From positions 248,001 through 312,000 of the forward strand of contig CAJYKU010000019.1 of the NCBI GenBank assembly GCA_913775175.1: DNA of 64,000 bases, in the 5' to 3' direction. A program made the translations under genes and the position numbers. Positions 1 to 64,000 of the stretch are shown piece after piece. The notes under the pieces are model-generated. The model saw only the letters and a program-made list of their open reading frames with translations, was not told where the DNA came from and did not search any database. Source of the stretch: an uncultured Pantoea sp. Lineage in GTDB: Bacteria > Pseudomonadota > Gammaproteobacteria > Enterobacterales > Enterobacteriaceae. The first letter of the stretch is position 1; each line of letters begins with the position of its first letter.

Positions 1-84
1 AGCGCCCCATAGCGGATAGAGACTTAATAGCAGTGCTAATCCAAGCGCCAGACAGAGCAGAAAGGTTCCGATTTCTGGCATCAT
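1..84 (-). CDS. ccmF: CcmF, heme lyase subunit (N-terminal 28 residues only)
   Basis: This is the first 28 codons of CcmF, the large membrane protein that with CcmH ligates heme to apocytochrome c in the periplasm. The start ATG overlaps the ccmE stop (ATGATG over CCATGA), which fits translational coupling. The visible residues ([11 protein letters not shown] followed by a Leu-rich segment) form the first membrane helix of the family. The rest lies outside the window, so integrity cannot be judged. Order and overlap with ccmE match the usual ccmABCDEFGH operon. Confidence 0.9.
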
Positions 85-566
85 GGCTGATTACCCGTCT
101 GCTGGTCGCGCGCTGCGGTCGCTTGCGGATTATTGTTCATCGCGTCCTGAATTTCCGGCGGCGTATATTTCTCATCGTGCTTTGCCAGCACTTCCCGGGC
201 ATTGATGATATTGCCTGGTTGCAATACGCCCTGCGCTACCACGCCCTGCCCTTCACGAAACAGATCGGGCAGGATCCCCATATAGTTGACACTGACCACC
301 CCTCTGCCATCGTAAAGCTTAAACGAGACCGCCAGCGACTGCGGATCGCGCTCAACACTGCCAGGCATGACCATACCGCCTACGCGCAGGCGCTGCCCCG
401 CTTCCGGCTTCTGCGGCGTTTCGCCTTTGCCGTAGATAATTTCTCCTGGCGTGTAGAACAGATCGATATTGGATCGCAGTGCATACATTGTTAACCCGGT
501 TGCCAGACTCAGTCCGGTCAGGATTACCAGCACCACCAGCAGACGATTGCGACGACGGACATTCAT
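81..566 (-). CDS. ccmE: CcmE, periplasmic heme chaperone
   Basis: CcmE is a membrane-anchored periplasmic chaperone that binds heme covalently and passes it to CcmF. The 161 residues begin [12 protein letters not shown], a basic start followed by one membrane anchor (about residues 8-29), then the OB-fold domain. The heme-binding histidine lies in [12 protein letters not shown] (about residue 130), the conserved HxxxY context of the family. The tail after that is polar. The gene starts four bases before the ccmD stop and its stop overlaps ccmF, so it sits in a tightly packed operon. Length agrees with E. coli CcmE (159 aa). Confidence 0.97.
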
Positions 567-796
567 CCCTGCTCCCCCGCCTGTTGCAGCGCACGTTTTT
601 TTGCCTGCGCCGTCCGCATACGCTGCTCTCGTGCCTGGCGCTGGCGGATCTCTGCCAGCAGGCGACGACGCAGCAGCACCGTATGCAATACCAGGCCCAG
701 CAGCGGGATCAGTGTACAGGCGACCGCCAGCCAGACATAAAAGGCGTAGCCGCCCATCATAAAAAACGCACTCCAGGAAGAAAATGCCGGACTCAT
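563..796 (-). CDS. ccmD: CcmD, small membrane subunit of the heme exporter
   Basis: CcmD is a small single-pass protein that helps release holo-CcmE from the CcmABC complex. I take the ATG at [12 protein letters not shown] rather than an in-frame codon 12 residues upstream, because this start matches the family and gives a 4-base ATGA overlap with the ccmC stop. It has 77 residues: a conserved [12 protein letters not shown] stretch leading into a membrane helix (about residues 15-37), then a basic cytoplasmic tail rich in Arg and Gln. Confidence 0.95.
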
Positions 797-1533
797 GCTT
801 TTTCTCCTCGCTGCGCCACTACGATTGCCCACGGGCGATGACGTTCAGTCAGTAAAATCAGATTGCGCAGGCGCATCAGCGTCAGTGTGATAAACAGCAG
901 CAGATAGCCAAGAATTGACCAGCGCAGTGGCGTACGCATGCGCGGGTCAATGGCCTGCTGCAATATACCGGACGATGCCTGATGTAGCGTGTTCCACCAC
1001 TCCACCGAGAAGTGAATGATTGGCAGATTAACCACACCCACCAGGATCAGCATCCCGGCAGCACGCCCTGCGGTGCGGCGATCGTCAAACGCGTGATAGA
1101 GCGCAATTACGCCCATATAGAGAAACAGCAGCACCAGCTCTGAGGTCAGACGGGCATCCCAGATCCACCAGGTGCCCCACATGGGTTTACCCCAGGCAGA
1201 TCCGGTTAACAGGGCAACAGCAGTAAAGACTGCGCCAACCGGTGCCATGGCAGCGGCAGCGAGATCGGCCATTTTTAGCTGCCACACCAGGCCGGTAAAA
1301 GCGGCCAGCGCCATCGCGGCATAGATCCCCATCGACCACATTGCGGCGGGCACATGCAGATACATAATCCGGAAGCTGTCACCCTGCTGATAATCTGCTG
1401 GCGCAAAGCCAAATCCCCAGCACCAGCCAGAGAGCAATGCTGCGATAGCGGCTACTGCACATCCCGGAATAGTGCGTCCGCATAGCCGGTAAAGCTGTTC
1501 AGGCCTTGCCCACTGGTGTAACCATTTCCACAT
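793..1533 (-). CDS. ccmC: CcmC, heme-delivery membrane protein
   Basis: CcmC binds heme and attaches it to CcmE, working with the CcmAB ABC complex. The 246-residue product has about six membrane helices and the tryptophan-rich WWD-type periplasmic loop typical of heme-handling proteins, visible as [20 protein letters not shown] (about residues 114-133). Histidines flank this loop (YLHVPAAMW before it, and [12 protein letters not shown] after it), as expected for heme ligands. It is preceded by ccmB with a 54-base gap and overlaps ccmD. Confidence 0.97.
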
Positions 1534-1587
1534 TTGTATTGCTCACACTAAAAATAAAGTTGAGCGCGCAGCCTGACTGCGCGCACG

Positions 1588-2247
1588 TTACTGCAGACTG
1601 ATACGTAGCGCAGCCGCTGTGGCAAAAGGCGACAGCGTGGCGCTGGTAACCAGCATGGCACCCAGCACGGCCAGATAACCGCTAATCGGCAGCCCCTGAG
1701 TGGCAGCGTCAATCGCTGCACTGGCGAATATCAATACCGGAATCGCCAGCGGTAACACCAGCAGACTCAGCAATACGCCGCCGCGTCGCAGACCCACCGT
1801 GAGGCCTGATCCTATAGCGCCAAGAAAACTCAGCGTGGGCGTGCCCAGCAGCAGAGTTAATGCCATGGCACGCCAGCCTGCCAGATCCAGTGACAGCAGC
1901 AGGGCCGCCAGAGGTGACAGCAGGATCAGCGGCACGCCGGTAAGCAGCCAGTGGGCGAGAACTTTGCCAAGTACGGTCAGCGGAAGTGGCGCAGGCAGTA
2001 ACAGCAGCTGCTCCAGCGAGCCATCCAGAAAGTCGTCACGGAACAGGCGTTCCAGCGCCAGCAGCGACGCCAGTAAAGCCGCAACCCAGGCTATGCCCGG
2101 CGCGATGCGCGCCAGCTGCTGTGGATCAGGGCCGATACCGAGTGGAAACAGCGTGATCACAATCAGAAAAAACCACAGCGGATTAAGCACATCCGCCCCG
2201 CTGCGAAATGCAATTTTCAGCTCGCGCTGGACAATCTGTCTCAGCAT
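1588..2247 (-). CDS. ccmB: CcmB, permease subunit of the heme-maturation ABC transporter
   Basis: CcmB is the membrane partner of the CcmA ATPase. The complex drives release of heme-loaded CcmE. The start at [14 protein letters not shown] is preferred over an ATG three codons upstream because it overlaps the ccmA stop as ATGA and gives 219 residues, the usual length (220 in E. coli). The family hallmark NPLWFFLIVITLFPL is present, followed by ARIAPGIAWVAALLASLLALER. Six membrane helices are predicted by eye. The C-terminus SPFATAAALRISLQ is nearly identical to E. coli. Confidence 0.96.
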   Translation of the reverse strand: MLRQIVQRELKIAFRSGADVLNPLWFFLIVITLFPLGIGPDPQQLARIAPGIAWVAALLASLLALERLFRDDFLDGSLEQLLLLPAPLPLTVLGKVLAHWLLTGVPLILLSPLAALLLSLDLAGWRAMALTLLLGTPTLSFLGAIGSGLTVGLRRGGVLLSLLVLPLAIPVLIFASAAIDAATQGLPISGYLAVLGAMLVTSATLSPFATAAALRISLQ

Positions 2248-2861
2248 CAGAGCCACTCGCCGTTTAGCTGGATTTTGCGCAGCGATGCTGTCGCTGCCGG
2301 CAGCGCCTGGTGCGTTGTCAGGATCACCGCTCCTCCCTGACTGGTATGTTCAGTAAAACGGTCAATCAGCGCTGCCACGCCAGATTTATCGATAGCAGTA
2401 AGCGGCTCATCAAGGATCCAGAGCCGGGCCGGGCTTAGCCAGAGCCGCGCCAGCGCAACGCGACGCTGCTGTCCGGCAGAGAGTTGTGCCACAGGTATCT
2501 CTTCATAACCGGTGAGACTGACCTGCTCCAGCGCGGTAAATATTGCCGTCTTGCTGATATCGCGATGCCAGAAACGCAAATTCTCCAGTGGTGAAAGTAC
2601 CGCCTTAACGCCGGGCTGATGACCGAGATAGAGCAGATGGCGTTGCCAGTTTTCTCGCTGCCGGTGCAGTGGCGCCTGCTGCCACAAAACGTCACCTTCA
2701 TCGGGGCGACTAAGACCTGCCAGTAAACGCAGCAGTGAGGTTTTACCTGCACCATTTGGCCCTTCAATCTGCACAAGATCGCCAGGCTGAACATGGAAAT
2801 TGAGCCCATGAAACAGTACCCGCTCATCGCGAACACATGAGAGATTAATAACTTCGAGCAT
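2247..2861 (-). CDS. ccmA: CcmA, ATP-binding subunit of the heme-maturation ABC transporter
   Basis: This is the ATPase of the CcmABCD complex that powers holo-CcmE release. The 204 residues carry Walker A (GPNGAGKTS, about residue 34), the signature motif ([14 protein letters not shown], about residue 128), Walker B (LWILDEP) and the switch histidine (LTTHQ). It is the first gene of the ccm operon, so the promoter should lie in the 244-base gap shared with the divergent yfdC. Unlike E. coli, no nap genes precede it here. Confidence 0.97.
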
Positions 2862-3105
2862 AAGAGAGAGGCATCACTGCGATAAAAGAGGCAATGATAA
2901 TACCACACAGAAGCTGTGGGCCGAAGTATGTGATCTCTCTCTCATTTTGCTCTGACAGGCTATTGGTGAAGCCTGAAGCGGCAAATTGGTCAGAAAAGCA
3001 GCTTGGTTAAAATTTTGTTACTATTGTAGAAACTCTTCGTAACATTTCAGCCTTGCTAAAACCGTCTACGCTTATTACGCATCAGCACTATCACCAGGAG
3101 TAAAT

Positions 3106-4047
3106 ATGAAGCCATCGCCACGCAATGCTGAACACGACAATGATGACAATGACGTAGACAGCGAAGAGAAAGAGCAAGGCACCGAGATTGAAGTTGACGA
3201 GGATGTGCTGCCCTCACGGGCTGCGGCTATACATGAAGAGATTCGTCAGGAGGGGGAGAAAGAGCTGGAGCGTGATGGCATGGCACTGCTCTGGTCGGCG
3301 ATTGCCGCCGGGCTGTCAATGGGTGCGTCGCTGATGGCAAAAGGGATCTTTAAAGTCCATCTGGAGGGCGTACCGGGTGCATTTCTGCTGGAAAATCTGG
3401 GATACTGCTTTGGCTTTGTGATAGTGATTCTTGCCCGACAGCAACTGTTTACCGAAAACACCGTTACCGCTGTATTGCCGGTTATGCATAAACCCACTGG
3501 CAGTAATTTCAGGCTGCTGCTGCGTTTATGGAGTCTGGTGCTGCTGGGTAATCTGATAGGCACCGGACTGGCGGCGCTGGCATTTAACACTATGCCCATT
3601 TTTGATGATGCTACCCTGCAGGCCTTTACCGCTATCAGTGAAAAGGTTATGGAAAACCCGGCAGGTGAGATGTTTGCCAACGCAGTGATCTCAGGCTGGA
3701 TTATCGCCACAATGGTATGGATGATCCCGCATGCCGACAATGCCAAACTGTTTATCATCATTTTGATGACCTGGCTGGTGGCATTAGGCGATCTGGCACA
3801 TATTGTGGTTGGCTCAGTAGAAGTGCTCTATCTGGTGTTTGCCGGCACATTGCCGTGGCAGGAGTTTTTCTGGCCTTTTGCACTGCCAACGTTACTCGGC
3901 AACATCACTGGCGGTACACTGATTTTTGCTCTGATAAGCCATGCGCAGATCCGCAATGATATGGATGAAGAGGCTAAAGCCAAAACGCGTGCTGAGCAGA
4001 AGAAGAAAGAGCGAGAGAGCAAAAAGCAGCAAAACAACCAGTGCTGA
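3106..4047 (+). CDS. yfdC: YfdC-type formate/nitrite transporter family inner membrane protein
   Basis: This 313-residue protein belongs to the FNT (FocA/NirC) channel superfamily and closely resembles E. coli YfdC, whose substrate is not firmly known. The first 50 residues are acidic and cytoplasmic, then about six membrane helices follow from residue 60. Recognisable YfdC stretches include LLWSAIAAGLSMGASLMAKG, TENTVTAVLPVM and HIVVGSVE. The tail is very basic and Gln-rich. An SD (AGGAG) sits 6-7 bases before the ATG. Adjacency to argW reproduces the E. coli yfdC-argW junction, which supports the assignment. Confidence 0.93.
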   Translation: MKPSPRNAEHDNDDNDVDSEEKEQGTEIEVDEDVLPSRAAAIHEEIRQEGEKELERDGMALLWSAIAAGLSMGASLMAKGIFKVHLEGVPGAFLLENLGYCFGFVIVILARQQLFTENTVTAVLPVMHKPTGSNFRLLLRLWSLVLLGNLIGTGLAALAFNTMPIFDDATLQAFTAISEKVMENPAGEMFANAVISGWIIATMVWMIPHADNAKLFIIILMTWLVALGDLAHIVVGSVEVLYLVFAGTLPWQEFFWPFALPTLLGNITGGTLIFALISHAQIRNDMDEEAKAKTRAEQKKKERESKKQQNNQC

Positions 4048-4110
4048 CTGAGATAAGTGGCATCGGCGAGACCCGACTGCTGTCAGAATAAGCGATCAGG
4101 CTGCATACGG

Positions 4111-4139
4111 TTAACATCCGGGACGTATAACTGTATACT
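4111..4139 (+). promoter_or_regulatory. Predicted sigma-70 promoter of argW
   Basis: A TTAACA element (4111-4116) and TATACT (4134-4139) are separated by 17 bases and lie 11 bases before the mature tRNA. A nested inverted repeat overlaps it: CATCCGGGA (4115-4123) pairs with TCCCGGATG (4143-4151), with GTATA/TATAC inside. This could fold the tRNA leader or merely be sequence constraint on the promoter. Confidence 0.6.
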
Positions 4140-4150
4140 GCTTCCCGGAT

Positions 4151-4225
4151 GTCTCCTTAGTTAAATGGATATAACGAGCCCCTCCTAAGGGCTAGTTGCA
4201 GGTTCGATTCCTGCAGGGGACGCCA
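4151..4225 (+). tRNA. argW: tRNA-Arg (anticodon CCU)
   Basis: This 75-base gene folds as a standard cloverleaf. Acceptor GTCTCCT pairs with AGGGGAC with one G-U, the anticodon loop holds CCT, the T-loop is TTCGATT, and CCA is encoded. It differs from E. coli argW at only a few positions. Downstream of yfdC, this tRNA is the attachment target of IntS-type integrases (the CPS-53 site in E. coli), and an IntS-like gene begins 164 bases after it. Confidence 0.97.
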
Positions 4226-4232
4226 CTTCTTC

Positions 4233-4389
4233 ACGAACCCGCACGAACCGAAACGAACAAAACCCTTACAGAATCAGCACTCCCCAAAAACCATACTGAA
4301 CCGACGCGAACCGAAGCGAATTGACTACGACAACTTTTTGCGGGCATATTGTGGGCACAACGAAAACTATGCCCGGAATTATGCCCACA
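4233..4389 (+). repeat. Repeat-rich attachment region between argW and the IntS-like gene
   Basis: A 14-base direct repeat CGAACCGAA(A/G)CGAA occurs at 4244-4257 and 4307-4320, with a further ACGAACCC at 4233-4240. Just before the integrase start, CGGGCATA (4341-4348) is inverted as TATGCCCG (4368-4375), and TGTGGGCA (4350-4357) is inverted as TGCCCACA (4382-4389). Such clustered short repeats beside a tRNA attachment site look like integrase arm-type or autoregulatory sites. The role is inference. No second copy of the argW 3' end was found on the right side of the prophage. Confidence 0.5.
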
Positions 4390-5558
4390 TGCTGACCGTT
4401 AAGCAGATTGATGCTGCGCGCCCAAAAGAAAAATCATATCGACTGGCTGATTCGGGAGGTCTGTTCCTCTTTGTTCCACCTACAGGAAAGAGAGTGTGGC
4501 GGATGCGGTATCGATTCGAAGGAAAAGAGAAAACTCTCGTTATTGGACCCTACCCGGAAATATCTCTGACCGAAGCGCGGGCACGCCAGTCGGAAGCAAA
4601 AATGAAGCTTCTGACAGGTATAGATCCTGCGGAGCAAAAACAATCACTAAAGAAAAAAGAGAAAGAAGCTGACGCCGATACCTTTGGTGACATCTTCACA
4701 GAATGGTATACGCACAAATCTAAGGTTTGGTCACTCGGCTATGCTGACGAGCTTCACAGAATGTTCAAAGATGACATTCTTCCGCTTATAGGCCATATGA
4801 AGATGGATCAGGTAGAGCCAATGGTGCTGCTTAAGGTTATCCGGCTGTTTGAGGATCGCGGAGCAATGGAGAGAGCTGATAAAGCCAGAAGGAGGTGTGG
4901 TGAGGTTTTCCGGTACGCAATTGTGACCGGAAGAGCGAAATATAATCCTGCCCCCGATCTTGTTGACGCACTGCGTGGTTACAGAAAAGAAAACTACCCG
5001 TTTCTTCCGATTAACCGCATTCGTGAGTTCCACACGGCTCTCGAAGGGTATGGTGGCAGCGTCATTGCAAAGATTGCTGCACAGGTTCTTCACTACACCG
5101 CTCTGCGCACAAAAGAGCTAAGGTCGATGGCATGGGCGAACATCGACTTTGAGAACAGACTCATTACTATTGACGCTGAAGTGATGAAAGGCCGTCGCAT
5201 TCATGTTGTTCCAATGTCTGATCAGGTTATTAACCTTCTTACATTTCTGAAGAAAGTAACCGGTCAATACCTACTTTGCTTCCCGGGAAGAACCGACCAG
5301 AAGAAGCCTATCAGTGAGAATACCGTGCTGGGCGTTATACGCCGGATCGGATATGAGGGGCAGACTAGTGGACACGGATTTCGTCACCAGTTCAGCACAG
5401 TAATGAACGAGCTTCACTGGAACAGCGATGCAATTGAGGCTCAGCTTGCCCACGTAAATACTCAGGGAACGCGTGGAATATATAACCACGCGCAATACCT
5501 GGATAATCGCAGGGAAATGATGCAGCGATGGGCTGACTGGTTAGACAGCAATCAGTAA
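4389..5558 (+). CDS. intS: IntS-type tyrosine recombinase (prophage/island integrase)
   Basis: This protein catalyses site-specific integration and excision, almost certainly at the adjacent argW. I start at MLTVKQIDAARPKEK, which matches the start of E. coli IntS, not at an upstream in-frame ATG. It has 389 residues. The N-terminus is the DUF4102 arm-binding domain (LADSGGLFLFV, GKRVWRMRYR), followed by a SAM-like core-binding domain and the catalytic domain. The catalytic domain has R (ALRTKELRSM), K (KGRRIHV), HxxR (HGFRHQF), H (LAHVNTQG) and the nucleophile Y (GIYNHAQY). All catalytic residues are present. Its stop overlaps the convergent downstream gene by 7 bases. Confidence 0.93.
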   Translation: MLTVKQIDAARPKEKSYRLADSGGLFLFVPPTGKRVWRMRYRFEGKEKTLVIGPYPEISLTEARARQSEAKMKLLTGIDPAEQKQSLKKKEKEADADTFGDIFTEWYTHKSKVWSLGYADELHRMFKDDILPLIGHMKMDQVEPMVLLKVIRLFEDRGAMERADKARRRCGEVFRYAIVTGRAKYNPAPDLVDALRGYRKENYPFLPINRIREFHTALEGYGGSVIAKIAAQVLHYTALRTKELRSMAWANIDFENRLITIDAEVMKGRRIHVVPMSDQVINLLTFLKKVTGQYLLCFPGRTDQKKPISENTVLGVIRRIGYEGQTSGHGFRHQFSTVMNELHWNSDAIEAQLAHVNTQGTRGIYNHAQYLDNRREMMQRWADWLDSNQ

Positions 5559-5791
5559 CCCGCATACGGAGAGAACAGCTCATACGTCCGGTACTCCGTT
5601 CCCTCCTCTGCCGTCCTATCGCCAAAGCAAAGCAGGCTCCTGATGTAATGGTTAGCCTGATCCGGCGTCCACTCCCAGTTGTACTCCCTCAGTGATTCCA
5701 GAAAATCACGCGTGGTAACCGTGCGCCGGTTTCGGTGATCGCGCCTGATGGCCTTTCTGAATGCGGTGTCGATATCTGCTCTGCGTGGCAT
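5552..5791 (-). CDS. Small unknown prophage protein under a LexA box; candidate SOS-induced antirepressor
   Basis: The product has 79 residues, is basic at its N-terminus and aromatic near its C-terminus. I do not recognise a family. It has a strong SD (GGGAGGG) and a LexA box 20-40 bases upstream, so DNA damage should induce it. It lies at the tail end of the prophage, where Gifsy-type prophages keep LexA-controlled small antirepressor genes. The prophage CI lacks an Ala-Gly cleavage site at the lambda position, so an antirepressor role is a reasonable guess but unproven. It could equally belong to the IntS element, since the two stop codons overlap. Confidence 0.65.
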   Translation of the reverse strand: MPRRADIDTAFRKAIRRDHRNRRTVTTRDFLESLREYNWEWTPDQANHYIRSLLCFGDRTAEEGTEYRTYELFSPYAGY

Positions 5792-5811
5792 GGTAAACCC
5801 TCCCGATTTAA

Positions 5812-5827
5812 CTGTATTTATATACAG
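5812..5827 (-). promoter_or_regulatory. LexA (SOS) box
   Basis: CTGTATTTATATACAG matches the LexA consensus CTGT-N8-ACAG exactly and is flanked by further dyad symmetry (TACTGT...ACAGTT on the gene strand). It lies immediately upstream of the small minus-strand gene ending at 5552 and would overlap its promoter. Confidence 0.85.
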
Positions 5828-5950
5828 TATTATTGGGAGGGGATTTTATCAAGCTGTTGCCCTGAACAGTGAGCATAGAAAATTCCCTACAGACTGATGC
5901 TGACTTCCTTCTCCTGAACCTCCGGTGGCATGTACTGCTCTCCCTAATCT

Positions 5951-7033
5951 TTATTCATCCAGAGCATCAGTCCCGTTTAAGCGCTTTTCCAGCTCTTCAA
6001 TCCTGTCCATAAGTGCGAGAATTGCTTCATGATGAAGGGCGGCTGAAACGCCATATGTGTCCGGTGAAAGGACGTCTTTCACCACAGTGCCGTCCTGCAG
6101 CGTTACCTGGCCTGTTTTGCTCACCGCGTCGGGAAATACTTCGCCCACGGCCTGAGCGCTGAACCCGTAGCCTGGCAGACCCGTATCAAGCCTTCTGAAA
6201 TGAATCCCTCGTATGCCCCGCATTTTCTCCAGCGGATTATCAATAAATCCGTATATCTCTTTAATCCTTTCATCAGACTGCATCTGCCAGTTACCGATTG
6301 CACGACCATCAGGATAAAACAGAAAATCTGCCGCAGCACCGGCTCCGCTCGACACTGACATCTGGGCATGAGACAGGCGGGTGTCATCTCCACGGACTCC
6401 GCCAAGCGTCCAGACGCCATCATACCAGAATCCCCGCAGAAAATTTACGAACGTGGAGACGTCACCATCACCCACTGCGTTGTACAGGTAGATATCTTTG
6501 TTACCGCCAGCCCCCGTTTTCACGCCGATGCTGCTGCCGCCGCTGACGCGAATCTGACCTTCAACGTTACCGCCTGTCTTGCCGTCCACCGTGTCAAATC
6601 GCCTGTCATCAGACCGGGCTTTGCCTTTTAACTGATCTGCCAGATATCCCCAGCTGGGTCCGGTAAAGGTGGTGCGGTCAGGGCGCGTCACCGTCACGGA
6701 TGCATCGCTGCTGTAAATTTTCTGCCAGTTCTGGAAGTCCAGCACGCGTCCCCGCGCCACCGCAGCGAAGTCGTTTAAGATTTTCTGCGTGACTGCGGCC
6801 TGCATCAGCGCCGGAGCCGCGACCCAGGCAAGCCCGGATGCCGTGGGGCCATCATACGCTGTGGCAAGCGTCACTCTGGTTACCGAGCCAATGGCTGATG
6901 CCACCAGGGTGTAAGGCGCACCGCCCACCATCACATAAATAAAGTCGCCGGGCCTGAGCTCGGTGGTGAAGCTGGTTCCGCTGCCGCTTACCGTTGTTGA
7001 TCCGTTCGTTAAAGCAATAGTGCCTGCTGACAT
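5951..7033 (-). CDS. Tail fiber/tailspike protein with C-terminal S74 chaperone domain
   Basis: This is a receptor-binding tail component. The start MSAGTIALTNG is chosen over an in-frame codon 15 residues upstream because it follows an SD (GGAG) and the upstream stretch is a terminator hairpin. It has 360 residues. The N-terminal half is Gly/Thr/Ser-rich and fiber-like. The C-terminus carries the peptidase S74 intramolecular chaperone, with its Ser-Lys dyad in SDERIKE (about residue 258) and the later FSAQAVGEVFPDAV. The domain ends in a short coiled coil (LALMDRIEELEKRL). This domain normally trimerises the fiber and then cleaves itself off. It is the last gene of the late operon, downstream of J. 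Confidence 0.88.
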   Translation of the reverse strand: MSAGTIALTNGSTTVSGSGTSFTTELRPGDFIYVMVGGAPYTLVASAIGSVTRVTLATAYDGPTASGLAWVAAPALMQAAVTQKILNDFAAVARGRVLDFQNWQKIYSSDASVTVTRPDRTTFTGPSWGYLADQLKGKARSDDRRFDTVDGKTGGNVEGQIRVSGGSSIGVKTGAGGNKDIYLYNAVGDGDVSTFVNFLRGFWYDGVWTLGGVRGDDTRLSHAQMSVSSGAGAAADFLFYPDGRAIGNWQMQSDERIKEIYGFIDNPLEKMRGIRGIHFRRLDTGLPGYGFSAQAVGEVFPDAVSKTGQVTLQDGTVVKDVLSPDTYGVSAALHHEAILALMDRIEELEKRLNGTDALDE

Positions 7034-7050
7034 AGTTTTCTCCGGGCAAT

Positions 7051-7074
7051 AAAAAACCCGGCGCTGAGGCCGGG
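7051..7074 (-). terminator. Hairpin with T-tract between J and the tail fiber gene
   Basis: On the minus strand, CCCGGC(CTCAGC)GCCGGG is followed by six T, then an SD and the tail fiber start. It is one of a series of similar units before late genes. Confidence 0.75.
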
Positions 7075-7105
7075 TCATCAGTCAGTTAAATGGATATTCA
7101 GGGAA

Positions 7106-10100
7106 TCAGGTGTGAAACTGGTTTGCGGTCGGGGAAGCAAACAGCTGGGCGGTCCAGATGCAGTTCTGACCCTGCGACTGGTTCAGCGCCCCGGCAAAAA
7201 ACTGTACTGCAGCCGCTGCCGTACCGATGTCTATGCTGAACGAGTAGATGGTCATTTCCCCGCTGGAGATAACCGGGTTTCCTGTCGGGGTTATCGTCTG
7301 TCCGGCCACCACCAGTCGTGAGGCCGTCTGCGTATTGTTCCTGAAGCGCATCACCGTGCCGCTGAGGGTCATTGGCACATCTCCGCGCCCTGCGGTGCCG
7401 TCCCAGTAAACCGTGCTGGAGGCGTTGGAGTTCGTCTGCACAAAGCTGAAGCTCTTGCTCTGCATCAGTGGACCATTGATGCGCGACGCACTGAGCGTGC
7501 CTTTAATGACGCAGGTGTCATTGATAGTGACGTTGTTCAGCTCACCCCTGCTGGCATAAATATCTCCGCGCACGGTCACGCCGGAGAATTCAGCACCGCC
7601 GCTCTTGTCGATGCGCCAGCCTGTCTGCCCTGCGCTGTAGTTGTTCGACTGAATGAAGTCGCCGATCATGGCGTTGCTTATCCAGCCCTCCCCGATAAAC
7701 GCCTGGTTAATCAGCACCTGACCGTTGCGGATGATAAACGGCGAAAAGACGTTGTTCCCGCTGCCGCTGGCGACCACAAACTGGTTGGCGTTAACCGCGA
7801 AGCGGGTTATCACCTCACTGCCATTGATGGTGACCGCAACCGACATGCCCGCATCGTAGTTCACGCCGCCGTAGCGCACGCCTGCTTTCAGTGTGTAAAT
7901 AGCCGAACCACCGGATGCATCAGCGTAAGCGGTCATTTTCTGCTGAATAGCGGCCTGGTTAGCGCTGATGGCCCGCCCCTGAGCATCAATGATGTTGCCC
8001 TGTGCGTCCAGTCGCTGACCCTGATCGTTAATAATGTTACCCTGCGCATCCAGCCGCTGCCCCTGTGCGTTGATCGTCTGATTGGTTGAGTCAAAGCTGG
8101 CAACAACGTTGGTTTCGAGCTGGGCGACCGCGCTGCTGGCGTCGGCGGCAACCTTTTTCGCCTCAATAATCCCGGCGCGGTTTTCACCGTAGTTAGCCCA
8201 CTGCTGCTCAACATCGTCATAGTTCGCCAGAATACTTTCAGCCAGCGCCTGCGGGTCGGTGATTAACGGGTCAAGCAGCGCCTTACCGTCATCAGACTCC
8301 ATGAACTCCTTAAAGCTGGCATCAATCAGTTCGCCCGCGCTGACGTTGGTCATGCCGCCGCTGAATGCGGTCCAGTCTCCGGTGTTGCCGATCCGGTCCA
8401 CCAGTCTGGCTCGATACCAGCGGCGCACGCCAGCGGGCATCGGGCCGTGCTGATAGCTGACGCCGGGATAGGGAACGTATGCGAGAAACTGCGGGTTGAG
8501 GCCGTCAGCCGTGGTCGCCACCTGAATCTCGGTGTAAGCCGTGTCGCCCGCCCCGGCAGGAAATGCCCAGGTCAGATCGATGGCCCACACCACGTCACCG
8601 GACGCCCGCAGGTTAACCGGCGTGCCCGGCCTGCCCGTTTTGCCGCTGAGCGAGGTGGAGTCTGCAAAGCCCCACGGCGACGACACCTCCGCAGCGTTTA
8701 CCGCCCGCACCCGCACGTCATAGACCCCGGTGTAGATGCCGCGCACGCTGAAACCCTGTGCGCTGGTCTGGCTGACGCTGACCCAGTCGCCTTTGTCTTT
8801 GCGCCACTGCGCCACGTAGCTTACCGCTCCCTCCGTTTTGTCCCACGTCACCTGCATGGAAGAGACGGAAAGCCCCTGCTCGGTAAAGCTGACCTCGGAA
8901 ATCACGATATTCTGCGGCGCTTTCAGCACGTTTACCGGGGTGACGGTAATAGGCGCGGGCTCAATGCGCACGCCGTCATCAATATAGCGGTACTTGTCCG
9001 GATCGTGCTGCACACCCGCCACCGTAAAGGTGCCGTTGCCGTTGGCTGAAATTGATGTCACCCGGAAATACTGGATGGCCAGGTTATCGCTGTCGATGGC
9101 CCACACCGCGCCCGCATCCGGCGTGAGGCGAAACGCTGTGGCTGTGGCAACGGTCTGCTTATCGGCGCTGACCGACGCGATGGTGCGGGTCTGCGCGGTG
9201 CCGTCCGGCAGGTTCACCACCAGCCGGTCGCCAGGGCTGTAGTCAATCTGACGGTCGAGCCTGATGCTTTTGCCGTTCACCGCGCTGATGCGCCCGCCGT
9301 TCTGCTTCCCGCTGCGGAACGGATCAGCCACGCCGATAATTTCAGCCGGCACCGGGATATACCCGTCGAGGCCAACGCCGAAAGAGACGGTGCCGTCTTT
9401 AGCGTTTGAGAGTATCGCCCAGCGCCCGCGCCGGTGCGCCTCGCTCTGAGACGTGCAGCCAATCGCCGTCAGCGTCATCTCGCGCACGTCATAGCGCTTC
9501 ACCAGCTCTGAATCGTAGACGCCCTCTACCGTGTCGGAGTAGTGGTTAAGCGGATCGGACCAGCCCACCTGACAGGATGAGTAGCGGTTTTTGTAGCTGC
9601 CCCCGGCGTAGGTAAACAGGCCATCCACCACGTTTGCCGCGTGATAGACAAAATCAACGTCAACGTTCCCGCTGGCGTCCACCTGCGGCACGTCAGCGTT
9701 TACAAAAATCTGGCTGTTGCCCCAGAAGGTGATGCCCCGGAACACCGCCGCGATATCCTTCAGAACGGTGTAGGCGTCCTGCTGGCTCTGAATAAACACG
9801 TTGCAGGTAAAGCGCGGCTCTTTGCCACCCGCGCCGTCTGACACCATCTCGTCGCAGTACTGCGCGATGCCGTACAGCTCCCACCTGTCTATCATGGAGG
9901 CGTCAACGCGGTTGCCCATGCCGTAGATTTTATCCAGCACCAGATCGTAGAAAATCCACGCCGGGTTATTGGTGTAGGCGTACTTGAAATCGCCCTGCCA
10001 GCTGCCGCTGTAGGTGCGGCTCACCGGGTCGTAGGTGACCGGCACGCGCACCAGCTTGCCCTTTGGCCTGCAGGTAATTTTGGGTGCCTGTCCGTTAAAC

Positions 10101-10813
10101 TGAGCGGCGTCCACCTCCACGTAGAGCAGTGCGGTGTTGGGATAGCGCAGCTTGCTGTCGAGCACCTCCGCGAACGAAAACACCTTAAAGGCGTTGACCA
10201 GCTTTGACAAGGTGGAGTCCGGGGTGATGCGGCGCACGCGCACAGACCAGCCGGTAGCGGCGTCAGGCAGGTCGATACGGTGATCGCGCTGATACTCCGA
10301 TGTGGTTTTGCCGCTGAAACGGCTGTCCACCACGTTAACCCACGACCCGCCATCGGTGGAAAGGTCAATCGCGTACTGCGTGACCGCACCCACCATATCG
10401 CCGTTGTCTTTATAGGCGTACTGAACAGGCAGGCTCAGCTTGATGCGCACGGCATCCAGCGACAGGTTGGTAAACTGCCGCGTCCAAGGCGCTGACTGCG
10501 TGACCGTTACCCCCACGGACAGCTCGTTATCCACCTCCGGCATGCCCTGAATGTAGCTCTGATCCTGCGTGCCTTTGCGCCAGTCCCACACCACGCCGGA
10601 AAAGTTATAGGTGCCGTCATCGTTAGCCAGCTGCGTATCGTTCAGGTAAATCTGCTGTGCGGTCAGGTCGCCCTGAATCTCACCCTCAGAAATCGCCAGC
10701 AGCATCTTGAGCTTTGCCACCGACAGCAGATCGTCCTGCTGTTCAACCGGCGTGCGCGGGTTGCCGCCGCCGCCCTTATTGCCCGATACAGAGTCGTAAA
10801 TAGATGTGTGCAT
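7106..10813 (-). CDS. Host specificity protein J (tail tip attachment protein)
   Basis: This lambda gpJ homolog forms the central tip fiber that contacts the receptor. It has 1235 residues (lambda J is 1132). It opens with GNKGGGG and then the conserved J core (LLSVAKLKMLLAISEGEIQG). Fibronectin-type III modules lie in the middle (about 590-790), and there is a variable C-terminus. About residues 905-945 hold two 14-residue repeats around GQRLDAQGNII, a coiled or solenoid-like spacer. The C-terminal third differs from lambda, as expected for a receptor-determining region. It sits between gpI and the tail fiber, with a plus-strand DUF1232 gene inserted upstream. Confidence 0.95.
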   Translation of the reverse strand: MHTSIYDSVSGNKGGGGNPRTPVEQQDDLLSVAKLKMLLAISEGEIQGDLTAQQIYLNDTQLANDDGTYNFSGVVWDWRKGTQDQSYIQGMPEVDNELSVGVTVTQSAPWTRQFTNLSLDAVRIKLSLPVQYAYKDNGDMVGAVTQYAIDLSTDGGSWVNVVDSRFSGKTTSEYQRDHRIDLPDAATGWSVRVRRITPDSTLSKLVNAFKVFSFAEVLDSKLRYPNTALLYVEVDAAQFNGQAPKITCRPKGKLVRVPVTYDPVSRTYSGSWQGDFKYAYTNNPAWIFYDLVLDKIYGMGNRVDASMIDRWELYGIAQYCDEMVSDGAGGKEPRFTCNVFIQSQQDAYTVLKDIAAVFRGITFWGNSQIFVNADVPQVDASGNVDVDFVYHAANVVDGLFTYAGGSYKNRYSSCQVGWSDPLNHYSDTVEGVYDSELVKRYDVREMTLTAIGCTSQSEAHRRGRWAILSNAKDGTVSFGVGLDGYIPVPAEIIGVADPFRSGKQNGGRISAVNGKSIRLDRQIDYSPGDRLVVNLPDGTAQTRTIASVSADKQTVATATAFRLTPDAGAVWAIDSDNLAIQYFRVTSISANGNGTFTVAGVQHDPDKYRYIDDGVRIEPAPITVTPVNVLKAPQNIVISEVSFTEQGLSVSSMQVTWDKTEGAVSYVAQWRKDKGDWVSVSQTSAQGFSVRGIYTGVYDVRVRAVNAAEVSSPWGFADSTSLSGKTGRPGTPVNLRASGDVVWAIDLTWAFPAGAGDTAYTEIQVATTADGLNPQFLAYVPYPGVSYQHGPMPAGVRRWYRARLVDRIGNTGDWTAFSGGMTNVSAGELIDASFKEFMESDDGKALLDPLITDPQALAESILANYDDVEQQWANYGENRAGIIEAKKVAADASSAVAQLETNVVASFDSTNQTINAQGQRLDAQGNIINDQGQRLDAQGNIIDAQGRAISANQAAIQQKMTAYADASGGSAIYTLKAGVRYGGVNYDAGMSVAVTINGSEVITRFAVNANQFVVASGSGNNVFSPFIIRNGQVLINQAFIGEGWISNAMIGDFIQSNNYSAGQTGWRIDKSGGAEFSGVTVRGDIYASRGELNNVTINDTCVIKGTLSASRINGPLMQSKSFSFVQTNSNASSTVYWDGTAGRGDVPMTLSGTVMRFRNNTQTASRLVVAGQTITPTGNPVISSGEMTIYSFSIDIGTAAAAVQFFAGALNQSQGQNCIWTAQLFASPTANQFHT

Positions 10814-10891
10814 GACAATATAAACCTACATAGAGATAAAGTCTGATTGAAAACTGCCGATGATCGATTGCGATTAATTCGGGAGGAATAC

Positions 10892-11233
10892 ATGGAAAAT
10901 AAGTTCACCACTGCTACAGATTTCAGTGACGATGGTTTTTGGTCAAAAGTTGTTAAATATGCAAAAAAAGCTGGCAGCGAGGTGATTGAAAAAGCGTTAT
11001 GGCTTTATTTTGCTGCGCAAAGAGATGACACACCAATCTGGGCAAAAACAACGATTTATGCTGCTCTCGCATATTTTGTTCTGCCTATTGATGCAATTCC
11101 TGATGCGCTACCTGTAGTAGGTTACTCAGACGATTTAGGCGTGCTCGTAGGTGCTCTTGCTGCCGTCTCTATGTACATTGATGAAAATGTTAAAACACAA
11201 GCGCAGGACAAAATGACTGAGTGGTTTGACTGA
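10892..11233 (+). CDS. DUF1232 (YkvA-like) membrane protein, moron between tail genes
   Basis: This 113-residue protein has the DUF1232 signature (YAALAYFVLPIDAIPDALPVVGYSDD), with membrane segments and an acidic C-terminus. The molecular function of the family is not established. It is transcribed against the tail operon, between J and gpI, with a good SD (GGAGG) and its own start, so it looks like a moron expressed from the lysogen. A possible promoter lies just upstream: ATGACA, 17 bases, GATAAA, from about 10812. It is more AT-rich than the flanking tail genes, which suggests separate acquisition. Confidence 0.8.
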   Translation: MENKFTTATDFSDDGFWSKVVKYAKKAGSEVIEKALWLYFAAQRDDTPIWAKTTIYAALAYFVLPIDAIPDALPVVGYSDDLGVLVGALAAVSMYIDENVKTQAQDKMTEWFD

Positions 11234-11236
11234 AAA

Positions 11237-11851
11237 TTATACGTTATCGCTGGTAAAACTTCCGGCACTGATAATTGCCCCGCCTATCTCGCGCTGACCG
11301 TAGAGCACGGGCACCGGGTAGCCCATCGCCACCGTGTTAACGGGTGCGCCAAAGGCATAGTTGGGTTTGTTATCGGTGCTGGAAGAAGCGCCTATATTAT
11401 ATTTCGGCTGCGGCGTCAGCATCTGCACCACGCCGCCCAGCATCATGCTGATGCCAAGCCCCGTCAGTGCGGTTGTCACACCTGATGCAGCGGAAGCGCT
11501 CAGACCAATTGCGGTGAGAGAAGCGCCTGCCGTGAAGTAGGCCGCTACCAGCGCCACGGCACCGATTACGATCTGAAGCATACCGCCGCGCTTGGAGCCC
11601 TGCAGAACAGGCTCCATTTCAAACTCCGTTCCGGCAGAAGACATATCAAATTCCTGCAACCCGATATTCTCTCTGCCGCTGAAAAAGGCAAAGCGCACGC
11701 CGTTAAGGTGCGCGTTTGAGACGTATTTTTTAAAGCCCGGCACCTGTGAGCACATGGCGCGGAGCAGCTCGCGCAAATCGGCAACGTGATACTGGTGCAC
11801 ACGCCCGAATTTTTTCGCCATCAGGCCTTTCAGCCGCATGGTTTTAAGCAT
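11237..11851 (-). CDS. Tail assembly protein, lambda gpI family
   Basis: This 204-residue protein of the lambda gpI family is needed for tail tip assembly. The N-terminal half is compact (GRVHQYHVADLRELLRAM). A hydrophobic Ala/Gly stretch (about residues 93-145) is typical of the family and holds two membrane-like helices. The C-terminus ends with PVPVLYGQREIGGAIISAGS, well conserved in the family. Its start overlaps the gpK stop by 8 bases. Confidence 0.9.
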   Translation of the reverse strand: MLKTMRLKGLMAKKFGRVHQYHVADLRELLRAMCSQVPGFKKYVSNAHLNGVRFAFFSGRENIGLQEFDMSSAGTEFEMEPVLQGSKRGGMLQIVIGAVALVAAYFTAGASLTAIGLSASAASGVTTALTGLGISMMLGGVVQMLTPQPKYNIGASSSTDNKPNYAFGAPVNTVAMGYPVPVLYGQREIGGAIISAGSFTSDNV

Positions 11852-12563
11852 CCGTTAACTCCTTCCGGCGCACAATGCGCACGGTACGATTGCGCCAGTA
11901 GTCACCGTATGGCACGCGGGTTGAGAGATTGCACTGGTTGTGGTGCAGCATCAGATTGTCGCCCACGAAGATAGCAGCATGATTGGTGACCTGAGACTGG
12001 ACGCGCATCATGATCATGTCACCCGCCCGCATCTCTTCCGGCTGCACTTCCACAAAGCCCTCAGCCTGCCAGTTGTCGTCGTAACGGTTCTCGCTGCCGT
12101 CCAGCCACCACTCATAGTCAACCGACCAGTTATTGAGCGTGATGCCGTACTCCTGCCGGTAGTAATCCATGATCAGCGTCCAGCAGTCGGCATAACCCAG
12201 CACCCACTGCCGCCCGACCAGCTCACGATCACCTCGCGGGCTGATGGTGCAGAAATCACCGTCAGGCCACGACATAATGCCCCACTCCACACCTGAGTGG
12301 TCGCACTGCACCCGGTCCATCCCGGACGGGATAAGCTGCGGCACATCGGGGTGCGAGTGGATCACCATCAGAATCGTGCCGTGCTTTTCAGCAGCACGCT
12401 TTTCCTCTGGCGGGATAACAAAGTTTTCGGTAGGGGTTTCTGAAACGTTGGTGCAGGGTATGTATTTCTGTACGCGCCCGGACTGTACCACCAGCCCGCA
12501 CGCCTCTTTCGGGTATTCAGCGGCAACGTGCTCTCGTATCGTCGCCAGCAGTTTTTCACGCAT
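11844..12563 (-). CDS. Tail tip assembly protein gpK with JAMM and NlpC/P60 domains
   Basis: This gpK homolog has 239 residues and two hydrolase modules. The N-terminal half is a JAMM/Mov34 metalloprotease fold with the HSHP...S..D motif (VIHSHPDVPQLIPSGMD), although the spacing from the second His to Ser is one residue longer than in lambda. The C-terminal half is an NlpC/P60 peptidase with Cys in GYADCWTL and His in TNHAAIFVG. The ATG is one base after the gpL stop. In lambda this protein acts in tip assembly, and the peptidase may help cell-wall passage. Confidence 0.93.
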   Translation of the reverse strand: MREKLLATIREHVAAEYPKEACGLVVQSGRVQKYIPCTNVSETPTENFVIPPEEKRAAEKHGTILMVIHSHPDVPQLIPSGMDRVQCDHSGVEWGIMSWPDGDFCTISPRGDRELVGRQWVLGYADCWTLIMDYYRQEYGITLNNWSVDYEWWLDGSENRYDDNWQAEGFVEVQPEEMRAGDMIMMRVQSQVTNHAAIFVGDNLMLHHNQCNLSTRVPYGDYWRNRTVRIVRRKELTDA

Positions 12564-12564
12564 G

Positions 12565-13302
12565 TTATTTGCCCTGTAAATTTGCAGCCGGAAACCCTCC
12601 GAAGGAGAGCGGTTCTGTGTCGCCGAATCTGGCCTTGCAGTCAGCCAGACGACCGCCGCAGACATCTTTGGACGGATCGGTTGTCGGCGTGCCGTCTTTG
12701 GTGAAGTAGCGGTTTCCGGCGTAGTCGCAGCCGGTGCCGGTTCTGTACCAGCCGCGCATACACCAGGTGCAGAGCGGGGTGATCTGGCGGGACGGCAGCT
12801 GCAGGCTCTGAATATCAAACGGTGAACAGAGCTCGAACTCCACCACGGAGCGCGTTTCAGCAGTTTTGGCGTTGACGTAGAACAGCTGCACCCGCTCCTC
12901 CTGCGGGTTGGCACTGGCGTTGCCCGCCGTCCAGTTTGCCGCATCCAGATACTTCGCCATCGTGGTGTGTATCTTCACTTTGGCTTTGACCATGTCGTCA
13001 AACTGCAGGCAGAGCGCCGCCACAAAGTTGCCTACGTTGCTGACGGAGAGTTTCGGCGTGGGCTGTGAGCCGGAGCTGCTCATCTCCAGCCCTGAAAGCT
13101 CGTAGGGATGCGGATCGTACTCTTTGCCCTGCCAGATAATTGAGGGCAGGTTGTCAGCCGCAAAAGATTTCCACCCCTCTGTGGACAGGTTGTAGGCATG
13201 AAAGCGCAGCACCGTATCCATGCCAAAATCAGTGCCATCCACCTCAATCAGCTGCACCAGGCTTCCCGGCTCCAGCTGCTGTATATCCTGCGTAAAACTC
13301 AT
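12565..13302 (-). CDS. Tail tip protein gpL (iron-sulfur type)
   Basis: This is the lambda gpL family (245 residues), a tail tip component that in lambda binds a 4Fe-4S cluster through four cysteines. The C-terminal cysteines are present here in LCTWCMRGW, GTGCDYAG, DVCGGRL and ADCKARF. The N-terminal part is a beta-rich tail tube-like fold. It follows gpM after a 52-base gap with a hairpin-T unit and is followed at once by gpK. Confidence 0.93.
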   Translation of the reverse strand: MSFTQDIQQLEPGSLVQLIEVDGTDFGMDTVLRFHAYNLSTEGWKSFAADNLPSIIWQGKEYDPHPYELSGLEMSSSGSQPTPKLSVSNVGNFVAALCLQFDDMVKAKVKIHTTMAKYLDAANWTAGNASANPQEERVQLFYVNAKTAETRSVVEFELCSPFDIQSLQLPSRQITPLCTWCMRGWYRTGTGCDYAGNRYFTKDGTPTTDPSKDVCGGRLADCKARFGDTEPLSFGGFPAANLQGK

Positions 13303-13314
13303 ATTTCACCCAAT

Positions 13315-13337
13315 AAAAAAGGGCGCATCTGCGCCCC
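13315..13337 (-). terminator. Hairpin with T-tract between gpM and gpL
   Basis: Minus strand: GGGCGC(AGAT)GCGCCC then six T, about 13 bases before the gpL start. Same layout as the other late-operon units. Confidence 0.75.
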
Positions 13338-13354
13338 TGTCATTTCGTGACATG

Positions 13355-13696
13355 TCACGGTGCGAAAGCCTGTTCAAATGTGAATGCAATTTCGACAAAG
13401 TTTCCGTTAATGAAGCTGGGCCGTATTGAGTCCGATTTGACACGATAAAGCCTGCGCTCTCCCCACGGATTTACCCACCAGCAGGACGCTGTAACGTGCG
13501 CCCTGAGAAATGCCCTCACCTTTGCCATTTCTGTTTTACTGCCGCTGCAGGTTACCGGCCATGATTCACGTGCGCCGTTAATGCCGGTGCCGGCAACCTG
13601 CTTGTAGCCATCACCGAACTGCGCCTCCATCGTCGAAACCGTCAGCTCTTCAGTGGCTCCCGTTCTGACGCACCAGCTGAACTCATCGATTGCCAT
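13355..13696 (-). CDS. Minor tail protein gpM
   Basis: This 113-residue gpM homolog is part of the tail tip complex that links the tape measure to gpL. The start is MAIDEFSWCVRTGA, five codons inside the longest frame, because the SD GGAGAA is positioned for it and the longer form begins inside the terminator T-tract. Typical family features are EAQFGDGYKQ and the C-terminal aromatic VEIAFTFEQAF. Confidence 0.92.
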   Translation of the reverse strand: MAIDEFSWCVRTGATEELTVSTMEAQFGDGYKQVAGTGINGARESWPVTCSGSKTEMAKVRAFLRAHVTASCWWVNPWGERRLYRVKSDSIRPSFINGNFVEIAFTFEQAFAP

Positions 13697-13711
13697 GCTT
13701 TCTCCGGGCAT

Positions 13712-13733
13712 AAAAAAACCCGCCGTAGCGGGT
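13712..13733 (-). terminator. Hairpin with T-tract before gpM
   Basis: Minus strand: ACCCGC(TACG)GCGGGT then seven T, then CCCGGAGA and the gpM start. It also serves as the 3' end of the lipoprotein gene upstream. Confidence 0.78.
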
Positions 13734-13738
13734 ATGTT

Positions 13739-14161
13739 TTAGTGACTTTGTTCAAGAAGTATTGGGTTTGTTTCTTTAGGATGCAGTGTGTACATTCCGC
13801 CATTAAACGGATCGACTAACAGCCAGCCTATAATACTTCCGAATACAAAGTTTCCACCGATATACCAGCCGTTAGCGCTTGCCTTAATAGGCAAGGTTAC
13901 CGGGGAAAAATGTTCTTTAGTGAAAGTTACTTCATAGTTCTTTTTACCAAAATAACTGCCGTCAGACTTTGCCAGCGTAACTCCCTGTGGAGTTTTACCC
14001 TGAGCAATAACGCGACCAGTATCATCTTTGACTGTAAAATCAGCACCTGATGGTTGACTATTAATTTGCACCAGCTGTGTGTCATCTCCAACGATGGTTG
14101 CGCATCCGGACAGGACACTCACGGATATAAAAGCCACAATAGCTATTAAAATTTTTTTCAT
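13739..14161 (-). CDS. Small lipoprotein, late-operon moron
   Basis: The 140 residues begin with a lipoprotein signal peptide (MKKILIAIVAFISVSVLSGC, lipobox LSGC), so it should be lipidated and likely reach the outer membrane. The mature part has a PEGA-like beta segment (INSQPSGADFTVKDD), then a hydrophobic hairpin (FGSIIGWLLVDPFNGG). Similar small lipoproteins occur in many enterobacterial genomes. In a prophage, superinfection exclusion or receptor masking is a possible role, but nothing here proves it. It is bracketed by the tape measure gene and a terminator, and is more AT-rich than the tail genes. Confidence 0.78.
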   Translation of the reverse strand: MKKILIAIVAFISVSVLSGCATIVGDDTQLVQINSQPSGADFTVKDDTGRVIAQGKTPQGVTLAKSDGSYFGKKNYEVTFTKEHFSPVTLPIKASANGWYIGGNFVFGSIIGWLLVDPFNGGMYTLHPKETNPILLEQSH

Positions 14162-14273
14162 GTTCTGACTCGCAATTTCCTTATTGCCCTAATTGGCGGC
14201 CGCCATGCTAGCAGCCACAGGAATAGGGGTCATCCTAAAAAATAAATAATATTGATTGGTCTCAGCAAGCATA

Positions 14274-16760
14274 TTACCGGGGGCGCCACAACAGGCCGCC
14301 ATCCGTCATCTGTTTTCGCGCCCAGTCATTGATTGTTTTATCTATCATACCTTGCAGCTGCTTCGCGGCAGCTGTCGTGTGGGCTGTACTGGTTTCACCT
14401 GCCCCGCCACCCTCAATGGTGACCGGGGCACTGACTGAAATGTTGACTCCACCACCACCTCCTCCACCGAGAGCTCTTACGCCGAGCGACCCGTCAGCAG
14501 CACGCGTCAGCGGCATGATTGCCTCCGGACCCGCTTCACCCATCAGGCCGGCTCCTTTGGCAAACGCGAAAAGCGTTGGCGAGCTGACAACTGAGCCACT
14601 GAATTTGCTTAAGTCGTGTGACTGGTAAACACCGCCTTTAGCATTTAGCGTCAGATTGTTATAGGCACCGCCGCTGAATGCATTTGATGACGATGCAGCA
14701 CCTGCTGCTGCACCTCCTAAAGCACTGCCTGCGGAACTCACCAGCCCGCCTATGAGGTTAACTGCGGTCATCTGCAGTGCTACTTTTGCGATCATACTAA
14801 GCACGGAGCTGGCCCAGTCTCTCCAGCTGGCTTTGTTGCCAGTCAGCATATTTGCCACATTATCAAGTGCGCTATCCATACTGCTGCTGACGATATTGGC
14901 AGCCGAAGATGAATAGTCTGACGAAGTGTCAAGCCAGTTAGCCAGACCATCACTGACGCCCGTCATCCAGTCGGATTGCATAGCATCCATGCTCTTGTAG
15001 TAGTCCTCCTGAATGCTCAGGCGCTCCTTCAGCGAATCTTTCAGCAGGCTGGTTTCACGCTCATACTCAGACTGTGACATGTCGCCAGCCTGAACTCTCT
15101 GGTTAAGATTGCGCTGCTGATCAAGATAGTCACGCTGGATGCTCAGCATTTCCCTCATCCGCTGCCGGGATTTCTCACCCACGCCAGCGCCCTGCAGGTC
15201 AACGTTAAGCGTATCTTTAGCGTTAAGGTTCTGCGCCTGCAGGTTTGCCGCAAATTCAGCGACACGCGTATTTTCCTCATTCGCCTTTTTCACCGCATTG
15301 AGGCGATCCACCTCTAATGCCAGAGACTCAAGCCGCTTTTTCTGCGTTTCGTTGAGTCCCTGCAATTTGCCGTCAGCAATATCAAACTGGAGTTTTTGCT
15401 GTTCGGTCACCACGTTAACTTTCTTGCCGGTAATGTCGATAAGCTCAATCTGGCGCATGTAGCTGCGCTCAGTGGCTTTGAAAGCAGACTCCATTCTCGC
15501 TGCTGAGGTATCAGCTTTAATCTTCGGCGTTTTTGGTGGCTTACCGTTTGTTTCGCCCTTATCCAGGCCAAAGTCCAGCAGTGAAGAAGCAGTATCAGAG
15601 GTAATGCCTGGAGCTACTTTGAAATCTTTATGCTGCTTATTTAACGCTGACAGGCGACCAGTGAGCGTTGCAATCTCTTCTGACACTGCTTTAACGCTGT
15701 CGTCCTTGCCCATAACCCAGCCCAAAAAGGTCTGGCTGCCATCGTACATCCCGTTTCCGCGACCGTTTATGGTGCTGCTAAGATAATCGATGCGAGCCTG
15801 AATCTGGTCTGGGTTATTCATGTCAACGCGATTGCCGAGCGCCGCCATTCGATTGCCAGATGATGCCGCAAGCTGTCCTGCTGCACCTGCCGATTTAATC
15901 ATCCACCCCGCAAGCTGAGCCACCTGACTGACTAAATCAGCAATACCCTGGAGTACTTCCGGATCGGTGAGAACGTCGTGAATATCTGAAAGTGAATTAT
16001 TTAGCGGGCTAAGATCAACGTGTGCCAGTCCCGCAGCAATCTCCATTTTCAGGCCTTTTACCTGCGCTTCCATATCCAGAAAAAGGTCATTAACTTTCAC
16101 CAAGTCATCAATAGATTGCGGGTCTGGTGCTACGCCATAGTCTTTAGCGAGCTGAATAAACTGATTGAGCTTTGCGTTGTTGTTATCAAATAGTGGAAGC
16201 AGCTTAGAAAGGTCATTACCAAGGCTTTCGAGAATAGTGATCTTTCCAGCATTAGTACTGATTTTGCCCAGCGCCTCACCGATGGCGAGCATTTGCTTAT
16301 CAGGGGATACCTTAGACAGCTTTTCCGCTGATAAACCAAGAGCATTCAGCGCATCTACAGCCTCTCCTGACTGGTTAAGAACCGCATCACCAATCTTGTC
16401 GCCAAGATCTTTGAAAACATCAGCCATGTTTTCGCCGGAAACTCCGGCTCTTTCTGCCGCAAACTGCCACGCGAGCAATTCCTGGGTAGATATTTTCAGT
16501 GATTTAGCCCACTGATCAGTGGCGCTAACCTGCTCTGATGTTGATTTTAAAAGTGCAAAGCCTGCTGAACCTATTGCTGCAGCAGCCGCCGCTGCAGCGC
16601 CAGTAAGCGAGAGCAAGCCTGTAGATGCTGCAGAAACACCTTTGCTGACTTGTCGAGCCCATTTTTCAGAGGCGCGTTCTGCTTTATCCATCCCAGATAC
16701 AAAACCGCCCACCCTTGCAACAAGGTCAATCGTCAGGGTACCAAGTGATTTTGAAGCCAT
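14274..16760 (-). CDS. Tape measure protein (lambda gpH-like)
   Basis: The 828-residue tape measure sets tail length and is the scaffold around which the tail tube polymerises. Its N-terminus (GTLTIDLVARVGGFVSGMDKAE) is typical, followed by an Ala-rich hydrophobic helix and long helical segments rich in Gln, Lys and Glu (about 420-600). A membrane-like Ala/Gly segment lies near 650-690. The C-terminus carries the conserved AGEAGPEAIMPL-like motif (AGLMGEAGPEAIMPLTRAAD). By the lambda ratio of residues to tail length it predicts a tail close to that of lambda (gpH 853 aa). Confidence 0.95.
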   Translation of the reverse strand: MASKSLGTLTIDLVARVGGFVSGMDKAERASEKWARQVSKGVSAASTGLLSLTGAAAAAAAAIGSAGFALLKSTSEQVSATDQWAKSLKISTQELLAWQFAAERAGVSGENMADVFKDLGDKIGDAVLNQSGEAVDALNALGLSAEKLSKVSPDKQMLAIGEALGKISTNAGKITILESLGNDLSKLLPLFDNNNAKLNQFIQLAKDYGVAPDPQSIDDLVKVNDLFLDMEAQVKGLKMEIAAGLAHVDLSPLNNSLSDIHDVLTDPEVLQGIADLVSQVAQLAGWMIKSAGAAGQLAASSGNRMAALGNRVDMNNPDQIQARIDYLSSTINGRGNGMYDGSQTFLGWVMGKDDSVKAVSEEIATLTGRLSALNKQHKDFKVAPGITSDTASSLLDFGLDKGETNGKPPKTPKIKADTSAARMESAFKATERSYMRQIELIDITGKKVNVVTEQQKLQFDIADGKLQGLNETQKKRLESLALEVDRLNAVKKANEENTRVAEFAANLQAQNLNAKDTLNVDLQGAGVGEKSRQRMREMLSIQRDYLDQQRNLNQRVQAGDMSQSEYERETSLLKDSLKERLSIQEDYYKSMDAMQSDWMTGVSDGLANWLDTSSDYSSSAANIVSSSMDSALDNVANMLTGNKASWRDWASSVLSMIAKVALQMTAVNLIGGLVSSAGSALGGAAAGAASSSNAFSGGAYNNLTLNAKGGVYQSHDLSKFSGSVVSSPTLFAFAKGAGLMGEAGPEAIMPLTRAADGSLGVRALGGGGGGGVNISVSAPVTIEGGGAGETSTAHTTAAAKQLQGMIDKTINDWARKQMTDGGLLWRPR

Positions 16761-16772
16761 GAAATCTCCGCA

Positions 16773-16797
16773 ATAAAAAACCCCGCATTGCGGGGTT
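16773..16797 (-). terminator. Hairpin with T-tract before the tape measure gene
   Basis: Minus strand: CCCCGC(AAT)GCGGGG then six T, then an SD (GGAGA) and the tape measure ATG. It lies at the 3' end of the unknown membrane protein gene. Confidence 0.8.
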
Positions 16798-16802
16798 AAT
16801 TT

Positions 16803-17264
16803 TTAACTATATTCACTTAAAAACCTCTGTAGTTCAGCCTTAAATCTTCTGCTTAAATCCTTAGGTAAATCGGCGCTTATTCGATCTATTAAGGGAATAC
16901 TAACTAGCATAATATTGCTTGAGCTTAACTTAGGATGCTTATTCAAAAGATATATTGCAAAAGACTTAATTTCCTCTTCATCAAGTAGTATTTCGCCATC
17001 GATTTCTCTATAAACCCTCAAATCTTCTATCGAAATAAGCTTCCTGACATTAGGATCAGGGATTTTATTCCCACCCTTTCTGGCACAAAGAATACCGGCG
17101 ATTAGCAGAAACCCAGCCATGACAACGTAGTTCTGCTGCTCAGACATCAAGCCAATATTATTTACTCTCGTTCCATCGCCAACATCAACAGTCACGTCCA
17201 TTGAAAATGCATATAGACACAATATGATTGCGATTAAAATCAATAAAAAACCAATATTCTTCAT
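16803..17264 (-). CDS. Unknown membrane protein, late-operon moron
   Basis: The 153 residues have two hydrophobic segments near the N-terminus (about 4-20 and 45-60) and a soluble, Glu/Leu/Lys-rich C-terminal domain. I do not recognise the family. The start MKNIGFLLILIA is preferred because the longer frame begins with TTG. It is clearly AT-rich compared with the tail genes on both sides and ends at a terminator, the usual look of a moron inserted between the tail chaperones and the tape measure. Confidence 0.65.
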   Translation of the reverse strand: MKNIGFLLILIAIILCLYAFSMDVTVDVGDGTRVNNIGLMSEQQNYVVMAGFLLIAGILCARKGGNKIPDPNVRKLISIEDLRVYREIDGEILLDEEEIKSFAIYLLNKHPKLSSSNIMLVSIPLIDRISADLPKDLSRRFKAELQRFLSEYS

Positions 17265-17394
17265 ATTCTCATCCCGCAATTAATGATGAGACAAATCCTA
17301 AAGGGAAACTGATGCAATGGGAAGCAAGAAACCTGCTAAAGCAGGCCAGCATGTACGTTAGCTTAAAGTGAATGAAGTAGTTGTGCTGCCAGTT

Positions 17395-18056
17395 TTAAAA
17401 CCACTCGCTCATGGCTGACGACAGAGAAATTGGCTCATCGCTGGCTACTGCTTTCTGGAAATGAGTGGTGAAATCCTGCGGGCTGAATGGCGGCGTTTTT
17501 CCGTCACGGTTGACGTTAGCGATAGTACTGGCCACTACTCCCGCCCCCCACTCTGTTCGCATCATCGGATTCAGGCTGCCGTACCGCTCGCGGTATCTTG
17601 CCCAGATTTGCGACTCCCGGAAGCTGACGTTTTCCCGGGATTCTGCAATGGTTCTTCCTCCGATACCGTTGAGGACAAGCTCGCACCAGAATTCATCTTC
17701 TGCGCTGAGCTCGCACTCTTTCCCAGATCGTTGACCTCCTGAATCGCCACCAGAAGCGCAATAGTCAGAGCGCCATCAAGAGAGCCACGTTCAGGATCGG
17801 CCTCTCCGGTGATATCAGCCGGAGTGAATACGGGCTTTCCTTCCTCATCGCAGATTGATGCTGCAATACGACCTGCCACACCATCAACCTTGCCACCCAG
17901 CGCCAGTACGTCAGATGTTGCCGTGTGATATCCCATAGGGCGTACATAGACGGTGGCGCTCAGTGTTTCTTCTCCCTGCTTCCAGGTAATTTCTTTTTCA
18001 ACCGGACGCCCGGTAAACGCGCCGGCCTTTTTCAGCTCATCGAGAGTAAGTTTCAT
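17395..18056 (-). CDS. Tail assembly chaperone gpGT, -1 frameshift product
   Basis: This is the long form made when ribosomes slip back one base at GGGAAAG (17718-17724). The first 113 residues are shared with gpG, then 107 T-domain residues follow. The T frame is open from the slip to its TAA and reads as a real T domain (EDEFWCELVLNGIGG, then WARYRERYGSLN and EWGAGVVAS). In lambda, gpG coats the tape measure and gpGT recruits tail tube subunits, and the G:GT ratio is set by the frameshift. The T part has no ATG start of its own near the slip. Confidence 0.92.
17571..18056 (-). CDS. Tail assembly chaperone gpG
   Basis: This 161-residue short product is obtained without frameshifting. The N-terminal domain (TLDELKKAGAFTGRPVEKEITW, about residues 3-24) is conserved among lambda/HK97-type G proteins. 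The acidic, Ser-rich C-terminus after the slip site is low in complexity. It follows the tail tube gene and precedes a moron and the tape measure, the standard order. Confidence 0.93.
   Translation of the reverse strand: MKLTLDELKKAGAFTGRPVEKEITWKQGEETLSATVYVRPMGYHTATSDVLALGGKVDGVAGRIAASICDEEGKPVFTPADITGEADPERGSLDGALTIALLVAIQEVNDLGKSASSAQKMNSGASLSSTVSEEEPLQNPGKTSASGSRKSGQDTASGTAA
17718..17724 (-). promoter_or_regulatory. Programmed -1 frameshift slippery site
   Basis: GGGAAAG is read in frame as G GGA AAG within Leu-Gly-Lys. This is the same heptamer lambda uses in gene G. After slipping, the -1 frame continues for 107 codons of recognisable gpT. Confidence 0.92.
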
Positions 18057-18092
18057 GCTTTACCTGCTGTGTGGGGCCGCAGCCCCGTTGAA

Positions 18093-18593
18093 TTAAGAAC
18101 CTGACGCTACCTTTGGCACCCAGACAGCTGGTCCCGAGCGCTGAATTGATGCAGACGTCGATACCACGGTGTTAGCGGCAAAGTCGAACGGGAAGTCAGA
18201 CACATAGCCCTTGAATACAAACCAGGTGCGGCTCTCCGGCAGTACCAGACCATCAGCGCCCGTTTCGCTGCCTGATGCCACAGTCGGGTCAGCGTCGCCG
18301 TCAGACCAGCCAATAGCAAATGTGATGTCCTGATCGGCGTCATCATCTGAAATGGACAGGTTATAGAGCATGATGTGGCTGGTATTTTTCGGATCGGCAT
18401 TCAGCGTAAGCGACGCCTGCCCGGGCGTTCTCAGCCCGCGCTTGTAAGTACGGTCTGTTTTTTCAGAGAGGCAGGTATCCTCAATCTGGTCAGCCGGGTT
18501 GCTGCCGGGTGAAAATGCGGTAATGCATTCAACTTCGCTTACCGCGCCTTTTGCTAACACGTAAAGCTGCGTGCCTTGAGTCAGTACAGACAT
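18093..18593 (-). CDS. Major tail (tube) protein
   Basis: This 166-residue tail tube subunit polymerises into the tube along the tape measure. Sequence and position (after the DUF3168 terminator-type gene, before G/GT) fit HK97/lambda gpV-type tube proteins. It is rich in Ser, Thr, Asp and Gly with a regular beta pattern and no membrane segment. Recognisable segments are [21 protein letters not shown] and [19 protein letters not shown]. It starts just after a hairpin-T unit with SD GGAGA. Confidence 0.9.
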
Positions 18594-18607
18594 GGGTTAT
18601 CTCCGGT

Positions 18608-18633
18608 ATAAAAAAACCGGCTCATGGCCGGCA
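18608..18633 (-). terminator. Hairpin with T-tract before the tail tube gene
   Basis: Minus strand: CCGGC(CATGA)GCCGG then seven T, ATA, SD CCGGAGA and the tube gene start. Same layout as the units before gpM, gpL and the tape measure. Confidence 0.75.
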
Positions 18634-18646
18634 GTATTGTTTTGGT

Positions 18647-19012
18647 TCAGCGCGGGACTATCCAGTCCACATCGAATGAGTAGCGGTAGCGTCTGGTTTC
18701 AGCATCCAGCTCCTGACCTCCCCAGCGGGTAATATACGCGTGCGGCTCTATTGCATCCCGCAGAGCGGCAGCCACGCTGATAACTTCATCAGGAGTATCT
18801 GCATACGCATCAATCTGGAGAGTAAAACTGTCAGCGTCAGGGCGCTGAGCAAGGTAGTTTTCCGGCTCGCCGCTGATGTTCTGCCATACGGCATAGGGAT
18901 AGATAACGTTGTCATCCTGCATACCGAATGGATAGAGCCTGAGCGGGCTGTCTCCAAGAAGGTTTTTAACTGCTTCACTGGCGTAACAGGCCGTAAAAAC
19001 AGGTGCGATCAT
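18647..19012 (-). CDS. DUF3168 family tail protein (HK97 gp11 / tail terminator type)
   Basis: This 121-residue protein with the DUF3168 fold (PVFTACYASEAVKNLLGD... YPYAVWQNISGEPENYLAQRPDAD... LQIDAYADT) is related to lambda gpU-like tail terminators that cap the tail and join it to the head. It starts four bases before the stop of the upstream gp10-like gene, consistent with translational coupling within the head-tail joining set. Confidence 0.88.
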   Translation of the reverse strand: MIAPVFTACYASEAVKNLLGDSPLRLYPFGMQDDNVIYPYAVWQNISGEPENYLAQRPDADSFTLQIDAYADTPDEVISVAAALRDAIEPHAYITRWGGQELDAETRRYRYSFDVDWIVPR

Positions 19013-19497
19013 GGCGGCACTCCTTTCTTCGCCGCCCGCCTGATGCCGCGGTCGAGAGCCAGCTCATACTCTCTGGCGAAGGTATCAATTACCTCACTCA
19101 CGTTATTTTCCGCTGCAGGCCGCATAAATGGCTGAGCGCGTATACGCTCCGTTCCGAACTCCAGCAGCCTCCAGTGCGGAGTGGGCGCGTTTTTTGATTT
19201 GTCCGGATGGTCTTTCAGAACCGCGCCGTGCAGGACGCCAATGCGGAATCCCAGATTGCCGGTCTGCCTGAATAACCGGCCGTTCCAGCGCATAGCGACG
19301 TTATCGGCGATGCTTCGGCCTGTTCCGGGGTCATCCAGCCGCTGTGCATTTGCTTTCGCTCTGCTGACAATGACATTGCCTGCCCGCCTCAGAGCCGCAC
19401 GACCGCCTTTGCGCCGGAGGTCATCGCTTATCCCGTCCAGCTTGCCCAGCAGAGAGTCAAGCCCGGTCATGCTGAATTCCACGCCGTCAGCCATCAT
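19009..19497 (-). CDS. HK97 gp10-family head-tail joining protein
   Basis: This 162-residue protein of the HK97 gp10 family acts as a neck or tail completion protein. The typical start GVEFSMTGLDSLLGKLDGI and Arg-rich segment (RRKGGRAALRRAGNVIVSRAKA) are present, as is HWRLLEFGTERIRAQPFMRPA, which marks the C-terminal half. It overlaps its neighbours on both sides (11 and 4 bases). Two adjacent ATG codons give a one-residue uncertainty in the start. Confidence 0.88.
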   Translation of the reverse strand: MMADGVEFSMTGLDSLLGKLDGISDDLRRKGGRAALRRAGNVIVSRAKANAQRLDDPGTGRSIADNVAMRWNGRLFRQTGNLGFRIGVLHGAVLKDHPDKSKNAPTPHWRLLEFGTERIRAQPFMRPAAENNVSEVIDTFAREYELALDRGIRRAAKKGVPP

Positions 19498-19819
19498 TCA
19501 CCCCCTGAGAGCACGGCAACGTCAGATACTCAGACCCGCTTTTGTCGTCAGCGAGGACGCCGTGAATGTTGTAAATTTTACCGCGAAAGATAATGCGGTG
19601 CTTTGCGGATACGTCACTGCGGTAACGGATAGTGATACGGGTGGTGAGCTCGCTCTGCCCGGCCTGCGCCGCGACGAACTCACGCACGGATACATCAGTC
19701 ACGTTGGCCCAGAGCGTAGCCACGTCAGCCCAGCTGTTAACGATGGCACCGGTAACAGGACTCTGTGACCTGACCGGCTTCTGCAGCCGGATGCGGTGCC
19801 GGAGTTTTCCTGCCTGCAT
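19487..19819 (-). CDS. Phage head closure / head-tail adaptor protein
   Basis: This 110-residue head-tail adaptor is of the SPP1 gp16 / HK97 gp9 type, which closes the portal after packaging. The family pattern is visible: MQAGKLRHRIRLQKPV, INSWADVATLWANV and the beta strands TRITIRYRSDVSAKHRI. It lies between the gp6-type connector module and the gp10-type gene. Confidence 0.88.
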   Translation of the reverse strand: MQAGKLRHRIRLQKPVRSQSPVTGAIVNSWADVATLWANVTDVSVREFVAAQAGQSELTTRITIRYRSDVSAKHRIIFRGKIYNIHGVLADDKSGSEYLTLPCSQGVNDG

Positions 19820-19824
19820 GATGG

Positions 19825-20004
19825 TTACCTCTTTGGCTTGCCGCTGAGATAGGTTGCCTGCGGCAGGTCTTCTGCTTCGCCCGAATCAGCCATCGACTGA
19901 TAAATCAGCGCGGCGAGGGTTTCAGTGGATTCAGCCAGGCGGTTTATCGCTTTTACCTGATCGCTCATCGCCTGCAGCAGATCGCTTACCTGTTGCTCGC
20001 TCAT
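19825..20004 (-). CDS. Small unknown protein in the head-tail joining module
   Basis: The 59 residues start MSEQQVSDLLQAM. The frame can be extended two codons to a TTG, but the ATG is favoured. It is helical, with heptad-like leucines (about residues 6-40), and ends in a basic tail. It lies 5 bases before the head closure gene. Small helical proteins of this sort are common in HK97-like neck modules. Function unknown. Confidence 0.6.
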   Translation of the reverse strand: MSEQQVSDLLQAMSDQVKAINRLAESTETLAALIYQSMADSGEAEDLPQATYLSGKPKR

Positions 20005-20064
20005 ATGCAATTCGACTCCATTTTTTCAGCCACTCACGGCGACGCTCACAGCCTGAACATGCCA

Positions 20065-20391
20065 TTAACGCCACCTGCGGTGTCGGTACAGTAACGCCTC
20101 AACACCGAGAGGGATTTCACTCCGGGTATCGCCCGCTGCCTCACGGTTTTCATAGTAATGACCGATAAGCAGCAACATTGCCTGCCAGATGCCTGGAGAA
20201 AAAAGAACCTCTCGCGGAGGCTCTTCATATGCAGCTATCGAAGTGAGCTCAGTCACAAGTAGTCCATCACAATAATTTTCAACGTAATCAACGGACGCTG
20301 CAGCGTAACCAGCTATCAGGTCATCTTCGTCATCATGATCAACTTTAAGATGCTTTTTTATCAGCACTATTTGCGCCGGGCTTAGCTCCAC
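20065..20391 (-). CDS. Head-tail connector protein, HK97 gp6 family
   Basis: This 108-residue helical adaptor belongs to the gp6 family and docks under the portal ring. Features are SPAQIVLIKKHLKVDHDDEDD at the start, the AASVDYVENYCDG helix and the C-terminal LLLIGHYYENREA. It begins with GTG after an AGGCGG ribosome site inside the end of the upstream gene. Confidence 0.88.
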   Translation of the reverse strand: MELSPAQIVLIKKHLKVDHDDEDDLIAGYAAASVDYVENYCDGLLVTELTSIAAYEEPPREVLFSPGIWQAMLLLIGHYYENREAAGDTRSEIPLGVEALLYRHRRWR

Positions 20392-20590
20392 TTTTACCGC
20401 CTTTTTTTACTGATTTTGAAAGAGAATCATCTGCCGACTCTTCTTCCATTGCTTCAGCCAGGCTCAGGCCAACCAGCGCCTCACCTATCTCTTTCCTGAC
20501 CACTTTTATCTCACCCTGCGAAACCGTACCGAGGTGGTAATGCGAGAACATACGAAGTGCTTTTATTTTCATACTGGATGTCGCGGTCAT
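20345..20590 (-). CDS. Unknown protein between capsid and connector genes
   Basis: The product is about 81 residues from MTATSSMKIKAL, with a second possible ATG six codons later. The N-terminal part (MFSHYHLGTVSQGEIKVVRKEIGEALVGLSLAE) reads like the small N-terminal beta/helix module found in FluMu-type capsid-region proteins. The C-terminus is low-complexity Lys/Ser/Gly/Ala. Position between the major capsid and the gp6 connector suggests a head completion or decoration role, which is inference only. It overlaps the connector gene by 47 bases. Confidence 0.62.
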   Translation of the reverse strand: MTATSSMKIKALRMFSHYHLGTVSQGEIKVVRKEIGEALVGLSLAEAMEEESADDSLSKSVKKGGKSGAKPGANSADKKAS

Positions 20591-20609
20591 TTCTGACCGC
20601 GCCTTTCTG

Positions 20610-21773
20610 TTATGAGCCGGAAGCAACCGCAATGTCGCCGGTGACGATCGCAGCAGGACGATAGTGCGCCAGAGCCAGGCGCTCTTCGCACAGAATGGTC
20701 AGCATATTTTTCACGAAGTTATCGCGATCCTGATTGCTGACTTCAACTGTGGCATCCATACGATCCCACACCTGGGATGCCAGGCCGAATGCACCGACGG
20801 TAAATTTACCCGCCGCCTGAGCGGTGGTTGACACAACCGGCAAGCCCCAGAGAAGTTTCGAGGCGAAAGCCTGTGGACCGCCGAGAATGTAATTACCGTT
20901 GGCATCTTTAAGCAGCGCGATACGATGCCAGTCTGCAGGATTCAGAACGATACCATCAGCCTCAAACTCACTAAGCGACACCTGATAGATAGCGTGTGCC
21001 AGCACGTCAGCGCCAGTATCGCCCGTTGCGTTCAGCGCCGATTCATAGCCACTGGCAACCACGTTCAGGCCCTGCAGGTTGTCGCCGGTGCCATCACCGT
21101 TCAGCATCTGATTTTCTTCAACCAGTGCCAGACCATACATCATGCGGGAATTGATATAAGACTGAAGCGCTGGAGCATCATCCATAATCTGGCGTGAAGC
21201 CTGCATCCAGTGCGCGATAGTCTTCACGTTCGCCATCTCTTTGGTGAATGTGATGTTACTTTCAGGCTTCAGGTTACCTTCAGCTACTGGCGCAGCCGCA
21301 TTGGTAAATACGTTCTCGCGTACATATTCCAGCGCGTTACTGGTGATCCGCCCCTGTGCAAGAAGATCGCGTACGGTCAGACGGCGAAGCCCTGGCATCA
21401 GGATGCCGGGATTTTGCTGTGGCTGAACCAGAGCGCCGGCAGATGAGGTGCCCGAGCCAATGGCCTTATCAAAACTGGTAACTTTGGCTTTTGAGCGGTC
21501 GCCGTTCCAGCCTTTAATCAGGTCTTCTGACACGCGCTCTGCAAAAGATTTCTGTGCGGCCTGGCCTGGTGAATTACCCGCCAGTTTCTGCTCAAGATCA
21601 AACAGACGCGTACCCGTGGATTTAAGTTCGTCCTGTGCCTTAGCCAGATCGGTCTGAAGCTGCTGGTTAATCTGGCCATTTTCAGAGATGGATTTGCGTT
21701 GCTCTTCGATAAGCTGTTTTACTTCTTTCTGTGAATTCTCAATCGCTTTTTCGAGGGTGGCTAATTCAGACAT
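20610..21773 (-). CDS. Major capsid protein, HK97 gp5 family
   Basis: This HK97-fold capsid precursor has 387 residues. The first ~100 residues are a charged coiled-coil delta domain (LEKAIENSQKEVKQLIEEQRK), which acts as an internal scaffold and is normally removed by the adjacent protease. The mature domain begins near residue 105 and contains the conserved TVRDLLAQGRITSNALEYVRE, ANVKTIAHWMQASRQIMDDAP and GDGTGDNLQGLN segments. Whether subunits cross-link as in HK97 cannot be told from sequence alone. Confidence 0.95.
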   Translation of the reverse strand: MSELATLEKAIENSQKEVKQLIEEQRKSISENGQINQQLQTDLAKAQDELKSTGTRLFDLEQKLAGNSPGQAAQKSFAERVSEDLIKGWNGDRSKAKVTSFDKAIGSGTSSAGALVQPQQNPGILMPGLRRLTVRDLLAQGRITSNALEYVRENVFTNAAAPVAEGNLKPESNITFTKEMANVKTIAHWMQASRQIMDDAPALQSYINSRMMYGLALVEENQMLNGDGTGDNLQGLNVVASGYESALNATGDTGADVLAHAIYQVSLSEFEADGIVLNPADWHRIALLKDANGNYILGGPQAFASKLLWGLPVVSTTAQAAGKFTVGAFGLASQVWDRMDATVEVSNQDRDNFVKNMLTILCEERLALAHYRPAAIVTGDIAVASGS

Positions 21774-21784
21774 GTAATGCTCCG

Positions 21785-22453
21785 TTATACGTTCCGCAGA
21801 TTAGCGGCAAATGAAGTTATGCGCTGTGCAAGCGCGTCAATGTCGCCGCTACCGGACTCACTCCGGCCTGCGGACTTAACACTGGCAAGAAACGCCTGTG
21901 CTTCTGCACGCGAAAGCCCTGCTGAATCCCTCAGGAAAGCTTCTGCGTCTCGAATGGTTTTGATGGTTTCGATACTCTTCATGGCTGAAACGCCAGCGAG
22001 CTCGTTAGCCGGGAAAGTGCAGACACTGATTTCCCGAAGATATGAGATGTTTTTGAAAATCATCCCTGTAGTGCCAATGCAGTAGTCGTCTTTGGAAACT
22101 GAGAAACCGACCGACATACCTTCAACGGTGCCATGCTGCATCGCCGCTTTTAGGTCTGCTGAGGCACTTAAACCCGGCGTCAGCTGACCTTTTACATAGA
22201 GACCCTTTTCATCTTCTTCCAGTGACTCCCACTTACCGACCGGCACTTCAAATGTGCGGTGATTGAAAAACATCGCTACCTTCCGGCTCTGTGCAGAAAG
22301 AGTTTTCTTAAATGCGCCGGGAAGGATGATGTCTCCGTCAGCGTCGGTGTTGTTAAACACAGAGGCGTAGCCCTCAAAAATCCCCTGACTGCCGTCGCCT
22401 GCAAACTTAATTTCTGCCTGACTGAAGGACAGCGTTTTCTGAATGTCCGGCAT
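21785..22453 (-). CDS. Prohead protease, HK97 gp4 family (U35)
   Basis: This serine protease of about 222 residues matures the prohead by cutting the capsid delta domain and then itself. Catalytic elements of the U35 family are present: His in MFFNHRTFEVPVGKW and Ser in GMSVGFSVSK, with the family segment FEGYASVFNNTDADGDIILPGAF near the N-terminus. I start at MPDIQKTL, four codons inside the longest frame. The Ala/Ser-rich C-terminus is the usual self-cleaved tail. It is preceded by the portal and followed by the capsid gene. Confidence 0.93.
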   Translation of the reverse strand: MPDIQKTLSFSQAEIKFAGDGSQGIFEGYASVFNNTDADGDIILPGAFKKTLSAQSRKVAMFFNHRTFEVPVGKWESLEEDEKGLYVKGQLTPGLSASADLKAAMQHGTVEGMSVGFSVSKDDYCIGTTGMIFKNISYLREISVCTFPANELAGVSAMKSIETIKTIRDAEAFLRDSAGLSRAEAQAFLASVKSAGRSESGSGDIDALAQRITSFAANLRNV

Positions 22454-22470
22454 TGAAGCCCCCATAAAAA

Positions 22471-23748
22471 TTAAGCCCCGTCAGTGCGGGGCTTGTCGTT
22501 TGTTCCGAGGTCAGTAATCGGGATGTTCTGGGATTGCCGCGTAGCGACATCACCACCGGGAATAGGTGGCAGATTATCCAGGCGTCGCACTTCGTTAACG
22601 GTGCGGATGCCGGTGTTAACCATGATCTGCATAAAACTGGCGCGGCTTGATGAATCTCCGCGCAGCAGGCCATCTAAATTGTGTTCAGCATGCAGGCTGC
22701 CCTGCTCCGAATCTTTAACAAGCCAGCGCTCAATGCTGTACTCCCAGCGATCCAGATAAGGCTTAAGCGTGTACTGAAGGAAGCCAAGATTCTGCTGTTC
22801 AATGCCACTGCCCCATGAGGTGGTTTTTTCAACATCACCAACGAGGTGAGGTGGAACACCATAGAAGCGGGCCAGTTCTGCCACCTGAAACTTTCTCGCT
22901 GCCAGAATTTCCGAATCCTGTGGTGAAACGCCAATCGACTGTGTCGTGAAACCGCTCTCCAGTATCCAGAGGCGCTTTTTAACCGGACCACCAGCAATCT
23001 CTTTAAAGTTTTCCTCCAGCTGCCCGCGCTGCTCTTTGGTCAGCACCTTACCGTCAGTCATCAGTATCTGCGGGGACTTGGCACCATTGGCGAAGAATTC
23101 GCGCTGATTATCCTCCATCGCGATTGCCACGCCTGCAGATTTGGCGCTAAAGGCCAGCGGTGAAAGCCCCACCAGACCATTAAAACCAAAACCTTTCAGA
23201 TGAAAAATCTCTTTGGGCTTGAAGTCAGCGTATTCGGAATCTCGTTTGTAGCGATAAATGACGCTTTTATCGTTATCGCTAAGCCGCACGTCCATATTGG
23301 CGCTCATCAGCGGAACCATGCTGATCACATCACCCACGCTATTCCGCTCAACGTGTGCGTACGCGTTGCCATAGGCACAGAGTTGCATTGTCATGGACTC
23401 GCGAAACTCAAGCGCCGTCATGAAATTATTGGGACGAAACCGCAGCAGCCGCGCCAGCGGATTATCGTTACCGACTTTTTTCCGCTGGTCGTTAACGGTT
23501 TCGAACACGTCCAGCGGCAGCGATGCCGTCACGGTGGAAATCAAACGAATGCAGGCCCAGACGGTGCTGATCTGCATGTTACGCTCGTCAGTAACTACAG
23601 ACTCGCCAACCACACCATGTGCCGATGTTCCTGCCATCTGCGAACCGCTGTCAGGTGTTACCAGGCGACCGCCGGTCAGGATGGAGGCCATCCGCGCCCA
23701 GAAGGGCGACCGCGTTCGCAGGTCAATGCTGTAATCGGTTTCTGCCAT
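22471..23748 (-). CDS. Portal protein
   Basis: This 425-residue portal protein of the HK97 gp3 family forms the dodecameric channel through which DNA is packaged and to which the neck attaches. Family features include VWACIRLISTVTASLPLDV, NDNPLARLLRFRPN, GNAYAHVERN and ARFYGVPPHLVGD. It follows terminase after one base and ends within a hairpin-T unit just before the protease gene. Confidence 0.95.
   Translation of the reverse strand: MAETDYSIDLRTRSPFWARMASILTGGRLVTPDSGSQMAGTSAHGVVGESVVTDERNMQISTVWACIRLISTVTASLPLDVFETVNDQRKKVGNDNPLARLLRFRPNNFMTALEFRESMTMQLCAYGNAYAHVERNSVGDVISMVPLMSANMDVRLSDNDKSVIYRYKRDSEYADFKPKEIFHLKGFGFNGLVGLSPLAFSAKSAGVAIAMEDNQREFFANGAKSPQILMTDGKVLTKEQRGQLEENFKEIAGGPVKKRLWILESGFTTQSIGVSPQDSEILAARKFQVAELARFYGVPPHLVGDVEKTTSWGSGIEQQNLGFLQYTLKPYLDRWEYSIERWLVKDSEQGSLHAEHNLDGLLRGDSSSRASFMQIMVNTGIRTVNEVRRLDNLPPIPGGDVATRQSQNIPITDLGTNDKPRTDGA
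22473..22494 (-). terminator. Hairpin overlapping the end of the portal gene
   Basis: Minus strand: AAGCCCCG(CACTGA)CGGGGCTT followed by AATTTTT. The stem contains the last codons and overlaps the portal stop. The T-run is interrupted, so termination may be weak. Confidence 0.55.
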
Positions 23749-23749
23749 G

Positions 23750-25282
23750 TTAAACGCTCAAAAAGTTATAAATAAAATCGTTAACGTCGCCCTGATCCTC
23801 GACCTCATCGCTGTTCTGCGCCCCGACAGACATCGCCAGCGCAACCATGCCATCTATACGCCCGGTTGATTTACCTTTAACGAATTTACGATTCCCTGCC
23901 GGATCGGTAATTACCGTGGCATTTTTCGCGCACATCTCCAAAATGGGGTGATTCCCATGTCTGAGCTGTGCACCCAGCAGCCTGGCTTCCAGCTCACGCA
24001 GCGCCGGGGACATGGAAACAAACCCCTGACCAAATTCAATAAACCGTTCAAGCTCAGCTTCTGTGAATCCGGCATCAATCAGGTGCGGACGCAGAAATCG
24101 CATGTTATAGCGATCAAATGCGATTGCGCGAACGTTACAGGTATCGAACACCTTTCGCAGTTCGCTGGCGATAAAGCTATACTCAATTGCTTTACCGGGC
24201 GTGGTGTTCAGAAAACCCTGTCTCGCCCAGATATCGTAGGGAACCCGGTCATTTCTGGCTTTATCCGCAAGCCCCTCGGCGGGCAGCCAGAATTTGCTGT
24301 GCACATCGCCTTTAGTAGTCGTTAGAATCAGCGCTGTCAGGTCTGAAACGCTAGACAGATCAAGGCCGCCCCATACTGTTTTGCCATTCAGGTCATCAGG
24401 TTCTTCTTTGTTCATATGCCAGACGGTCTGGCTCACAAACGGGCTCTTCGCCTCTACCCGGCGATTAAGAACCAGGTTCTCAAATTCAGCCTGACGCGAA
24501 GGCAGACGTTTAGCGCTGGCAGCCATATCCAGCACTTCTTTCTGATTCATGAACACATCAAATGCCGGATTAGCCAGCCTTATCGCCCTAACTGAGAAAG
24601 GGTCGATGTCTTCCGGTGCAGTTTGTAACCTGACTACTGTTCGGGGATCTGCACCGGTCAGACCATCATCAATAAGCAGGCTGAGCAGATCACTCGCATC
24701 AGGTGCCTGTGTGCTGATAATGACTGATATCGGGTTATCCTGTGCGGCTGTGGCTGTTTCCAGAGCTTCATACAGTGGATCACGTGGCCCCCGCACCTGT
24801 CCCAACTCATCGTGAGCCACAAAGCGTGGAGAAAACCCGTAAGCTGTAGTTGCTTCCGCACTCAGAGCACGATAGTAGGAGCCTAAATCCGGGCAGTGAA
24901 TCTCTTTTGCAGAGTCCTTGATCGCCACATACTGCATAAGCGCCGGATTCATACGACACATTTTTGAGGCCAGATTAAACAGAATAGCGGCTTGATCGCG
25001 TGATCGGGCAGCAGAGTAAAGCTGAGAGTTATGCGCCGCTTCCGGTCCCACCAGATACAGCAGCATCAGCATGGCTGTCTCTACCGTTTTCGCGTTTTTA
25101 CGACCACGGCTGATGATGGCTCTGCGGGTTCCGTGCTGATTATCGAAAATAGCCCTGAAATCATCCTTCATAAATTCAGCCATTTTCAGCGGCTGGCCTA
25201 CATATTTCCCTTCCGGGATCAGGATATGTTTTTCACACCAGGCAATATTGCGTTCGGCTCTTGTCAGGATTTTTTTAACCAT
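23750..25282 (-). CDS. Terminase large subunit
   Basis: This 510-residue DNA-packaging ATPase/nuclease is of the HK97 (Terminase_1) type. The ATPase half carries the Walker A-like RGRKNAKTVETA and a Walker B region (FVAHDELGQVRGPRD). The C-terminal nuclease half shows GGLDLSSVSDLTALIL, AFDRYNMRFLRPHLI and the terminal KSTGRIDGMVALAMS with conserved acidic residues. The gene lies just after the small subunit. HK97-type enzymes usually cut at cos. Confidence 0.95.
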   Translation of the reverse strand: MVKKILTRAERNIAWCEKHILIPEGKYVGQPLKMAEFMKDDFRAIFDNQHGTRRAIISRGRKNAKTVETAMLMLLYLVGPEAAHNSQLYSAARSRDQAAILFNLASKMCRMNPALMQYVAIKDSAKEIHCPDLGSYYRALSAEATTAYGFSPRFVAHDELGQVRGPRDPLYEALETATAAQDNPISVIISTQAPDASDLLSLLIDDGLTGADPRTVVRLQTAPEDIDPFSVRAIRLANPAFDVFMNQKEVLDMAASAKRLPSRQAEFENLVLNRRVEAKSPFVSQTVWHMNKEEPDDLNGKTVWGGLDLSSVSDLTALILTTTKGDVHSKFWLPAEGLADKARNDRVPYDIWARQGFLNTTPGKAIEYSFIASELRKVFDTCNVRAIAFDRYNMRFLRPHLIDAGFTEAELERFIEFGQGFVSMSPALRELEARLLGAQLRHGNHPILEMCAKNATVITDPAGNRKFVKGKSTGRIDGMVALAMSVGAQNSDEVEDQGDVNDFIYNFLSV

Positions 25283-25294
25283 ACGTTGATGGCC

Positions 25295-25729
25295 CTAGTC
25301 GATTTCCCAGGGCTTTTTCTCCCGTGCAAGATTGTTATTCGCACGCCCCACCGTTTTAGGGTCAGCGGTAGCCTGGCGGGTGATCCGTAATCTGGTTGCC
25401 AGAGAAGAAGCTGAGCGCACTTCACGCTCGCGCATTGTAAGCAGCTTGTCATACCGCTTTAGTCTATCCTCGCGTGACAGCCACTCCATTTCAAAATCTT
25501 CAAGCTGAGTCGTTAGCAGCCGCGCCTGCACTACATGGCGGCAATACATCTCCATCATGTCGCGGTGAGTTTCAGTAAAAGAACTTGCTGGATTATCATT
25601 AACCAGCCGAACCCAGACGCTTATCTCAGGATCGCTGAGGTGAAGTGACGGCTGTAACCTGCTTTCAGCCAGCGCTGGCAGCGAGACAGCCGATGTCGCG
25701 GCAAGAGATTTTCTGCCTCGCTGTGCCAT
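25295..25729 (-). CDS. Terminase small subunit (P27/Terminase_4 family)
   Basis: This 144-residue small terminase recognises packaging-initiation DNA. It is helical with the family pattern PEISVWVRLVNDNPASSFTETHRDMMEMYCRH... LTTQLEDFEMEW... VRSASSLATRLRITRQATADP. It starts the packaging module, and the 186 bases upstream have no gene and may include the cos region. Confidence 0.9.
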   Translation of the reverse strand: MAQRGRKSLAATSAVSLPALAESRLQPSLHLSDPEISVWVRLVNDNPASSFTETHRDMMEMYCRHVVQARLLTTQLEDFEMEWLSREDRLKRYDKLLTMREREVRSASSLATRLRITRQATADPKTVGRANNNLAREKKPWEID

Positions 25730-25915
25730 CGCATTTTCCTTTTTTTCTGGACGTTTTTAAAAAAAAGACTGAGGGCGCGGTCTTTAAGATTTTGCTGTCA
25801 GAGTTTTGCCCCTCCCCCTCTGTCAGCGTCGAATCTAGTTGAGAATAATTCTCGATTTCACGAAAATGTATCAATCTGGTGAAAAGCCGCTCCATCAAAT
25901 GAGGGATGCTATCAT

Positions 25916-26239
25916 TTACGGTTTCTTTGGTGGAGGAAGCGGGTCGCTTATCTTATTGCGTTTAGGTTGGTAACCTTCAACATGGTTCGGCAGTGAGAAC
26001 CCTCCAAATCTCATCGGCTTCTCTTCTCCAAAGCGCTTTTGCACTGATTCAAGCGTTGCACGGTCAACGTCTGGAGGTATGAGTGTTTCTTTGCTGGATA
26101 CATGAGTTGTGATGCTTAACGTTGGAAGTTCTTTTCCTTCATGGATCAGCTTCAGATATGAAAGGCACTCAACCAAAATACCATCTACACGACACTCCAA
26201 AAGCTTGCCGTCACGATATTCAATCTTAAAATTTTTCAC
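25916..26239 (-). CDS. Unknown phage protein next to HNH endonuclease
   Basis: The 107 residues begin with GTG after AGGAG (6-base spacing), 12 bases past the HNH stop. The N-terminus is a beta-like segment (KIEYRDGKLLECRVDGILVECLSYLKL) and the end is Pro/Lys-rich (KRNKISDPLPPPKKP). No family recognised. Its place between HNH and the small terminase is a common slot for small packaging-associated or accessory genes. Confidence 0.6.
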   Translation of the reverse strand: MKNFKIEYRDGKLLECRVDGILVECLSYLKLIHEGKELPTLSITTHVSSKETLIPPDVDRATLESVQKRFGEEKPMRFGGFSLPNHVEGYQPKRNKISDPLPPPKKP

Positions 26240-26251
26240 TTCCTGCTCCTG

Positions 26252-26542
26252 TTACCAGATAACGCGCCCTTCATCGTCGAACTCAGTCACCATTCCACCC
26301 TTCTCCATGCGCTGCTTTACTGAGTCGTGGCAGCGCTTGCAAAGTGACTGGAGATTGTCAGCATCATGGAACAGTGCGTCATCGCCCTTATGAGGTTTGA
26401 TGTGGTCAACAATGGATGCTGAGATAACCTGCTTGCGCTTTAGATGAAACTCACATAAAGGCTGCTTCTGGAGCTGGTGATAGCGTAGGCGGTACCAGCG
26501 CTTGGTGTTATAAAGATTATGCCATGGTGAATTAGATGCCAT
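26252..26542 (-). CDS. HNH endonuclease (HK97 gp74-like)
   Basis: This 96-residue HNH nuclease starts from MASNSPWHNLYNTKRWY, which has SD GGAGAG. It holds the pattern CEFH...IVDHIKPHKGD...NLQSLCKRCHDSVKQRM: DHI as the first catalytic His region, DNLQSLC, and the CxxCH zinc pair with the final His. In HK97-like phages the HNH protein beside terminase stimulates cohesive-end cutting during packaging. That role is expected from family and position. Confidence 0.9.
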   Translation of the reverse strand: MASNSPWHNLYNTKRWYRLRYHQLQKQPLCEFHLKRKQVISASIVDHIKPHKGDDALFHDADNLQSLCKRCHDSVKQRMEKGGMVTEFDDEGRVIW

Positions 26543-26550
26543 GCTCTCTC

Positions 26551-26578
26551 CAAAAAAAACCATCAGTTATTGCTGATG
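26551..26578 (-). terminator. Hairpin with T-tract before HNH gene
   Basis: Minus strand: CCATCAG(CAATAA)CTGATGG then eight T, then GGAGAGAGC and the HNH start. It ends the unknown membrane protein gene upstream. Confidence 0.8.
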
Positions 26579-26593
26579 GCTGGAATTAATTAA

Positions 26594-27148
26594 TCAAGGC
26601 AACTCATTATAATGTTTTCTTATCTTCTTCATCAGGGAGTCATTAACCTTGAATGAAAAGCTCTCCCCAGTTGTTGTGTTTACTTCTAAGCTAAGATCAT
26701 TTAGGTCAGCGCCATGAACCTTCAACCCTTCAGCAACATTTACAATCCATGATTCATTATTCTTTAAATCAATCCAGAAAGTTGCTTGCTCCCCATAATC
26801 TAACTTTTGAGGTAACTGCATCGATCTAGATGAATGGAAAGGCTGAAAAAAGGTCACATCCTTTTTAAAGTCCCAACACAAAGATGTTATCTTGACTGTG
26901 TTAAGCGCCAAATTAGTTATGACAATTGAGATGCCACGTTGTTCGTAAGGGCCTTCAAATATGATTGACTCTCCTATCTTACAACTAATATGGGCTTTAG
27001 GTTTCTTCATACCTAAATGCAATGAAACACATACGGCTGCGAAAGTTGCAACACCTGAAAACCACGTTCCTATCATTGACCAAAAGGCCCAGTCAGCTGC
27101 ATCTTTAGCTGATTGAAGCGTAGCAAGTGCTAACGTTTTATCGTCCAT
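26594..27148 (-). CDS. Unknown membrane-anchored protein, moron
   Basis: The 184 residues have one N-terminal membrane helix (about 21-43), then a soluble domain of alternating beta strands, with an immunoglobulin-like feel (GISIVITNLALNTVKITSLCWDF, GEQATFWIDLKNN). No family is recognised. It is more AT-rich than the terminase and lysis genes on either side and has its own terminator, so it looks acquired. Roles such as superinfection exclusion are possible but unsupported. Confidence 0.62.
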   Translation of the reverse strand: MDDKTLALATLQSAKDAADWAFWSMIGTWFSGVATFAAVCVSLHLGMKKPKAHISCKIGESIIFEGPYEQRGISIVITNLALNTVKITSLCWDFKKDVTFFQPFHSSRSMQLPQKLDYGEQATFWIDLKNNESWIVNVAEGLKVHGADLNDLSLEVNTTTGESFSFKVNDSLMKKIRKHYNELP

Positions 27149-27249
27149 AACAACCTCATTAGATTTTTAATGAGTATATTAGAATGAGCTGTGGCAAGCA
27201 CTTCTTAAATAGTTAATTATTGGCCAGAGCTTCATATAGCTGCTAGCCG

Positions 27250-27492
27250 CTACCCCTTGTCGGAGGATTCGATTGGCCTAACATGGGTAAACATGAAGCC
27301 CTCATAGGGCATCGGAAGGTTACATACCATCCAACTAATCAGATTAAAGAACCATTTCGGAACTCCGTTTGCCTCCACCACTTCTGGCCCGTCGCTATGC
27401 AGGTGATTACGCATATAGACCGGAACGATGTTAGCGAACAAATCCGTGTGGTCGTAGTCGCTCTTTTTTACCCTACCAAATAGTAATGCCAT
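27250..27492 (-). CDS. Unknown small phage protein after Rz
   Basis: The 80 residues start from MALLFGRVKKSDYDHTD, with SD GAGG five bases upstream inside the end of Rz. A Trp/Phe-rich mid-segment (WFFNLISWMVCNLPMPYEGF) could be an amphipathic or membrane-touching helix. No family recognised. Tight spacing to the lysis cassette suggests co-expression. Confidence 0.6.
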   Translation of the reverse strand: MALLFGRVKKSDYDHTDLFANIVPVYMRNHLHSDGPEVVEANGVPKWFFNLISWMVCNLPMPYEGFMFTHVRPIESSDKG

Positions 27493-27494
27493 GC

Positions 27495-27938
27495 TTACCT
27501 CAAACACTGCTCTGTGATGTACTGCTGCAATCCGGCTATTTGCTTACCAGCGAGCTCGATTCGGCTTCTGAGGGTGAAATAATCCCGTTCAGCGGCGTCA
27601 GTAAGTCCGGCGCTGGCTGCATCATCCATGCTGGTGGTGCCGGAGGTGGGTTGCTTCTTACAGGTCGCGTTGAGCTGCAACCGGCGCTTGCCAGTAGCAA
27701 CATCACGCTCAAGCTGATCGATATTCGCCTGAGCATCAGCTAACTCCTTTGTATATTTCGCATCAAGGGCGGCAACGTCCCGCTGACGCACCTGCATGTC
27801 GTCGATGGCCTGCTGACGCTGAGTAGCCAGATCACTGGCTGTTAAATATTTGTCGTGATAGCGATTTGCTATACAGCAAACCGCAATGAGCGCCACCAGC
27901 AATAGCCCGCTGATCAGCGTTCTTGCGCTAAATGCCAT
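27495..27938 (-). CDS. Rz, inner-membrane spanin subunit
   Basis: This 147-residue i-spanin starts at MAFSARTLISG, overlapping the endolysin gene by 11 bases. It has one N-terminal membrane helix (about 7-25), then a periplasmic coiled coil (RQQAIDDMQVRQRDVAALDAK and onward) with heptads. Together with Rz1 it fuses the inner and outer membranes in the last step of lysis. The longest frame starts far upstream inside endolysin and is not credible. Confidence 0.9.
   Translation of the reverse strand: MAFSARTLISGLLLVALIAVCCIANRYHDKYLTASDLATQRQQAIDDMQVRQRDVAALDAKYTKELADAQANIDQLERDVATGKRRLQLNATCKKQPTSGTTSMDDAASAGLTDAAERDYFTLRSRIELAGKQIAGLQQYITEQCLR
27536..27736 (-). CDS. Rz1, outer-membrane spanin lipoprotein nested in Rz
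   Basis: This 66-residue o-spanin is encoded wholly inside Rz in another frame. It has a signal peptide with lipobox LLASAGC (Cys about residue 20) and then the proline-rich mature part (NPPPAPPAWMMQP). The nested Rz/Rz1 layout is the lambda arrangement. The mature protein is somewhat longer than lambda Rz1. Confidence 0.88.
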   Translation of the reverse strand: MLRRISISLSVMLLLASAGCSSTRPVRSNPPPAPPAWMMQPAPDLLTPLNGIISPSEAESSSLVSK

Positions 27939-28431
27939 TCGGACCATCCGCCATGCACATTGAGCGCTCCATATCGCGCCGGTTCTGCAGGCCTCGCCAC
28001 TTAACGCCACCCGCATATACCCAGCGGCGCAGCTCTTCACATGCGCCAGCCTGGTCGCCTTTGTTCAGCTTTTTCAGCAGTGTGGATTTGGAGAAAGCTG
28101 ATGTGCCTACGTTATAGGCAAAGCTGTAGAGAGCGGCACGCTGATATTCATTCAGCGGCACAGTCACCAGACCATCCACCGATTTCTTAACCGGCTGCAG
28201 GTCACTCCACAGCAGGCGGTCACACTCTTTGTCTGTGTAACGCTTGCCTTTAACTATGTCGCTGCCGGTGTGCCCGTCGCAGACCGTCCAGACTCCGGCC
28301 ACATCTTTGTACGGCTCATATGTGCGACCTTCCACGCCGTCTTTACCGCCGAGAAATACCGTTGCGATAAACATTGCACCGCCACCTGCGGCAGCTATCA
28401 GCTTTTTACGCAGGCTCCATGACATAGCCAT
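27928..28431 (-). CDS. SAR endolysin (phage 21 R-type lysozyme)
   Basis: This muramidase of about 167 residues has the T4-lysozyme catalytic triad spacing: E in VEGRTYEPYKD, then D eight residues on, then T in VWTVCDGHT. The N-terminus (KKLIAAAGGGAMFIATVFLGG) is a weakly hydrophobic Gly/Ala-rich signal-arrest-release segment, so the enzyme is exported by Sec, held inactive in the membrane and freed on depolarisation. It aligns throughout with phage 21 R. I choose MAMSWSLRK, 9 bases after GGAG. Nearby ATGs make the start uncertain by a few residues. Confidence 0.92.
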   Translation of the reverse strand: MAMSWSLRKKLIAAAGGGAMFIATVFLGGKDGVEGRTYEPYKDVAGVWTVCDGHTGSDIVKGKRYTDKECDRLLWSDLQPVKKSVDGLVTVPLNEYQRAALYSFAYNVGTSAFSKSTLLKKLNKGDQAGACEELRRWVYAGGVKWRGLQNRRDMERSMCMADGPNGI

Positions 28432-28432
28432 A

Positions 28433-28678
28433 TCAGTCATCTCCAACTTTTACGGCCGGGCCATATTTCTCAAGCGCTTTTACCTGAGCGTTGGCGACCT
28501 TACGTTTGAAGTACCAGTTTATGAGCCCTGTGATAACGATACCGGCAATACCCGCCAGCACGCCGATGGCAGACCATTCGTCAGGGCTCAGTTTTGTGAG
28601 CACACCGTTAAGAATGGTGCCCCCGGACGTGCCAAGGGCAACGCCAGTAACAAGTTTGCTCATAGTTTGAATGCTCAT
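28433..28678 (-). CDS. Pinholin-type holin (phage 21 S-like)
   Basis: The 81 residues start from MSIQTMSKLVTG, with SD GGGAGG five bases upstream. There are two membrane segments. The first is a Gly/Ser/Thr-rich SAR-like helix (VALGTSGGTILNGVL), then the SPDEWSAIGVL hinge and a second helix, followed by a basic tail. The match to phage 21 S (GTSAGS..., SPSQWAAIGVL) and the partner SAR endolysin suggest small pinholes that depolarise the membrane. A second Met at residue 6 could give the dual-start antiholin arrangement, but I see no separate SD for it. Confidence 0.87.
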   Translation of the reverse strand: MSIQTMSKLVTGVALGTSGGTILNGVLTKLSPDEWSAIGVLAGIAGIVITGLINWYFKRKVANAQVKALEKYGPAVKVGDD

Positions 28679-29081
28679 ATACACCTCCCGGTGGGGACAG
28701 GTGCTGTTTGTAGTCAGAATAAAATTGCGCCGCGACCATATCTGGTAAGAGTCATCTGGTGTTGATTGGTCGGGCGCAAAACGGAAAAAGGCCGCTCGTG
28801 GCGACCTTCTGTTATATGACCCTGACGCATTACGCGATAAAAGAATGGCCCGTCAGCCACAGGGTTAATGTAGTAATGCTGTTCAGCACAATATGAAAGG
28901 CGTTCAGGGATATGCAGTCCTGCATGGATTGGGTTATGAGCCCGTCATACGAGAGCGCCTTTGGTATTGTGTGGAACAAAAACAAAAAAACCCGCCAGGC
29001 GGCAGGTTTTGATGTTTAAGCGGTTGTGCGAAGTAACCACTCTTAACAGATTACATAGATAAATTCGTAACGAATAGGCTG
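28679..29081 (-). promoter_or_regulatory. Late control region: Q-dependent leader with two terminators
   Basis: There is no gene in these 403 bases. By lambda logic the late promoter should lie just downstream of the Q gene (about 29030-29075). The -35/-10 is not clear enough to assign. Two terminator-like hairpins follow in the late direction: one at 28984-29006 ending in seven T, and one with stem GGTCGC/GCGGCC at 28785-28808 ending in five T. A Q-modified polymerase would read through both to the lysis genes. Confidence 0.6.
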
Positions 29082-29483
29082 TTATGCAGTTTTTTTAAAA
29101 ATAGTTTTCCGGGTGCTGTAGTCCATTTCCAGTGTGGCCTCAGTCATGAGTATGCAGGCATCAATAAAGGTTTCAGCAATCATCAGCTTCTGCCTTACTT
29201 TTCCCTCGGAGCATTTTAGCCAGCGGGCGATAGTTGATTTTGAAACATCATAGCGATAGTGAGCCATGATGAGATCAAGCTCGTCGCTGCGGCCTGTTTT
29301 TTTCAGCATACCGACAGCAGTATCAATAATCATTCCGTCGTTGTCGCAGCAGGAAGGACGGCTACTGGTTGTTTTCTGCAGCAGTGTAATAAACATCGGG
29401 CTTGTCGGATTCCAGCTGACCTGAGTTCCCTCACTCGCTGCCCAGCCGCCCCAGCGCTCTAATACCAGTTGAATGTCACGCAT
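29082..29483 (-). CDS. Antitermination protein Q (Phage_antitermQ family)
   Basis: This 133-residue late antiterminator starts from MRDIQLVLERWGGWA, a near-standard family opening. SRPSCCDNDGMIIDTAV and the DELDLIMAHYRYDVSKSTIARWLKCSE helix-turn-helix region are recognisable. It should load on RNA polymerase at the late promoter and allow transcription of the lysis, head and tail genes. The SD lies in a GTGTGGAGA motif shared with several other genes in this prophage. Confidence 0.9.
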   Translation of the reverse strand: MRDIQLVLERWGGWAASEGTQVSWNPTSPMFITLLQKTTSSRPSCCDNDGMIIDTAVGMLKKTGRSDELDLIMAHYRYDVSKSTIARWLKCSEGKVRQKLMIAETFIDACILMTEATLEMDYSTRKTIFKKTA

Positions 29484-29504
29484 AATTTTCTCTCTCCACA
29501 CTTT

Positions 29505-30521
29505 TTATTTTTTATCCGACCCGATCACTCCGACTGCAATCGCGCGATCAAGGAACCTGAAAAGCAGCACAATCTGACTGCCATATTTCTGCTCAAATGC
29601 TGACGGGTCGCGGTGTAACTCATCGTGATGCGCTCTGCATAGCGGGATCACAAATAAGTCATGCGCTTTAGTTCCCATTCCTCCCTGTCCATATCCGATT
29701 ATGTGGTGCGGGTCGTCTGCGGGCTTATTGCAGCAGGCACAGGGCTGTGCTTTGACCCATCGCGTGTACTTCTCGTTTACCCAGCGCTTGCGCTTCGGAC
29801 GCGCCATAAATGACTCTGGCGAATCGGGATTAGCTGTCAGGCTAATCAGCTGTTTTACCGTCTCTCCGGCATCCTGAATGATTTCCCGACCGGATCGCTC
29901 CGGTGAAATAGCCGTCTCTTTAACTGTGCCGGTCAGCTCTGGCTCTTTCTTCATACGCAGCAGCTGGCGTGCCGGTGCTTCAGGTATGAGATCGATAACT
30001 CCTTTGATTGATGCCCACCAGCACAGCTCCGGCAGCGTCATAATGTGATCGCGACTCAGTCCTATCTGATTACAGGCGGTGCTGATAATCCATGCTGAGA
30101 CGTTGGCTGCGGCCACTTTTTCCAGCGCGGCTGGCACACCATTATCACGCAGCTCATTATCATGAAAGTGGCAGACCCTGACAGCGCCGCTTGCCACTGG
30201 CAGCGCCGTGAGTTCATGATAGTGATAACCGTCTGGCGTGGAGTGCTGACAGCGGGTAATACCCTCAAGCCAGCCATTCAGTGATGGCATACCACCCGCT
30301 GCAGCAATAACCCGATCATTGGTAAAGAAACCAGTAAGGCTTTTATCATCAAGCAGAGGCTGTGAGGTGTCATTGATGCGCCCGGACGGGAGTTCTCGCA
30401 TATCGCCGTCAGGTATGCTGATCAGCACCCTGCCGCGAAACAGGCTCATAAGCTCACTGCCTGGCTTTAAAATTACTATCCCGGTGCGCGGAGCTATTTC
30501 CGGCGTCAGAAGCGCCCTCAT
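29505..30521 (-). CDS. DUF968 protein with C-terminal HNH-like zinc domain
   Basis: The 338 residues belong to the DUF968 family, common next to Q in lambdoid prophages. The C-terminus has an HNH-like zinc site: PCACCNKPADDPHHIIGYGQG, then IPLCRAHHDELHRD. The N-terminal two thirds have no recognised domain. A nuclease or recombination role is suggested by the C-terminal motif and not proven. Its ATG overlaps the stop of the ORF6N gene (ATGA). Confidence 0.82.
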   Translation of the reverse strand: MRALLTPEIAPRTGIVILKPGSELMSLFRGRVLISIPDGDMRELPSGRINDTSQPLLDDKSLTGFFTNDRVIAAAGGMPSLNGWLEGITRCQHSTPDGYHYHELTALPVASGAVRVCHFHDNELRDNGVPAALEKVAAANVSAWIISTACNQIGLSRDHIMTLPELCWWASIKGVIDLIPEAPARQLLRMKKEPELTGTVKETAISPERSGREIIQDAGETVKQLISLTANPDSPESFMARPKRKRWVNEKYTRWVKAQPCACCNKPADDPHHIIGYGQGGMGTKAHDLFVIPLCRAHHDELHRDPSAFEQKYGSQIVLLFRFLDRAIAVGVIGSDKK

Positions 30522-31402
30522 GCCTTAGACGCCAGTTCTTTGTCATGGGTGTATTCGCCATTCCATGACTGTTTCATGGGCAGCTGCCCTTTCAGGTACT
30601 TCCGGTAGAGCCATACAGCGCCATCACGAAGCAATACAGGCTGATAAGTGGTGAAACTCGCGGCGGCATTCGGGCTGACCTGACTGCTTTTCTCTGTCAG
30701 ATACTTATCCCTTACCTGCGATCGGACGCGCCAGTGCGCACTGTGCCCGTTTGGATTGTCGTCATAGAGCCAGTTTGCACCCTGCAGAAATGCACTTACC
30801 TTGCTTACGTTGACGCCGTTCATACGCTTGCAGAATTGCACGGGCGACAGGCCATCACTGAAGAGGTTCTCCAGATGATCGATATATTGCGCCTGGCGAT
30901 GTGTAAGCACTTCTGCCTGCTGTTTCGCTTCCATTGCATCAGCCCACGCACGCGCCAGCTTAACGGGATCGTTCATATCGGGCAGTAACAGGCCGCCAAC
31001 CTCGCGCAACCGGAAATAACTGTCTTCCAGCTTTTCAAAAAATGACCATGCTTCATCGGTATCAACGACTTTGGACATACGGGCAGCGCCCTTTTCCGTC
31101 CACAATGTCAGTGAGCGGGCATTTCTGCCAACAGAGCCACTGTCAGTGGCCCTGTTCTTAAAGTCGCGAAGCTCTTCACCTTCAATGATGAAATAGTGTT
31201 TGCCCGGCTCAAACCTGTCCTGATTACGGGACAGGTTCATCCGAATACTTTTTTCATCGCAGGCATAGCCGCGTGCCAGGCATTCTGTAGTAATAACCCG
31301 CTGATCGCGGTACATGAGGACAGGCACACTGACGGGTGCGCTGGTGTTGATAGTCACTGCATTGACAGATGGCACGATGCCACCAGCAAGCTGGTTATGC
31401 AT
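30518..31402 (-). CDS. Phage antirepressor-like protein with ORF6N domain
   Basis: The 294 residues start from MHNQLAGGIVP, preceded by the GTGTGGAGA motif. The ORF6N DNA-binding domain covers about residues 24-105 (MYRDQRVITTECLARGYACD... FEPGKHYFIIEGEELRDF... LTLWTEKGAARMSKVVDT). The C-terminal part (LSPVQFCKRMNGVNVSKVSAFLQ) resembles phage antirepressor or KilA-type C-terminal domains. Such proteins modulate phage repressors or late gene decisions. The target is unknown here. Confidence 0.8.
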   Translation of the reverse strand: MHNQLAGGIVPSVNAVTINTSAPVSVPVLMYRDQRVITTECLARGYACDEKSIRMNLSRNQDRFEPGKHYFIIEGEELRDFKNRATDSGSVGRNARSLTLWTEKGAARMSKVVDTDEAWSFFEKLEDSYFRLREVGGLLLPDMNDPVKLARAWADAMEAKQQAEVLTHRQAQYIDHLENLFSDGLSPVQFCKRMNGVNVSKVSAFLQGANWLYDDNPNGHSAHWRVRSQVRDKYLTEKSSQVSPNAAASFTTYQPVLLRDGAVWLYRKYLKGQLPMKQSWNGEYTHDKELASKA

Positions 31403-31822
31403 AAGTAATCTCCACACTGATTTTATATCCGGCCCCGCCCCATCACCTGCATGTGAACGGGACCAACCTTTGCGGCGACAGGGCTGCATCCCTGCACCGC
31501 TTACGAACTATACCCCGCGTGTCCGATGTTGCCTATAGCTGTGTTTTCAGGTTTAAAATGACACTGAAAGATTATCTTCAACACGTTATGAAAAGGTTTT
31601 ATCGCAAGGGACCAGATAAACAGCACTGCAAAAACCACCCATCAATCTTTAGAAAAACTTTATAATCAAGCCATTCACTAAAGTATGTTTTTGGTATAAA
31701 TTACTAAAAAACATGTCTTTAAGCAGATAACAACAGACAGCAGCTCTCTGTAACCATCTGTTAGTTAAAAAATATTAAATAAATTTGTTTATAAAATCAT
31801 TTAAGAGGCTATAGGTATATCT
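31403..31822. other. Intergenic region between the Q module and the plus-strand accessory cluster
   Basis: These 420 bases separate divergent transcription units. The right half (from about 31660) is very AT-rich and probably carries the promoter of the secreted-protein gene. A 35-codon plus-strand frame at 31558-31665 (MTLKDYLQHVMKRFYRKG..., basic) is possible but lacks a clear SD, so I do not call it. Confidence 0.5.
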
Positions 31823-32149
31823 ATGTCTAAATTTTTATCAGCATTAGTCCCTGTTCTTTGTTTAAGTTTCTTGTCAGCGGCATCTTATGCAAATGATGCA
31901 AATGTTTGCCGTACTAAATCACTTCCTCAGTCTAATAAAGAATCAGCCCTTTCAAATGACAGCTTGTTCACATGTGCAAATGGATTATCTGGCACTATCC
32001 CGGCTTTAGCCAGGTCAGGCTGGAAAGTAACAAATGTAATGGAGCAGTCAGATTTAACAGGCCTGTCCTCTCTTAATAGCAGCCATTCTCCAGGCAATAA
32101 TGAAGATTTGACTAAAACTTTTTGGCTTATGATTATTCAAAAAGATTAA
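31823..32149 (+). CDS. Unknown secreted protein, prophage cargo
   Basis: The 108 residues start with a clear Sec signal peptide (MSKFLSALVPVLCLSFLSAASYA, cleavage after ASYA about residue 23). The mature part is small, with two Cys (NVCRTK and LFTCANG) that could form a disulfide, and the segment GTIPALARSGWKVTNV. No family is assigned. It is low in GC and on the strand opposite the early and late operons around it, so it is probably expressed from the lysogen. It may form a unit with the two membrane proteins downstream. Confidence 0.68.
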   Translation: MSKFLSALVPVLCLSFLSAASYANDANVCRTKSLPQSNKESALSNDSLFTCANGLSGTIPALARSGWKVTNVMEQSDLTGLSSLNSSHSPGNNEDLTKTFWLMIIQKD

Positions 32150-32205
32150 ATAAAAATCATTACCCATAAAATAAACAAACCATAAAAAAAGAAAGGAGTG
32201 AAGCC

Positions 32206-32460
32206 ATGCTTTTTATTGGTTGCACAATGCTAATAATATTTTATTTACTACGCAGAAGTATCAAAAGCATTTTTAAAAATTATGATCAGGAGCAAATCAT
32301 TTGTGAGGCATTGAATTATCCTCTTGAAAGCGGGAAGCCGTATTATACAGCTGCAACTGCCAGTAAGCGCATTAACATATATTCATTCTTTGCAGTAACC
32401 GTAGGATACCTAATGCTTGTAATTGGTGCATTTTTCTTTGGCGGAGGCCTCATTCTGTGA
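32206..32460 (+). CDS. Unknown small membrane protein
   Basis: The 84 residues have one membrane helix at the very N-terminus (LFIGCTMLIIFYLL), a basic/polar middle (RRSIKSIFKNYDQEQ) and a second helix at the C-terminus (FFAVTVGYLMLVIGAFFFGGGL). The SD is strong (AAAGGAGTG). The stop overlaps the GTG of the next gene (GTGA), so the two are almost certainly co-translated and may act together. No family recognised. Confidence 0.68.
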   Translation: MLFIGCTMLIIFYLLRRSIKSIFKNYDQEQIICEALNYPLESGKPYYTAATASKRINIYSFFAVTVGYLMLVIGAFFFGGGLIL

Positions 32461-33101
32461 GCCAGTATGAAATTAACGAAATCCTGAATAATGACAACCT
32501 ATCTGGTCATCGCCCACTCAGCGATGCGTTAGATAAGCTCATCGCGTTACGCAATAAAAATAAATTAAGTCGGCTGAAGAGACTTGATGCACCTGGCTGG
32601 ATTAACAAAGGCAATTCTGAAGCTCAGGATTTTTGGTCTGGAGTGCAGCTCAGTGTAGCCAATAATAACTCCTCACTATCCCTCTTGGGTCTTGCCGGGC
32701 CAGCAGGGATAACCTTACTTTATCTTCTAATCGGCGTACTACCTGTTTATACCCCTACTATTTATGGTTTCATTCACGACAAGTTTGGCTTTACAAATAT
32801 GTATCAGCCTGACTGGATCACAGTTTCGCCTGTTATTGGATTATTAATTATGATAACTGGCACACCAATCGCGATTGTTAAGTATCTTAGCCGCACCAGA
32901 GATCATCAAAAAGCTGACTATCTAAACAAATATCTTAGCTGGGGAGTTCAGAAGGGTTACGTTAACAAGGATGAGTTGATTTCAACCTTACAAAATTCTT
33001 CCCAATGCAAACAAACACCGTTTGAATTTCTGACAAACTTGCCAGGTCAAAAATTCAAAGTTGATAAATTTCTGCGCAAAACAAATTTCAACCGAAAATA
33101 A
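32457..33101 (+). CDS. Unknown membrane protein co-translated with the 84-aa protein
   Basis: The 214 residues begin with GTG. The N-terminal 60 residues are polar and basic, then two membrane segments follow (about 78-98 and 121-142). The C-terminal ~70 residues are soluble and Lys/Asn-rich. No ATG alternative exists near the start, so the GTG coupled to the upstream stop is preferred. The overall form, small two-helix partner plus larger two-helix protein with cytoplasmic tails, resembles exclusion or sensing pairs seen as prophage cargo. Function is not determined. Confidence 0.68.
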   Translation: MSQYEINEILNNDNLSGHRPLSDALDKLIALRNKNKLSRLKRLDAPGWINKGNSEAQDFWSGVQLSVANNNSSLSLLGLAGPAGITLLYLLIGVLPVYTPTIYGFIHDKFGFTNMYQPDWITVSPVIGLLIMITGTPIAIVKYLSRTRDHQKADYLNKYLSWGVQKGYVNKDELISTLQNSSQCKQTPFEFLTNLPGQKFKVDKFLRKTNFNRK

Positions 33102-33190
33102 TTCACATCCAATATTTTATCTTTCAGGTTAGCACAAGGCACCTTCTGACGATGCCTTGTGCTTTTTCATACTACATCAAATGAAAAGCT

Positions 33191-34003
33191 TTAGATTTTT
33201 GAGCTAAAATTCTCATACTCACTTAGTATGCTCATGACTTCAAAGCATATTTCACTATCCAGCAGGATGTAATTATTACCTTCAATGCAATCTATTTTTT
33301 GATTTACTAAAATATCAAGCAATCTTACTGCTTTCGTTAGTTTAAATTTTGGGATAGCTTCTGCACGCGTCAGTTTTCTCTTTCCGTTGGCTTTCGCTTT
33401 ATCCAGCTGCTGCCGGGCGATCTTTGACGCCTGCACACCGTGCTCACGTACCATTGCAACGGCCGTAGTTGCAGCCACCTCACCCGTTTTGAGCATTTCA
33501 ATCAGGCCATCGCCCACGGTAAGCAGTGCAAGGTGATGATCCACATCTGCCACTGAACGCTTAACTTTCTTCGCTATTTCTGCAGGCTCCCAGCCCTGAT
33601 TGATCATGCGCTGATAAGCGGCTGCTCGTTCCAGTGGCTCAAGCGCTCTGCCCTGGCTGCTGGTGACCATGAATGCGATACGATCTGCCTCATTACCGAC
33701 AAAGTCTTTACACTCCAGACGGATTTCATAACCAGCCTCTTTTGCCAGCTTTGCGCCGTGGTAACGATGATGCCCGTCAATAATCTTGATGCCATGCTCA
33801 GTGACCTGTACAGCAAGCGGCGGCACATGCTCACCGGCCATGAAAGCGTCACGGAATTCTTCAACATGTGCCTGGTCGATTTCCCGGATGTTGTAACCAG
33901 TTTCAACATACAGCTCATCAACACCCAGCAGATAGGTTTTGCGGGTGGTAATGTTGGTGTCGTTTCTGCCCTTGTTGTCGTAAATTTTCGCTAAGTTAGT
34001 CAT
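33191..34003 (-). CDS. ParB/Srx-fold DNA-binding protein
   Basis: The 270 residues start from MTNLAKIYDNKG. The ParB N-terminal domain is clear: YNIREIDQAHVEEFRDAF, PPLAVQVTEHGIKIIDGHHRYHGAKLAKEAG (DGHHR motif, about 70-90). A helix-turn-helix region then follows (EPAEIAKKVKRSVADVDHHLALL). ParB-fold proteins in lambdoid prophages lie beside replication genes and are mostly uncharacterised. Plasmid-like partition is unlikely without a ParA partner. Its ATG overlaps the stop of a 40-codon gene, supporting this start. Confidence 0.85.
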   Translation of the reverse strand: MTNLAKIYDNKGRNDTNITTRKTYLLGVDELYVETGYNIREIDQAHVEEFRDAFMAGEHVPPLAVQVTEHGIKIIDGHHRYHGAKLAKEAGYEIRLECKDFVGNEADRIAFMVTSSQGRALEPLERAAAYQRMINQGWEPAEIAKKVKRSVADVDHHLALLTVGDGLIEMLKTGEVAATTAVAMVREHGVQASKIARQQLDKAKANGKRKLTRAEAIPKFKLTKAVRLLDILVNQKIDCIEGNNYILLDSEICFEVMSILSEYENFSSKI

Positions 34004-34122
34004 TTCGTTGCCAGCTCCCATGCCAGGACAATAATCAGTGTTGTAATCATCAGTGCTGCTACCCGTGCGCCACGGTAGAAATCTTCGTTACGCCAGTAAT
34101 GGCGCTGTATGGCCTCTCTCAT
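34000..34122 (-). CDS. 40-residue single-pass membrane peptide in the replication module
   Basis: This short frame (MREAIQRHYWRNEDFYRGAR, then a hydrophobic helix ending in WELATK) overlaps both neighbours by ATGA: its start overlaps the PerC-like stop and its stop overlaps the ParB-like start. Two perfect stop-start overlaps make a real gene likely despite its size. It has a basic N-terminus and one membrane segment (about residues 21-34). Function unknown. Confidence 0.72.
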   Translation of the reverse strand: MREAIQRHYWRNEDFYRGARVAALMITTLIIVLAWELATK

Positions 34123-34532
34123 GGCGACTTCTTACCTTTCTGCGGGAAATCAGGCAGCGCCTTAGGAGCCAGCCGGTTACCGTTCTCTATGCAGCGGCGG
34201 CGGCAGATAACCGCTTTCTGGCGCAGTCCGGGGCGTGTTGTCGAGTCGTGAGCTTCCAGCCAGACACGTGCAGCCCGATACCACATGTTGCGATCCTGCA
34301 AGTCGATGGCTTTATCACACAGGGTCGCATACCTCTTATCGTTGTCTCCAACCGGTTCAGCCGGGTAATAGCAGGCCTCGGCGTCATACCAGACATCTCC
34401 GGTGGCAGTCATAGCGTGCAGTGCAGCTTTAACCGTGCTGACAGAACGCCCGATAGACACAGCTATCTGGCCTGGCTTCTTTCCTGAAGAGATCATCAGG
34501 TATGACAGAATTAAAGATTCAGTTTTCATCAT
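34119..34532 (-). CDS. PerC-family transcriptional regulator-like protein
   Basis: The 137 residues have an N-terminal winged-helix-like segment (LILSYLMISSGKKPGQIAVSIGRSVSTVKAALHAM) and a C-terminal PerC-type domain (AIDLQDRNMWYRAARVWLEAHD... RRRCIENG). PerC family proteins are regulators in pathogenic E. coli, and phage copies occur near replication genes in place of P. It may control host or phage genes, and the target is unknown. The start overlaps the O-like stop (ATGA). Confidence 0.8.
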   Translation of the reverse strand: MMKTESLILSYLMISSGKKPGQIAVSIGRSVSTVKAALHAMTATGDVWYDAEACYYPAEPVGDNDKRYATLCDKAIDLQDRNMWYRAARVWLEAHDSTTRPGLRQKAVICRRRCIENGNRLAPKALPDFPQKGKKSP

Positions 34533-35410
34533 TCACCCCTGAAGCCAGCTGGAATATCGTAATTAGCGCTGGGCATGTGCATAACATCGCGCTGCCATTT
34601 GCCATTCACGCACGGTGGACGGCCTGACTTTTCCCACTTCGTTGCTGACTGGAGATAACCAGGAAAATTTTTAGGGATGAACAGTGTTGCCGGACGCAGA
34701 TACTGCGCCTGCTCCGTGTTTTGCCAGTGCACGTTTTTATAATCGACCACCAGCATTAACTCGCTGGCCTCATAACCCTCGTTCAGGCGGGCACGTATGT
34801 TTTCCAGTGACGATTTACAAACCTGGAATTTAGCGCCAGTAGTTTTGTTCAGATGGTTTAACACCAGCCTGGCCTGATCAGAGATTTCAGCATCCCGGTC
34901 GGGTTGCGCAGCAACCTGACAAGAATTACCTGTCGTAATCTCTGTAGTAATCTCTGTTGTATTCTCTGTAAGAGAGGGACAAGTTGACCCGTTGGATCGG
35001 GACAGGCTGTCCTCCTCCAGTGGGACAATGTGTCCTTTTCGAGAAGGACAAGATGTCCCTTTCGATGGGGTCAAATTGTCCTCATCGAATAACAGTGGGC
35101 TGCGATGGTTAATCGCGTAATAATTTGTCCGGTCATGTTGCGATTTTTTTAACTGCTCAACATAAATAAGGCCGTGCTCCCTCAGTGAAGAAAGCGCTCT
35201 TTTAACTGTTTTTTCTGACCAGAATGGAAATTGCTGTGTCCACTCTTCAATAGTGTTGTAAACCCAGCGGCGACCATCATGATCAACGCCAGAAGTCGTG
35301 TCTTCCAGCCAATAGCAAATCTGCTGAAGAACAATAGCTTCGTTAAGACCAATACGGCTCGCAAGAACGGGACTGATCACAAGAGGTTTAACTTTAAGTA
35401 ACAGGCTCAC
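34529..35410 (-). CDS. Phage replication initiator (O-like)
   Basis: The 293 residues have an N-terminal winged helix region (LNEAIVLQQICYWLEDTTSG... FWSEKTVKRALSSLREHGLI), an interdomain linker and a conserved phage C-terminal domain (LNHLNKTTGAKFQVCKSSLENIRARL... YLRPATLFIPKNFPGYL). The linker region (about residues 105-160) is encoded by five 23-bp iterons plus a short 12-bp repeat giving ITTE units. An initiator that carries its own origin iterons mirrors lambda O. No separate helicase loader is evident next to it. Confidence 0.85.
   Translation of the reverse strand: MSLLLKVKPLVISPVLASRIGLNEAIVLQQICYWLEDTTSGVDHDGRRWVYNTIEEWTQQFPFWSEKTVKRALSSLREHGLIYVEQLKKSQHDRTNYYAINHRSPLLFDEDNLTPSKGTSCPSRKGHIVPLEEDSLSRSNGSTCPSLTENTTEITTEITTGNSCQVAAQPDRDAEISDQARLVLNHLNKTTGAKFQVCKSSLENIRARLNEGYEASELMLVVDYKNVHWQNTEQAQYLRPATLFIPKNFPGYLQSATKWEKSGRPPCVNGKWQRDVMHMPSANYDIPAGFRGE
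34976..35090 (-). repeat. Five tandem 23-bp iterons, predicted phage replication origin
   Basis: Units start at 34976, 34999, 35022, 35045 and 35068. Each opens with a dyad close to GGGACA-N3-TGTCCC, followed by about 8 less conserved bases. The period of 23 is not a multiple of three, so the repeat is selected as DNA rather than as protein. It lies inside the O-like gene as lambda iterons do. Directly beside it, about 34930-34975, are three 12-bp copies of a GTAATCTCTGTA-like repeat. Confidence 0.85.
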
Positions 35411-35589
35411 AGGTCAATCCTCCTGAACTTACGCCCCCATATTTCACGAGGAACTGCACATTCGTGGGGGTAATCAGGACGCATGAAAATAACGCGCTGG
35501 TTAACTACGTCTACACCCACGGTTTCAACCACGACGCCATTTGGTGCCTGATAGCGTGCTTTCCACGGTTTAATAACTTCGTTTTCCAT
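35407..35589 (-). CDS. Small unknown early phage protein
   Basis: The 60 residues (MENEVIKPWKARYQAPNG... VVNQRVIFMRPDYPHECAVP) lie between two overlapping neighbours: the stop overlaps the O-like start (ATGA) and the start overlaps the upstream stop by one base. A small beta-rich fold is suggested. Related short proteins are common ahead of O in lambdoid prophages, without known function. Confidence 0.7.
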   Translation of the reverse strand: MENEVIKPWKARYQAPNGVVVETVGVDVVNQRVIFMRPDYPHECAVPREIWGRKFRRIDL

Positions 35590-35777
35590 CAGAGCACCGC
35601 CTTTTCCGCAGGACGTGAATAAAAGTCAGCCCATGCTTTTTGAACTACCCGCCGATCAGTTAACTGGTAGTTGTTGGCACCACCAGCTGCGGGTAATATT
35701 TGTTCATAGACAAGGACGCCTGCTGTAACACGGCAACGGAATTGCTCTTGAGCTGATTTCTGTCTTACAATGCTCAT
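35589..35777 (-). CDS. Small unknown early phage protein
   Basis: The 62 residues start from MSIVRQKSAQEQFRCRV. I reject an upstream in-frame codon because the GTGTGGAGA motif acts as SD for this ATG (10-base spacing). It is basic at the N-terminus, with RRVVQKAWADFYSRPAEKAVL at the end. No family recognised. It is coupled to the next small gene. Confidence 0.65.
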   Translation of the reverse strand: MSIVRQKSAQEQFRCRVTAGVLVYEQILPAAGGANNYQLTDRRVVQKAWADFYSRPAEKAVL

Positions 35778-35864
35778 GCGAATGAATCTCCACACACTGA
35801 TTTGATCGCACCGAACGCCGTGGGCTGCAATCCTGCGGCGTTCACCCTTTTAAATCCTGCCATT

Positions 35865-36398
35865 TCACATCTCCGATATATCAAGCTGTACTCCCGGTAC
35901 ATCTGTTTTTCTGTTAGCCATAAACAGGTCAACGTTATGTTCTGTAACGCCTACGCCGTACAGCGCCAGAAAACCAAGAAATCCATGTACCTGATGGCGC
36001 ATCTTTTTCTGAAATAATCGCGATAACGTTTTCAGCTCGACACGATCTATGACGCCATCAGCAACAGCCTGAACTTTTGCAATGGCCAGTTCACCAGCAG
36101 CCGCTTTTGACTGCATTTCAATGTCATATAAATCAACCTTGTCGACCGATGAGACCGAAGCTATATCCACCAGCGTCAGCCCCTGACGAGACGCAAAATA
36201 ATCAGCCAGTAAATGCGTACCGCTGATATCTTCCATACGCATCAGATCATCAACGGTAAAAAACAGGCTGTTGCACTTGCGGTGCAGGCGGTTGTTGAAC
36301 TGGTCTATCGTCATACCCAAATCTGCAGCCATGCCGTGTCTGCTGAGAGGGTGCGCTTTACACATCTGAGATACTGCTTCGCATAAAGTGGCTACCAT
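35865..36398 (-). CDS. YmfL/CII-family regulatory protein
   Basis: The 177 residues start from MVATLCEAVSQMCKAHPLSR. I choose this ATG, 20 bases past the cro stop, because SD GAGGAAA lies 8 bases before it. The longer frame runs back into cro. A helix-turn-helix (HGMAADLGMTIDQFNNRLHRK) is followed by LTLVDIASVSSVDKVDLYDIEMQ. The family occupies the cII position in e14-like prophages and is thought to regulate early genes. Position right after cro fits. Confidence 0.78.
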   Translation of the reverse strand: MVATLCEAVSQMCKAHPLSRHGMAADLGMTIDQFNNRLHRKCNSLFFTVDDLMRMEDISGTHLLADYFASRQGLTLVDIASVSSVDKVDLYDIEMQSKAAAGELAIAKVQAVADGVIDRVELKTLSRLFQKKMRHQVHGFLGFLALYGVGVTEHNVDLFMANRKTDVPGVQLDISEM

Positions 36399-36417
36399 TC
36401 TGGCTTTCCTCAGGTAG

Positions 36418-36660
36418 TTATCGCTGAGCGCGATTTTGTTTATGATCCGACATACCATCTGACGGACCAGGATAAAGGTCTGGCCTGAGCTCATGAGGCG
36501 TAACACCGGTGATCTGGAAGATGCTGATAACCCGAGCTGCAGGCACCTGTCCTTCAGAGCGACTTTGCCAGTAACTAACTGTCATCGGCGAAACGCCCAG
36601 TTTTAACGCCAAAGCCCTCGCGGACCCTGCCGCTTTGATGGCTTTGCTTAGTGCTTTCAT
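36418..36660 (-). CDS. Cro-like repressor (YdaS family HTH)
   Basis: The 80 residues have a YdaS/Cro-type helix-turn-helix (ALSKAIKAAGSARALALKLGVSPMTVSYWQSR, about 3-34), then VISIFQITGVTPHELRPDLYP typical of the family. It is the first gene from pR, divergent from the CI gene, so it should act as the Cro that binds the shared operators. In some prophages YdaS works with YdaT as an antitoxin pair, but no YdaT partner is seen here. Confidence 0.88.
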   Translation of the reverse strand: MKALSKAIKAAGSARALALKLGVSPMTVSYWQSRSEGQVPAARVISIFQITGVTPHELRPDLYPGPSDGMSDHKQNRAQR

Positions 36661-36690
36661 CGTTTATCTCCGGGTAAATGCGATAACTGG

Positions 36691-36719
36691 ATTAAACAAT
36701 AAGTTTATACTCAAGTCAA
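36691..36719 (-). promoter_or_regulatory. Predicted pR promoter (cro operon)
   Basis: On the minus strand TTGACT (36719-36714), a 17-base spacer, and TTTAAT (36696-36691) lie 31 bases before cro. An operator dyad covers the spacer/-10 edge, so repressor binding would block it. The layout is the same as pL on the other side of CI. Confidence 0.82.
36693..36707. promoter_or_regulatory. Immunity operator 1 (TAAAC-N5-GTTTA)
   Basis: TAAACAATAAGTTTA is a perfect 5+5 dyad with 5-base spacer, overlapping the pR -10. The same dyad recurs three times around CI. Confidence 0.82.
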
Positions 36720-36740
36720 CTTTTGGTTTATGGAAAGATA

Positions 36741-36755
36741 TAAACATTCCGTTTA
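36741..36755. promoter_or_regulatory. Immunity operator 2 (TAAAC-N5-GTTTA)
   Basis: TAAACATTCCGTTTA is a second perfect dyad, 48 bases from operator 1 and just ahead of the CI gene. It overlaps the probable weak CI promoter (around TTTACT at 36752-36757). An extra imperfect dyad GTTTAT-N8-ATAAAC lies at its left side. Confidence 0.8.
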
Positions 36756-36782
36756 CTATGTGCGGGAGTTAATAACTACGCG

Positions 36783-37466
36783 ATGATGCATATGAGCAAG
36801 GCAAGCAGGCCGGATGAACTGATCAAGCTGGCAGGACTGAGCAAAGCAGAACTCGCCCGAATAGCGGGTGTTTCACCTCAGGCTGTCAATAACTGGTTCA
36901 AACGCGGTGAGATAGGAAAAGATTCAGCCATCAAAATATCTGCCCATACGGGTATTTCCTTGTCGTGGCTTCTTGGCGAAGATGACGCAGTTGCTGTTCC
37001 ACAGCCACAATTACAAGATGCCAAACCAGAAGTTGAAGTTGTAGGCCACGTCAGGGATGGATTGATACCCGTAATCGGGGATGCTGTATTAGGTATGGAT
37101 GGTCTGATCGACATGATGGAGTTTCACGCTGGCTGGCTGAGAATTTTCAGCGACGATAAGCAGGCTTATGGTGTGCGCGTTCGGGGCGATAGTATGTGGC
37201 CCCGCATTCAGTCTGGTGAGTTTGTACTGATTGAGCCTAATACCAAAATAGCACCAGGCGATGAAGTCTTTATCAGGACAAGAGACGGTCACAATATGAT
37301 TAAGATCATGACCTTTAATCGTTCAGGTGATTACCAGTTTAACAGTGTCAACAATGACCATAAGCCCATTACCATGCGTATGGACCAGATAGACAAAATC
37401 CACTTTGTCTCAGGCATTATCAAAGCACCGCGCTTTATCTCAGCTGACGACGTTGCTAAAGACTGA
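36783..37466 (+). CDS. CI-type repressor with HTH and S24 peptidase-like domains
   Basis: This prophage repressor of about 224-227 residues (three close ATG codons) has an XRE helix-turn-helix at about 20-50 (LSKAELARIAGVSPQAVNNWFKR) and an S24 LexA-like C-terminal domain with the Ser in RGDSMWPRI and Lys in HNMIKIMTF. Lambda CI is cut at Ala-Gly 37 residues before the Ser; here that position reads Gly-Asp and no Ala-Gly lies in the linker. Self-cleavage may therefore be absent or moved. It is the main maintenance gene of the lysogen and is followed by a strong terminator. Confidence 0.92.
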   Translation: MMHMSKASRPDELIKLAGLSKAELARIAGVSPQAVNNWFKRGEIGKDSAIKISAHTGISLSWLLGEDDAVAVPQPQLQDAKPEVEVVGHVRDGLIPVIGDAVLGMDGLIDMMEFHAGWLRIFSDDKQAYGVRVRGDSMWPRIQSGEFVLIEPNTKIAPGDEVFIRTRDGHNMIKIMTFNRSGDYQFNSVNNDHKPITMRMDQIDKIHFVSGIIKAPRFISADDVAKD

Positions 37467-37482
37467 TCTCCACTAATCACAG

Positions 37483-37508
37483 AACCGGCATATGCCGGTT
37501 TTTTTTTG
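37483..37508 (+). terminator. Terminator of the CI gene
   Basis: AACCGGC(AT)GCCGGTT followed by seven or more T, 17 bases after the CI stop. Confidence 0.88.
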
Positions 37509-37531
37509 CCTTTTCAAAACCTGCCAAAGCA

Positions 37532-37546
37532 TAAACTAAAAATTTA
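37532..37546. promoter_or_regulatory. Immunity operator 3 (one mismatch)
   Basis: TAAACTAAAAATTTA matches the operator dyad except one base (A for G in the right half). It is upstream of the pL -35. Confidence 0.65.
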
Positions 37547-37557
37547 TAAACTTAAGG

Positions 37558-37586
37558 TTGACGGCGTTATAAACATATAGTTTAAT
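37558..37586 (+). promoter_or_regulatory. Predicted pL promoter
   Basis: TTGACG (37558-37563), 17 bases, TTTAAT (37581-37586): the same spacing and -10 as pR. It drives the rightward early unit that holds small genes, the folded RNA element, the DUF4224 gene and the integrase. Confidence 0.85.
37570..37584. promoter_or_regulatory. Immunity operator 4 (TAAAC-N5-GTTTA)
   Basis: TAAACATATAGTTTA is a perfect dyad between the -35 and -10 of pL, so CI or Cro bound here would occlude the promoter. Confidence 0.83.
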
Positions 37587-37616
37587 CAGCTCATCAGCCA
37601 AGTTTAGGTTACAGCC

Positions 37617-37772
37617 ATGCACATGATGAAACAGATGTCGCATACCCGAATTGAGGACTTAATCACGTTCCTGCGTCTGTTTCCGGGTGCTGACCTGATT
37701 TGTGATGCAGACAGTGGTGTGATGAAAGTTGAGCTTAATGATACCCCGACTCAATACATACCCGCTTTCTGA
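37617..37772 (+). CDS. 51-residue early protein, first frame after pL
   Basis: This short frame starts MHMMKQMSHTRIEDLITFLR and continues with LFPGADLICDADSGVMKVEL. It is the first open frame after pL, where lambda has N. It is not Arg-rich, so it does not look like an N antiterminator. The pattern of helix, then GAD-xxxDxxSG beta turn, looks like a real small domain. No SD is strong (CAGCC before ATG), and three Met lie close together. Function unknown. Confidence 0.55.
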   Translation: MHMMKQMSHTRIEDLITFLRLFPGADLICDADSGVMKVELNDTPTQYIPAF

Positions 37773-37794
37773 AAGTCAGCTTGGGCAATTTTTT

Positions 37795-37922
37795 GCAACG
37801 GTGAGAGCATTGACGAGCAAGGCATAACGTCGGGTTCAACTCCTGGCTCCGCTACACAGTAGCGGCGATGTGCAAAGAAAAGGTTCGTTCAATTCGGACA
37901 CCGGCAATGCTCTCACCGTTGT
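37795..37922 (+). ncRNA. Candidate structured RNA bounded by a 17-bp perfect inverted repeat
   Basis: CAACGGTGAGAGCATTG (37796-37812) is exactly inverted as CAATGCTCTCACCGTTG (37905-37921), with G-U pairs extending it. The 92-base interior folds further: CCGCTAC(ACA)GTAGCGG at 37849-37865 is a perfect 7-bp hairpin, and GGTTC/GACACC near 37882-37902 can form another. No meaningful open frame fills it. It would be transcribed from pL in the early operon. A multi-branched regulatory RNA, an antitermination (nut/put-like) leader or a Cro/CI-decision RNA are options. A DNA-level role in replication or transposition (MITE-like) is the main alternative. Confidence 0.6.
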
Positions 37923-38180
37923 GATGAATGCGGCTCAGCGCTCGCGGCAAACTGACTCATTCGTTTAGTGCGATGCGATAAGTCTAAAACAGTGCCGCTC
38001 TGATATTTGTCAGTTTAACCAGAGCACCGGGAGGCACCCGGCATCACAAATTCTTTTTAGTGTGGAGAACTGGCTGTGGGTTAATGCAGTAGCTCACCAG
38101 CCTATTTAAATCAATTCCTGAGATTTTATTGCCATAACCGGCAAGGGATTCATTCAATCTGAATTTGTGTGGAGAATATT

Positions 38181-38342
38181 ATGAACTCGCCTTATGACCA
38201 TATCGTAGTGGGCATTATCACCCTGCCCTATAGCCATATCCTGAAAGGATGGTTAATGCCTGACGGCACTGTTATCAGCAATCCGATCAAGGCTCAGTAC
38301 GCAGCTGAGCGCCTCAATAACGCATCACGCACGGTTCACTGA
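38181..38342 (+). CDS. 53-residue early phage protein
   Basis: The frame MNSPYDHIVVGIITLPYSHI... followed by LMPDGTVISNPIKAQYAAERLNNA has an SD within GTGTGGAGA, 9 bases before the ATG. The segment MPDGTVISNP-KAQ-AAE-LN looks like a conserved small domain found in lambdoid early operons. Function unknown. It lies between the folded RNA element and the next small gene, 10 bases apart. Confidence 0.68.
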   Translation: MNSPYDHIVVGIITLPYSHILKGWLMPDGTVISNPIKAQYAAERLNNASRTVH

Positions 38343-38352
38343 GGCTACCAGC

Positions 38353-38538
38353 ATGCAAAAGAAATTATCCAATAAAGAGCTGGTAGCTGCAGGGCATGAA
38401 TTCGCTAAAACCCTCGGCAGTAATATGCCTCTGACAGAGATAGCAAAGCTGGTCAGTGAGCTGGCTACCCGTCTTGACGTAGCGCTGGTTGCAACAACTG
38501 TGGCCATAAAGCAGCGTGATGCGCTGGAGGGTAAGTAG
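38353..38538 (+). CDS. 61-residue early phage protein
   Basis: This helical small protein (MQKKLSNKELVAAGHEFAKTL... LTEIAKLVSELATRLDVALVATTVAIKQRDALEGK) is coupled to the next gene, whose ATG follows its TAG immediately. Comparable short helical proteins are frequent in the early left operon of lambdoid prophages. No function known. Confidence 0.68.
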   Translation: MQKKLSNKELVAAGHEFAKTLGSNMPLTEIAKLVSELATRLDVALVATTVAIKQRDALEGK

Positions 38539-38883
38539 ATGGCGATGTCATCCACAGAACGCAAAGCAGCGCAGCGGGCTCGTCAGGCAGCTGCCGGTGA
38601 AACCAAAATTGAACTGGTGCTGGATAATCAGGAGATTGCAATGCTGACTGATAACTGTGCCTCTCGCCGTCCAGGTCGTGAACCCTACGGCATGACTGAG
38701 TACATTGCGCTGTTAATCCGTCAGGACAATGCCAGGGTGCGCAGCCGGATTAAATTCCTGAGTAAACGCCAGTGTGAAAAGTGCGGTGATCAGTTGCCGA
38801 TGCAGGACTGCCCATGCAAAGGCGAGTCAGCCTGCTGGGTTCATCGCGGCTGGCACGAGACAAAATTAGTTATAGCATCGTGA
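38539..38883 (+). CDS. Early phage protein with RHH-like and zinc-finger-like parts
   Basis: The 114 residues have a basic N-terminus (STERKAAQRARQAAAGETKIELVLDNQEIAML), then a small helical part (YGMTEYIALLIRQDN) reminiscent of ribbon-helix-helix proteins. The C-terminus has a Cys cluster, CEKCGDQLPMQDCPC plus ACWVHRGWH, likely to bind zinc. DNA binding is likely. Regulator or nuclease-inhibitor roles cannot be separated. Confidence 0.68.
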   Translation: MAMSSTERKAAQRARQAAAGETKIELVLDNQEIAMLTDNCASRRPGREPYGMTEYIALLIRQDNARVRSRIKFLSKRQCEKCGDQLPMQDCPCKGESACWVHRGWHETKLVIAS

Positions 38884-38925
38884 CATGTCACAAATTGCTA
38901 ACCTGTTGCAGCGGGAGTGTGAAAT

Positions 38926-39153
38926 ATGAATCAGGTCAGTAACGAAATTATTTCTGATGATGAGATTGAGCAGTTAACAGGCTATAAGATTCCATCAAAG
39001 CAATGTCAGTGCCTGAAGGAAGCAGGGATTTTTTTTATGGTGCGTAGAGACGGAAGACCAAGAACTACCTGGCAACATTTCAATGATCCCCTTTCGACAC
39101 GCAGTAAGCAAAATCAGGATAATAACGAGCCGAACTTTGGAGCCCTTAATTGA
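38926..39153 (+). CDS. DUF4224 protein, excisionase-position partner of integrase
   Basis: The 75 residues begin MNQVSNEIISDDEIEQLTGYKIPSKQ and continue QCLKEAGIFFMVRRDGRPRTTWQHF, the DUF4224 pattern. The family lies directly before tyrosine integrases in many phages, in the xis position, and has an AlpA/Xis-like winged helix look. Its stop overlaps the integrase ATG by one base. An excisionase role is inference from position. Confidence 0.85.
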   Translation: MNQVSNEIISDDEIEQLTGYKIPSKQCQCLKEAGIFFMVRRDGRPRTTWQHFNDPLSTRSKQNQDNNEPNFGALN

Positions 39154-40172
39154 TGGCCCGCACCAGAAAAAATAAGGAAGATAGTTGGATGCCACCCCGT
39201 GTTTATCGGGGAAAGTCTGCCTATGAATTTCATCCAAAAAACGGTGGCGCTATGCGTCTTTGCGATCTCGATTGCCCTCAGTCAAAAGTATGGGCAGCCT
39301 ATGAAGCGTTAATCAATGAAACGCCTGACATACGAACCTATAAAGCATTAGCCGAGCGTTTTTTTAAATCGCCAGATTTTCATGAGTTAGCCGCTGAGAC
39401 GCAGAAAGATTACCGAAAGTATTCAGTTAAGGTTCTGAGCGTCTTTGGCGATATGCCATCAGATGCAATAAAGCCCGAGCATGTAAGAAAGTACATGGAT
39501 AAGCGGGGCTTAAAAAGTCGAACCCAGGCTAATCGTGAGAAAGCTTTTATGTCCCGGGTTTTTAGATGGGGTTTTGAACGAGGTCTGGTAAAGCAGAATC
39601 CAACTAAAGGCGTAAAGCAATTCAGGGAGAAAGCCCGTGATCGCTATGTCACTGATGCTGAATACTCCAGTTTATACAGTGTTGCTTCTGATATAGTAAA
39701 AATTGCTATGGAATTGGCCTATCTATGCTGCGCTCGACAGGCGGACATACTCGAGTTAAAGAAGAGCCAGATAGTCGACGAAGGTATTCTTATAAAACAA
39801 AGTAAAACTTCGGTATCTCAGATCAAGGGATGGTCATCCAGGCTTAATGAAGTGATTAGTCAGGCAGCTAATCTGCCCCTCAAGCCGGGTATGAGCAGCA
39901 TCTTTGTTATCCACCAGCCATCAGGGGCGAAATATACAAGAGATGGTTTCAATAGCCGCTGGCTTAAAACCAAGCAAGAAGCAAAAGCTGCTTTTCCTGA
40001 ACTGGATTTTGATTTCACTTTTCATGACCTGAAAGCCAAAGGAATCTCTGATCTTGAAGGTAACATTTATACCAAACAGGAAATTTCCGGGCATAAGGAC
40101 GTGAAGCAAACCGCACGCTACAACAGGAGGATCGTGGTTGTGCCGGTTGTCGGAGGTCAGAAAAAGGAGTGA
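39153..40172 (+). CDS. Prophage tyrosine integrase
   Basis: The 339 residues start from MARTRKNKEDSWMPP (ATG rather than an upstream in-frame TTG). N-terminal arm-binding and core-binding domains are followed by a catalytic domain with R in CCARQADILELK, a His-xx-Lys in FHDLKAKGISD, a His in EISGHKDVKQ and the nucleophile Tyr in TARYNRR. The second Arg of the usual HxxR reads Lys. It lies at the lambda int position for this prophage and ends 106 bases from the tRNA-Leu 3' end. No flanking att repeat could be confirmed. Confidence 0.92.
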   Translation: MARTRKNKEDSWMPPRVYRGKSAYEFHPKNGGAMRLCDLDCPQSKVWAAYEALINETPDIRTYKALAERFFKSPDFHELAAETQKDYRKYSVKVLSVFGDMPSDAIKPEHVRKYMDKRGLKSRTQANREKAFMSRVFRWGFERGLVKQNPTKGVKQFREKARDRYVTDAEYSSLYSVASDIVKIAMELAYLCCARQADILELKKSQIVDEGILIKQSKTSVSQIKGWSSRLNEVISQAANLPLKPGMSSIFVIHQPSGAKYTRDGFNSRWLKTKQEAKAAFPELDFDFTFHDLKAKGISDLEGNIYTKQEISGHKDVKQTARYNRRIVVVPVVGGQKKE

Positions 40173-40217
40173 TGTATTAGGAAAATATATTAGGAAACAG
40201 GTGGTATAAAACAAAAA

Positions 40218-40237
40218 AACCACCCTGAGAGGTGGTT
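40218..40237. terminator. Hairpin between integrase and tRNA-Leu
   Basis: AACCACC(CTGAGA)GGTGGTT with a run of seven A on the left. On the minus strand this gives a T-tract, so it could end the tRNA operon. In the plus direction the T-run is short. Confidence 0.65.
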
Positions 40238-40278
40238 TATGTCATACTTAACAGCTTGTTTTTAATCGGCTTTCAGTA

Positions 40279-40364
40279 TGGTGCCCGGGGCGGGACTTGA
40301 ACCCGCACGACCATAAGCCGAGGGATTTTAAATCCCTTGTGTCTACCGATTTCACCACCCGGGC
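40279..40364 (-). tRNA. leuZ: tRNA-Leu (anticodon UAA)
   Basis: The 86-base cloverleaf has acceptor GCCCGGG/CCCGGGC, anticodon stem GGGAT/ATCCC around TTTAAAA with TAA, a long variable arm and encoded CCA. It is last in the glyW-cysT-leuZ transcript, as in E. coli. Its intact 3' end faces the prophage integrase, so it is a candidate attachment site. Confidence 0.97.
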
Positions 40365-40375
40365 AGGGTATAAAC

Positions 40376-40449
40376 TGGAGGCGCGTCCCGGAGTCGAACC
40401 GAGGTAGACGGATTTGCAATCCGTTGCATGGCCACTCTGCCAACGCGCC
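40376..40449 (-). tRNA. cysT: tRNA-Cys (anticodon GCA)
   Basis: The 74-base cloverleaf has acceptor GGCGCGT, anticodon GCA in TTGCAAA, T-loop TTCGACT and encoded CCA. Eleven bases separate it from tRNA-Leu. Confidence 0.97.
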
Positions 40450-40491
40450 TTTATTCTGATGTGTAACGGGTTAGTCACCAGTTACTAAATC

Positions 40492-40567
<76 letters not shown>

Positions 40568-40717
40568 ATTATTACTGCCTGACCGAACTTGCTGTTTTCA
40601 CTAAGCTTCTTGAAGCTGTGCTGCCGTTCGATGCGATGCATTCTACTTATCTCACGCAATGAGTCAATAAAATTATCAACACACTGCGTCCGTTTGCTGC
40701 TTTTTGAATCGCATCGA

Positions 40718-41266
40718 TCAGCTATCGAACAGATCGCGGCGTGCAGCGCTTAAATACTGAAACATCGACCAGAAAGTCAGCACCGTCGCAATGTAAAGTG
40801 CTACCACGCCGGCGCCAACAATAGTTGCATCCGGACGCCATAACAGCGCGACCAGTGATAGCATTTGCGCCGTGGTCTTTACTTTACCAATCCAGGAAAC
40901 CGCCACACTACTCCGCTTTCCAATCTCAGCCATCCACTCACGCAGTGCCGAAATAATGATTTCTCGTGCAATCATAGTGGCTGCGGGCAGCGTGATCCAC
41001 CATGCATGAAAGTACTCTGCTACCAGTACCAGCGCCATCGCAACCATGACTTTATCAGCGACCGGGTCAAGAAAGGCACCAAACCGTGTGGTCTGTTTCC
41101 AGCGGCGAGCCAGAAAGCCATCAAACCAGTCTGTAACAGCAGCAATAACAAAGATCAGCGCAGTTGCAAATGGTGCCCAGTTAAATGGCAAATAGAATGC
41201 CAGCACAAAAAAAGGAATCAGGAAAACGCGAAACAGGGTAAGACATGTCGGTATGTTATATTGCAT
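40718..41266 (-). CDS. pgsA: CDP-diacylglycerol-glycerol-3-phosphate 3-phosphatidyltransferase
   Basis: This inner membrane enzyme makes phosphatidylglycerol phosphate, the committed step to phosphatidylglycerol and cardiolipin. The 182 residues have about four to six membrane helices. The CDP-alcohol phosphotransferase motif D(G)xxAR...G..D...D is present as [28 protein letters not shown] (about 42-69). Length and sequence match E. coli PgsA. It is followed by the tRNA trio and preceded by uvrC, the usual enterobacterial order. Confidence 0.97.
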
Positions 41267-41333
41267 ATGCCAGTAACTGCCTGGTGTGTAGGGGGTTAAT
41301 GTATGTTCCTACATTGCCCCCCCTGTTTCAATG

Positions 41334-43166
41334 TTAGTGTTTCAGTGAGTGATATATTTTTTCAGCCAACGCATGAGAGATACCCGGAACACTGGCAATC
41401 TCATCTACGCTGGCGTTCATCAGCGGTTGCAGGCCCCCCATATACTTGAGCAGCTGCTGACGCCGTTTCGGTCCGATCCCTTCGATGCTTTCCAGCGCAC
41501 TGGTGTTTTTAACTTTGGCACGTTTCTTACGATGGCCCGAGATCGCATGGTTGTGAGCATCATCACGAATATGCTGAATCACATGCAGCGCTGGAGAGTC
41601 GGGAGGCAGAGCAATCCCCTCACCTTCTGCTTCAAAAAACAGCGTTTCCAGCCCCGCCTTGCGGTCGCTACCCTTAGCCACACCAAGCAGAATGGGATGA
41701 TTTTTATCCCAGCTTACAGCCAGTTCTGCAAAAACCTGTTTAGCCTGCGCCAGCTGACCTTTTCCACCATCGATTAAAATAACATCCGGGATCTTGTCCT
41801 GTTCCAGCTCTTTGCCGTAACGTCGACGCAGCACCTGATTCATTGCCGCATAATCATCGCCCGGTGTGATCCCTTCAATATTGTAACGACGATAATCAGA
41901 CCGCAGCGGGCCATCCTGATTAAACACTACGCAGGAGGCGATAGTCTGCTCTCCCATAATATGGCTGATATCAAAACACTCCATTCGCTGAATGCTCTCC
42001 AGCTCCAGCCAGGATGCCAGCGCTGCAAGACGTTGCTGAATCGTTGAGTGCTGCGAAAGTTTGGTAGTCAATGCTGTAGCAGCATTGGTGCGTGCCAGTT
42101 TCAGATAGCGTGCCCGATCGCCACGTGGTTTAGTCTGAATATTAACTTTACGCCCGGCCAGGGTGCTTAATGACTCCGCCAGCAGGTCGCGTTCCGGCAA
42201 AGTAAAGTCCAGCAATATTTCACCAGGCAGCGAGCGCGCTTCACTTCCCTGCAGATAAAATTGCCCGACAAAGGTCTGCACAACTTCGGTCAGCTCGGTA
42301 TCGGCCGGCACTTTCGGAAAATAGCTGCGACTTCCCAATACTTTACCCTGGCGAATAAAGAGCACATGCAGGCACGCCATGCCTGCATCGTAGGCAACAC
42401 CCATTACGTCAAGATCGTCACCCTGATTTGAGACAAACTGCTTTTCCGTAATGCGGCGAACTGCCTGAATCTGGTCACGTACTCTCCCTGCCTCCTCAAA
42501 ACGCAGCTCGCGACTCGCTGTTTCCATACGGCTTACCAGCTGATCGAGCACCTGAGCATCCTTACCTGCCAGGAACAGACGCACATAGTCAGTCTGCTGC
42601 GCATACTCCTCTTCACTTACCAGTCCCGCTACGCAGGGTCCAAGGCAGCGTCCAATCTGATACTGCAGACAGGGCCGCGAGCGATTGCGATAAACGCTAT
42701 TCTCGCACTGGCGAATCGGGAAAACTTTCTGCAGCAAACCCAGCGTTTCCCGCACAGCGTAGCCGTTAGGAAAAGGACCAAAATACTCCCCTTTCGCATG
42801 TTTAGCGCCACGATGCATCGCCAGACGCGGATGCGTGTCAGCGCTGAGAAAAATATAGGGATAAGATTTATCATCGCGTAGCAGCACATTGTAACGTGGC
42901 TGATAGAGCTTGATATAGTTGTGCTCAAGCAGCAGCGCTTCCGTTTCAGTATGCGTCACCGTGACATCAATGTTACGGATATTACTGACCAGCACATCCG
43001 TTTTGCGACTGCCGGTCTGCGCACGAAAATAGCTGCTCAAACGTTTTTTGAGGTCTTTGGCTTTGCCAACATAGATCACTGTGCCTGCAGCGTCATACAT
43101 ACGATAGACGCCTGGCTGGCTGGTTACAGTGCTGAGAAAGGCTTTAGAATTAAAGAGTTCACTCAC
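41334..43166 (-). CDS. uvrC: UvrC, excinuclease ABC subunit C
   Basis: UvrC makes both incisions in nucleotide excision repair. The 610 residues contain an N-terminal GIY-YIG domain ([25 protein letters not shown], 3' incision), a Cys-rich stretch ([13 protein letters not shown]), a UVR domain for UvrB contact ([13 protein letters not shown]-type), a C-terminal RNase H-like endonuclease ([22 protein letters not shown]; 5' incision) and a terminal helix-hairpin-helix pair ([31 protein letters not shown]). It starts inside the uvrY end (8-base overlap). Confidence 0.98.
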
Positions 43167-43818
43167 TACTGGTTAATGGCTCCGCATTGAACAGACCATA
43201 ACGAATGGCCAGATGCGTTAACTCCACATCACCGCTGATGTTCAGTTTACTGAACATGCGGTAGCGATAGCTGTTAACGGTTTTGGGACTCAGATTAAGC
43301 TGTGCGGAGATATCCGTCACTTTTTGCCCGCGTGTTATCATCAGCATAATCTGTAATTCCCGTTCCGACAAACAGCTGAAGGGGGATTCGGCTTTTTCCG
43401 GCTCGATTTGACTGAGCGCCATCTGCTGCGCAATATCAGATGCGATATAGCGCTGCCCCGCATGCACCGCGCGAATGGCACAAATAACTTCCTGCGGCGC
43501 AGCGCCTTTGCTCAGATAGCCCGATGCGCCTGCCTGCATCACTTTTGCCGGCAATGGATGCTCGGTGTAGATTGTCAGCATGATAACGCGAATATCGGGG
43601 TTGTAGCGGACAATTTTCCGCGTTGCCTCAAGACCACCAATACCCGGCATATTCATATCCATCAGCACCACATCAACAGCGTGTTGCCGGCACCATTTTA
43701 CCGCATCTTCGCCGCATCCTGCTTCACCCGCAATCACCAATCCTTTGATATCTTCAAGAATGCGACGAATGCCAGCACGTACCAGTTCATGGTCATCAAC
43801 AAGCAGCAGGCTGATCAC
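43159..43818 (-). CDS. uvrY: UvrY, response regulator of the BarA-UvrY two-component system
   Basis: UvrY (GacA-type) is phosphorylated by BarA and activates csrB/csrC small RNAs. The 219 residues begin with GTG. The receiver domain shows the acidic pair in LLVDDHELV, phospho-acceptor Asp in [10 protein letters not shown] (about 54) and Lys in GYLSKGAAP. The LuxR-type HTH is at the C-terminus ([36 protein letters not shown]). It is nearly identical to E. coli UvrY and is followed by uvrC. Confidence 0.97.
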
Positions 43819-44234
43819 AGATAGATACTCCGCAGATTGGATAATTTAAATATAACAGACGCATAATCTTACCGTTTTTCACGTGCATTGAACATCTTCA
43901 ATAACAGAACAATCTGCAGCGCATTGATTCAAATCAAATATTAGAATTATTTTTATAAAAAATCATAGCAGATCAAAAAAAAGCGATGATTAAATTAAAA
44001 AATCATCAAAAACAGTCGGTTATAATTAACCCGGTTTTTTATAGAGTCGTTCCATCGTATAAAAATAAAATCCGAAAAATTATTGATCCGCTATTCGGCT
44101 TGACAGCGTGCTTATAAACAATACAGATCTCCTTTTATTACAACAGCAAAGTCCCGAAAAACCTATGATATACTCTCTGTTTTACAGACACAGATAACAG
44201 ATTTGTGTCAATCGATACGATCAGGGAGTAGAAG
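43819..44234. other. AT-rich intergenic region between uvrY and yecF
   Basis: These 416 bases hold divergent promoters for uvrY (minus) and yecF (plus). The central part (43900-44060) is strongly AT-rich, as in other enterobacterial uvrY upstream regions. AGGGAG before the yecF ATG is a good SD. I see no RNA gene or repeat. Confidence 0.55.
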
Positions 44235-44462
44235 ATGAGTAATGAAGATTTTGCAACATCGCATGATAACCAGGCACTGGCTGATGAAGTTGCCTGTCTC
44301 AAAATGATGGTTACTCTGATTCTTAAAGGCATGGGGCAAGCTGATGCCGGTAAAGTTATCATCAATATGGAGCGCTATGTACAAAGCGCACTGGCTGACA
44401 AACCTCAGGCTGAGGTATTCAGCAACACCATTCGTCAGATCAAGGCCGCCTACCGCCAGTAG
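44235..44462 (+). CDS. yecF: YecF, DUF2594 protein
   Basis: This 75-residue small cytoplasmic helical protein of unknown function (DUF2594) is nearly the same length as E. coli YecF (74). Typical parts are NQALADEVACLKMMVTLILKGMGQADAGKVI and the end IRQIKAAYR. The place between uvrY and the sdiA locus is conserved. The convergent AHL synthase gene ends 30 bases away, separated by a CCCCGCG/CGCGGGG hairpin. Confidence 0.93.
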   Translation: MSNEDFATSHDNQALADEVACLKMMVTLILKGMGQADAGKVIINMERYVQSALADKPQAEVFSNTIRQIKAAYRQ

Positions 44463-44492
44463 ACGGCTTGCCCCGCGCTCTGCGCGGGGAGC

Positions 44493-45107
44493 TTACCGAT
44501 GTGTCTGCCAGTTTACCGAGACACCCAGTGACGGTAACACCTCTTCCGGACTAAACCGACGCGTTCCGCGATACTTGTCGGCCAGTGCTGGTTGTACTAC
44601 CGGAATGCGGATTGCAAACAAATTATCTTCAGACTGAATCAATCCCGGTGTCAGTGGTTCATATATAACCTGATGCTGAGCAAACATCTGCTCCAGCATC
44701 GGCGTCGCTGAGCTAATCAGATACTCTATGCCACTAAGCTCAGCCAGCTGCACCGAATGCCATAAAATATTGAGCGGCAGCTCAGCATCAATATCCAGGC
44801 GGGCCGAGTAACGCGACATTTCCCAGACCTTATCCTGCTCAAATGGCAGAACAATACCCTCAGAAACTTCCGGCTCTTGCCATGGCAGCAGGCGTGCGCA
44901 GCCGCAAATTCCCTTATGCACAGTCCATGCAATAAGCCAGGTGACATCTGAACGATCGTAACGGTCATATTCCTGTCCGGGTGTACTGAGCCGCGGAGGG
45001 ATTGACCAGCCTTCACCGCGCGCAAAAACGCTATAGCGGTAAGTACCCAGTTCGGCGAGGAGCGACGATGGCATATCCTTGAGCTGTGTTTGAATTATTT
45101 TCATCAT
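44493..45107 (-). CDS. LuxI-family N-acyl homoserine lactone synthase, cognate to SdiA
   Basis: This protein joins acyl chains from acyl-ACP to S-adenosylmethionine to make AHL signals. The 204 residues carry the LuxI invariant set: YRYSVFARGEGWSIP (Arg, Phe, Trp), EYDRYD (two Asp), CGCARLLPW (Arg), VWEMSRYSAR (Glu, Arg), so it should be active. E. coli and Salmonella lost this gene but keep sdiA. Pantoea and Erwinia retain it (ExpI/PhzI type). A lux-box-like dyad lies 93 bases upstream, just past the sdiA stop, suggesting autoinduction or SdiA control. The acyl chain made cannot be read from sequence. Confidence 0.93.
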   Translation of the reverse strand: MMKIIQTQLKDMPSSLLAELGTYRYSVFARGEGWSIPPRLSTPGQEYDRYDRSDVTWLIAWTVHKGICGCARLLPWQEPEVSEGIVLPFEQDKVWEMSRYSARLDIDAELPLNILWHSVQLAELSGIEYLISSATPMLEQMFAQHQVIYEPLTPGLIQSEDNLFAIRIPVVQPALADKYRGTRRFSPEEVLPSLGVSVNWQTHR

Positions 45108-45199
45108 GCGCCTCTGACATCCTCATGTGTGTAATGCTTAAAATGGAGCCAGCCTGACTTAGTTTCTGACGCAGGGTAGACAAGTCATTACATATAGGA

Positions 45200-45219
45200 A
45201 ACTACCAGTATTAGTAGTT
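45200..45219 (-). promoter_or_regulatory. Lux-box-like dyad upstream of the AHL synthase gene
   Basis: AACTACTAAT/ACTGGTAGTT is a 20-base imperfect palindrome (8 of 10 positions symmetric) with the ACT-AGT ends typical of lux boxes. It lies between sdiA and the synthase gene on their shared strand, a suitable place for SdiA-AHL to control the synthase. Confidence 0.68.
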
Positions 45220-45227
45220 GCCTTTTG

Positions 45228-45950
45228 CTATATCAGACCAACCGCAGCGGCATAGCAGGCAATTTGTGTTTTATTAGAAACGTTGAAACGTTTTTGCATG
45301 TTTTTCTGGTGAAAATTCACCGTATGTTCCGATATTGCCAGAATCAGGGAGATCTCTGCTGACGTTTTCCCCTCTGCTGTCCATTTCAGAATCTCCAGCT
45401 CGCGCCCGCTGAATTCTTTATTCAGCACCACCATCGAACAATCTTCAAGGCGGGCAAGCACCCGTAAACTCAGATCCGCCAGAAACTGTACCTGCACCTG
45501 TAGCTCAGTGCTGCGGTGACTGGATCGCCCGACTTCATGGGATGCTATTGATAATATACCAATGGCACGATTTGATGCCATTGCTGAGCAAGAAAAGCCG
45601 CTGAGTAATCCTGCTGCTTGCGCGTCAGTCCAGAGATTGCCCGCATCTGCAAAGATAGCTGCGCACCACTCAACACCCTGGCCTGGTTGCTGACAGAGCC
45701 GCAGCACTGGATCAACCTCATAATAGTTGTTGCGCTCATAGTGTTTAATCCAGGATGGCGGATAGGTACTAAACAGAAAAAAACGCGGACGAGTAAAGGG
45801 AACCGGCTGCTGTACAAAAAAAGCAAAGTAGTCAAATCCCAGCGCGACGATATGCGCCTGTAACAGTGCTTTTAATTGCACCACTTCTGTTAGCGCCAGA
45901 AACTCCTTTTCTGTTTCAGCTCGCCAGACAAAATAATTATCAGTAGTCAT
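45228..45950 (-). CDS. sdiA: SdiA, LuxR-type AHL receptor
   Basis: This is a LuxR-family transcription factor of 240 residues, the same length as E. coli SdiA. The N-terminal autoinducer-binding domain (about 20-165) shows FDYFAFFVQQPVPFTRPRFF, YPPSWIKHYERNNYYEVDPV, with the conserved Trp, Tyr and Asp of the AHL pocket. The C-terminal HTH is FSGRELEILKWTAEGKTSAEI... ISEHTVNFHQKNMQKRF. Unlike in E. coli, its signal synthase gene is next to it, so this is a complete sensing circuit. Confidence 0.95.
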   Translation of the reverse strand: MTTDNYFVWRAETEKEFLALTEVVQLKALLQAHIVALGFDYFAFFVQQPVPFTRPRFFLFSTYPPSWIKHYERNNYYEVDPVLRLCQQPGQGVEWCAAIFADAGNLWTDAQAAGLLSGFSCSAMASNRAIGILSIASHEVGRSSHRSTELQVQVQFLADLSLRVLARLEDCSMVVLNKEFSGRELEILKWTAEGKTSAEISLILAISEHTVNFHQKNMQKRFNVSNKTQIACYAAAVGLI

Positions 45951-46784
45951 TATTATCCTGACGTAATTAACGCCCTATATTCTCTCAATACTTATCCGGT
46001 AGGATCGACGAAAAGTGGTCCGGGTGGACTCAATTAACAGATCCCTGTTGATTACTCTGCAGCCGGAAGGCTATCCGCTTGTTATCGGGGAAGAGAGTAC
46101 AGCAAAGTAGCACTCATCTTTGACAGGTAACAATAGCGTTTAAATTAGCATAGGATTTTTCTTAGAAACATTCAATCTTTCAGCCATTAAATTTCGTAAT
46201 TATATGGATAAACGTTTAGCATTGGTTTTAACTAAAATAATGATTACATGAGATATTACGTAAGCAAAAAAACATGAAATCGATTTAGTCACGGGTTAGT
46301 TTTAATTCCAGTTATTATTCAAGAGCGGCATTAAAAAGAGTGAGCGCCTGACGCTGACTGAATCAATAGGCCGTCAGTGCCTGAAAACGGTGCCCGTGAA
46401 CTGCGGCATAGGCTGAGGCACTATCTGGCTGTTTAGCATTCTGTTTCTCGCTACGGTTTCCCATCCACACGGTGATGTCTCCCCGTTTTTTTTCAATTGA
46501 AAGGTTCCAAAAACCACAAATAAGTGGTTTTTCGCTTTTTTAACGTCGCATATTGTTGCAGCTGATACTATCTGGCATTTAATAATCACGATAATTAATC
46601 AGGAATAAATGTGATGTTGATACCTTTAGAGAAAATCCGCACAGTGATAAAGAGATAAATGAAACAGAAAAGTATGCCGTTCTCGTCTGTATTAAAAATA
46701 GTTAAATCTTTACTGCACTGGATCTAAATTACTGATGCTGCGCTGATAATGATGCCTGCAGGCAGCAGCAAAAATTCCTGCGCT
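45951..46784. other. 834-base region without a recognisable gene
   Basis: This holds the sdiA promoter side and an AT-rich stretch. A hairpin AACCAC(AAATAA)GTGGTT with A and T runs on both sides (about 46510-46536) is a bidirectional terminator. No frame here has coding character. The longest (46374-46589, minus) lacks an SD and family resemblance. The region may hold gene remnants too degraded to name. Confidence 0.5.
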
Positions 46785-47483
46785 TTAGCGACAAAATCCG
46801 CCACCGCGCATACCAAGATGAAAATGTGATGCGTGCGCCGCATTGTAGTCTGGTCCCAGCGCATTTCCAAAGCTGGCGCAGCCATTACGCCAGAGTAAAT
46901 GTAATGCAGCTGATTCACTGGCAGGTGCTTGCCAGTTTTTCGCTACCCGCAACCAGCGCCCGTTAGCCAGCTGAAACGCGGTAATATCCCAGGCATCGGC
47001 GGTGGCGTGCTCACTGCGTCGTCCCTGCTGGCGATGATAGATGTTGCGACAGGCAAAGCTTCCGACATGTTCAATACGCCGCAGCGGGCTTGCTATCTCT
47101 GACTGTTGTAATAGTTGATTACTTCGCATGACATACATCGTGCTTGCCACAGCCATCGGGCAGCTCGCCAGAAAGCTGCTGCTTAACGCTACCGGACCGA
47201 ACCTGCTGATGCGAATGGGCTGCGTGATAGTGCACTCTCCGTTAACCGGCGGTGCTTCACGAAAACTCACCACTCCCTGCGCACTGGCTCGCTGCAGCAC
47301 TGCCAGACAGGCTTGCGGATCATTTTTTAGCTTTTGCAACTTATAACGGGTTATCCAGCCAGGCGGATCGGTAACATTTAGCGGAGTAAAGGGATTCCAC
47401 TGCGGCGGCAGATGCGATTTAAGCCACGGCAGGCTCCACCAGCCTGCCAGCGCCAGAAATGCTATAGCGATAAGTACGCGCAC
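46785..47483 (-). CDS. Extensin-like family protein (periplasmic, DD-peptidase-like fold)
   Basis: The 232 residues start with GTG. A signal anchor (LIAIAFLALAGWW) is followed by the extensin-like C-terminal domain: VNGECTITQPIRISRFG, then SEHATADAWDITAFQLANGRWLRV and GPDYNAAHASHFHLGMRG. The His/Asp arrangement (SEHATA-D-D, AHASHFH) resembles zinc-dependent D-Ala-D-Ala carboxypeptidases of the VanY/MepA type, so a peptidoglycan role is possible though not shown. It is a free-standing gene. Confidence 0.88.
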   Translation of the reverse strand: MRVLIAIAFLALAGWWSLPWLKSHLPPQWNPFTPLNVTDPPGWITRYKLQKLKNDPQACLAVLQRASAQGVVSFREAPPVNGECTITQPIRISRFGPVALSSSFLASCPMAVASTMYVMRSNQLLQQSEIASPLRRIEHVGSFACRNIYHRQQGRRSEHATADAWDITAFQLANGRWLRVAKNWQAPASESAALHLLWRNGCASFGNALGPDYNAAHASHFHLGMRGGGFCR

Positions 47484-47766
47484 AATAGGTCACCTGTCAC
47501 AATGCAAATATAGACAAGTGTAGCTGCTCTGCTCTTTTCGCTATTCTGCAGCCCGAATTACGCAGCGTATTACTGCAAAGTGATTAAACAATCAGCTATG
47601 TAAATAATTAGTGACAGGTTAAAGCAGTAAAAGCGTATAAAGGGTAAAAAACAATTACCAGAAAGCCTCGCGTTTCCTCTATCTTATGCGCTCTTGCCCT
47701 GTGCAAAGGCACGCTATCAAACAGCCATCAGAGCTGACACAACATCAAGACAGGAAGGCTATTTTT

Positions 47767-49155
47767 ATGGTTGATCAATCCAAAGAGGCGCTTATTGAGG
47801 CCGAACAGCCGGAAAAACTCCGGCGTAACCTGCACAACCGACATATTCAGCTGATTGCTATAGGGGGTGCGATTGGAACCGGACTCTTTATGGGATCGGG
47901 TAAAACCATCAGCCTGGCAGGCCCCTCGATCATCTTTGTTTATATGATCATCGGTTTTATGCTGTTTTTTGTTATGCGTGCAATGGGGGAGCTGCTGCTC
48001 TCTAATCTGGAATATAAATCGTTTAGCGATTTTGCCGCCGATCTGCTGGGGCCCTGGGCTGGCTACTTTACCGGCTGGACCTACTGGTTTTGCTGGGTAG
48101 TTACCGGCATTGCCGATGTGGTGGCGATCAGTGCTTACTTTCAGCTCTGGTTTCCGGGCTTTTCGGTCTGGATGAGTGCGCTGTTATGCGTATGCGTCTT
48201 TCTGGCGCTCAATATTGCCACGGTTAAGCTGTTTGGTGAGATGGAGTTCTGGTTTGCCATTATTAAAATTGTGGCCATTGTGGCGCTGATTGTTGTCGGC
48301 ATCGTGCTGGTCAGTATGCATTACCCCTCTCCCGGTGGCAGCACTGCATCGCTCAGCAATATCTGGCAGCATGGTGGAATGTTTCCCAAAGGATTAAGCG
48401 GATTTTTTGCCGGTTTCCAGATAGCAGTTTTTGCCTTTGTAGGCATTGAACTGGTGGGTACTGCAGCAGCAGAAACCAAAGATCCGCACAAAGTTCTGCC
48501 ACGTGCCATTAATGCTATTCCGCTGCGTATCATTATGTTCTATGTACTGGCTCTGCTGGTGATCATGGCGGTGACGCCATGGAATCAGGTGCTGTCGGAT
48601 CGTAGCCCGTTTGTTGAGATGTTTGTGCTGACTGGTCTGCCTGCAGCCGCCAGCATCGTTAACTTTGTGGTGCTGACCTCCGCAGCCTCCTCTGCTAACA
48701 GTGGTATATTCTCTACCAGCCGGATGCTATTCGGTCTGGCAGAACAGGGCGTGGCACACCGCTCGTTTGGTCGTCTCTCCGCACGTGCTGTTCCCACTAC
48801 CGGGCTGTTTTTCTCCTGCTTCTGCCTGCTGGGTGGTGTCGCACTGATCTATCTGATCCCGGATGTTATGACTGTGTTTACCATGGTGACCACAGTATCG
48901 GCCATTCTGTTTATGTTTGTCTGGACCATTATTCTCTGCAGTTACCTTGCGTATCGTAAGCAGCATCCTCAGCGTCATGCGGCTTCAACGTTTAAAATGC
49001 CGCTGGGCAAGTTTATGTGCTGGGTTTGCATGGCATTTTTTGTCTTCGTACTGGTATTACTGACTCTGCAGGATGACACCCGCCAGGCATTGCTGATGAC
49101 ACCGCTATGGTTTGTCCTGCTGACCATGGGCTGGTTGCTGCGCCGTAAAGCCTGA
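47767..49155 (+). CDS. cycA: CycA-type D-serine/D-alanine/glycine permease
   Basis: This APC-superfamily proton symporter has 462 residues and 12 membrane helices. The start MVDQSKEALIEAEQ is preferred over an ATG 27 codons upstream, with AGGAAGG as SD. Signature stretches are LIAIGGAIGTGLFMGSGKTI, LGPWAGYFTGWTYWFCW and AVFAFVGIELVGTAAAE, all very close to E. coli CycA. It takes up glycine, D-Ala and D-Ser and allows D-cycloserine entry. A shared terminator follows. Confidence 0.92.
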   Translation: MVDQSKEALIEAEQPEKLRRNLHNRHIQLIAIGGAIGTGLFMGSGKTISLAGPSIIFVYMIIGFMLFFVMRAMGELLLSNLEYKSFSDFAADLLGPWAGYFTGWTYWFCWVVTGIADVVAISAYFQLWFPGFSVWMSALLCVCVFLALNIATVKLFGEMEFWFAIIKIVAIVALIVVGIVLVSMHYPSPGGSTASLSNIWQHGGMFPKGLSGFFAGFQIAVFAFVGIELVGTAAAETKDPHKVLPRAINAIPLRIIMFYVLALLVIMAVTPWNQVLSDRSPFVEMFVLTGLPAAASIVNFVVLTSAASSANSGIFSTSRMLFGLAEQGVAHRSFGRLSARAVPTTGLFFSCFCLLGGVALIYLIPDVMTVFTMVTTVSAILFMFVWTIILCSYLAYRKQHPQRHAASTFKMPLGKFMCWVCMAFFVFVLVLLTLQDDTRQALLMTPLWFVLLTMGWLLRRKA

Positions 49156-49170
49156 TTCACTGTTTTGACC

Positions 49171-49195
49171 AGGGCCCGCATCTGCGGGCCCTTTT
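49171..49195. terminator. Bidirectional terminator between cycA and the YdjM-like gene
   Basis: GGGCCCGC(ATCT)GCGGGCCC followed by TTTT on the plus strand. The converging genes end at 49155 and 49198. Confidence 0.82.
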
Positions 49196-49197
49196 AC

Positions 49198-50172
49198 TTA
49201 TAAGCGCTGCCGGAAATTCTGCCACATTTGCGCGAGTGAGGGTCGTGAACCTGGTTCACGCCCGGGAGCCGCTGCGGGTGCTGTCGCAGAACCAAGGTTA
49301 AAGGTAAAGGTATAGTCGGGCTGTTCACCCATCCGCAGATCGCTTATCAGCGTATCACCCGCCTGCTGACGCAGCGCATAAAAACCGTGACTAAACCAGG
49401 CAACCCGCTCTGCATGCCACTCTCCGCGGAATGGCGTAAACAGTGCCATCTGACGATCGTGCCAGTTAATTGTTAACCGCCTGCCTGGAGAGAGCAACGA
49501 CCAGTATGCCTCACCATACTGGTCTGGCGTAATAATCACTGTGCGCCAGACCAGGGTATTAAGTGCCGTGGGTGTTACCAGCAGCCGCTCTGGTGTGATC
49601 TGCTGTGCTGCCAGCTGCCGATCAATCTGCTGTGTCGCTACGCTCTGAATTATCATGCTCCAGCCCAGATAGAGCGTGCTGAACAGCAGTCCATAGCGAT
49701 TCCAGCGTAACCCGATCCTGTCACGCCGCCACAGTGCCACACCTACTGCTATCAGAAGCGGCAGCGTATAGAGTGGATCAACTATATACATGCTGCCAAT
49801 TGCATAAGGATGATCTGTCAAGGGCAGCCCGAGCTGCGTGCCATAGACGGTGGTAAGATCGAGCAGCGGATGCGTCACCAGCGCCAGCCAGAGAGCCAGA
49901 CTCCAGTAGCGCCAGTGTTGTCTGCTACGGGCTATAACAGCAACCAGCCATCCCAGCAGCGGTGCCAGCAGTGCCAGAAACAGCAGTGAATGGCTCTCGG
50001 TACGATGCAGCGTCATATTGCGAATCGCATCGCCGTGGTCGATGAACACATCCAGATCCGGCAGAGTCCCCGCAACTGCTCCTGCTATAGCCGCCTGCCA
50101 TACCGGCACCCGGCGACCCATAACAGCGACCGTAACAGCGGCGCCCAGCGCCAGTTGTGAAAGCGAATCCAT
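49198..50172 (-). CDS. Metal-dependent hydrolase-type inner membrane protein (YdjM/DUF457-like)
   Basis: The 324 residues have a multi-helix N-terminal domain with the DUF457 pattern: DSLSQLALGAAVTVAVMG, GTLPDLDVFID, LHRTESHSLLF and THPLLDLTTVYGTQ. The His/Asp residues suggest metal binding. E. coli YdjM (LexA-regulated) is the nearest named relative, but no LexA box is seen here. The C-terminal ~120 residues form a soluble domain. Function is unproven in the family. It is 20 bases from rutR and on the same strand, so it may be co-transcribed. Confidence 0.82.
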   Translation of the reverse strand: MDSLSQLALGAAVTVAVMGRRVPVWQAAIAGAVAGTLPDLDVFIDHGDAIRNMTLHRTESHSLLFLALLAPLLGWLVAVIARSRQHWRYWSLALWLALVTHPLLDLTTVYGTQLGLPLTDHPYAIGSMYIVDPLYTLPLLIAVGVALWRRDRIGLRWNRYGLLFSTLYLGWSMIIQSVATQQIDRQLAAQQITPERLLVTPTALNTLVWRTVIITPDQYGEAYWSLLSPGRRLTINWHDRQMALFTPFRGEWHAERVAWFSHGFYALRQQAGDTLISDLRMGEQPDYTFTFNLGSATAPAAAPGREPGSRPSLAQMWQNFRQRL

Positions 50173-50192
50173 GAACCCTCCGGTTAGCGGGG

Positions 50193-50828
50193 TTAGCGTA
50201 CGCGGATACCTTCGATAATCATCCGTTCTACGTTATGCAGCGTCTGGGCAAAAAAATCGGGGTCGCTCAGCGTCTGACCGGTCACAGCCTCGACCTGCGA
50301 AGCAAAATCCGCATAGTGCTGAGTGGTTGCCCAGAGCATAAAGAAAAGGTGTTGCGGCTGAATGGAGGCCAGCTGACCGGCGGCGATCCACTGTTCAACA
50401 ATGGCAGCTTTACTCTCTACCAGCGCTTTTAAATCACCCGCCAGTTCTCCCCGTAGCAACGGCGCGCCCTGTAACATCTCCAGACAGAAGAGCCGCGATG
50501 CCTGTGGATGGTCGCGTGAAACCTCAAGTTTTAAGCGGATATAGTGACGAACTGCGGTAAGTGGCTCCTGATCGGCGTGCAGTGCGCGCAGTGGTGCCAG
50601 CCAGACATCCAGAATCTCTTTAAGTACCGCCACATAGAGCTGCTCTTTGGAAGGATAATAGTAGAGCAGATTGGTTTTGGATACCGCAGCGCGCTCAGCG
50701 ACCCGTTCAATACTGGTGCCATGAATGCCAAACTGCGAAAAGAGGGAGAGCGCGGCTTCAAGAATTGCAGCCCGTTTTGCCGCAACGGCTTGCGAGCGAC
50801 GGCGCGGTTTTTTCTCATCATTTTTCAT
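50193..50828 (-). CDS. rutR: RutR, TetR-family pyrimidine-responsive regulator
   Basis: RutR represses rut when uracil is absent and affects pyrimidine and purine genes. The 211 residues hold the TetR HTH at the N-terminus (AILEAALSLFSQFGIHGTSIERVAERAAVSKTNLLYYYPSKEQLY) and a ligand domain with FCLEMLQGAPLL. It diverges from rutA. A RutR box lies 115-130 bases upstream of its start, in the shared promoter region. Confidence 0.96.
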   Translation of the reverse strand: MKNDEKKPRRRSQAVAAKRAAILEAALSLFSQFGIHGTSIERVAERAAVSKTNLLYYYPSKEQLYVAVLKEILDVWLAPLRALHADQEPLTAVRHYIRLKLEVSRDHPQASRLFCLEMLQGAPLLRGELAGDLKALVESKAAIVEQWIAAGQLASIQPQHLFFMLWATTQHYADFASQVEAVTGQTLSDPDFFAQTLHNVERMIIEGIRVR

Positions 50829-50942
50829 ACTGTTACCTTTCCCTGTGGCGAGACTACATCATAACACAGCCTTTTCAGCCTGCCGGATATACCCCTTTGC
50901 CCCTTTTTTGACCAGCGTCTGCCCGTTAACCGTGCATTTGTT

Positions 50943-50958
50943 TTGACCAAATGGTCTG
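50943..50958. promoter_or_regulatory. RutR operator
   Basis: TTGACCAAATGGTCTG matches the RutR dyad TTGACCA-NN-TGGTCAA with two mismatches. It lies between rutR and rutA, about 74 bases upstream of the rutA -24 element. Confidence 0.83.
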
Positions 50959-51031
50959 AAAATTTTTTTCTGAGGATTGAATCAATCTCGGTACAAAAAC
51001 AAGCAACTGATTAATATATATTTTTTATATA

Positions 51032-51047
51032 TGGCACGCGCATTGCA
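51032..51047 (+). promoter_or_regulatory. Sigma-54 promoter of the rut operon
   Basis: TGGCACGCGCATTGCA fits the sigma-54 consensus TGGCACG-N4-TTGCA exactly, with -24 GG and -12 GC. It lies 77 bases before rutA. The rut operon of E. coli is NtrC-activated, and this supports nitrogen-limitation control here. NtrC sites were not clear by eye. Confidence 0.9.
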
Positions 51048-51123
51048 GATAGGTTGCTAAGCGTCGCGTGCAGGAAGCAGCGCAGCGCGTAGCGTATTTT
51101 CCGTCCATGCAAAGAGGTGTCAC

Positions 51124-52215
51124 ATGAAGATTGGTGTCTTTGTTCCGATTGGTAATAACGGCTGGTTAATCTCCACCCATGCGCCGCAATACATGCCTAC
51201 TTTCGAACTGAATAAGGCGATTGTGCAGAAAGCAGAGCACTACCATTTTGATTTTGCGCTCTCAATGATCAAGCTGCGCGGCTTTGGCGGCAAAACTGAG
51301 TTCTGGGACCATAATCTGGAGTCGTTTACGCTGATGGCGGGTCTGGCAGCGGTGACGTCACGCATTGAGATCTACGCCACCGCAGCAACGCTGACTCTGC
51401 CACCCGCTATTGTGGCCCGCATGGCCGCCACCATCGATTCTATCTCCGGCGGACGTTTTGGCGTCAACCTGGTTACCGGCTGGCAGAAACCTGAATATGA
51501 GCAGATGGGAATCTGGCCGGGAGACAACTATTTTGCCAGCCGTTATCAATATCTGACTGAGTATGTCACGGTACTGCGCGATCTCTGGGGTAGCGGTCAG
51601 AGTGACTTTAAAGGTGAATTTTTCACTATGAACGATTGTCGCGTAAGCCCGCAGCCGCAGAAGCCCATGAAGGTAATCTGTGCCGGGCAGAGCGATGCCG
51701 GAATGGCATTTTCGGCGCAGCATGCAGATTACAACTTCTGTTTCGGTAAAGGTGTGAATACGCCAGCCGCCTTTGCACCCACTGCATCCCGCATGAAACA
51801 GGCGGCTGAAACCGCGGGACGCGATGTCGGCTCCTATGTGTTGTTTATGATTATTGCCGCAGAGAGCGACGAAGCAGCGCGAGCTAAATGGGAGCACTAT
51901 AAAGCGGGCGCCGATGAAGAGGCACTTGCCTGGCTCACCACACAGAGTCAGCAGGATACCCGCTCCGGCAGCGATACCAACGTACGTCAGATGGCCGATC
52001 CTACCTCCGCCGTCAACATCAACATGGGTACACTGGTGGGATCTTACGCCAGCGTAGCGCGCATGCTGGATGAGGTTGCGCAGGTAGAGGGGACTCATGG
52101 CGTTCTGCTGACGTTTGATGATTTCCTGCAGGGCATTGAAGATTTTGGCGAGCGTATCCAGCCGCTGATGCAGTGCCGTAACGATGTCATTACCGCAGCC
52201 AGAGAGGTAGCATAA
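51124..52215 (+). CDS. rutA: RutA, pyrimidine monooxygenase
   Basis: This flavin-dependent monooxygenase opens the uracil or thymine ring between N3 and C4, giving ureidoacrylate. The 363 residues have the luciferase-like fold ([84 protein letters not shown]). Reduced FMN comes from RutF. SD AGAGGTG precedes the ATG. The TAA overlaps the rutB ATG by one base. Confidence 0.97.
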
Positions 52216-52955
52216 TGAAAACCGTCGTTTGCGCGCACACCAGCAGCACACCACATATCACTCTGCCGGCGCGTCCGGAAGCGATTGCCCTGCCCCCGGC
52301 ACAAAGTGCCCTGATTGTGGTGGATATGCAAAATGCCTATGCCACCCAGGGCGGCTATCTCGATCTGGCTGGTTTTGATGTCTCTGCCACGCAGCCAGTG
52401 ATTGCCAGAATTCATCAGGCAGTCACCGCAGCACGCGCGGCGGGTGTTCAGATTATCTGGTTCCAGAACGGCTGGGATAATCACTATGTCGAGGCGGGCG
52501 ATGCAGGCTCACCCAACTTTCATAAATCCAATGCGCTGAAAACCATGCGTCAACGCCCTGAGCTTCAGGGCACCCTGCTGGCGAAAGGCAGCTGGGATTA
52601 TGCGCTGGTGGATGAGCTGACGCCACAGCCAGGCGATATTGTGCTGCCCAAACCGCGCTATAGCGGCTTTTTCAATACTCCGCTCGACAGCATGCTGCGC
52701 AGTCGCGGTATTCGTCATTTAGTCTTCACCGGCATTGCAACCAATGTCTGCGTGGAGTCGACGCTGCGTGACGGCTTTTTCCTGGAATATTTTGGCATTG
52801 TGCTGGCAGATGCCACTCATCAGGCGGGACCTGAGTTCGCACAACAGGCAGCCCTGTTCAATATTGAGACCTTTTTTGGCTGGGTCAGCGACACTGAGAC
52901 CTTTTGCGAAGCCCTGAAGGGTCAGCGAACCACCCCACAGATGTCAGGAGAGTAA
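52215..52955 (+). CDS. rutB: RutB, ureidoacrylate amidohydrolase
   Basis: This isochorismatase-like amidohydrolase splits ureidoacrylate to aminoacrylate with carbamate. The 246 residues carry the Asp ([11 protein letters not shown]), Lys ([11 protein letters not shown]) and nucleophilic Cys ([17 protein letters not shown]) triad. It is about 15 residues longer than E. coli RutB at its ends. It overlaps rutA and is followed by rutC after one base. Confidence 0.96.
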
Positions 52956-52956
52956 G

Positions 52957-53352
52957 ATGCCTAAAAGCGTAATTATGCCTGCTGGCACCTCAACGCCCAT
53001 CGCGCCTTTTGTGCCTGGTACGCTGGCGGATGGTGTGGTCTATGTTTCAGGCACGCTGCCGTTTGATACCAGCAATAACGTGGTTCATATCGGTGATGCC
53101 GCTGCACAGACCCGTCATGTTCTGGAGACGATTAAAAACGTGATTGAGACTGCAGGTGGCTCCATGGCCGATGTCACGTTCAACTCTATTTTTATCACCG
53201 ACTGGCAGCACTATGCAGCCATTAACGAAGTCTATGCCAGCTACTTTCCCGGCGATAAGCCCGCCCGTTTCTGTATCCAGTGCGGGCTGGTAAAACCTGA
53301 TGCGCTGGTGGAGATTGCCACTATTGCCCATATCGGCAAGCCGGAGGCGTAA
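52957..53352 (+). CDS. rutC: RutC, RidA-family aminoacrylate deaminase
   Basis: This 131-residue RidA/YjgF protein helps convert aminoacrylate to malonic semialdehyde. It shows [42 protein letters not shown], and the substrate-binding Arg in [25 protein letters not shown]. The TAA overlaps the rutD ATG. Confidence 0.96.
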
Positions 53353-54170
53353 TGCAGCTGGATATTCAGGGTTTAACAGCACGCGATGCCCCCACTCTGG
53401 TGCTCTCATCAGGACTGGGCGGCGTGGCAGGTTTCTGGCAGCCGCAGCTGACAGCACTGAGTAAGCGCTACCGGCTGGTGACGTACGATCAGCGCGGCAC
53501 CGGGCGCAGCGCGACTGCGCTGCCCGAAGGTTACTCTATGGCAGCGATGGCGGCTGAGCTGGCGGAGGCGCTGGCAGAGCAGCAAATCCGGCGCTACAGC
53601 ATTATAGGCCATGCGCTGGGTGGCCTGATTGGTCTGCAAATGGCGCTGGACTATCCGGCGCAGGTCGAGCGGGTCGCGGTAATTAATGGCTGGCTGACAC
53701 TGAACCCGCACACCGCCCGCTGCTTTAAAGTGCGGCAGGATCTGCTGTTGAATGTCGGGGTGGAGGCCTTTGTACGCGCCCAGCCGCTGTTTCTCTATCC
53801 GGCCGAGTGGATGGCACAGCATCAGCAGCGACTGGAGGCTGAGGATAACCATCAGCAGCAGCATTTTCAGGGGATGGAAAACCTGCTGCGGCGGTTAAAT
53901 GCCCTGACCAGCGCTGATTTTCGCGCGGATGCTGCGCGTATTACTCAGCCAGTACTGGCGATATGTAGTCAGGATGACTTACTGGTTCCCTGGAGCTGCT
54001 CCGCGCAACTGGCCGCAGCGCTACCGGCGGGCCAGCTGGTTACGATGCCGTGGGGCGGACACGCTATGAGCGTGACCGATAGTGATAATTTCAATACGCT
54101 GCTGCTGCGCTGGCTGGCTGAGAGTGCTCAGACGGAACCTGCGGCCAGTGAGCTGATAACTGGAGTCTGA
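53352..54170 (+). CDS. rutD: RutD, alpha/beta hydrolase
   Basis: This 272-residue hydrolase is thought to speed aminoacrylate or carbamate breakdown. It has the alpha/beta fold with [24 protein letters not shown], the nucleophile elbow [15 protein letters not shown] and the terminal His in [10 protein letters not shown]. The elbow reads GHALG, so the usual Ser is Ala. This change is also seen in RutD proteins, where classic Ser hydrolysis is not established. Next is rutF, not rutE. Confidence 0.93.
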
Positions 54171-54172
54171 CG

Positions 54173-54694
54173 ATGAGCATACACGCCCTTCCGGTAATAC
54201 CTGCAGTTGACCGCGATACGTTTCGTAACGCGATGGCGCAGCTGGGTGCCGCAGTGAATATTATTACCACCGACGGACCTGCGGGCCGCGCCGGGTTTAC
54301 TGCTTCTGCCGTCTGCAGTGTAACCGACGCGCCACCCACACTACTGATCTGTCTTAATCGCTCAGCATCAGCCTGGCCGGCCTTTCGTGACAATCAGGCG
54401 CTCTGTGTTAACACGCTGGCAGCAGAGCAACACGAATTCTCCACGCTGTTTGGTGGTAAAACGCCGATGGCTGAACGTTTTGCTGCTGCCCGCTGGCAGA
54501 CGCTGGCCAGTGGTGCTCCGCTACTTGAGGATGCGCTGATTTCATTTGACTGCCAGATAGCCCAGCGGGTCAGTGTGGGTACGCACGATATTCTGTTCTG
54601 CACAGTAATGGCTGTGTTACAGGGTGAAGCGCGGCATGGGCTCGCCTGGTTCGATCGCGGCTATCATACATTTTCCCGGCATAATGCCCGCTAA
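54173..54694 (+). CDS. rutF: RutF, FMN reductase
   Basis: This NADH-dependent flavin reductase supplies FMNH2 to RutA. The 173 residues have the flavin reductase-like fold: [52 protein letters not shown], then [20 protein letters not shown]. It follows rutD by 2 bases, so rutE, which normally sits here, is missing without a scar. Confidence 0.95.
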
Positions 54695-54736
54695 CACTGC
54701 ACTCTGTAATATTTAATCACTCTCAGGAGATGACCT

Positions 54737-56062
54737 ATGGCGAGTTCCTGGTTTCCGCGCTGGCGTGTTAAGTCAGCTACCACCGATAATGGATTAATAG
54801 CTCCGGATGAGACGCTGCCGCTCGGCCAGACGCTGATTGTCGGGTTGCAGCATGCAGTGGCAATGTTTGGCGCAACAGTACTGATGCCGCTGCTGATGGG
54901 GCTGGATACCAACCTGGCGATTCTGGTTTCCGGTATCGGCACCCTGCTGTTCTTTGTAATTACCGGCGGACGCGTACCCAGCTATCTGGGTTCCAGTGCA
55001 GCTTTTGTCGGCGTGGTGATAGCGGTGACTGGTTTTAATGGTCAGGGGCTAAACACCCATCTCGCGCCAGCGCTGGGTGGTATTATCGTATGTGGCGCAC
55101 TCTATATGCTGATCGGTCTGGTTGTGATGAAGGCTGGCACCGGCTGGATTGAACGCCTGATGCCACCAGTGGTGACCGGTGCCGTGGTCATGGCAATCGG
55201 TCTTAATCTTGCCCCTATTGCAGTGCACAGCGTATCGGCTTCTATGTTTGATAGCTGGATGGCGGTAATGACCGTGCTCTGTATCGGTCTGGTTGCCGTG
55301 CTGGCGCGCGGTATGGTACAGCGCCTGCTGATTCTGGCAGGGCTGATCGTCGCCTGGGCACTCTATGCACTGCTCACAAACGGACTGGAATTAGGCAAAC
55401 CCGTGGATTTCAGCGGCGTGACCGCTGCCGCATGGTTTGGACTACCGCAGACCACAGTTCCGCAGTTTGATCTGCAGGCGATAACCATGATTGCGCCAGT
55501 CGCTATTATCCTTGTGGCAGAAAATCTTGGACATATTAAAGCCGTGGCCGCGATGACCGGACGTAATCTGGATCCCTGGATGGGTCGGGCATTTGTTGGC
55601 GATGGTCTGGCCACCATGCTCTCTGGATCAGCAGGTGGCAGCGGTGTAACGACCTACGCGGAAAATATTGGTGTAATGGCTGTGACCCGCGTTTATTCCA
55701 CGCTGGCATTTGTTGCCGCTGCGCTGATTGCCCTGGTGCTGGGCTTTTCACCAAAATTTGGCGCGCTGATCCACACGATCCCCGGGCCGGTAATTGGTGG
55801 CGCTTCAATTGTGGTTTTTGGCCTGATAGCCGTGGCTGGCGCGCGTATCTGGCTCCAGAATCAGGTTGATCTTGGTCAGAATGGCAATTTGATTATGGTT
55901 GCTACCACACTGGTGCTGGGCGCTGGCGACTTTGCTCTGAAAATCGGCAGCTTCACGCTGGGAGGTATCGGCACAGCTACGTTCGGCGCAATTCTTCTGA
56001 ATGCAATCCTGCAGCGCCGGCGTGCAGCGTCAGTCGGGTCAGCGGTGCAGCCTCATCCTTGA
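54737..56062 (+). CDS. rutG: RutG, NCS2-family uracil/pyrimidine permease
   Basis: This uptake transporter has 441 residues and about 12-14 membrane helices. It belongs to the NCS2 (UraA) family: TLIVGLQHAVAMFGATVLMP, SGIGTLLFFVITGGRVPSYLGSSAAFVG, VAENLGHIKAVAAMTGRNLDP (substrate-site Glu) and GSAGGSGVTTYAENIGVMAVT. It closes the rut operon. The end overlaps the convergent exporter gene by 10 bases, leaving no room for a separate terminator. Confidence 0.95.
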   Translation: MASSWFPRWRVKSATTDNGLIAPDETLPLGQTLIVGLQHAVAMFGATVLMPLLMGLDTNLAILVSGIGTLLFFVITGGRVPSYLGSSAAFVGVVIAVTGFNGQGLNTHLAPALGGIIVCGALYMLIGLVVMKAGTGWIERLMPPVVTGAVVMAIGLNLAPIAVHSVSASMFDSWMAVMTVLCIGLVAVLARGMVQRLLILAGLIVAWALYALLTNGLELGKPVDFSGVTAAAWFGLPQTTVPQFDLQAITMIAPVAIILVAENLGHIKAVAAMTGRNLDPWMGRAFVGDGLATMLSGSAGGSGVTTYAENIGVMAVTRVYSTLAFVAAALIALVLGFSPKFGALIHTIPGPVIGGASIVVFGLIAVAGARIWLQNQVDLGQNGNLIMVATTLVLGAGDFALKIGSFTLGGIGTATFGAILLNAILQRRRAASVGSAVQPHP

Positions 56063-56973
56063 GGTTCCTGCGGTGTCCGCCCGGGCACCGCTTTTCGTCG
56101 CCGCAGTCGCAGTTCACTGACGATAACGCCGCAAACTATCAACGCCCCACCCAGCAGTGCCGCTGCGGGCAGGCGTTCGCCCGCAATTCGTCCGACTACA
56201 CCCGCCCATACCGGCTCACCTGCATAAATCACTGTCGCCCGCACCGGCGATACGCTGCGCTGTGCCCAGTTCATAGTGATCTGAATCAGCGCACTGGCGG
56301 CACCCAGCCCGGTGGCGCTCAGCACCAGCGGCATTGAAAGAGCGGGCAACGTTTCACCGTTCGGGATCATAAACAGAAAGGCGCATAGCGATGCCACCAG
56401 CAGCTGTATCAGTGTAACCCGACGCACATCAACCTGTCCGGCAAAGCGGCTGATCAGGATAATCTCTGCCGCAATCGCCAGCGTGCTGAGCAGCGTTGCA
56501 CTTTCACCTGCGTTCAGAGCCAGCCCACCCTGCTGTGGTCCTGCAACCAGAATCAGTCCGCAAAAGGCCAGCGCAATGCCGATCCAGGCCATAATCCCTG
56601 GCGGACGGCGTAGTATCAGCCATTGCAGTAGTGGCACCACCGGCACATAAAGCGCGGTGAGAAATGCTGACTGGCTGCTGGAGATCGTCTGCATTCCCCA
56701 CGTCTGCAAGCCATACCCGCCAGCAATCGCCACTCCAATCAGCGTGCCCGCTCTGACCTCCAGCCAGGTCAGCGCACGCAGATAGCGCCAGAAGAAACAC
56801 GCCAGCAGTAGCGCGGCGGTCGCAAAGCGCAGCCCGACAAAGAAAAAGGGACCAGAGTGCGCCATTGCACGATGCACCACCAGAAAGGTGCCACCCCATA
56901 CCATGGTAATAAAGATCAGAACCAGCTCCTGTCGGGTAAGTTGCAGAAGCGGACGTGCAGGTAAAACAGCCAT
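56053..56973 (-). CDS. DMT (EamA) family exporter
   Basis: This drug/metabolite transporter of the EamA type has 306 residues from MAVLPARPLL and ten membrane helices in two EamA repeats. Typical parts are FITMVWGGTFLVVHRAM, FFVGLRFATAALLL, YGLQTWGMQTISSSQSAFLTALYVP and RATVIYAGEPVWAGVVG. The substrate is unknown. The frame has an upstream TTG, but the ATG is preferred. It overlaps rutG tail to tail. Confidence 0.88.
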   Translation of the reverse strand: MAVLPARPLLQLTRQELVLIFITMVWGGTFLVVHRAMAHSGPFFFVGLRFATAALLLACFFWRYLRALTWLEVRAGTLIGVAIAGGYGLQTWGMQTISSSQSAFLTALYVPVVPLLQWLILRRPPGIMAWIGIALAFCGLILVAGPQQGGLALNAGESATLLSTLAIAAEIILISRFAGQVDVRRVTLIQLLVASLCAFLFMIPNGETLPALSMPLVLSATGLGAASALIQITMNWAQRSVSPVRATVIYAGEPVWAGVVGRIAGERLPAAALLGGALIVCGVIVSELRLRRRKAVPGRTPQEPQG

Positions 56974-57229
56974 AAACAATCCGGATTAATAGTCAGGCGC
57001 TATTCTGACTTAATCGCGGCGTTAAGTGCAATGACTCACTGCAGCTCGCTGGCTGTCCGTTGCCAGAGCGATTTACGACTTCTCTGATAAATTAACTTTT
57101 ATTAAGCTAAAACATCACGTTATAGCTCTTTCTTCTTGGGCTGCTCTTAAGCGTTCACTCACTGTTCAGCAGGTCGTGCACTCTCTTCTATACTCTTTTT
57201 ACTTATCTAAGCGGGAGGTCAGAACGACA

Positions 57230-57829
57230 ATGGCAAAAGTACTGGTGCTCTACTACTCGATGTATGGTCATGTGGAAACCATGGCACAGGCTGTGGCTGA
57301 AGGCGTCCAGCGCGTTAGTGGTGCCGAGGTGACCATTAAGCGTGTACCGGAAAGTATGGATGCGGCGCGCTTTGCGGAAGCTGGCGGTAAAGTTGATCAG
57401 CAGGCGGCGGAAGCCGCGCCCGACGATTTGCCGCAATATGATGCGATTATTGTTGGTACGCCAACCCGCTTTGGCAATATGGCGGGACAGATGCGTAACT
57501 TCTGGGATCGCACCGGCGGATTATGGGCATCTGGCGCACTGCATGGAAAGATTGCCAGCGTATTTACCTCAACCGGCACTGGCGGTGGCCAGGAACTCAC
57601 ACTGACTTCCGTATGGACCACTCTTGCCCATCACGGCATGGTGATTGTGCCAATTGGTTACGGTACCAAAGAGCTATTTGATATTTCGCAGGTGCGTGGC
57701 GGAACGCCCTATGGCGCTTCAACGCTGGCAGGTGGCGACGGATCACGTCAGCCCTCCGCTGAGGAGCTGGCCATCGCCCGCTATCAGGGCGAACACGTTG
57801 CCAGACTGGCAGTTAAACTCAAAGGATAA
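57230..57829 (+). CDS. wrbA: WrbA, NAD(P)H:quinone oxidoreductase
   Basis: This flavodoxin-like FMN enzyme makes two-electron reductions of quinones. The 199 residues start from [13 protein letters not shown], with GGGAGG as SD. FMN-binding parts are [34 protein letters not shown] and [16 protein letters not shown]. Length equals E. coli (198). It is followed by yccJ in 19 bases, the E. coli order. Confidence 0.97.
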
Positions 57830-57848
57830 TCCATAACAGGAGATTACT

Positions 57849-58079
57849 ATGGCTTCAGAACAATCCAAAGCTCATCACGTTGGCGAATGGGCCACCATCC
57901 GTCAGACTTCACCTGAAATTGCGGAAGCGATTTTTGAAGTTGCTGATTATGACGAGCGTCTGGCAGAGCAAATCTGGGAACAACAGGGCAGCGATGAAGT
58001 GCTGATGCGCGCGTTTGAAAAAACTGACCAGGATGTTCTGACCTGGGATAACAAACCGGTGGAACGCAAAAACGTATGA
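57849..58079 (+). CDS. yccJ: YccJ, small conserved protein
   Basis: This 76-residue acidic protein of unknown function is conserved beside wrbA in enterobacteria (75 aa in E. coli). Features are [28 protein letters not shown] and [24 protein letters not shown]. It has a strong SD (AGGAG) and is likely co-transcribed with wrbA. A GCGGGC-type hairpin with TTTTG (58083-58108) follows. Confidence 0.95.
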
Positions 58080-58128
58080 AACAGGCGGGCATAGCCCGCC
58101 TTTTGTTTTAAAGCGATGGGGAAAGGGT

Positions 58129-59502
58129 ATGACGGCTTATCAGAGCATTAATCCGGCTAATAATCAGCTACTGAAAAACTGGGAACCGCATGATGCCGCT
58201 GCCGTTCAGCAGGCGCTGGAAACGGCTGATGCGCTCTATCACTCCGCATGGAGTAAAGGCGATATTCAGCCACGCCTGCAGGTACTGTTGCGACTGGCAG
58301 AGCTGATGGAACAGCGCGTTGATGAACTGGCAACCATCGCCAGCCGCGAGATGGGTAAGCTGATTGCCCAAAGCCGGGGCGAGGTAAAAATCTGCGCCAG
58401 TATAGCGCGCTACTATGCAGAAAATGCAGCGACGTTTTTGCAGCCTCAACCTTATGACAGCAGTAGTGGCGAGGCATGGATTGAGTATCATCCAATTGGC
58501 GCCATCGTGGCGGTAGAGCCATGGAACTTTCCTTACTATCAGCTCATGCGCGTACTGGCACCCAATCTGGCTTTGGGTAATCCGGTGCTGGCGAAACATG
58601 CTAATAATGTCCCCCACTGCGCGGAAACTTTTGCTCAGCTGGTGCGTGAAGCAGGTGCTCCTGCGGGCGCATGGAGTAATCTGTTTATCTCTAATGAACA
58701 GGTTGCGGAACTGATCGCCGATTCACGCGTGCAGGGTGTTGCGCTTACCGGCTCTGAACGCGCCGGCAGCGCGGTAGCCGAGCAGGCTGGCAAACATCTC
58801 AAGAAATCTACGCTGGAACTGGGTGGTAATGACGTGTTTCTGGTGCTGGAAGATGCGGATCTTGAAGAAGCAGTACGTCAGGGCGCGCAGGCACGCCTGA
58901 GCAACTGCGGTCAGGTCTGTACTGCAGCCAAACGCTTTATTGTGCATGAAAAGATCGCTGATGAGTTTGTTGCCCGCTTTAGCGCCGCGTTACAGTCTGC
59001 TGTGCCAGGTGATCCGCTGGATGAGAAAACCACGCTGGGCCCACTCTCCTCAATAGAAGCGCGGGACAGGCTGGCCAGACAGGTTGACGAGGCGGTAGAA
59101 CATGGCGCGCAGTTACTCTTTGGCGGACGCGCGATAGAGGGCGTTGGCTGCTATTATCAGCCAACTCTGCTTACCGGGCTGACGCCGGAAAACCCTGCCT
59201 GGTATCAGGAATTTTTCGGTCCGGTAGCGCAACTCTATATTGTCGCGAGTGATGAGGCGGCCGTTGCACTGGCAAATGATTCACACTATGGACTGGGCGG
59301 TTCTGTCTGGAGCCGGGATATTGCGCGTGCGCGTAAGCTTGCTTCGCAAATCGAAACCGGTATGGTGTTTATTAACTCCCAGAGTGACACCGCACCTGAA
59401 CTTCCTTTTGGTGGGGTTAAACGCTCAGGTTACGGGCGTGAGCTTTCCGATCTGGGAATAAAGGAGTTTGCGAATCAGAAGCTGGTGGTTATCGCCGGTT
59501 GA
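58129..59502 (+). CDS. NAD(P)-dependent aldehyde dehydrogenase, succinate-semialdehyde (Sad/YneI) type
   Basis: The 457-residue aldehyde dehydrogenase is close to E. coli Sad. Catalytic elements are Asn in EPWNFPYYQL, Glu in STLELGGND and the nucleophile Cys in NCGQVCTAAKRF. The cofactor part is ALTGSERAGSAVAEQAGK. Succinate semialdehyde or related short semialdehydes are likely substrates. E. coli has no such gene between yccJ and agp, so it is an insertion or rearrangement here. RutE is missing nearby, so malonic semialdehyde as an additional substrate is conceivable but speculative. Confidence 0.9.
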   Translation: MTAYQSINPANNQLLKNWEPHDAAAVQQALETADALYHSAWSKGDIQPRLQVLLRLAELMEQRVDELATIASREMGKLIAQSRGEVKICASIARYYAENAATFLQPQPYDSSSGEAWIEYHPIGAIVAVEPWNFPYYQLMRVLAPNLALGNPVLAKHANNVPHCAETFAQLVREAGAPAGAWSNLFISNEQVAELIADSRVQGVALTGSERAGSAVAEQAGKHLKKSTLELGGNDVFLVLEDADLEEAVRQGAQARLSNCGQVCTAAKRFIVHEKIADEFVARFSAALQSAVPGDPLDEKTTLGPLSSIEARDRLARQVDEAVEHGAQLLFGGRAIEGVGCYYQPTLLTGLTPENPAWYQEFFGPVAQLYIVASDEAAVALANDSHYGLGGSVWSRDIARARKLASQIETGMVFINSQSDTAPELPFGGVKRSGYGRELSDLGIKEFANQKLVVIAG

Positions 59503-59631
59503 TATCTGGTGTAGCGGCCTGATTCAGACAACAGAAATACTTCACAGAAAACTGGCTTGCAACGCAACCGGGTTTCTGTCTGAGGTTTGATCCGCTGCCA
59601 GCAGTTTACTCACAGCGGATCAATCAGCGCA

Positions 59632-59660
59632 AAAAAAACCCCGCAGCCGCGGGGTTTTTT
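59632..59660. terminator. Bidirectional terminator between the aldehyde dehydrogenase and agp
   Basis: CCCCGC(AGCC)GCGGGG with a run of eight A before and six T after. It serves both converging genes. Confidence 0.88.
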
Positions 59661-59682
59661 ACTAACGATAACGCTGATTTGC

Positions 59683-61251
59683 TTAGTTAGCGGTAGCAGG
59701 CTGCTGCGCGGACTTAGCGTCGTCAGCTGGTTTTTCCGCTGCGGCTTCTGACTGCGCTTTTTTTGCTGCCTCAGCGTTAGCCTTATCAGCCTGCGCTTTT
59801 TCAGCAGCGGCTTTTTGTGATGCGGCTTTATCAGCCTGCGCTTTCTCATCAGCGGCTTTCTGCGCTGCGGCTTTATCAGCCTGCGCTTTCTCATCAGTGG
59901 CTTTTGGTGCTGCAGCCTGATCTTCCTGCGCCTTATTATCAGCCGCAGAGTTATCAGCGTTCATCTGCGCATCATCAGCCTGCACAGCAGCGGGCTGCAT
60001 TGGAGTGCCCTGCAGTGCACTATTCAGCACCGTTGTGAACTGTTCCCAGCTACAAAAGCCCTGTGCGTTAGTATCACAACCTGCAAGCTGCAACGTCACA
60101 CGTTTAGGTGGATTTTTCAGGCTCAGTACCTCAGCATTACGTAGCTGATCGGCGGTCTGATAAACGTACTCAACTTTTACCCAGTCTTTATCATTTTTTG
60201 CATCATGCCAGCGTTCAAACAGAACCTGCCCCCCGATAGGGGTTTTCTCATCGTTATCCGGCAGCGTATAGGGTTTCACCTGCAGTGCACTCAGCAGTGA
60301 CGCGATATTGGAGTCATGCCCCACCATTAGCGTCACCTTAGGTGCGCTCTCTTTATCCGTATCGACCAGCTGACTGCGGATATAATCCACCAGCGGTGCC
60401 GCTACCTCACGGGCGACATCAGGTGCACTGAATAGCGCGTCCTGATAGCCATTTTTAATCGCTGCCAGCTCTTTCCACTGCTCAGGCGTTTTGATCTCGC
60501 CCCAGGCAACCTGCTCTGCCGGAAAACCCTCATAATATTGCAGCGTAAACGCATCGACCAGCGAGTTGCCAACTTTCAGTGGCCCACTCACGCCAGGTTC
60601 TTTACCGTTATCGGCGCTAAAGGTATTACTGTCACCCGCCAGTGTGCACTGCTTATTCCCTTTACAGGCTGGTGAGGTTTTGTAATCGATAATTTTTTCC
60701 AGACGTTGCAGCGCTGGTTTGAGCGCCAGCTTTTCGTTCTCAGCCGTCATTGCCGCCAGCGCTTTTTTATTAAACGCTTCGCTGTCGTCAGTAACAACCG
60801 GATTGAAAATCGGATCCATTGTGCCCATCGCATCCTGATGGGTGACTGCAACATCGCAGCCCGGGAACGCACCGGCAGCAAAGAATTGTGCGGTAGCAAC
60901 GGTGCGCTGCAGGCTGTTTGCATAGATAAAGATATCTTTGCTATCAGGACAGCTGTTGTTGGCGATGAGTCCCTGCTGTGCCAGCCATTGACGGGAGTAT
61001 TTTCCCATATAGACTTCCAGCACACCGCCTTTAGTCGTCAGCTCACCGCCGGGAACGTCCCACTGCGGCCAGCTCTTCTTTGTGGATTGTTCCAGTACGC
61101 TGCCATTGGTTGCCAGCGGCGCGCGCAGATTATGGCGACTCAGCATCAGAACCTGCTGCAGCTGCATATCTCCCTCTGCGGCCGTTGCTGACAGACTGAC
61201 CGGAAGCGCCGCAATAACAGACAACGCGCAAAGACTCAGTTTTTTGATCAT
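59683..61251 (-). CDS. agp: Glucose-1-phosphatase (Agp) with a long Ala/Lys/Gln C-terminal repeat tail
   Basis: This periplasmic histidine acid phosphatase frees phosphate from glucose-1-phosphate. The signal peptide (to about residue 24, ending SATAAEG) is followed by the catalytic RHNLRAP (about 39-45) and GHDSN (about 313). The enzyme part ends around residue 412, as in E. coli (413 aa in total). About 110 extra residues follow, rich in Ala, Lys, Gln, Asp and Glu, with a 15-residue unit based on [15 protein letters not shown] repeated about three times (45-bp DNA period). This resembles TolA-like helical stalks, which may span periplasm or bind peptidoglycan. The tail is not known in E. 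coli Agp. Confidence 0.92.
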
Positions 61252-61467
61252 TGTGCCTATCCCATAACTTTTCAGTGAAACACTCTGGCATTCAAACGAT
61301 TAGCCTGCCAAAAAGTGCATTACCGCACAGTGTAACTCAGCTTGCTGGCGAAAATCGCCCGCTATTTGAAAACCCTGCAAGCACTATAGCAGTAAACGTT
61401 ATGGATGTAGCGCGCGGCATAACGCGTACAACAGGAGATAAGCAGAAGTGGGAGCAAAACAGGAAAA

Positions 61468-61494
61468 GCAAAAAGCCCGCATTGCTGCGGGCTT
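61468..61494 (-). terminator. Terminator of the tRNA-Ser pair
   Basis: Minus strand: AAGCCCGC(AGCAAT)GCGGGCTT then TTT, 9 bases downstream of the second tRNA. Confidence 0.82.
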
Positions 61495-61502
61495 CTTTAA
61501 TT

Positions 61503-61590
61503 TGGCGGAGGAAGAGAGATTCGAACTCTCGGATGGTTTCCCATCGGCGGTTTTCAAGACCGCTGCCTTAAGCCACTCGGCCATCCCTCC
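61503..61590 (-). tRNA. serT: tRNA-Ser (anticodon UGA), copy 2
   Basis: This 88-base class II tRNA has acceptor GGAGGGA, TGA in the anticodon loop CTTGAAA, a long variable arm, T-loop TTCGAAT and encoded CCA. It lies 35 bases downstream of a near-identical copy. Differences are confined to the acceptor stem, including a coordinated A-U versus G-C change at pair 7-66. Confidence 0.97.
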
Positions 61591-61625
61591 GGATTCAGAT
61601 TGTAACTTTACCTGTAAAGATAAAG

Positions 61626-61713
61626 TGGCGGAGGAGGAGAGATTCGAACTCTCGGATGGTTTCCCATCGGCGGTTTTCAAGACCGCTGCCTTAAGCCACT
61701 CGGCCACCCCTCC
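61626..61713 (-). tRNA. serT: tRNA-Ser (anticodon UGA), copy 1
   Basis: This is an 88-base class II tRNA with the same anticodon and arms as copy 2 but acceptor GGAGGGG with a matching C. E. coli has one serT at this place, next to yccA, so the second copy is a local tandem duplication. Confidence 0.97.
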
Positions 61714-61936
61714 GCAATGAGGCGCACTATAAACATCCCCTCTGGTGATGTAAAGCAGTGATTGAATCGTTCGCCTGAAAAACAGCCAAAAATATGTTTT
61801 CTGGCGTCAATTTCACCAATCCGCTTAATGAAACAGCGTTTTATCGCGTAAAGAAGGGTAAAACGTCTTTGCTGTTTTAGGGGGGCTGCGTATTCTCAGC
61901 GTAATGAATACGTCCTCTCTCTTAAAGGAGTAAATG

Positions 61937-62593
61937 ATGGACAGAATAATCAGCTCATCACAGCAACAATCGTTGATTAGCACGCATAAAGTGCTGCGCA
62001 ATACCTATTTTCTGCTGGGCCTGACGCTGGCGTTCTCTGCGGTTACCGCAACGCTCAGTACGGTTTATGCCCTGCCCGCGCCTGGCCTGATTCTGATGCT
62101 GGTAGGCTTCTACGGCCTGATGTTTCTGACCTACCGTCTGGCTAACAGCCCGGCAGGTATACTGGCTGCGTTTGCCTTTACCGGCTTTCTTGGATACTGC
62201 CTGGGACCGATTCTGAGTTCATTCCTGAGCGCTGGCATGGGCGACGTTATTGCCATGGCGCTGGGAGGCACGGCACTGGTATTTTTCTGCTGCTCAGCCT
62301 ACGTGCTGACTACCCGTCGCGATATGTCGTTTCTTGGCGGTATGATGATGGCAGGCTTTGTTGTGCTGCTGGTTGCCGTTGTCGCGAACCTGTTCCTGCA
62401 ACTGCCAGCGCTGCACCTGGCAATCAGTGCGCTGTTTATTCTCTTCTCCGCAGGTGCCATCCTGTGGGAGACCAGTAATATTATTCATGGTGGCGAAACC
62501 AACTATATTCGCGCTACCGTGGGCCTGTACGTCTCACTCTACAATATTTTTGTCAGTCTTTTGAGTCTGCTGGGCTTTGCCAGCCGCGACTGA
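61937..62593 (+). CDS. yccA: YccA, inner membrane modulator of FtsH (Bax inhibitor-1 family)
   Basis: This seven-helix membrane protein of the BI-1/TMBIM family binds and is degraded by FtsH and protects SecY under jamming stress. It has 218 residues from [12 protein letters not shown] (second of two ATGs, matching E. coli; AGGAG SD). The family core [27 protein letters not shown] and the end [16 protein letters not shown] are present. A CpxR site might exist upstream, but none was clear. Confidence 0.96.
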
Positions 62594-62613
62594 TACTGCA
62601 ACGCACAAAACGT

Positions 62614-62637
62614 AAACCCCGCTTCGGCGGGGTTTTT
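62614..62637 (+). terminator. Terminator of yccA
   Basis: CCCCGC(TTCG)GCGGGG, a stable UUCG tetraloop, followed by TTTTT. Confidence 0.9.
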
Positions 62638-62693
62638 GCTTTTCTGTCGGGTGAGAATCTACAATAGCCGCTATTAACGAGCGAGGAGCAAAC

Positions 62694-63020
62694 GTGATTT
62701 TTAACAACAATGAGATCGCAACTGACAGTGAAGGCTATCTGAAAAACTGCGCTGACTGGAGTGAAGATCTGGCGCTGGCTATTGCCCGGCAGGAGCAGAT
62801 TGAGATGAGCGAAGCGCACTGGGAAGTTGTGCATTTTGTGCGTGACTTTTATCAGGAGTTTAATACCTCGCCGGCGGTGCGTATGCTGGTAAAAGCAATG
62901 GCGAAAAAATATGGCGCAGAGAAAGGCAACAGTCGCTACCTGTTCCGGCTTTTCCCGGAAGGCCCGGCTAAACAAGCCACAAAAATTGCCGGTCTGCCTA
63001 AACCTGCCAGATGCCTTTGA
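62694..63020 (+). CDS. tusE: TusE, sulfur relay protein for tRNA 2-thiouridine
   Basis: TusE accepts sulfur from TusBCD and passes it to MnmA for s2U34 of tRNA. The 108 residues begin with GTG (SD GAGGAG). DsrC-family features are [39 protein letters not shown] and the C-terminal KPARCL with the penultimate Cys that carries the persulfide. Identical in layout to E. coli. The stop abuts the convergent acyP stop. Confidence 0.97.
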
Positions 63021-63299
63021 TCACCCGGTCGTAAAGCTGGCGGGCTTCTCTGCCAGCTGGCAGGGCTCTGTCAGCACTTTATCAACCCGGGCACTACGTG
63101 GCCCACCAGCCTGTAACCAGCTGAGTAAACTTTTAATCTGCTGTTGTTCACCACAAGCGAGGATCTCCACGCTACCATCCTGCAGGTTGTGCGCATAGCC
63201 CGTCAGCCCAAGCGTTGCGGCCTGCTGCTGCGTGTGATAGCGAAATCCCACACCCTGCACAACGCCATGTACCCAGATTCTGTAACTCTGCTCTGACAT
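63021..63299 (-). CDS. acyP: Acylphosphatase
   Basis: This 92-residue acylphosphatase (YccX) hydrolyses acyl phosphates. The catalytic Arg and Asn are in [18 protein letters not shown] and [13 protein letters not shown]. The end is short and Pro/Phe-rich. It diverges from rlmI with an 83-base shared promoter region, as in E. coli. Confidence 0.97.
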
Positions 63300-63382
63300 C
63301 GTGCTCTCCTTATTCCGCGTTGCAATTTGCCGCCATCCACCGGAAAATGGCGCCTCATTTTTTCAGGTAAGCATAGCAAACT

Positions 63383-64000
63383 ATGACCGTTCGATTGATT
63401 CTCACTAAGGGACGTGAAAAATCCCTGCTCCGCCGCCATCCGTGGGTTTTTTCTGGCGCCGTTGCGCGTATGGAAGGAAAAGCTCAGTCTGGCGAAACCA
63501 TCGATATCTGCGACAGCAATGGCAAGTGGCTGGCGCGTGCGGCTTACTCGCCGCAATCTCAGATTCGCGCACGCGTCTGGAGCTGGCAGCAGGATGAGTC
63601 AATCGACATCGCCTTTTTTGTACGCCGCTTTGAGCAGGCGCAGCAGTGGCGCGACTGGCTGGCAGCTCGCGACGGGCTCGATAGCTACCGCCTGATCGCT
63701 GGCGAGTCAGATGGTATGCCAGGCGTCACCATTGACCGCTTTGGTCATTTTCTTGTTCTGCAGCTGCTCTCAGCAGGTGCAGAATATCAGCGGCCAGCCA
63801 TTGTCTCGGCGCTACAGCAGTGCTACCCCGACTGCTCAATCTTTGATCGCTCTGATGTCGCAGTACGTAAAAAAGAGGGGCTGGCGCTGGCACAGGGGCC
63901 GGTTAGCGGCGAACTGCCACCTGCTCTGCTGCCAATCACTGAGCATGGTATGCAGCTGTTGGTTGATATTCAGGGCGGCCACAAAACCGGCTACTACCTC
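63383..64000 (+). CDS. rlmI: RlmI, 23S rRNA m5C1962 methyltransferase (N-terminal part)
   Basis: The first 206 codons are in the window and the frame runs off the end. It opens with [20 protein letters not shown], a PUA domain, then the SAM methyltransferase lead-in [25 protein letters not shown] and [13 protein letters not shown]. Near-identical to E. coli RlmI (YccW). The catalytic cysteines lie beyond the window. Confidence 0.95.

Follow-up and report, generated by a model that had tools for sequence, protein, structure and literature searches.

A conserved phage leader RNA with two tRNA-type T-loops, and a closing stem that surrounds different cores in its relatives

The window (the whole 64,000-nt stretch of DNA analysed here, from an uncultured Pantoea sp.) contains a prophage with a protein repressor, and downstream of the repressor gene, in the untranslated early left leader, lies a folded element of 126 nt. 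As an earlier note on this DNA had described, the element sits between two small ORFs of 51 and 57 aa, the nearest on the + strand (37617–37772 and 38169–38342), and is without a sensible reading frame: neither strand has an ORF of 40 aa or more that overlaps it. The note had also placed it just downstream of pL; a possible promoter does lie upstream, but some 200 nt away, and it was picked by eye and is absent from a consensus scan. Further along, excisionase and integrase genes (38926–40567) end just before a tRNA-Leu/Cys/Gly cluster, likely the attachment end of the prophage, and near the prophage end (44493–45950) adjacent genes for a LuxI-type synthase and a LuxR-type regulator were recognised by eye. 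The features of the leader are as follows.

37558–37586, + strand: possible pL promoter, TTGACG (37558–37563), 17 nt, TTTAAT (37581–37586), assigned by eye
37617–37772, + strand: 51-aa ORF between the possible promoter and the element; no match in a PHROG scan
37796–37921, + strand: the whole element (module M1, double T-loop variant); matched by covariance model R1 at 37790–37925 with 141.6 bits, R1 having been built with the window copy
37796–37812, + strand: 5′ strand of P1, the closing stem or shell; covariation in 42 homologs
37813–37828, + strand: conserved junction ACGAGCAAGGCATAAC with a D-loop-like GG; near-invariant columns, the two G present in 42/42 and 41/42
37829–37847, + strand: T-arm 1, stem 37829–37834 / 37842–37847, loop TTCAACT (37835–37841), closing G-C
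37849–37865, + strand: variable hairpin P3, 7 bp in the window; covariation
37866–37882, + strand: conserved junction from the aligned homologs, consensus GATGGGCA..GAAAAG, in the window GATGTGCA
37883–37899, + strand: T-arm 2, stem 37883–37887 / 37895–37899, loop TTCAATT (37888–37894), closing G-C
37900–37904, + strand: linker ACCGG, leading back to P1; invariant in alignment A1, yet within the selecting motif
37905–37921, + strand: 3′ strand of P1; the counterpart of an RNase III-made end in K-12 would fall after 37911
37920–38048, + strand: next module M2, STnc100-like; stem TGTGATG (37920–37926) / CATCACA (38042–38048), abutting a hairpin at 38027–38041

Inspection of the stretch confirmed the 17-bp perfect inverted repeat (37796–37812 with 37905–37921) and the inner 7-bp hairpin (37849–37855 with 37859–37865) noted earlier, while the possible third stem of the same note does pair, as two arms (T-arm 1 and T-arm 2) and not as a single stem. 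The + strand of 37780–37940 has a folding energy of −68.0 kcal/mol (z −5.19) and the − strand of the same stretch −56.3 kcal/mol (z −3.89), with 0/200 shuffles as good in either case. For comparison among homologs we assembled an alignment, A1, of 42 cores hand-picked from 63 distinct cores with near-duplicates left out, all 63 having been chosen by the motif TTCRATTCGGACACCGG, in which T-loop 2 is fixed; the covariance model R1 was built from the same 42 cores, window copy included.

The earlier note had proposed looking for compensatory changes in homologs, and these proved strong: 15 of the 34 pairs change on both sides across the 42 homologs, namely 8/19 counted pairs in P1, 4/5 in P3, 3/5 in T-arm 1 and 0/5 in T-arm 2, with up to six pair types at single P3 positions. 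In A1, 94.2% of stem cells are paired compared with 84.1% in shuffles, and sliding the partners by 1–3 columns lowers pairing to 36–52%; all five covariation measures lie above all 500 shuffles (0/500 as high), relatedness being uncorrected in the shuffles and preserved in the slid versions. G-U outnumbers A-C in stem cells by 92 to 12, and therefore the + strand is the RNA. The element is thus a real, conserved + strand RNA, and its architecture is that of a junction, closed by P1 and made up of a variable hairpin and two arms bearing tRNA-type T-loops.

These observations bear on whether the repeat might instead work as DNA, in the manner of a MITE or an attC-like hairpin, as its large inverted repeat, its variable interior and the occurrence of the motif at several phage positions could suggest. 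We consider this highly improbable in view of the one-strand G-U excess, the conserved T-loops and the copy number: scattered copies, which the earlier note had named as the sign of a MITE, are not seen in the own genome (2.43 Mb in 45 contigs, about 75% complete), which has one full copy, its other hits being stem self-matches or pieces of 14–21 nt. A coding role also appears unlikely, given the variable P3 loop length (0–7 gap columns in the alignment) and the annotation of opposite-strand hypothetical proteins in some records only.

Each arm is capped by the tRNA T-loop G-TTCRA-NN-C, with TTC, A and the closing G-C in 42/42, so that a 7-nt TTCRANN loop with closing G-C is found in both arms of every homolog. 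T-arm 2 is paired in 99% of cells in A1, although A1 was selected on T-loop 2; because the selecting motif contains T-loop 2, its constancy in the 42 proves little. Selections that leave T-loop 2 free recover it nonetheless: it is present in 21/21 distinct cores picked by junction 1 and T-arm 1, and the junction motifs alone return 56 cores, 52 with both T-loops and four with neither, which look like chance matches. In two cores selected without T-loop 2, T-arm 2 has compensating changes (GTTCG/CGAAC and CTCCG/CGGAG). The two junctions, ACGAGCAAGGC.TAA and GATGGGCA..GAAAAG, are near-invariant; in the second, the third base of 37869–37874 is T in the window (TGTGCA) but G in the other 41 homologs (TGGGCA), which speaks against the window copy being fully equivalent. 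ARAGORN called neither a tRNA nor a tmRNA at the element, and the Rfam tRNA model (RF00005) gave no covariance match on it.

A search of Rfam 15 returned no match to the element at gathering threshold, in keeping with the earlier description of a multi-branched structured RNA of no recognised family. At relaxed threshold we obtained snoR26 on the other strand of the element (E 0.24), no C4 RNA match to the element and, on the + strand, only STnc100, on the stretch just after it. GOLLD and ROOL were rejected for lack of an Rfam gathering match in the window or in 15 homolog loci, and in the open-access literature we found no description of the shell, of a double T-loop RNA or of interior exchange. 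Within the reach of these searches, both the RNA family and the shell-and-cargo arrangement are new.

Next, we examined how widely the element occurs. By blastn, related sequence is present in 12 of 50,697 phage records (581-base query; Pantoea phage AH07 matched in the part after the element), in 79 of 5,426 E. coli genomes (with coverage of 80% or more of a 161-base query in 78) and in 3 of 72,556 plasmid records; two sequence patterns retrieved 33 and 101 IMG/VR stretches, and a pattern search of genome contigs six. R1 matched 10/295 genomes of a family sample at E ≤ 0.01, four of them above 140 bits, the own genome included, whereas under stricter filters at E ≤ 1e-5 it matched the own genome only in the order sample (1/394) and in the class sample (1/369).

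The T-loop class lies mostly in early left leaders. Among 103 distinct T-loop contexts, 26 had too little flank and 77 were used: 60/77 carry, within 3.5 kb downstream, a motif of yfdP, of rdgC or of a third recurrent gene, and in 44/77 an S24 repressor motif lies within 2.2 kb upstream. Annotated records agree with this motif-based context, the exception being the SPN1S group, in whose annotation the element stands beside the terminase and runs directly into a tRNA-Arg gene. In the homologous prophages L011, L013 and L018, a C4 antisense RNA and isrK are found in the opposite, rightward early operon.

Beyond the T-loop class, weak R1 matches retained P1 only (AH07, L016, L041, L033 and six further genomes). 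Since these shell-only scores (22–37 bits) share part of their range with antisense reads of the palindromic P1 (16–30 bits), we followed the matches up by sequence. A scan with the P1 3′ strand motif gave at least 120 IMG/VR stretches, and with an orientation and stem-energy filter at least 131 distinct modules were collected, with a median P1 of 17 pairs (15–18), a constancy that is partly by construction given the P1 motif and the energy filter. Given that the P1 motif served to find the modules, the result that counts is how diverse their interiors are, not that P1 is constant: the interiors form at least 55 rough k-mer clusters, say about 50 types, single linkage merging some and a few antisense reads (for example L151) remaining. 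An earlier count over 152 module sequences gave one T-loop in 12 and two in 45, the other 95 'no T-loop' rows including antisense reads of the T-loop class.

The cleanest case of interior exchange between near-identical leaders is that of E. coli L013 and phage mEp460. Bar a few differences, the two share about 200 nt upstream as well as the next module with some 330 nt downstream, whereas their interiors diverge, both borders of the divergent part falling within P1. Phage AH07 likewise has a similar leader with another core, a shorter hairpin core inside the shell that keeps ATGGGCA (L010:3911–4022). In L259 (about 2708–2800) and L013, a further shell-type stem (CAAAACAGAGAAGAGCATCACC with GGTGTTCTTCTCTGTTTTGTGG) follows a terminator-like hairpin.

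Modules of this wider family also occur outside early left leaders: in HK75 (late leader, after tR′), in phiEt88 (between a Q-like gene and the holin, with tRNA-Phe), in an Aeromonas phage (upstream of the terminase, with tRNA-Asn) and in two islands. On island STGO-35-1 the module accompanies a tRNA-Met and all annotated downstream genes in the fetched stretch are on the opposite strand; on SeSz-2 no tRNA was found with it, the fetched stretch has no same-strand annotated gene around or after it, and no + strand ORF exceeds 48 aa. Both islands carry a TTGACA-17-TAGATT site, promoter-like sites showing no excess over shuffles (SeSz-2, 1 against a mean of 1.0; STGO-35-1, 2 against 1.3); one + strand terminator-like site was found in STGO-35-1 (0.6 in shuffles), and none was reported in the + strand scan of SeSz-2.

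This distribution bears on a role in cis, whereby the leader RNA, put-like in action, would enable RNA polymerase to pass terminators or withstand Rho within the early left operon. Such readthrough would suit the location of the copies in early left leaders and of modules after tR′ in HK75, the sub-gathering DicF-like stretches that follow in L063 and L024, the terminator-like hairpin that follows the module in L013 and mEp460, and the window itself, where none of ten proteins tested matched an antitermination-labelled family. The islands, by contrast, offer no same-strand annotated gene to read into within the fetched stretches, terminator-like hairpins within 700 nt are only mildly enriched (60/134 junctions compared with 36/134 random stretches), and the variety of interiors exceeds what one polymerase contact would suggest. 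Searched with R1 to E 10, 20.7 kb of HK022 (20000–40751) gave no match; put is unannotated there, which makes this a one-way test. The modules in the HK75 late leader and on the islands make antitermination at pL unlikely as the general role of the wider family, and we judge this readthrough account unlikely overall, while some cis role for the T-loop class in early left leaders is equally possible as action in trans.

The element does not stand alone: the last TGTG of P1 begins a second stem, so that the next module overlaps P1. An exact 7-nt complement 50–222 nt further on was found at 55/125 junctions, compared with 6 and 5 in two controls, and an exact 7-nt next-module stem in 16/52 T-loop leaders only; we used exact matches with controls, stems at 6 or 7 of 7 matches being near chance (165 positions tried). 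In several relatives this module is tRNA-like. It scores above the Rfam tRNA gathering threshold (29) in L032 (45.9 bits), L119 (44.5), L132 (41.3), L024 (40.0) and L063 (39.9), the tRNA-scoring modules carrying long inserts, and ARAGORN calls a tRNA-Arg(UCU) starting at the junction in L009, L056 and L109. A general CCA end was rejected, CCA following the stem in 18/156 only. The next module often holds two complementary hairpin loops, GGCTGAT and ATCAGC (L256, L257, L258 and many IMG/VR loci), reminiscent of a D-loop/T-loop contact, and the two loops of L198 have GTCG and CGAC instead. As a weak sign of such kissing, at least five complementary loop bases occur in 14/30 loop combinations, compared with a mean of 8.9 when partners are shuffled (0/500 shuffles as high), most of the combinations belonging to one class.

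In the window the next module resembles STnc100 (24.5 bits, E 0.0032, gathering 47); membership of STnc100 (RF02076) was rejected, the score lying below gathering and falling on the next module. According to passages of PMC5331693, STnc100 copies are expressed in EHEC, one of them on a Northern blot, and passages of PMC13192938 link STnc100 with PasD; the element goes unmentioned in the latter passages. Together with the sub-gathering DicF-like matches right after the modules of L063 and L024 and the core exchange between L013 and mEp460, this neighbour could point to a base-pairing or immunity RNA like DicF or P4 CI RNA, its variable cores setting target or immunity specificity. We regard that as rather improbable, as conservation concentrates in the T-loops and junctions and not in an obvious single-stranded seed, and the window prophage already has a protein repressor.

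The leader of dicBF in the K-12 Qin prophage (L262) appears related, judging from its layout, a by-eye likeness of its shell and a second module that can be aligned over its length with its counterpart in the T-loop locus L018. The order is a shell-like 19-pair stem that has two small interruptions, the second module, DicF, an STnc100-like stretch (L262:1547–1687, between dicF and dicB; 34.1 bits, gathering 47) and dicB; R1 gave no match on this leader. Passages of PMC10448788 (citing Faubladier 1990) state that RNase III makes the 5′ end of the 190-nt DicF and RNase E makes the 53-nt form, that the upstream dicBF mRNA is undetected without RNase III, and that the RNase III site is at positions 813/814 in the paper's own numbering. 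Going back 190 nt from the annotated DicF end leads to L262:1346, in the 3′ strand of the stem (1339–1358); this position comes from our own arithmetic and not from positions 813/814, and an error of a few bases would still leave it in the stem. The K-12 RNase III-made end of DicF thus appears to fall inside a P1-like stem, the stems at the homologous places having 17 bp in the window and 19 interrupted pairs in K-12.

One could take P1, on this evidence, for a mere RNase III processing site that separates the upstream mRNA from downstream small RNAs, with the interior as a spacer. The mapped end in the shell stem, the loss of detectable upstream mRNA without RNase III and the recurrence of a 15–18-pair stem around many interiors would all fit, but T-loops and junctions that stay near-invariant in 42 homologs while stems vary are unexpected of a spacer, and this explanation is in our view fairly unlikely.

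The reading we favour, tentatively and at somewhat less than even confidence, is that the element is a tRNA-elbow-like phage RNA cassette, excised by RNase III and acting in trans. It would represent one variant of an undescribed modular phage RNA in which P1, of about 17 bp, closes the core, and two T-arms with GG-bearing junctions are predicted to imitate a tRNA elbow. Once the early left leader is transcribed, RNase III would cut P1, by analogy with the K-12 DicF data, and so release the core RNA together with the next module, which in some relatives resembles tRNA. Once released, the RNA would most likely act in trans on a partner that recognises tRNA elbows. Candidate targets are enzymes that process or modify tRNA and tRNA-directed defences or toxins, and phages would swap cores to change the activity. 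Extended to the whole family, we put forward as a more doubtful possibility that these are exchangeable RNA cassettes with a constant, RNase III-cut shell and many trans-acting cores, several of them elbow mimics and often with a tRNA-like partner: RNA counterparts of morons, used against tRNA-directed functions or defences of the host.

If this is right, a family of folded RNAs occupies non-coding gaps of many temperate enterophages, among them the related K-12 dicBF leader, and escapes family searches since its stem is kept but its core is not. The idea would also provide an evolutionary frame for DicF biogenesis, tie STnc100 to the same frame and supply a directly testable set of natural tRNA mimics.

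Among known systems, HK022 put RNA is about 70 nt long with two stem-loops and has copies at both pL and pR, according to passages of PMC9378689. HK022 put works through the zinc-binding domain of the RNA polymerase β′ subunit. The element shares with put the character of a structured RNA in an early left leader, with no antiterminator protein recognised among the ten window proteins, but it is a 126-nt junction with three arms, present as one R1 sense match in the window and one full copy in the own genome; with no HK022 match besides, the earlier suggestion of a put-like element replacing N finds no support as put membership. STnc100 is resembled by the module after the element and by the K-12 stretch, both below gathering, and it covers the next module and not the element. 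P4 CI and P1 C4 are phage leader RNAs processed from early transcripts, as the element would be; C4 differs in giving no match to the element and in lying in the opposite operon of L011, L013 and L018. With tRNA and tmRNA the element has in common the T-loop sequence with its closing G-C, and some of its neighbours are tRNAs or tRNA-like, but it has two T-arms and a long closing stem and is without an anticodon arm. The Qin dicBF leader (DicF, RF00039) holds another core in its stem, and the window leader has no DicF match, but the two leaders share the same order, a shell stem leading into a second structured module.
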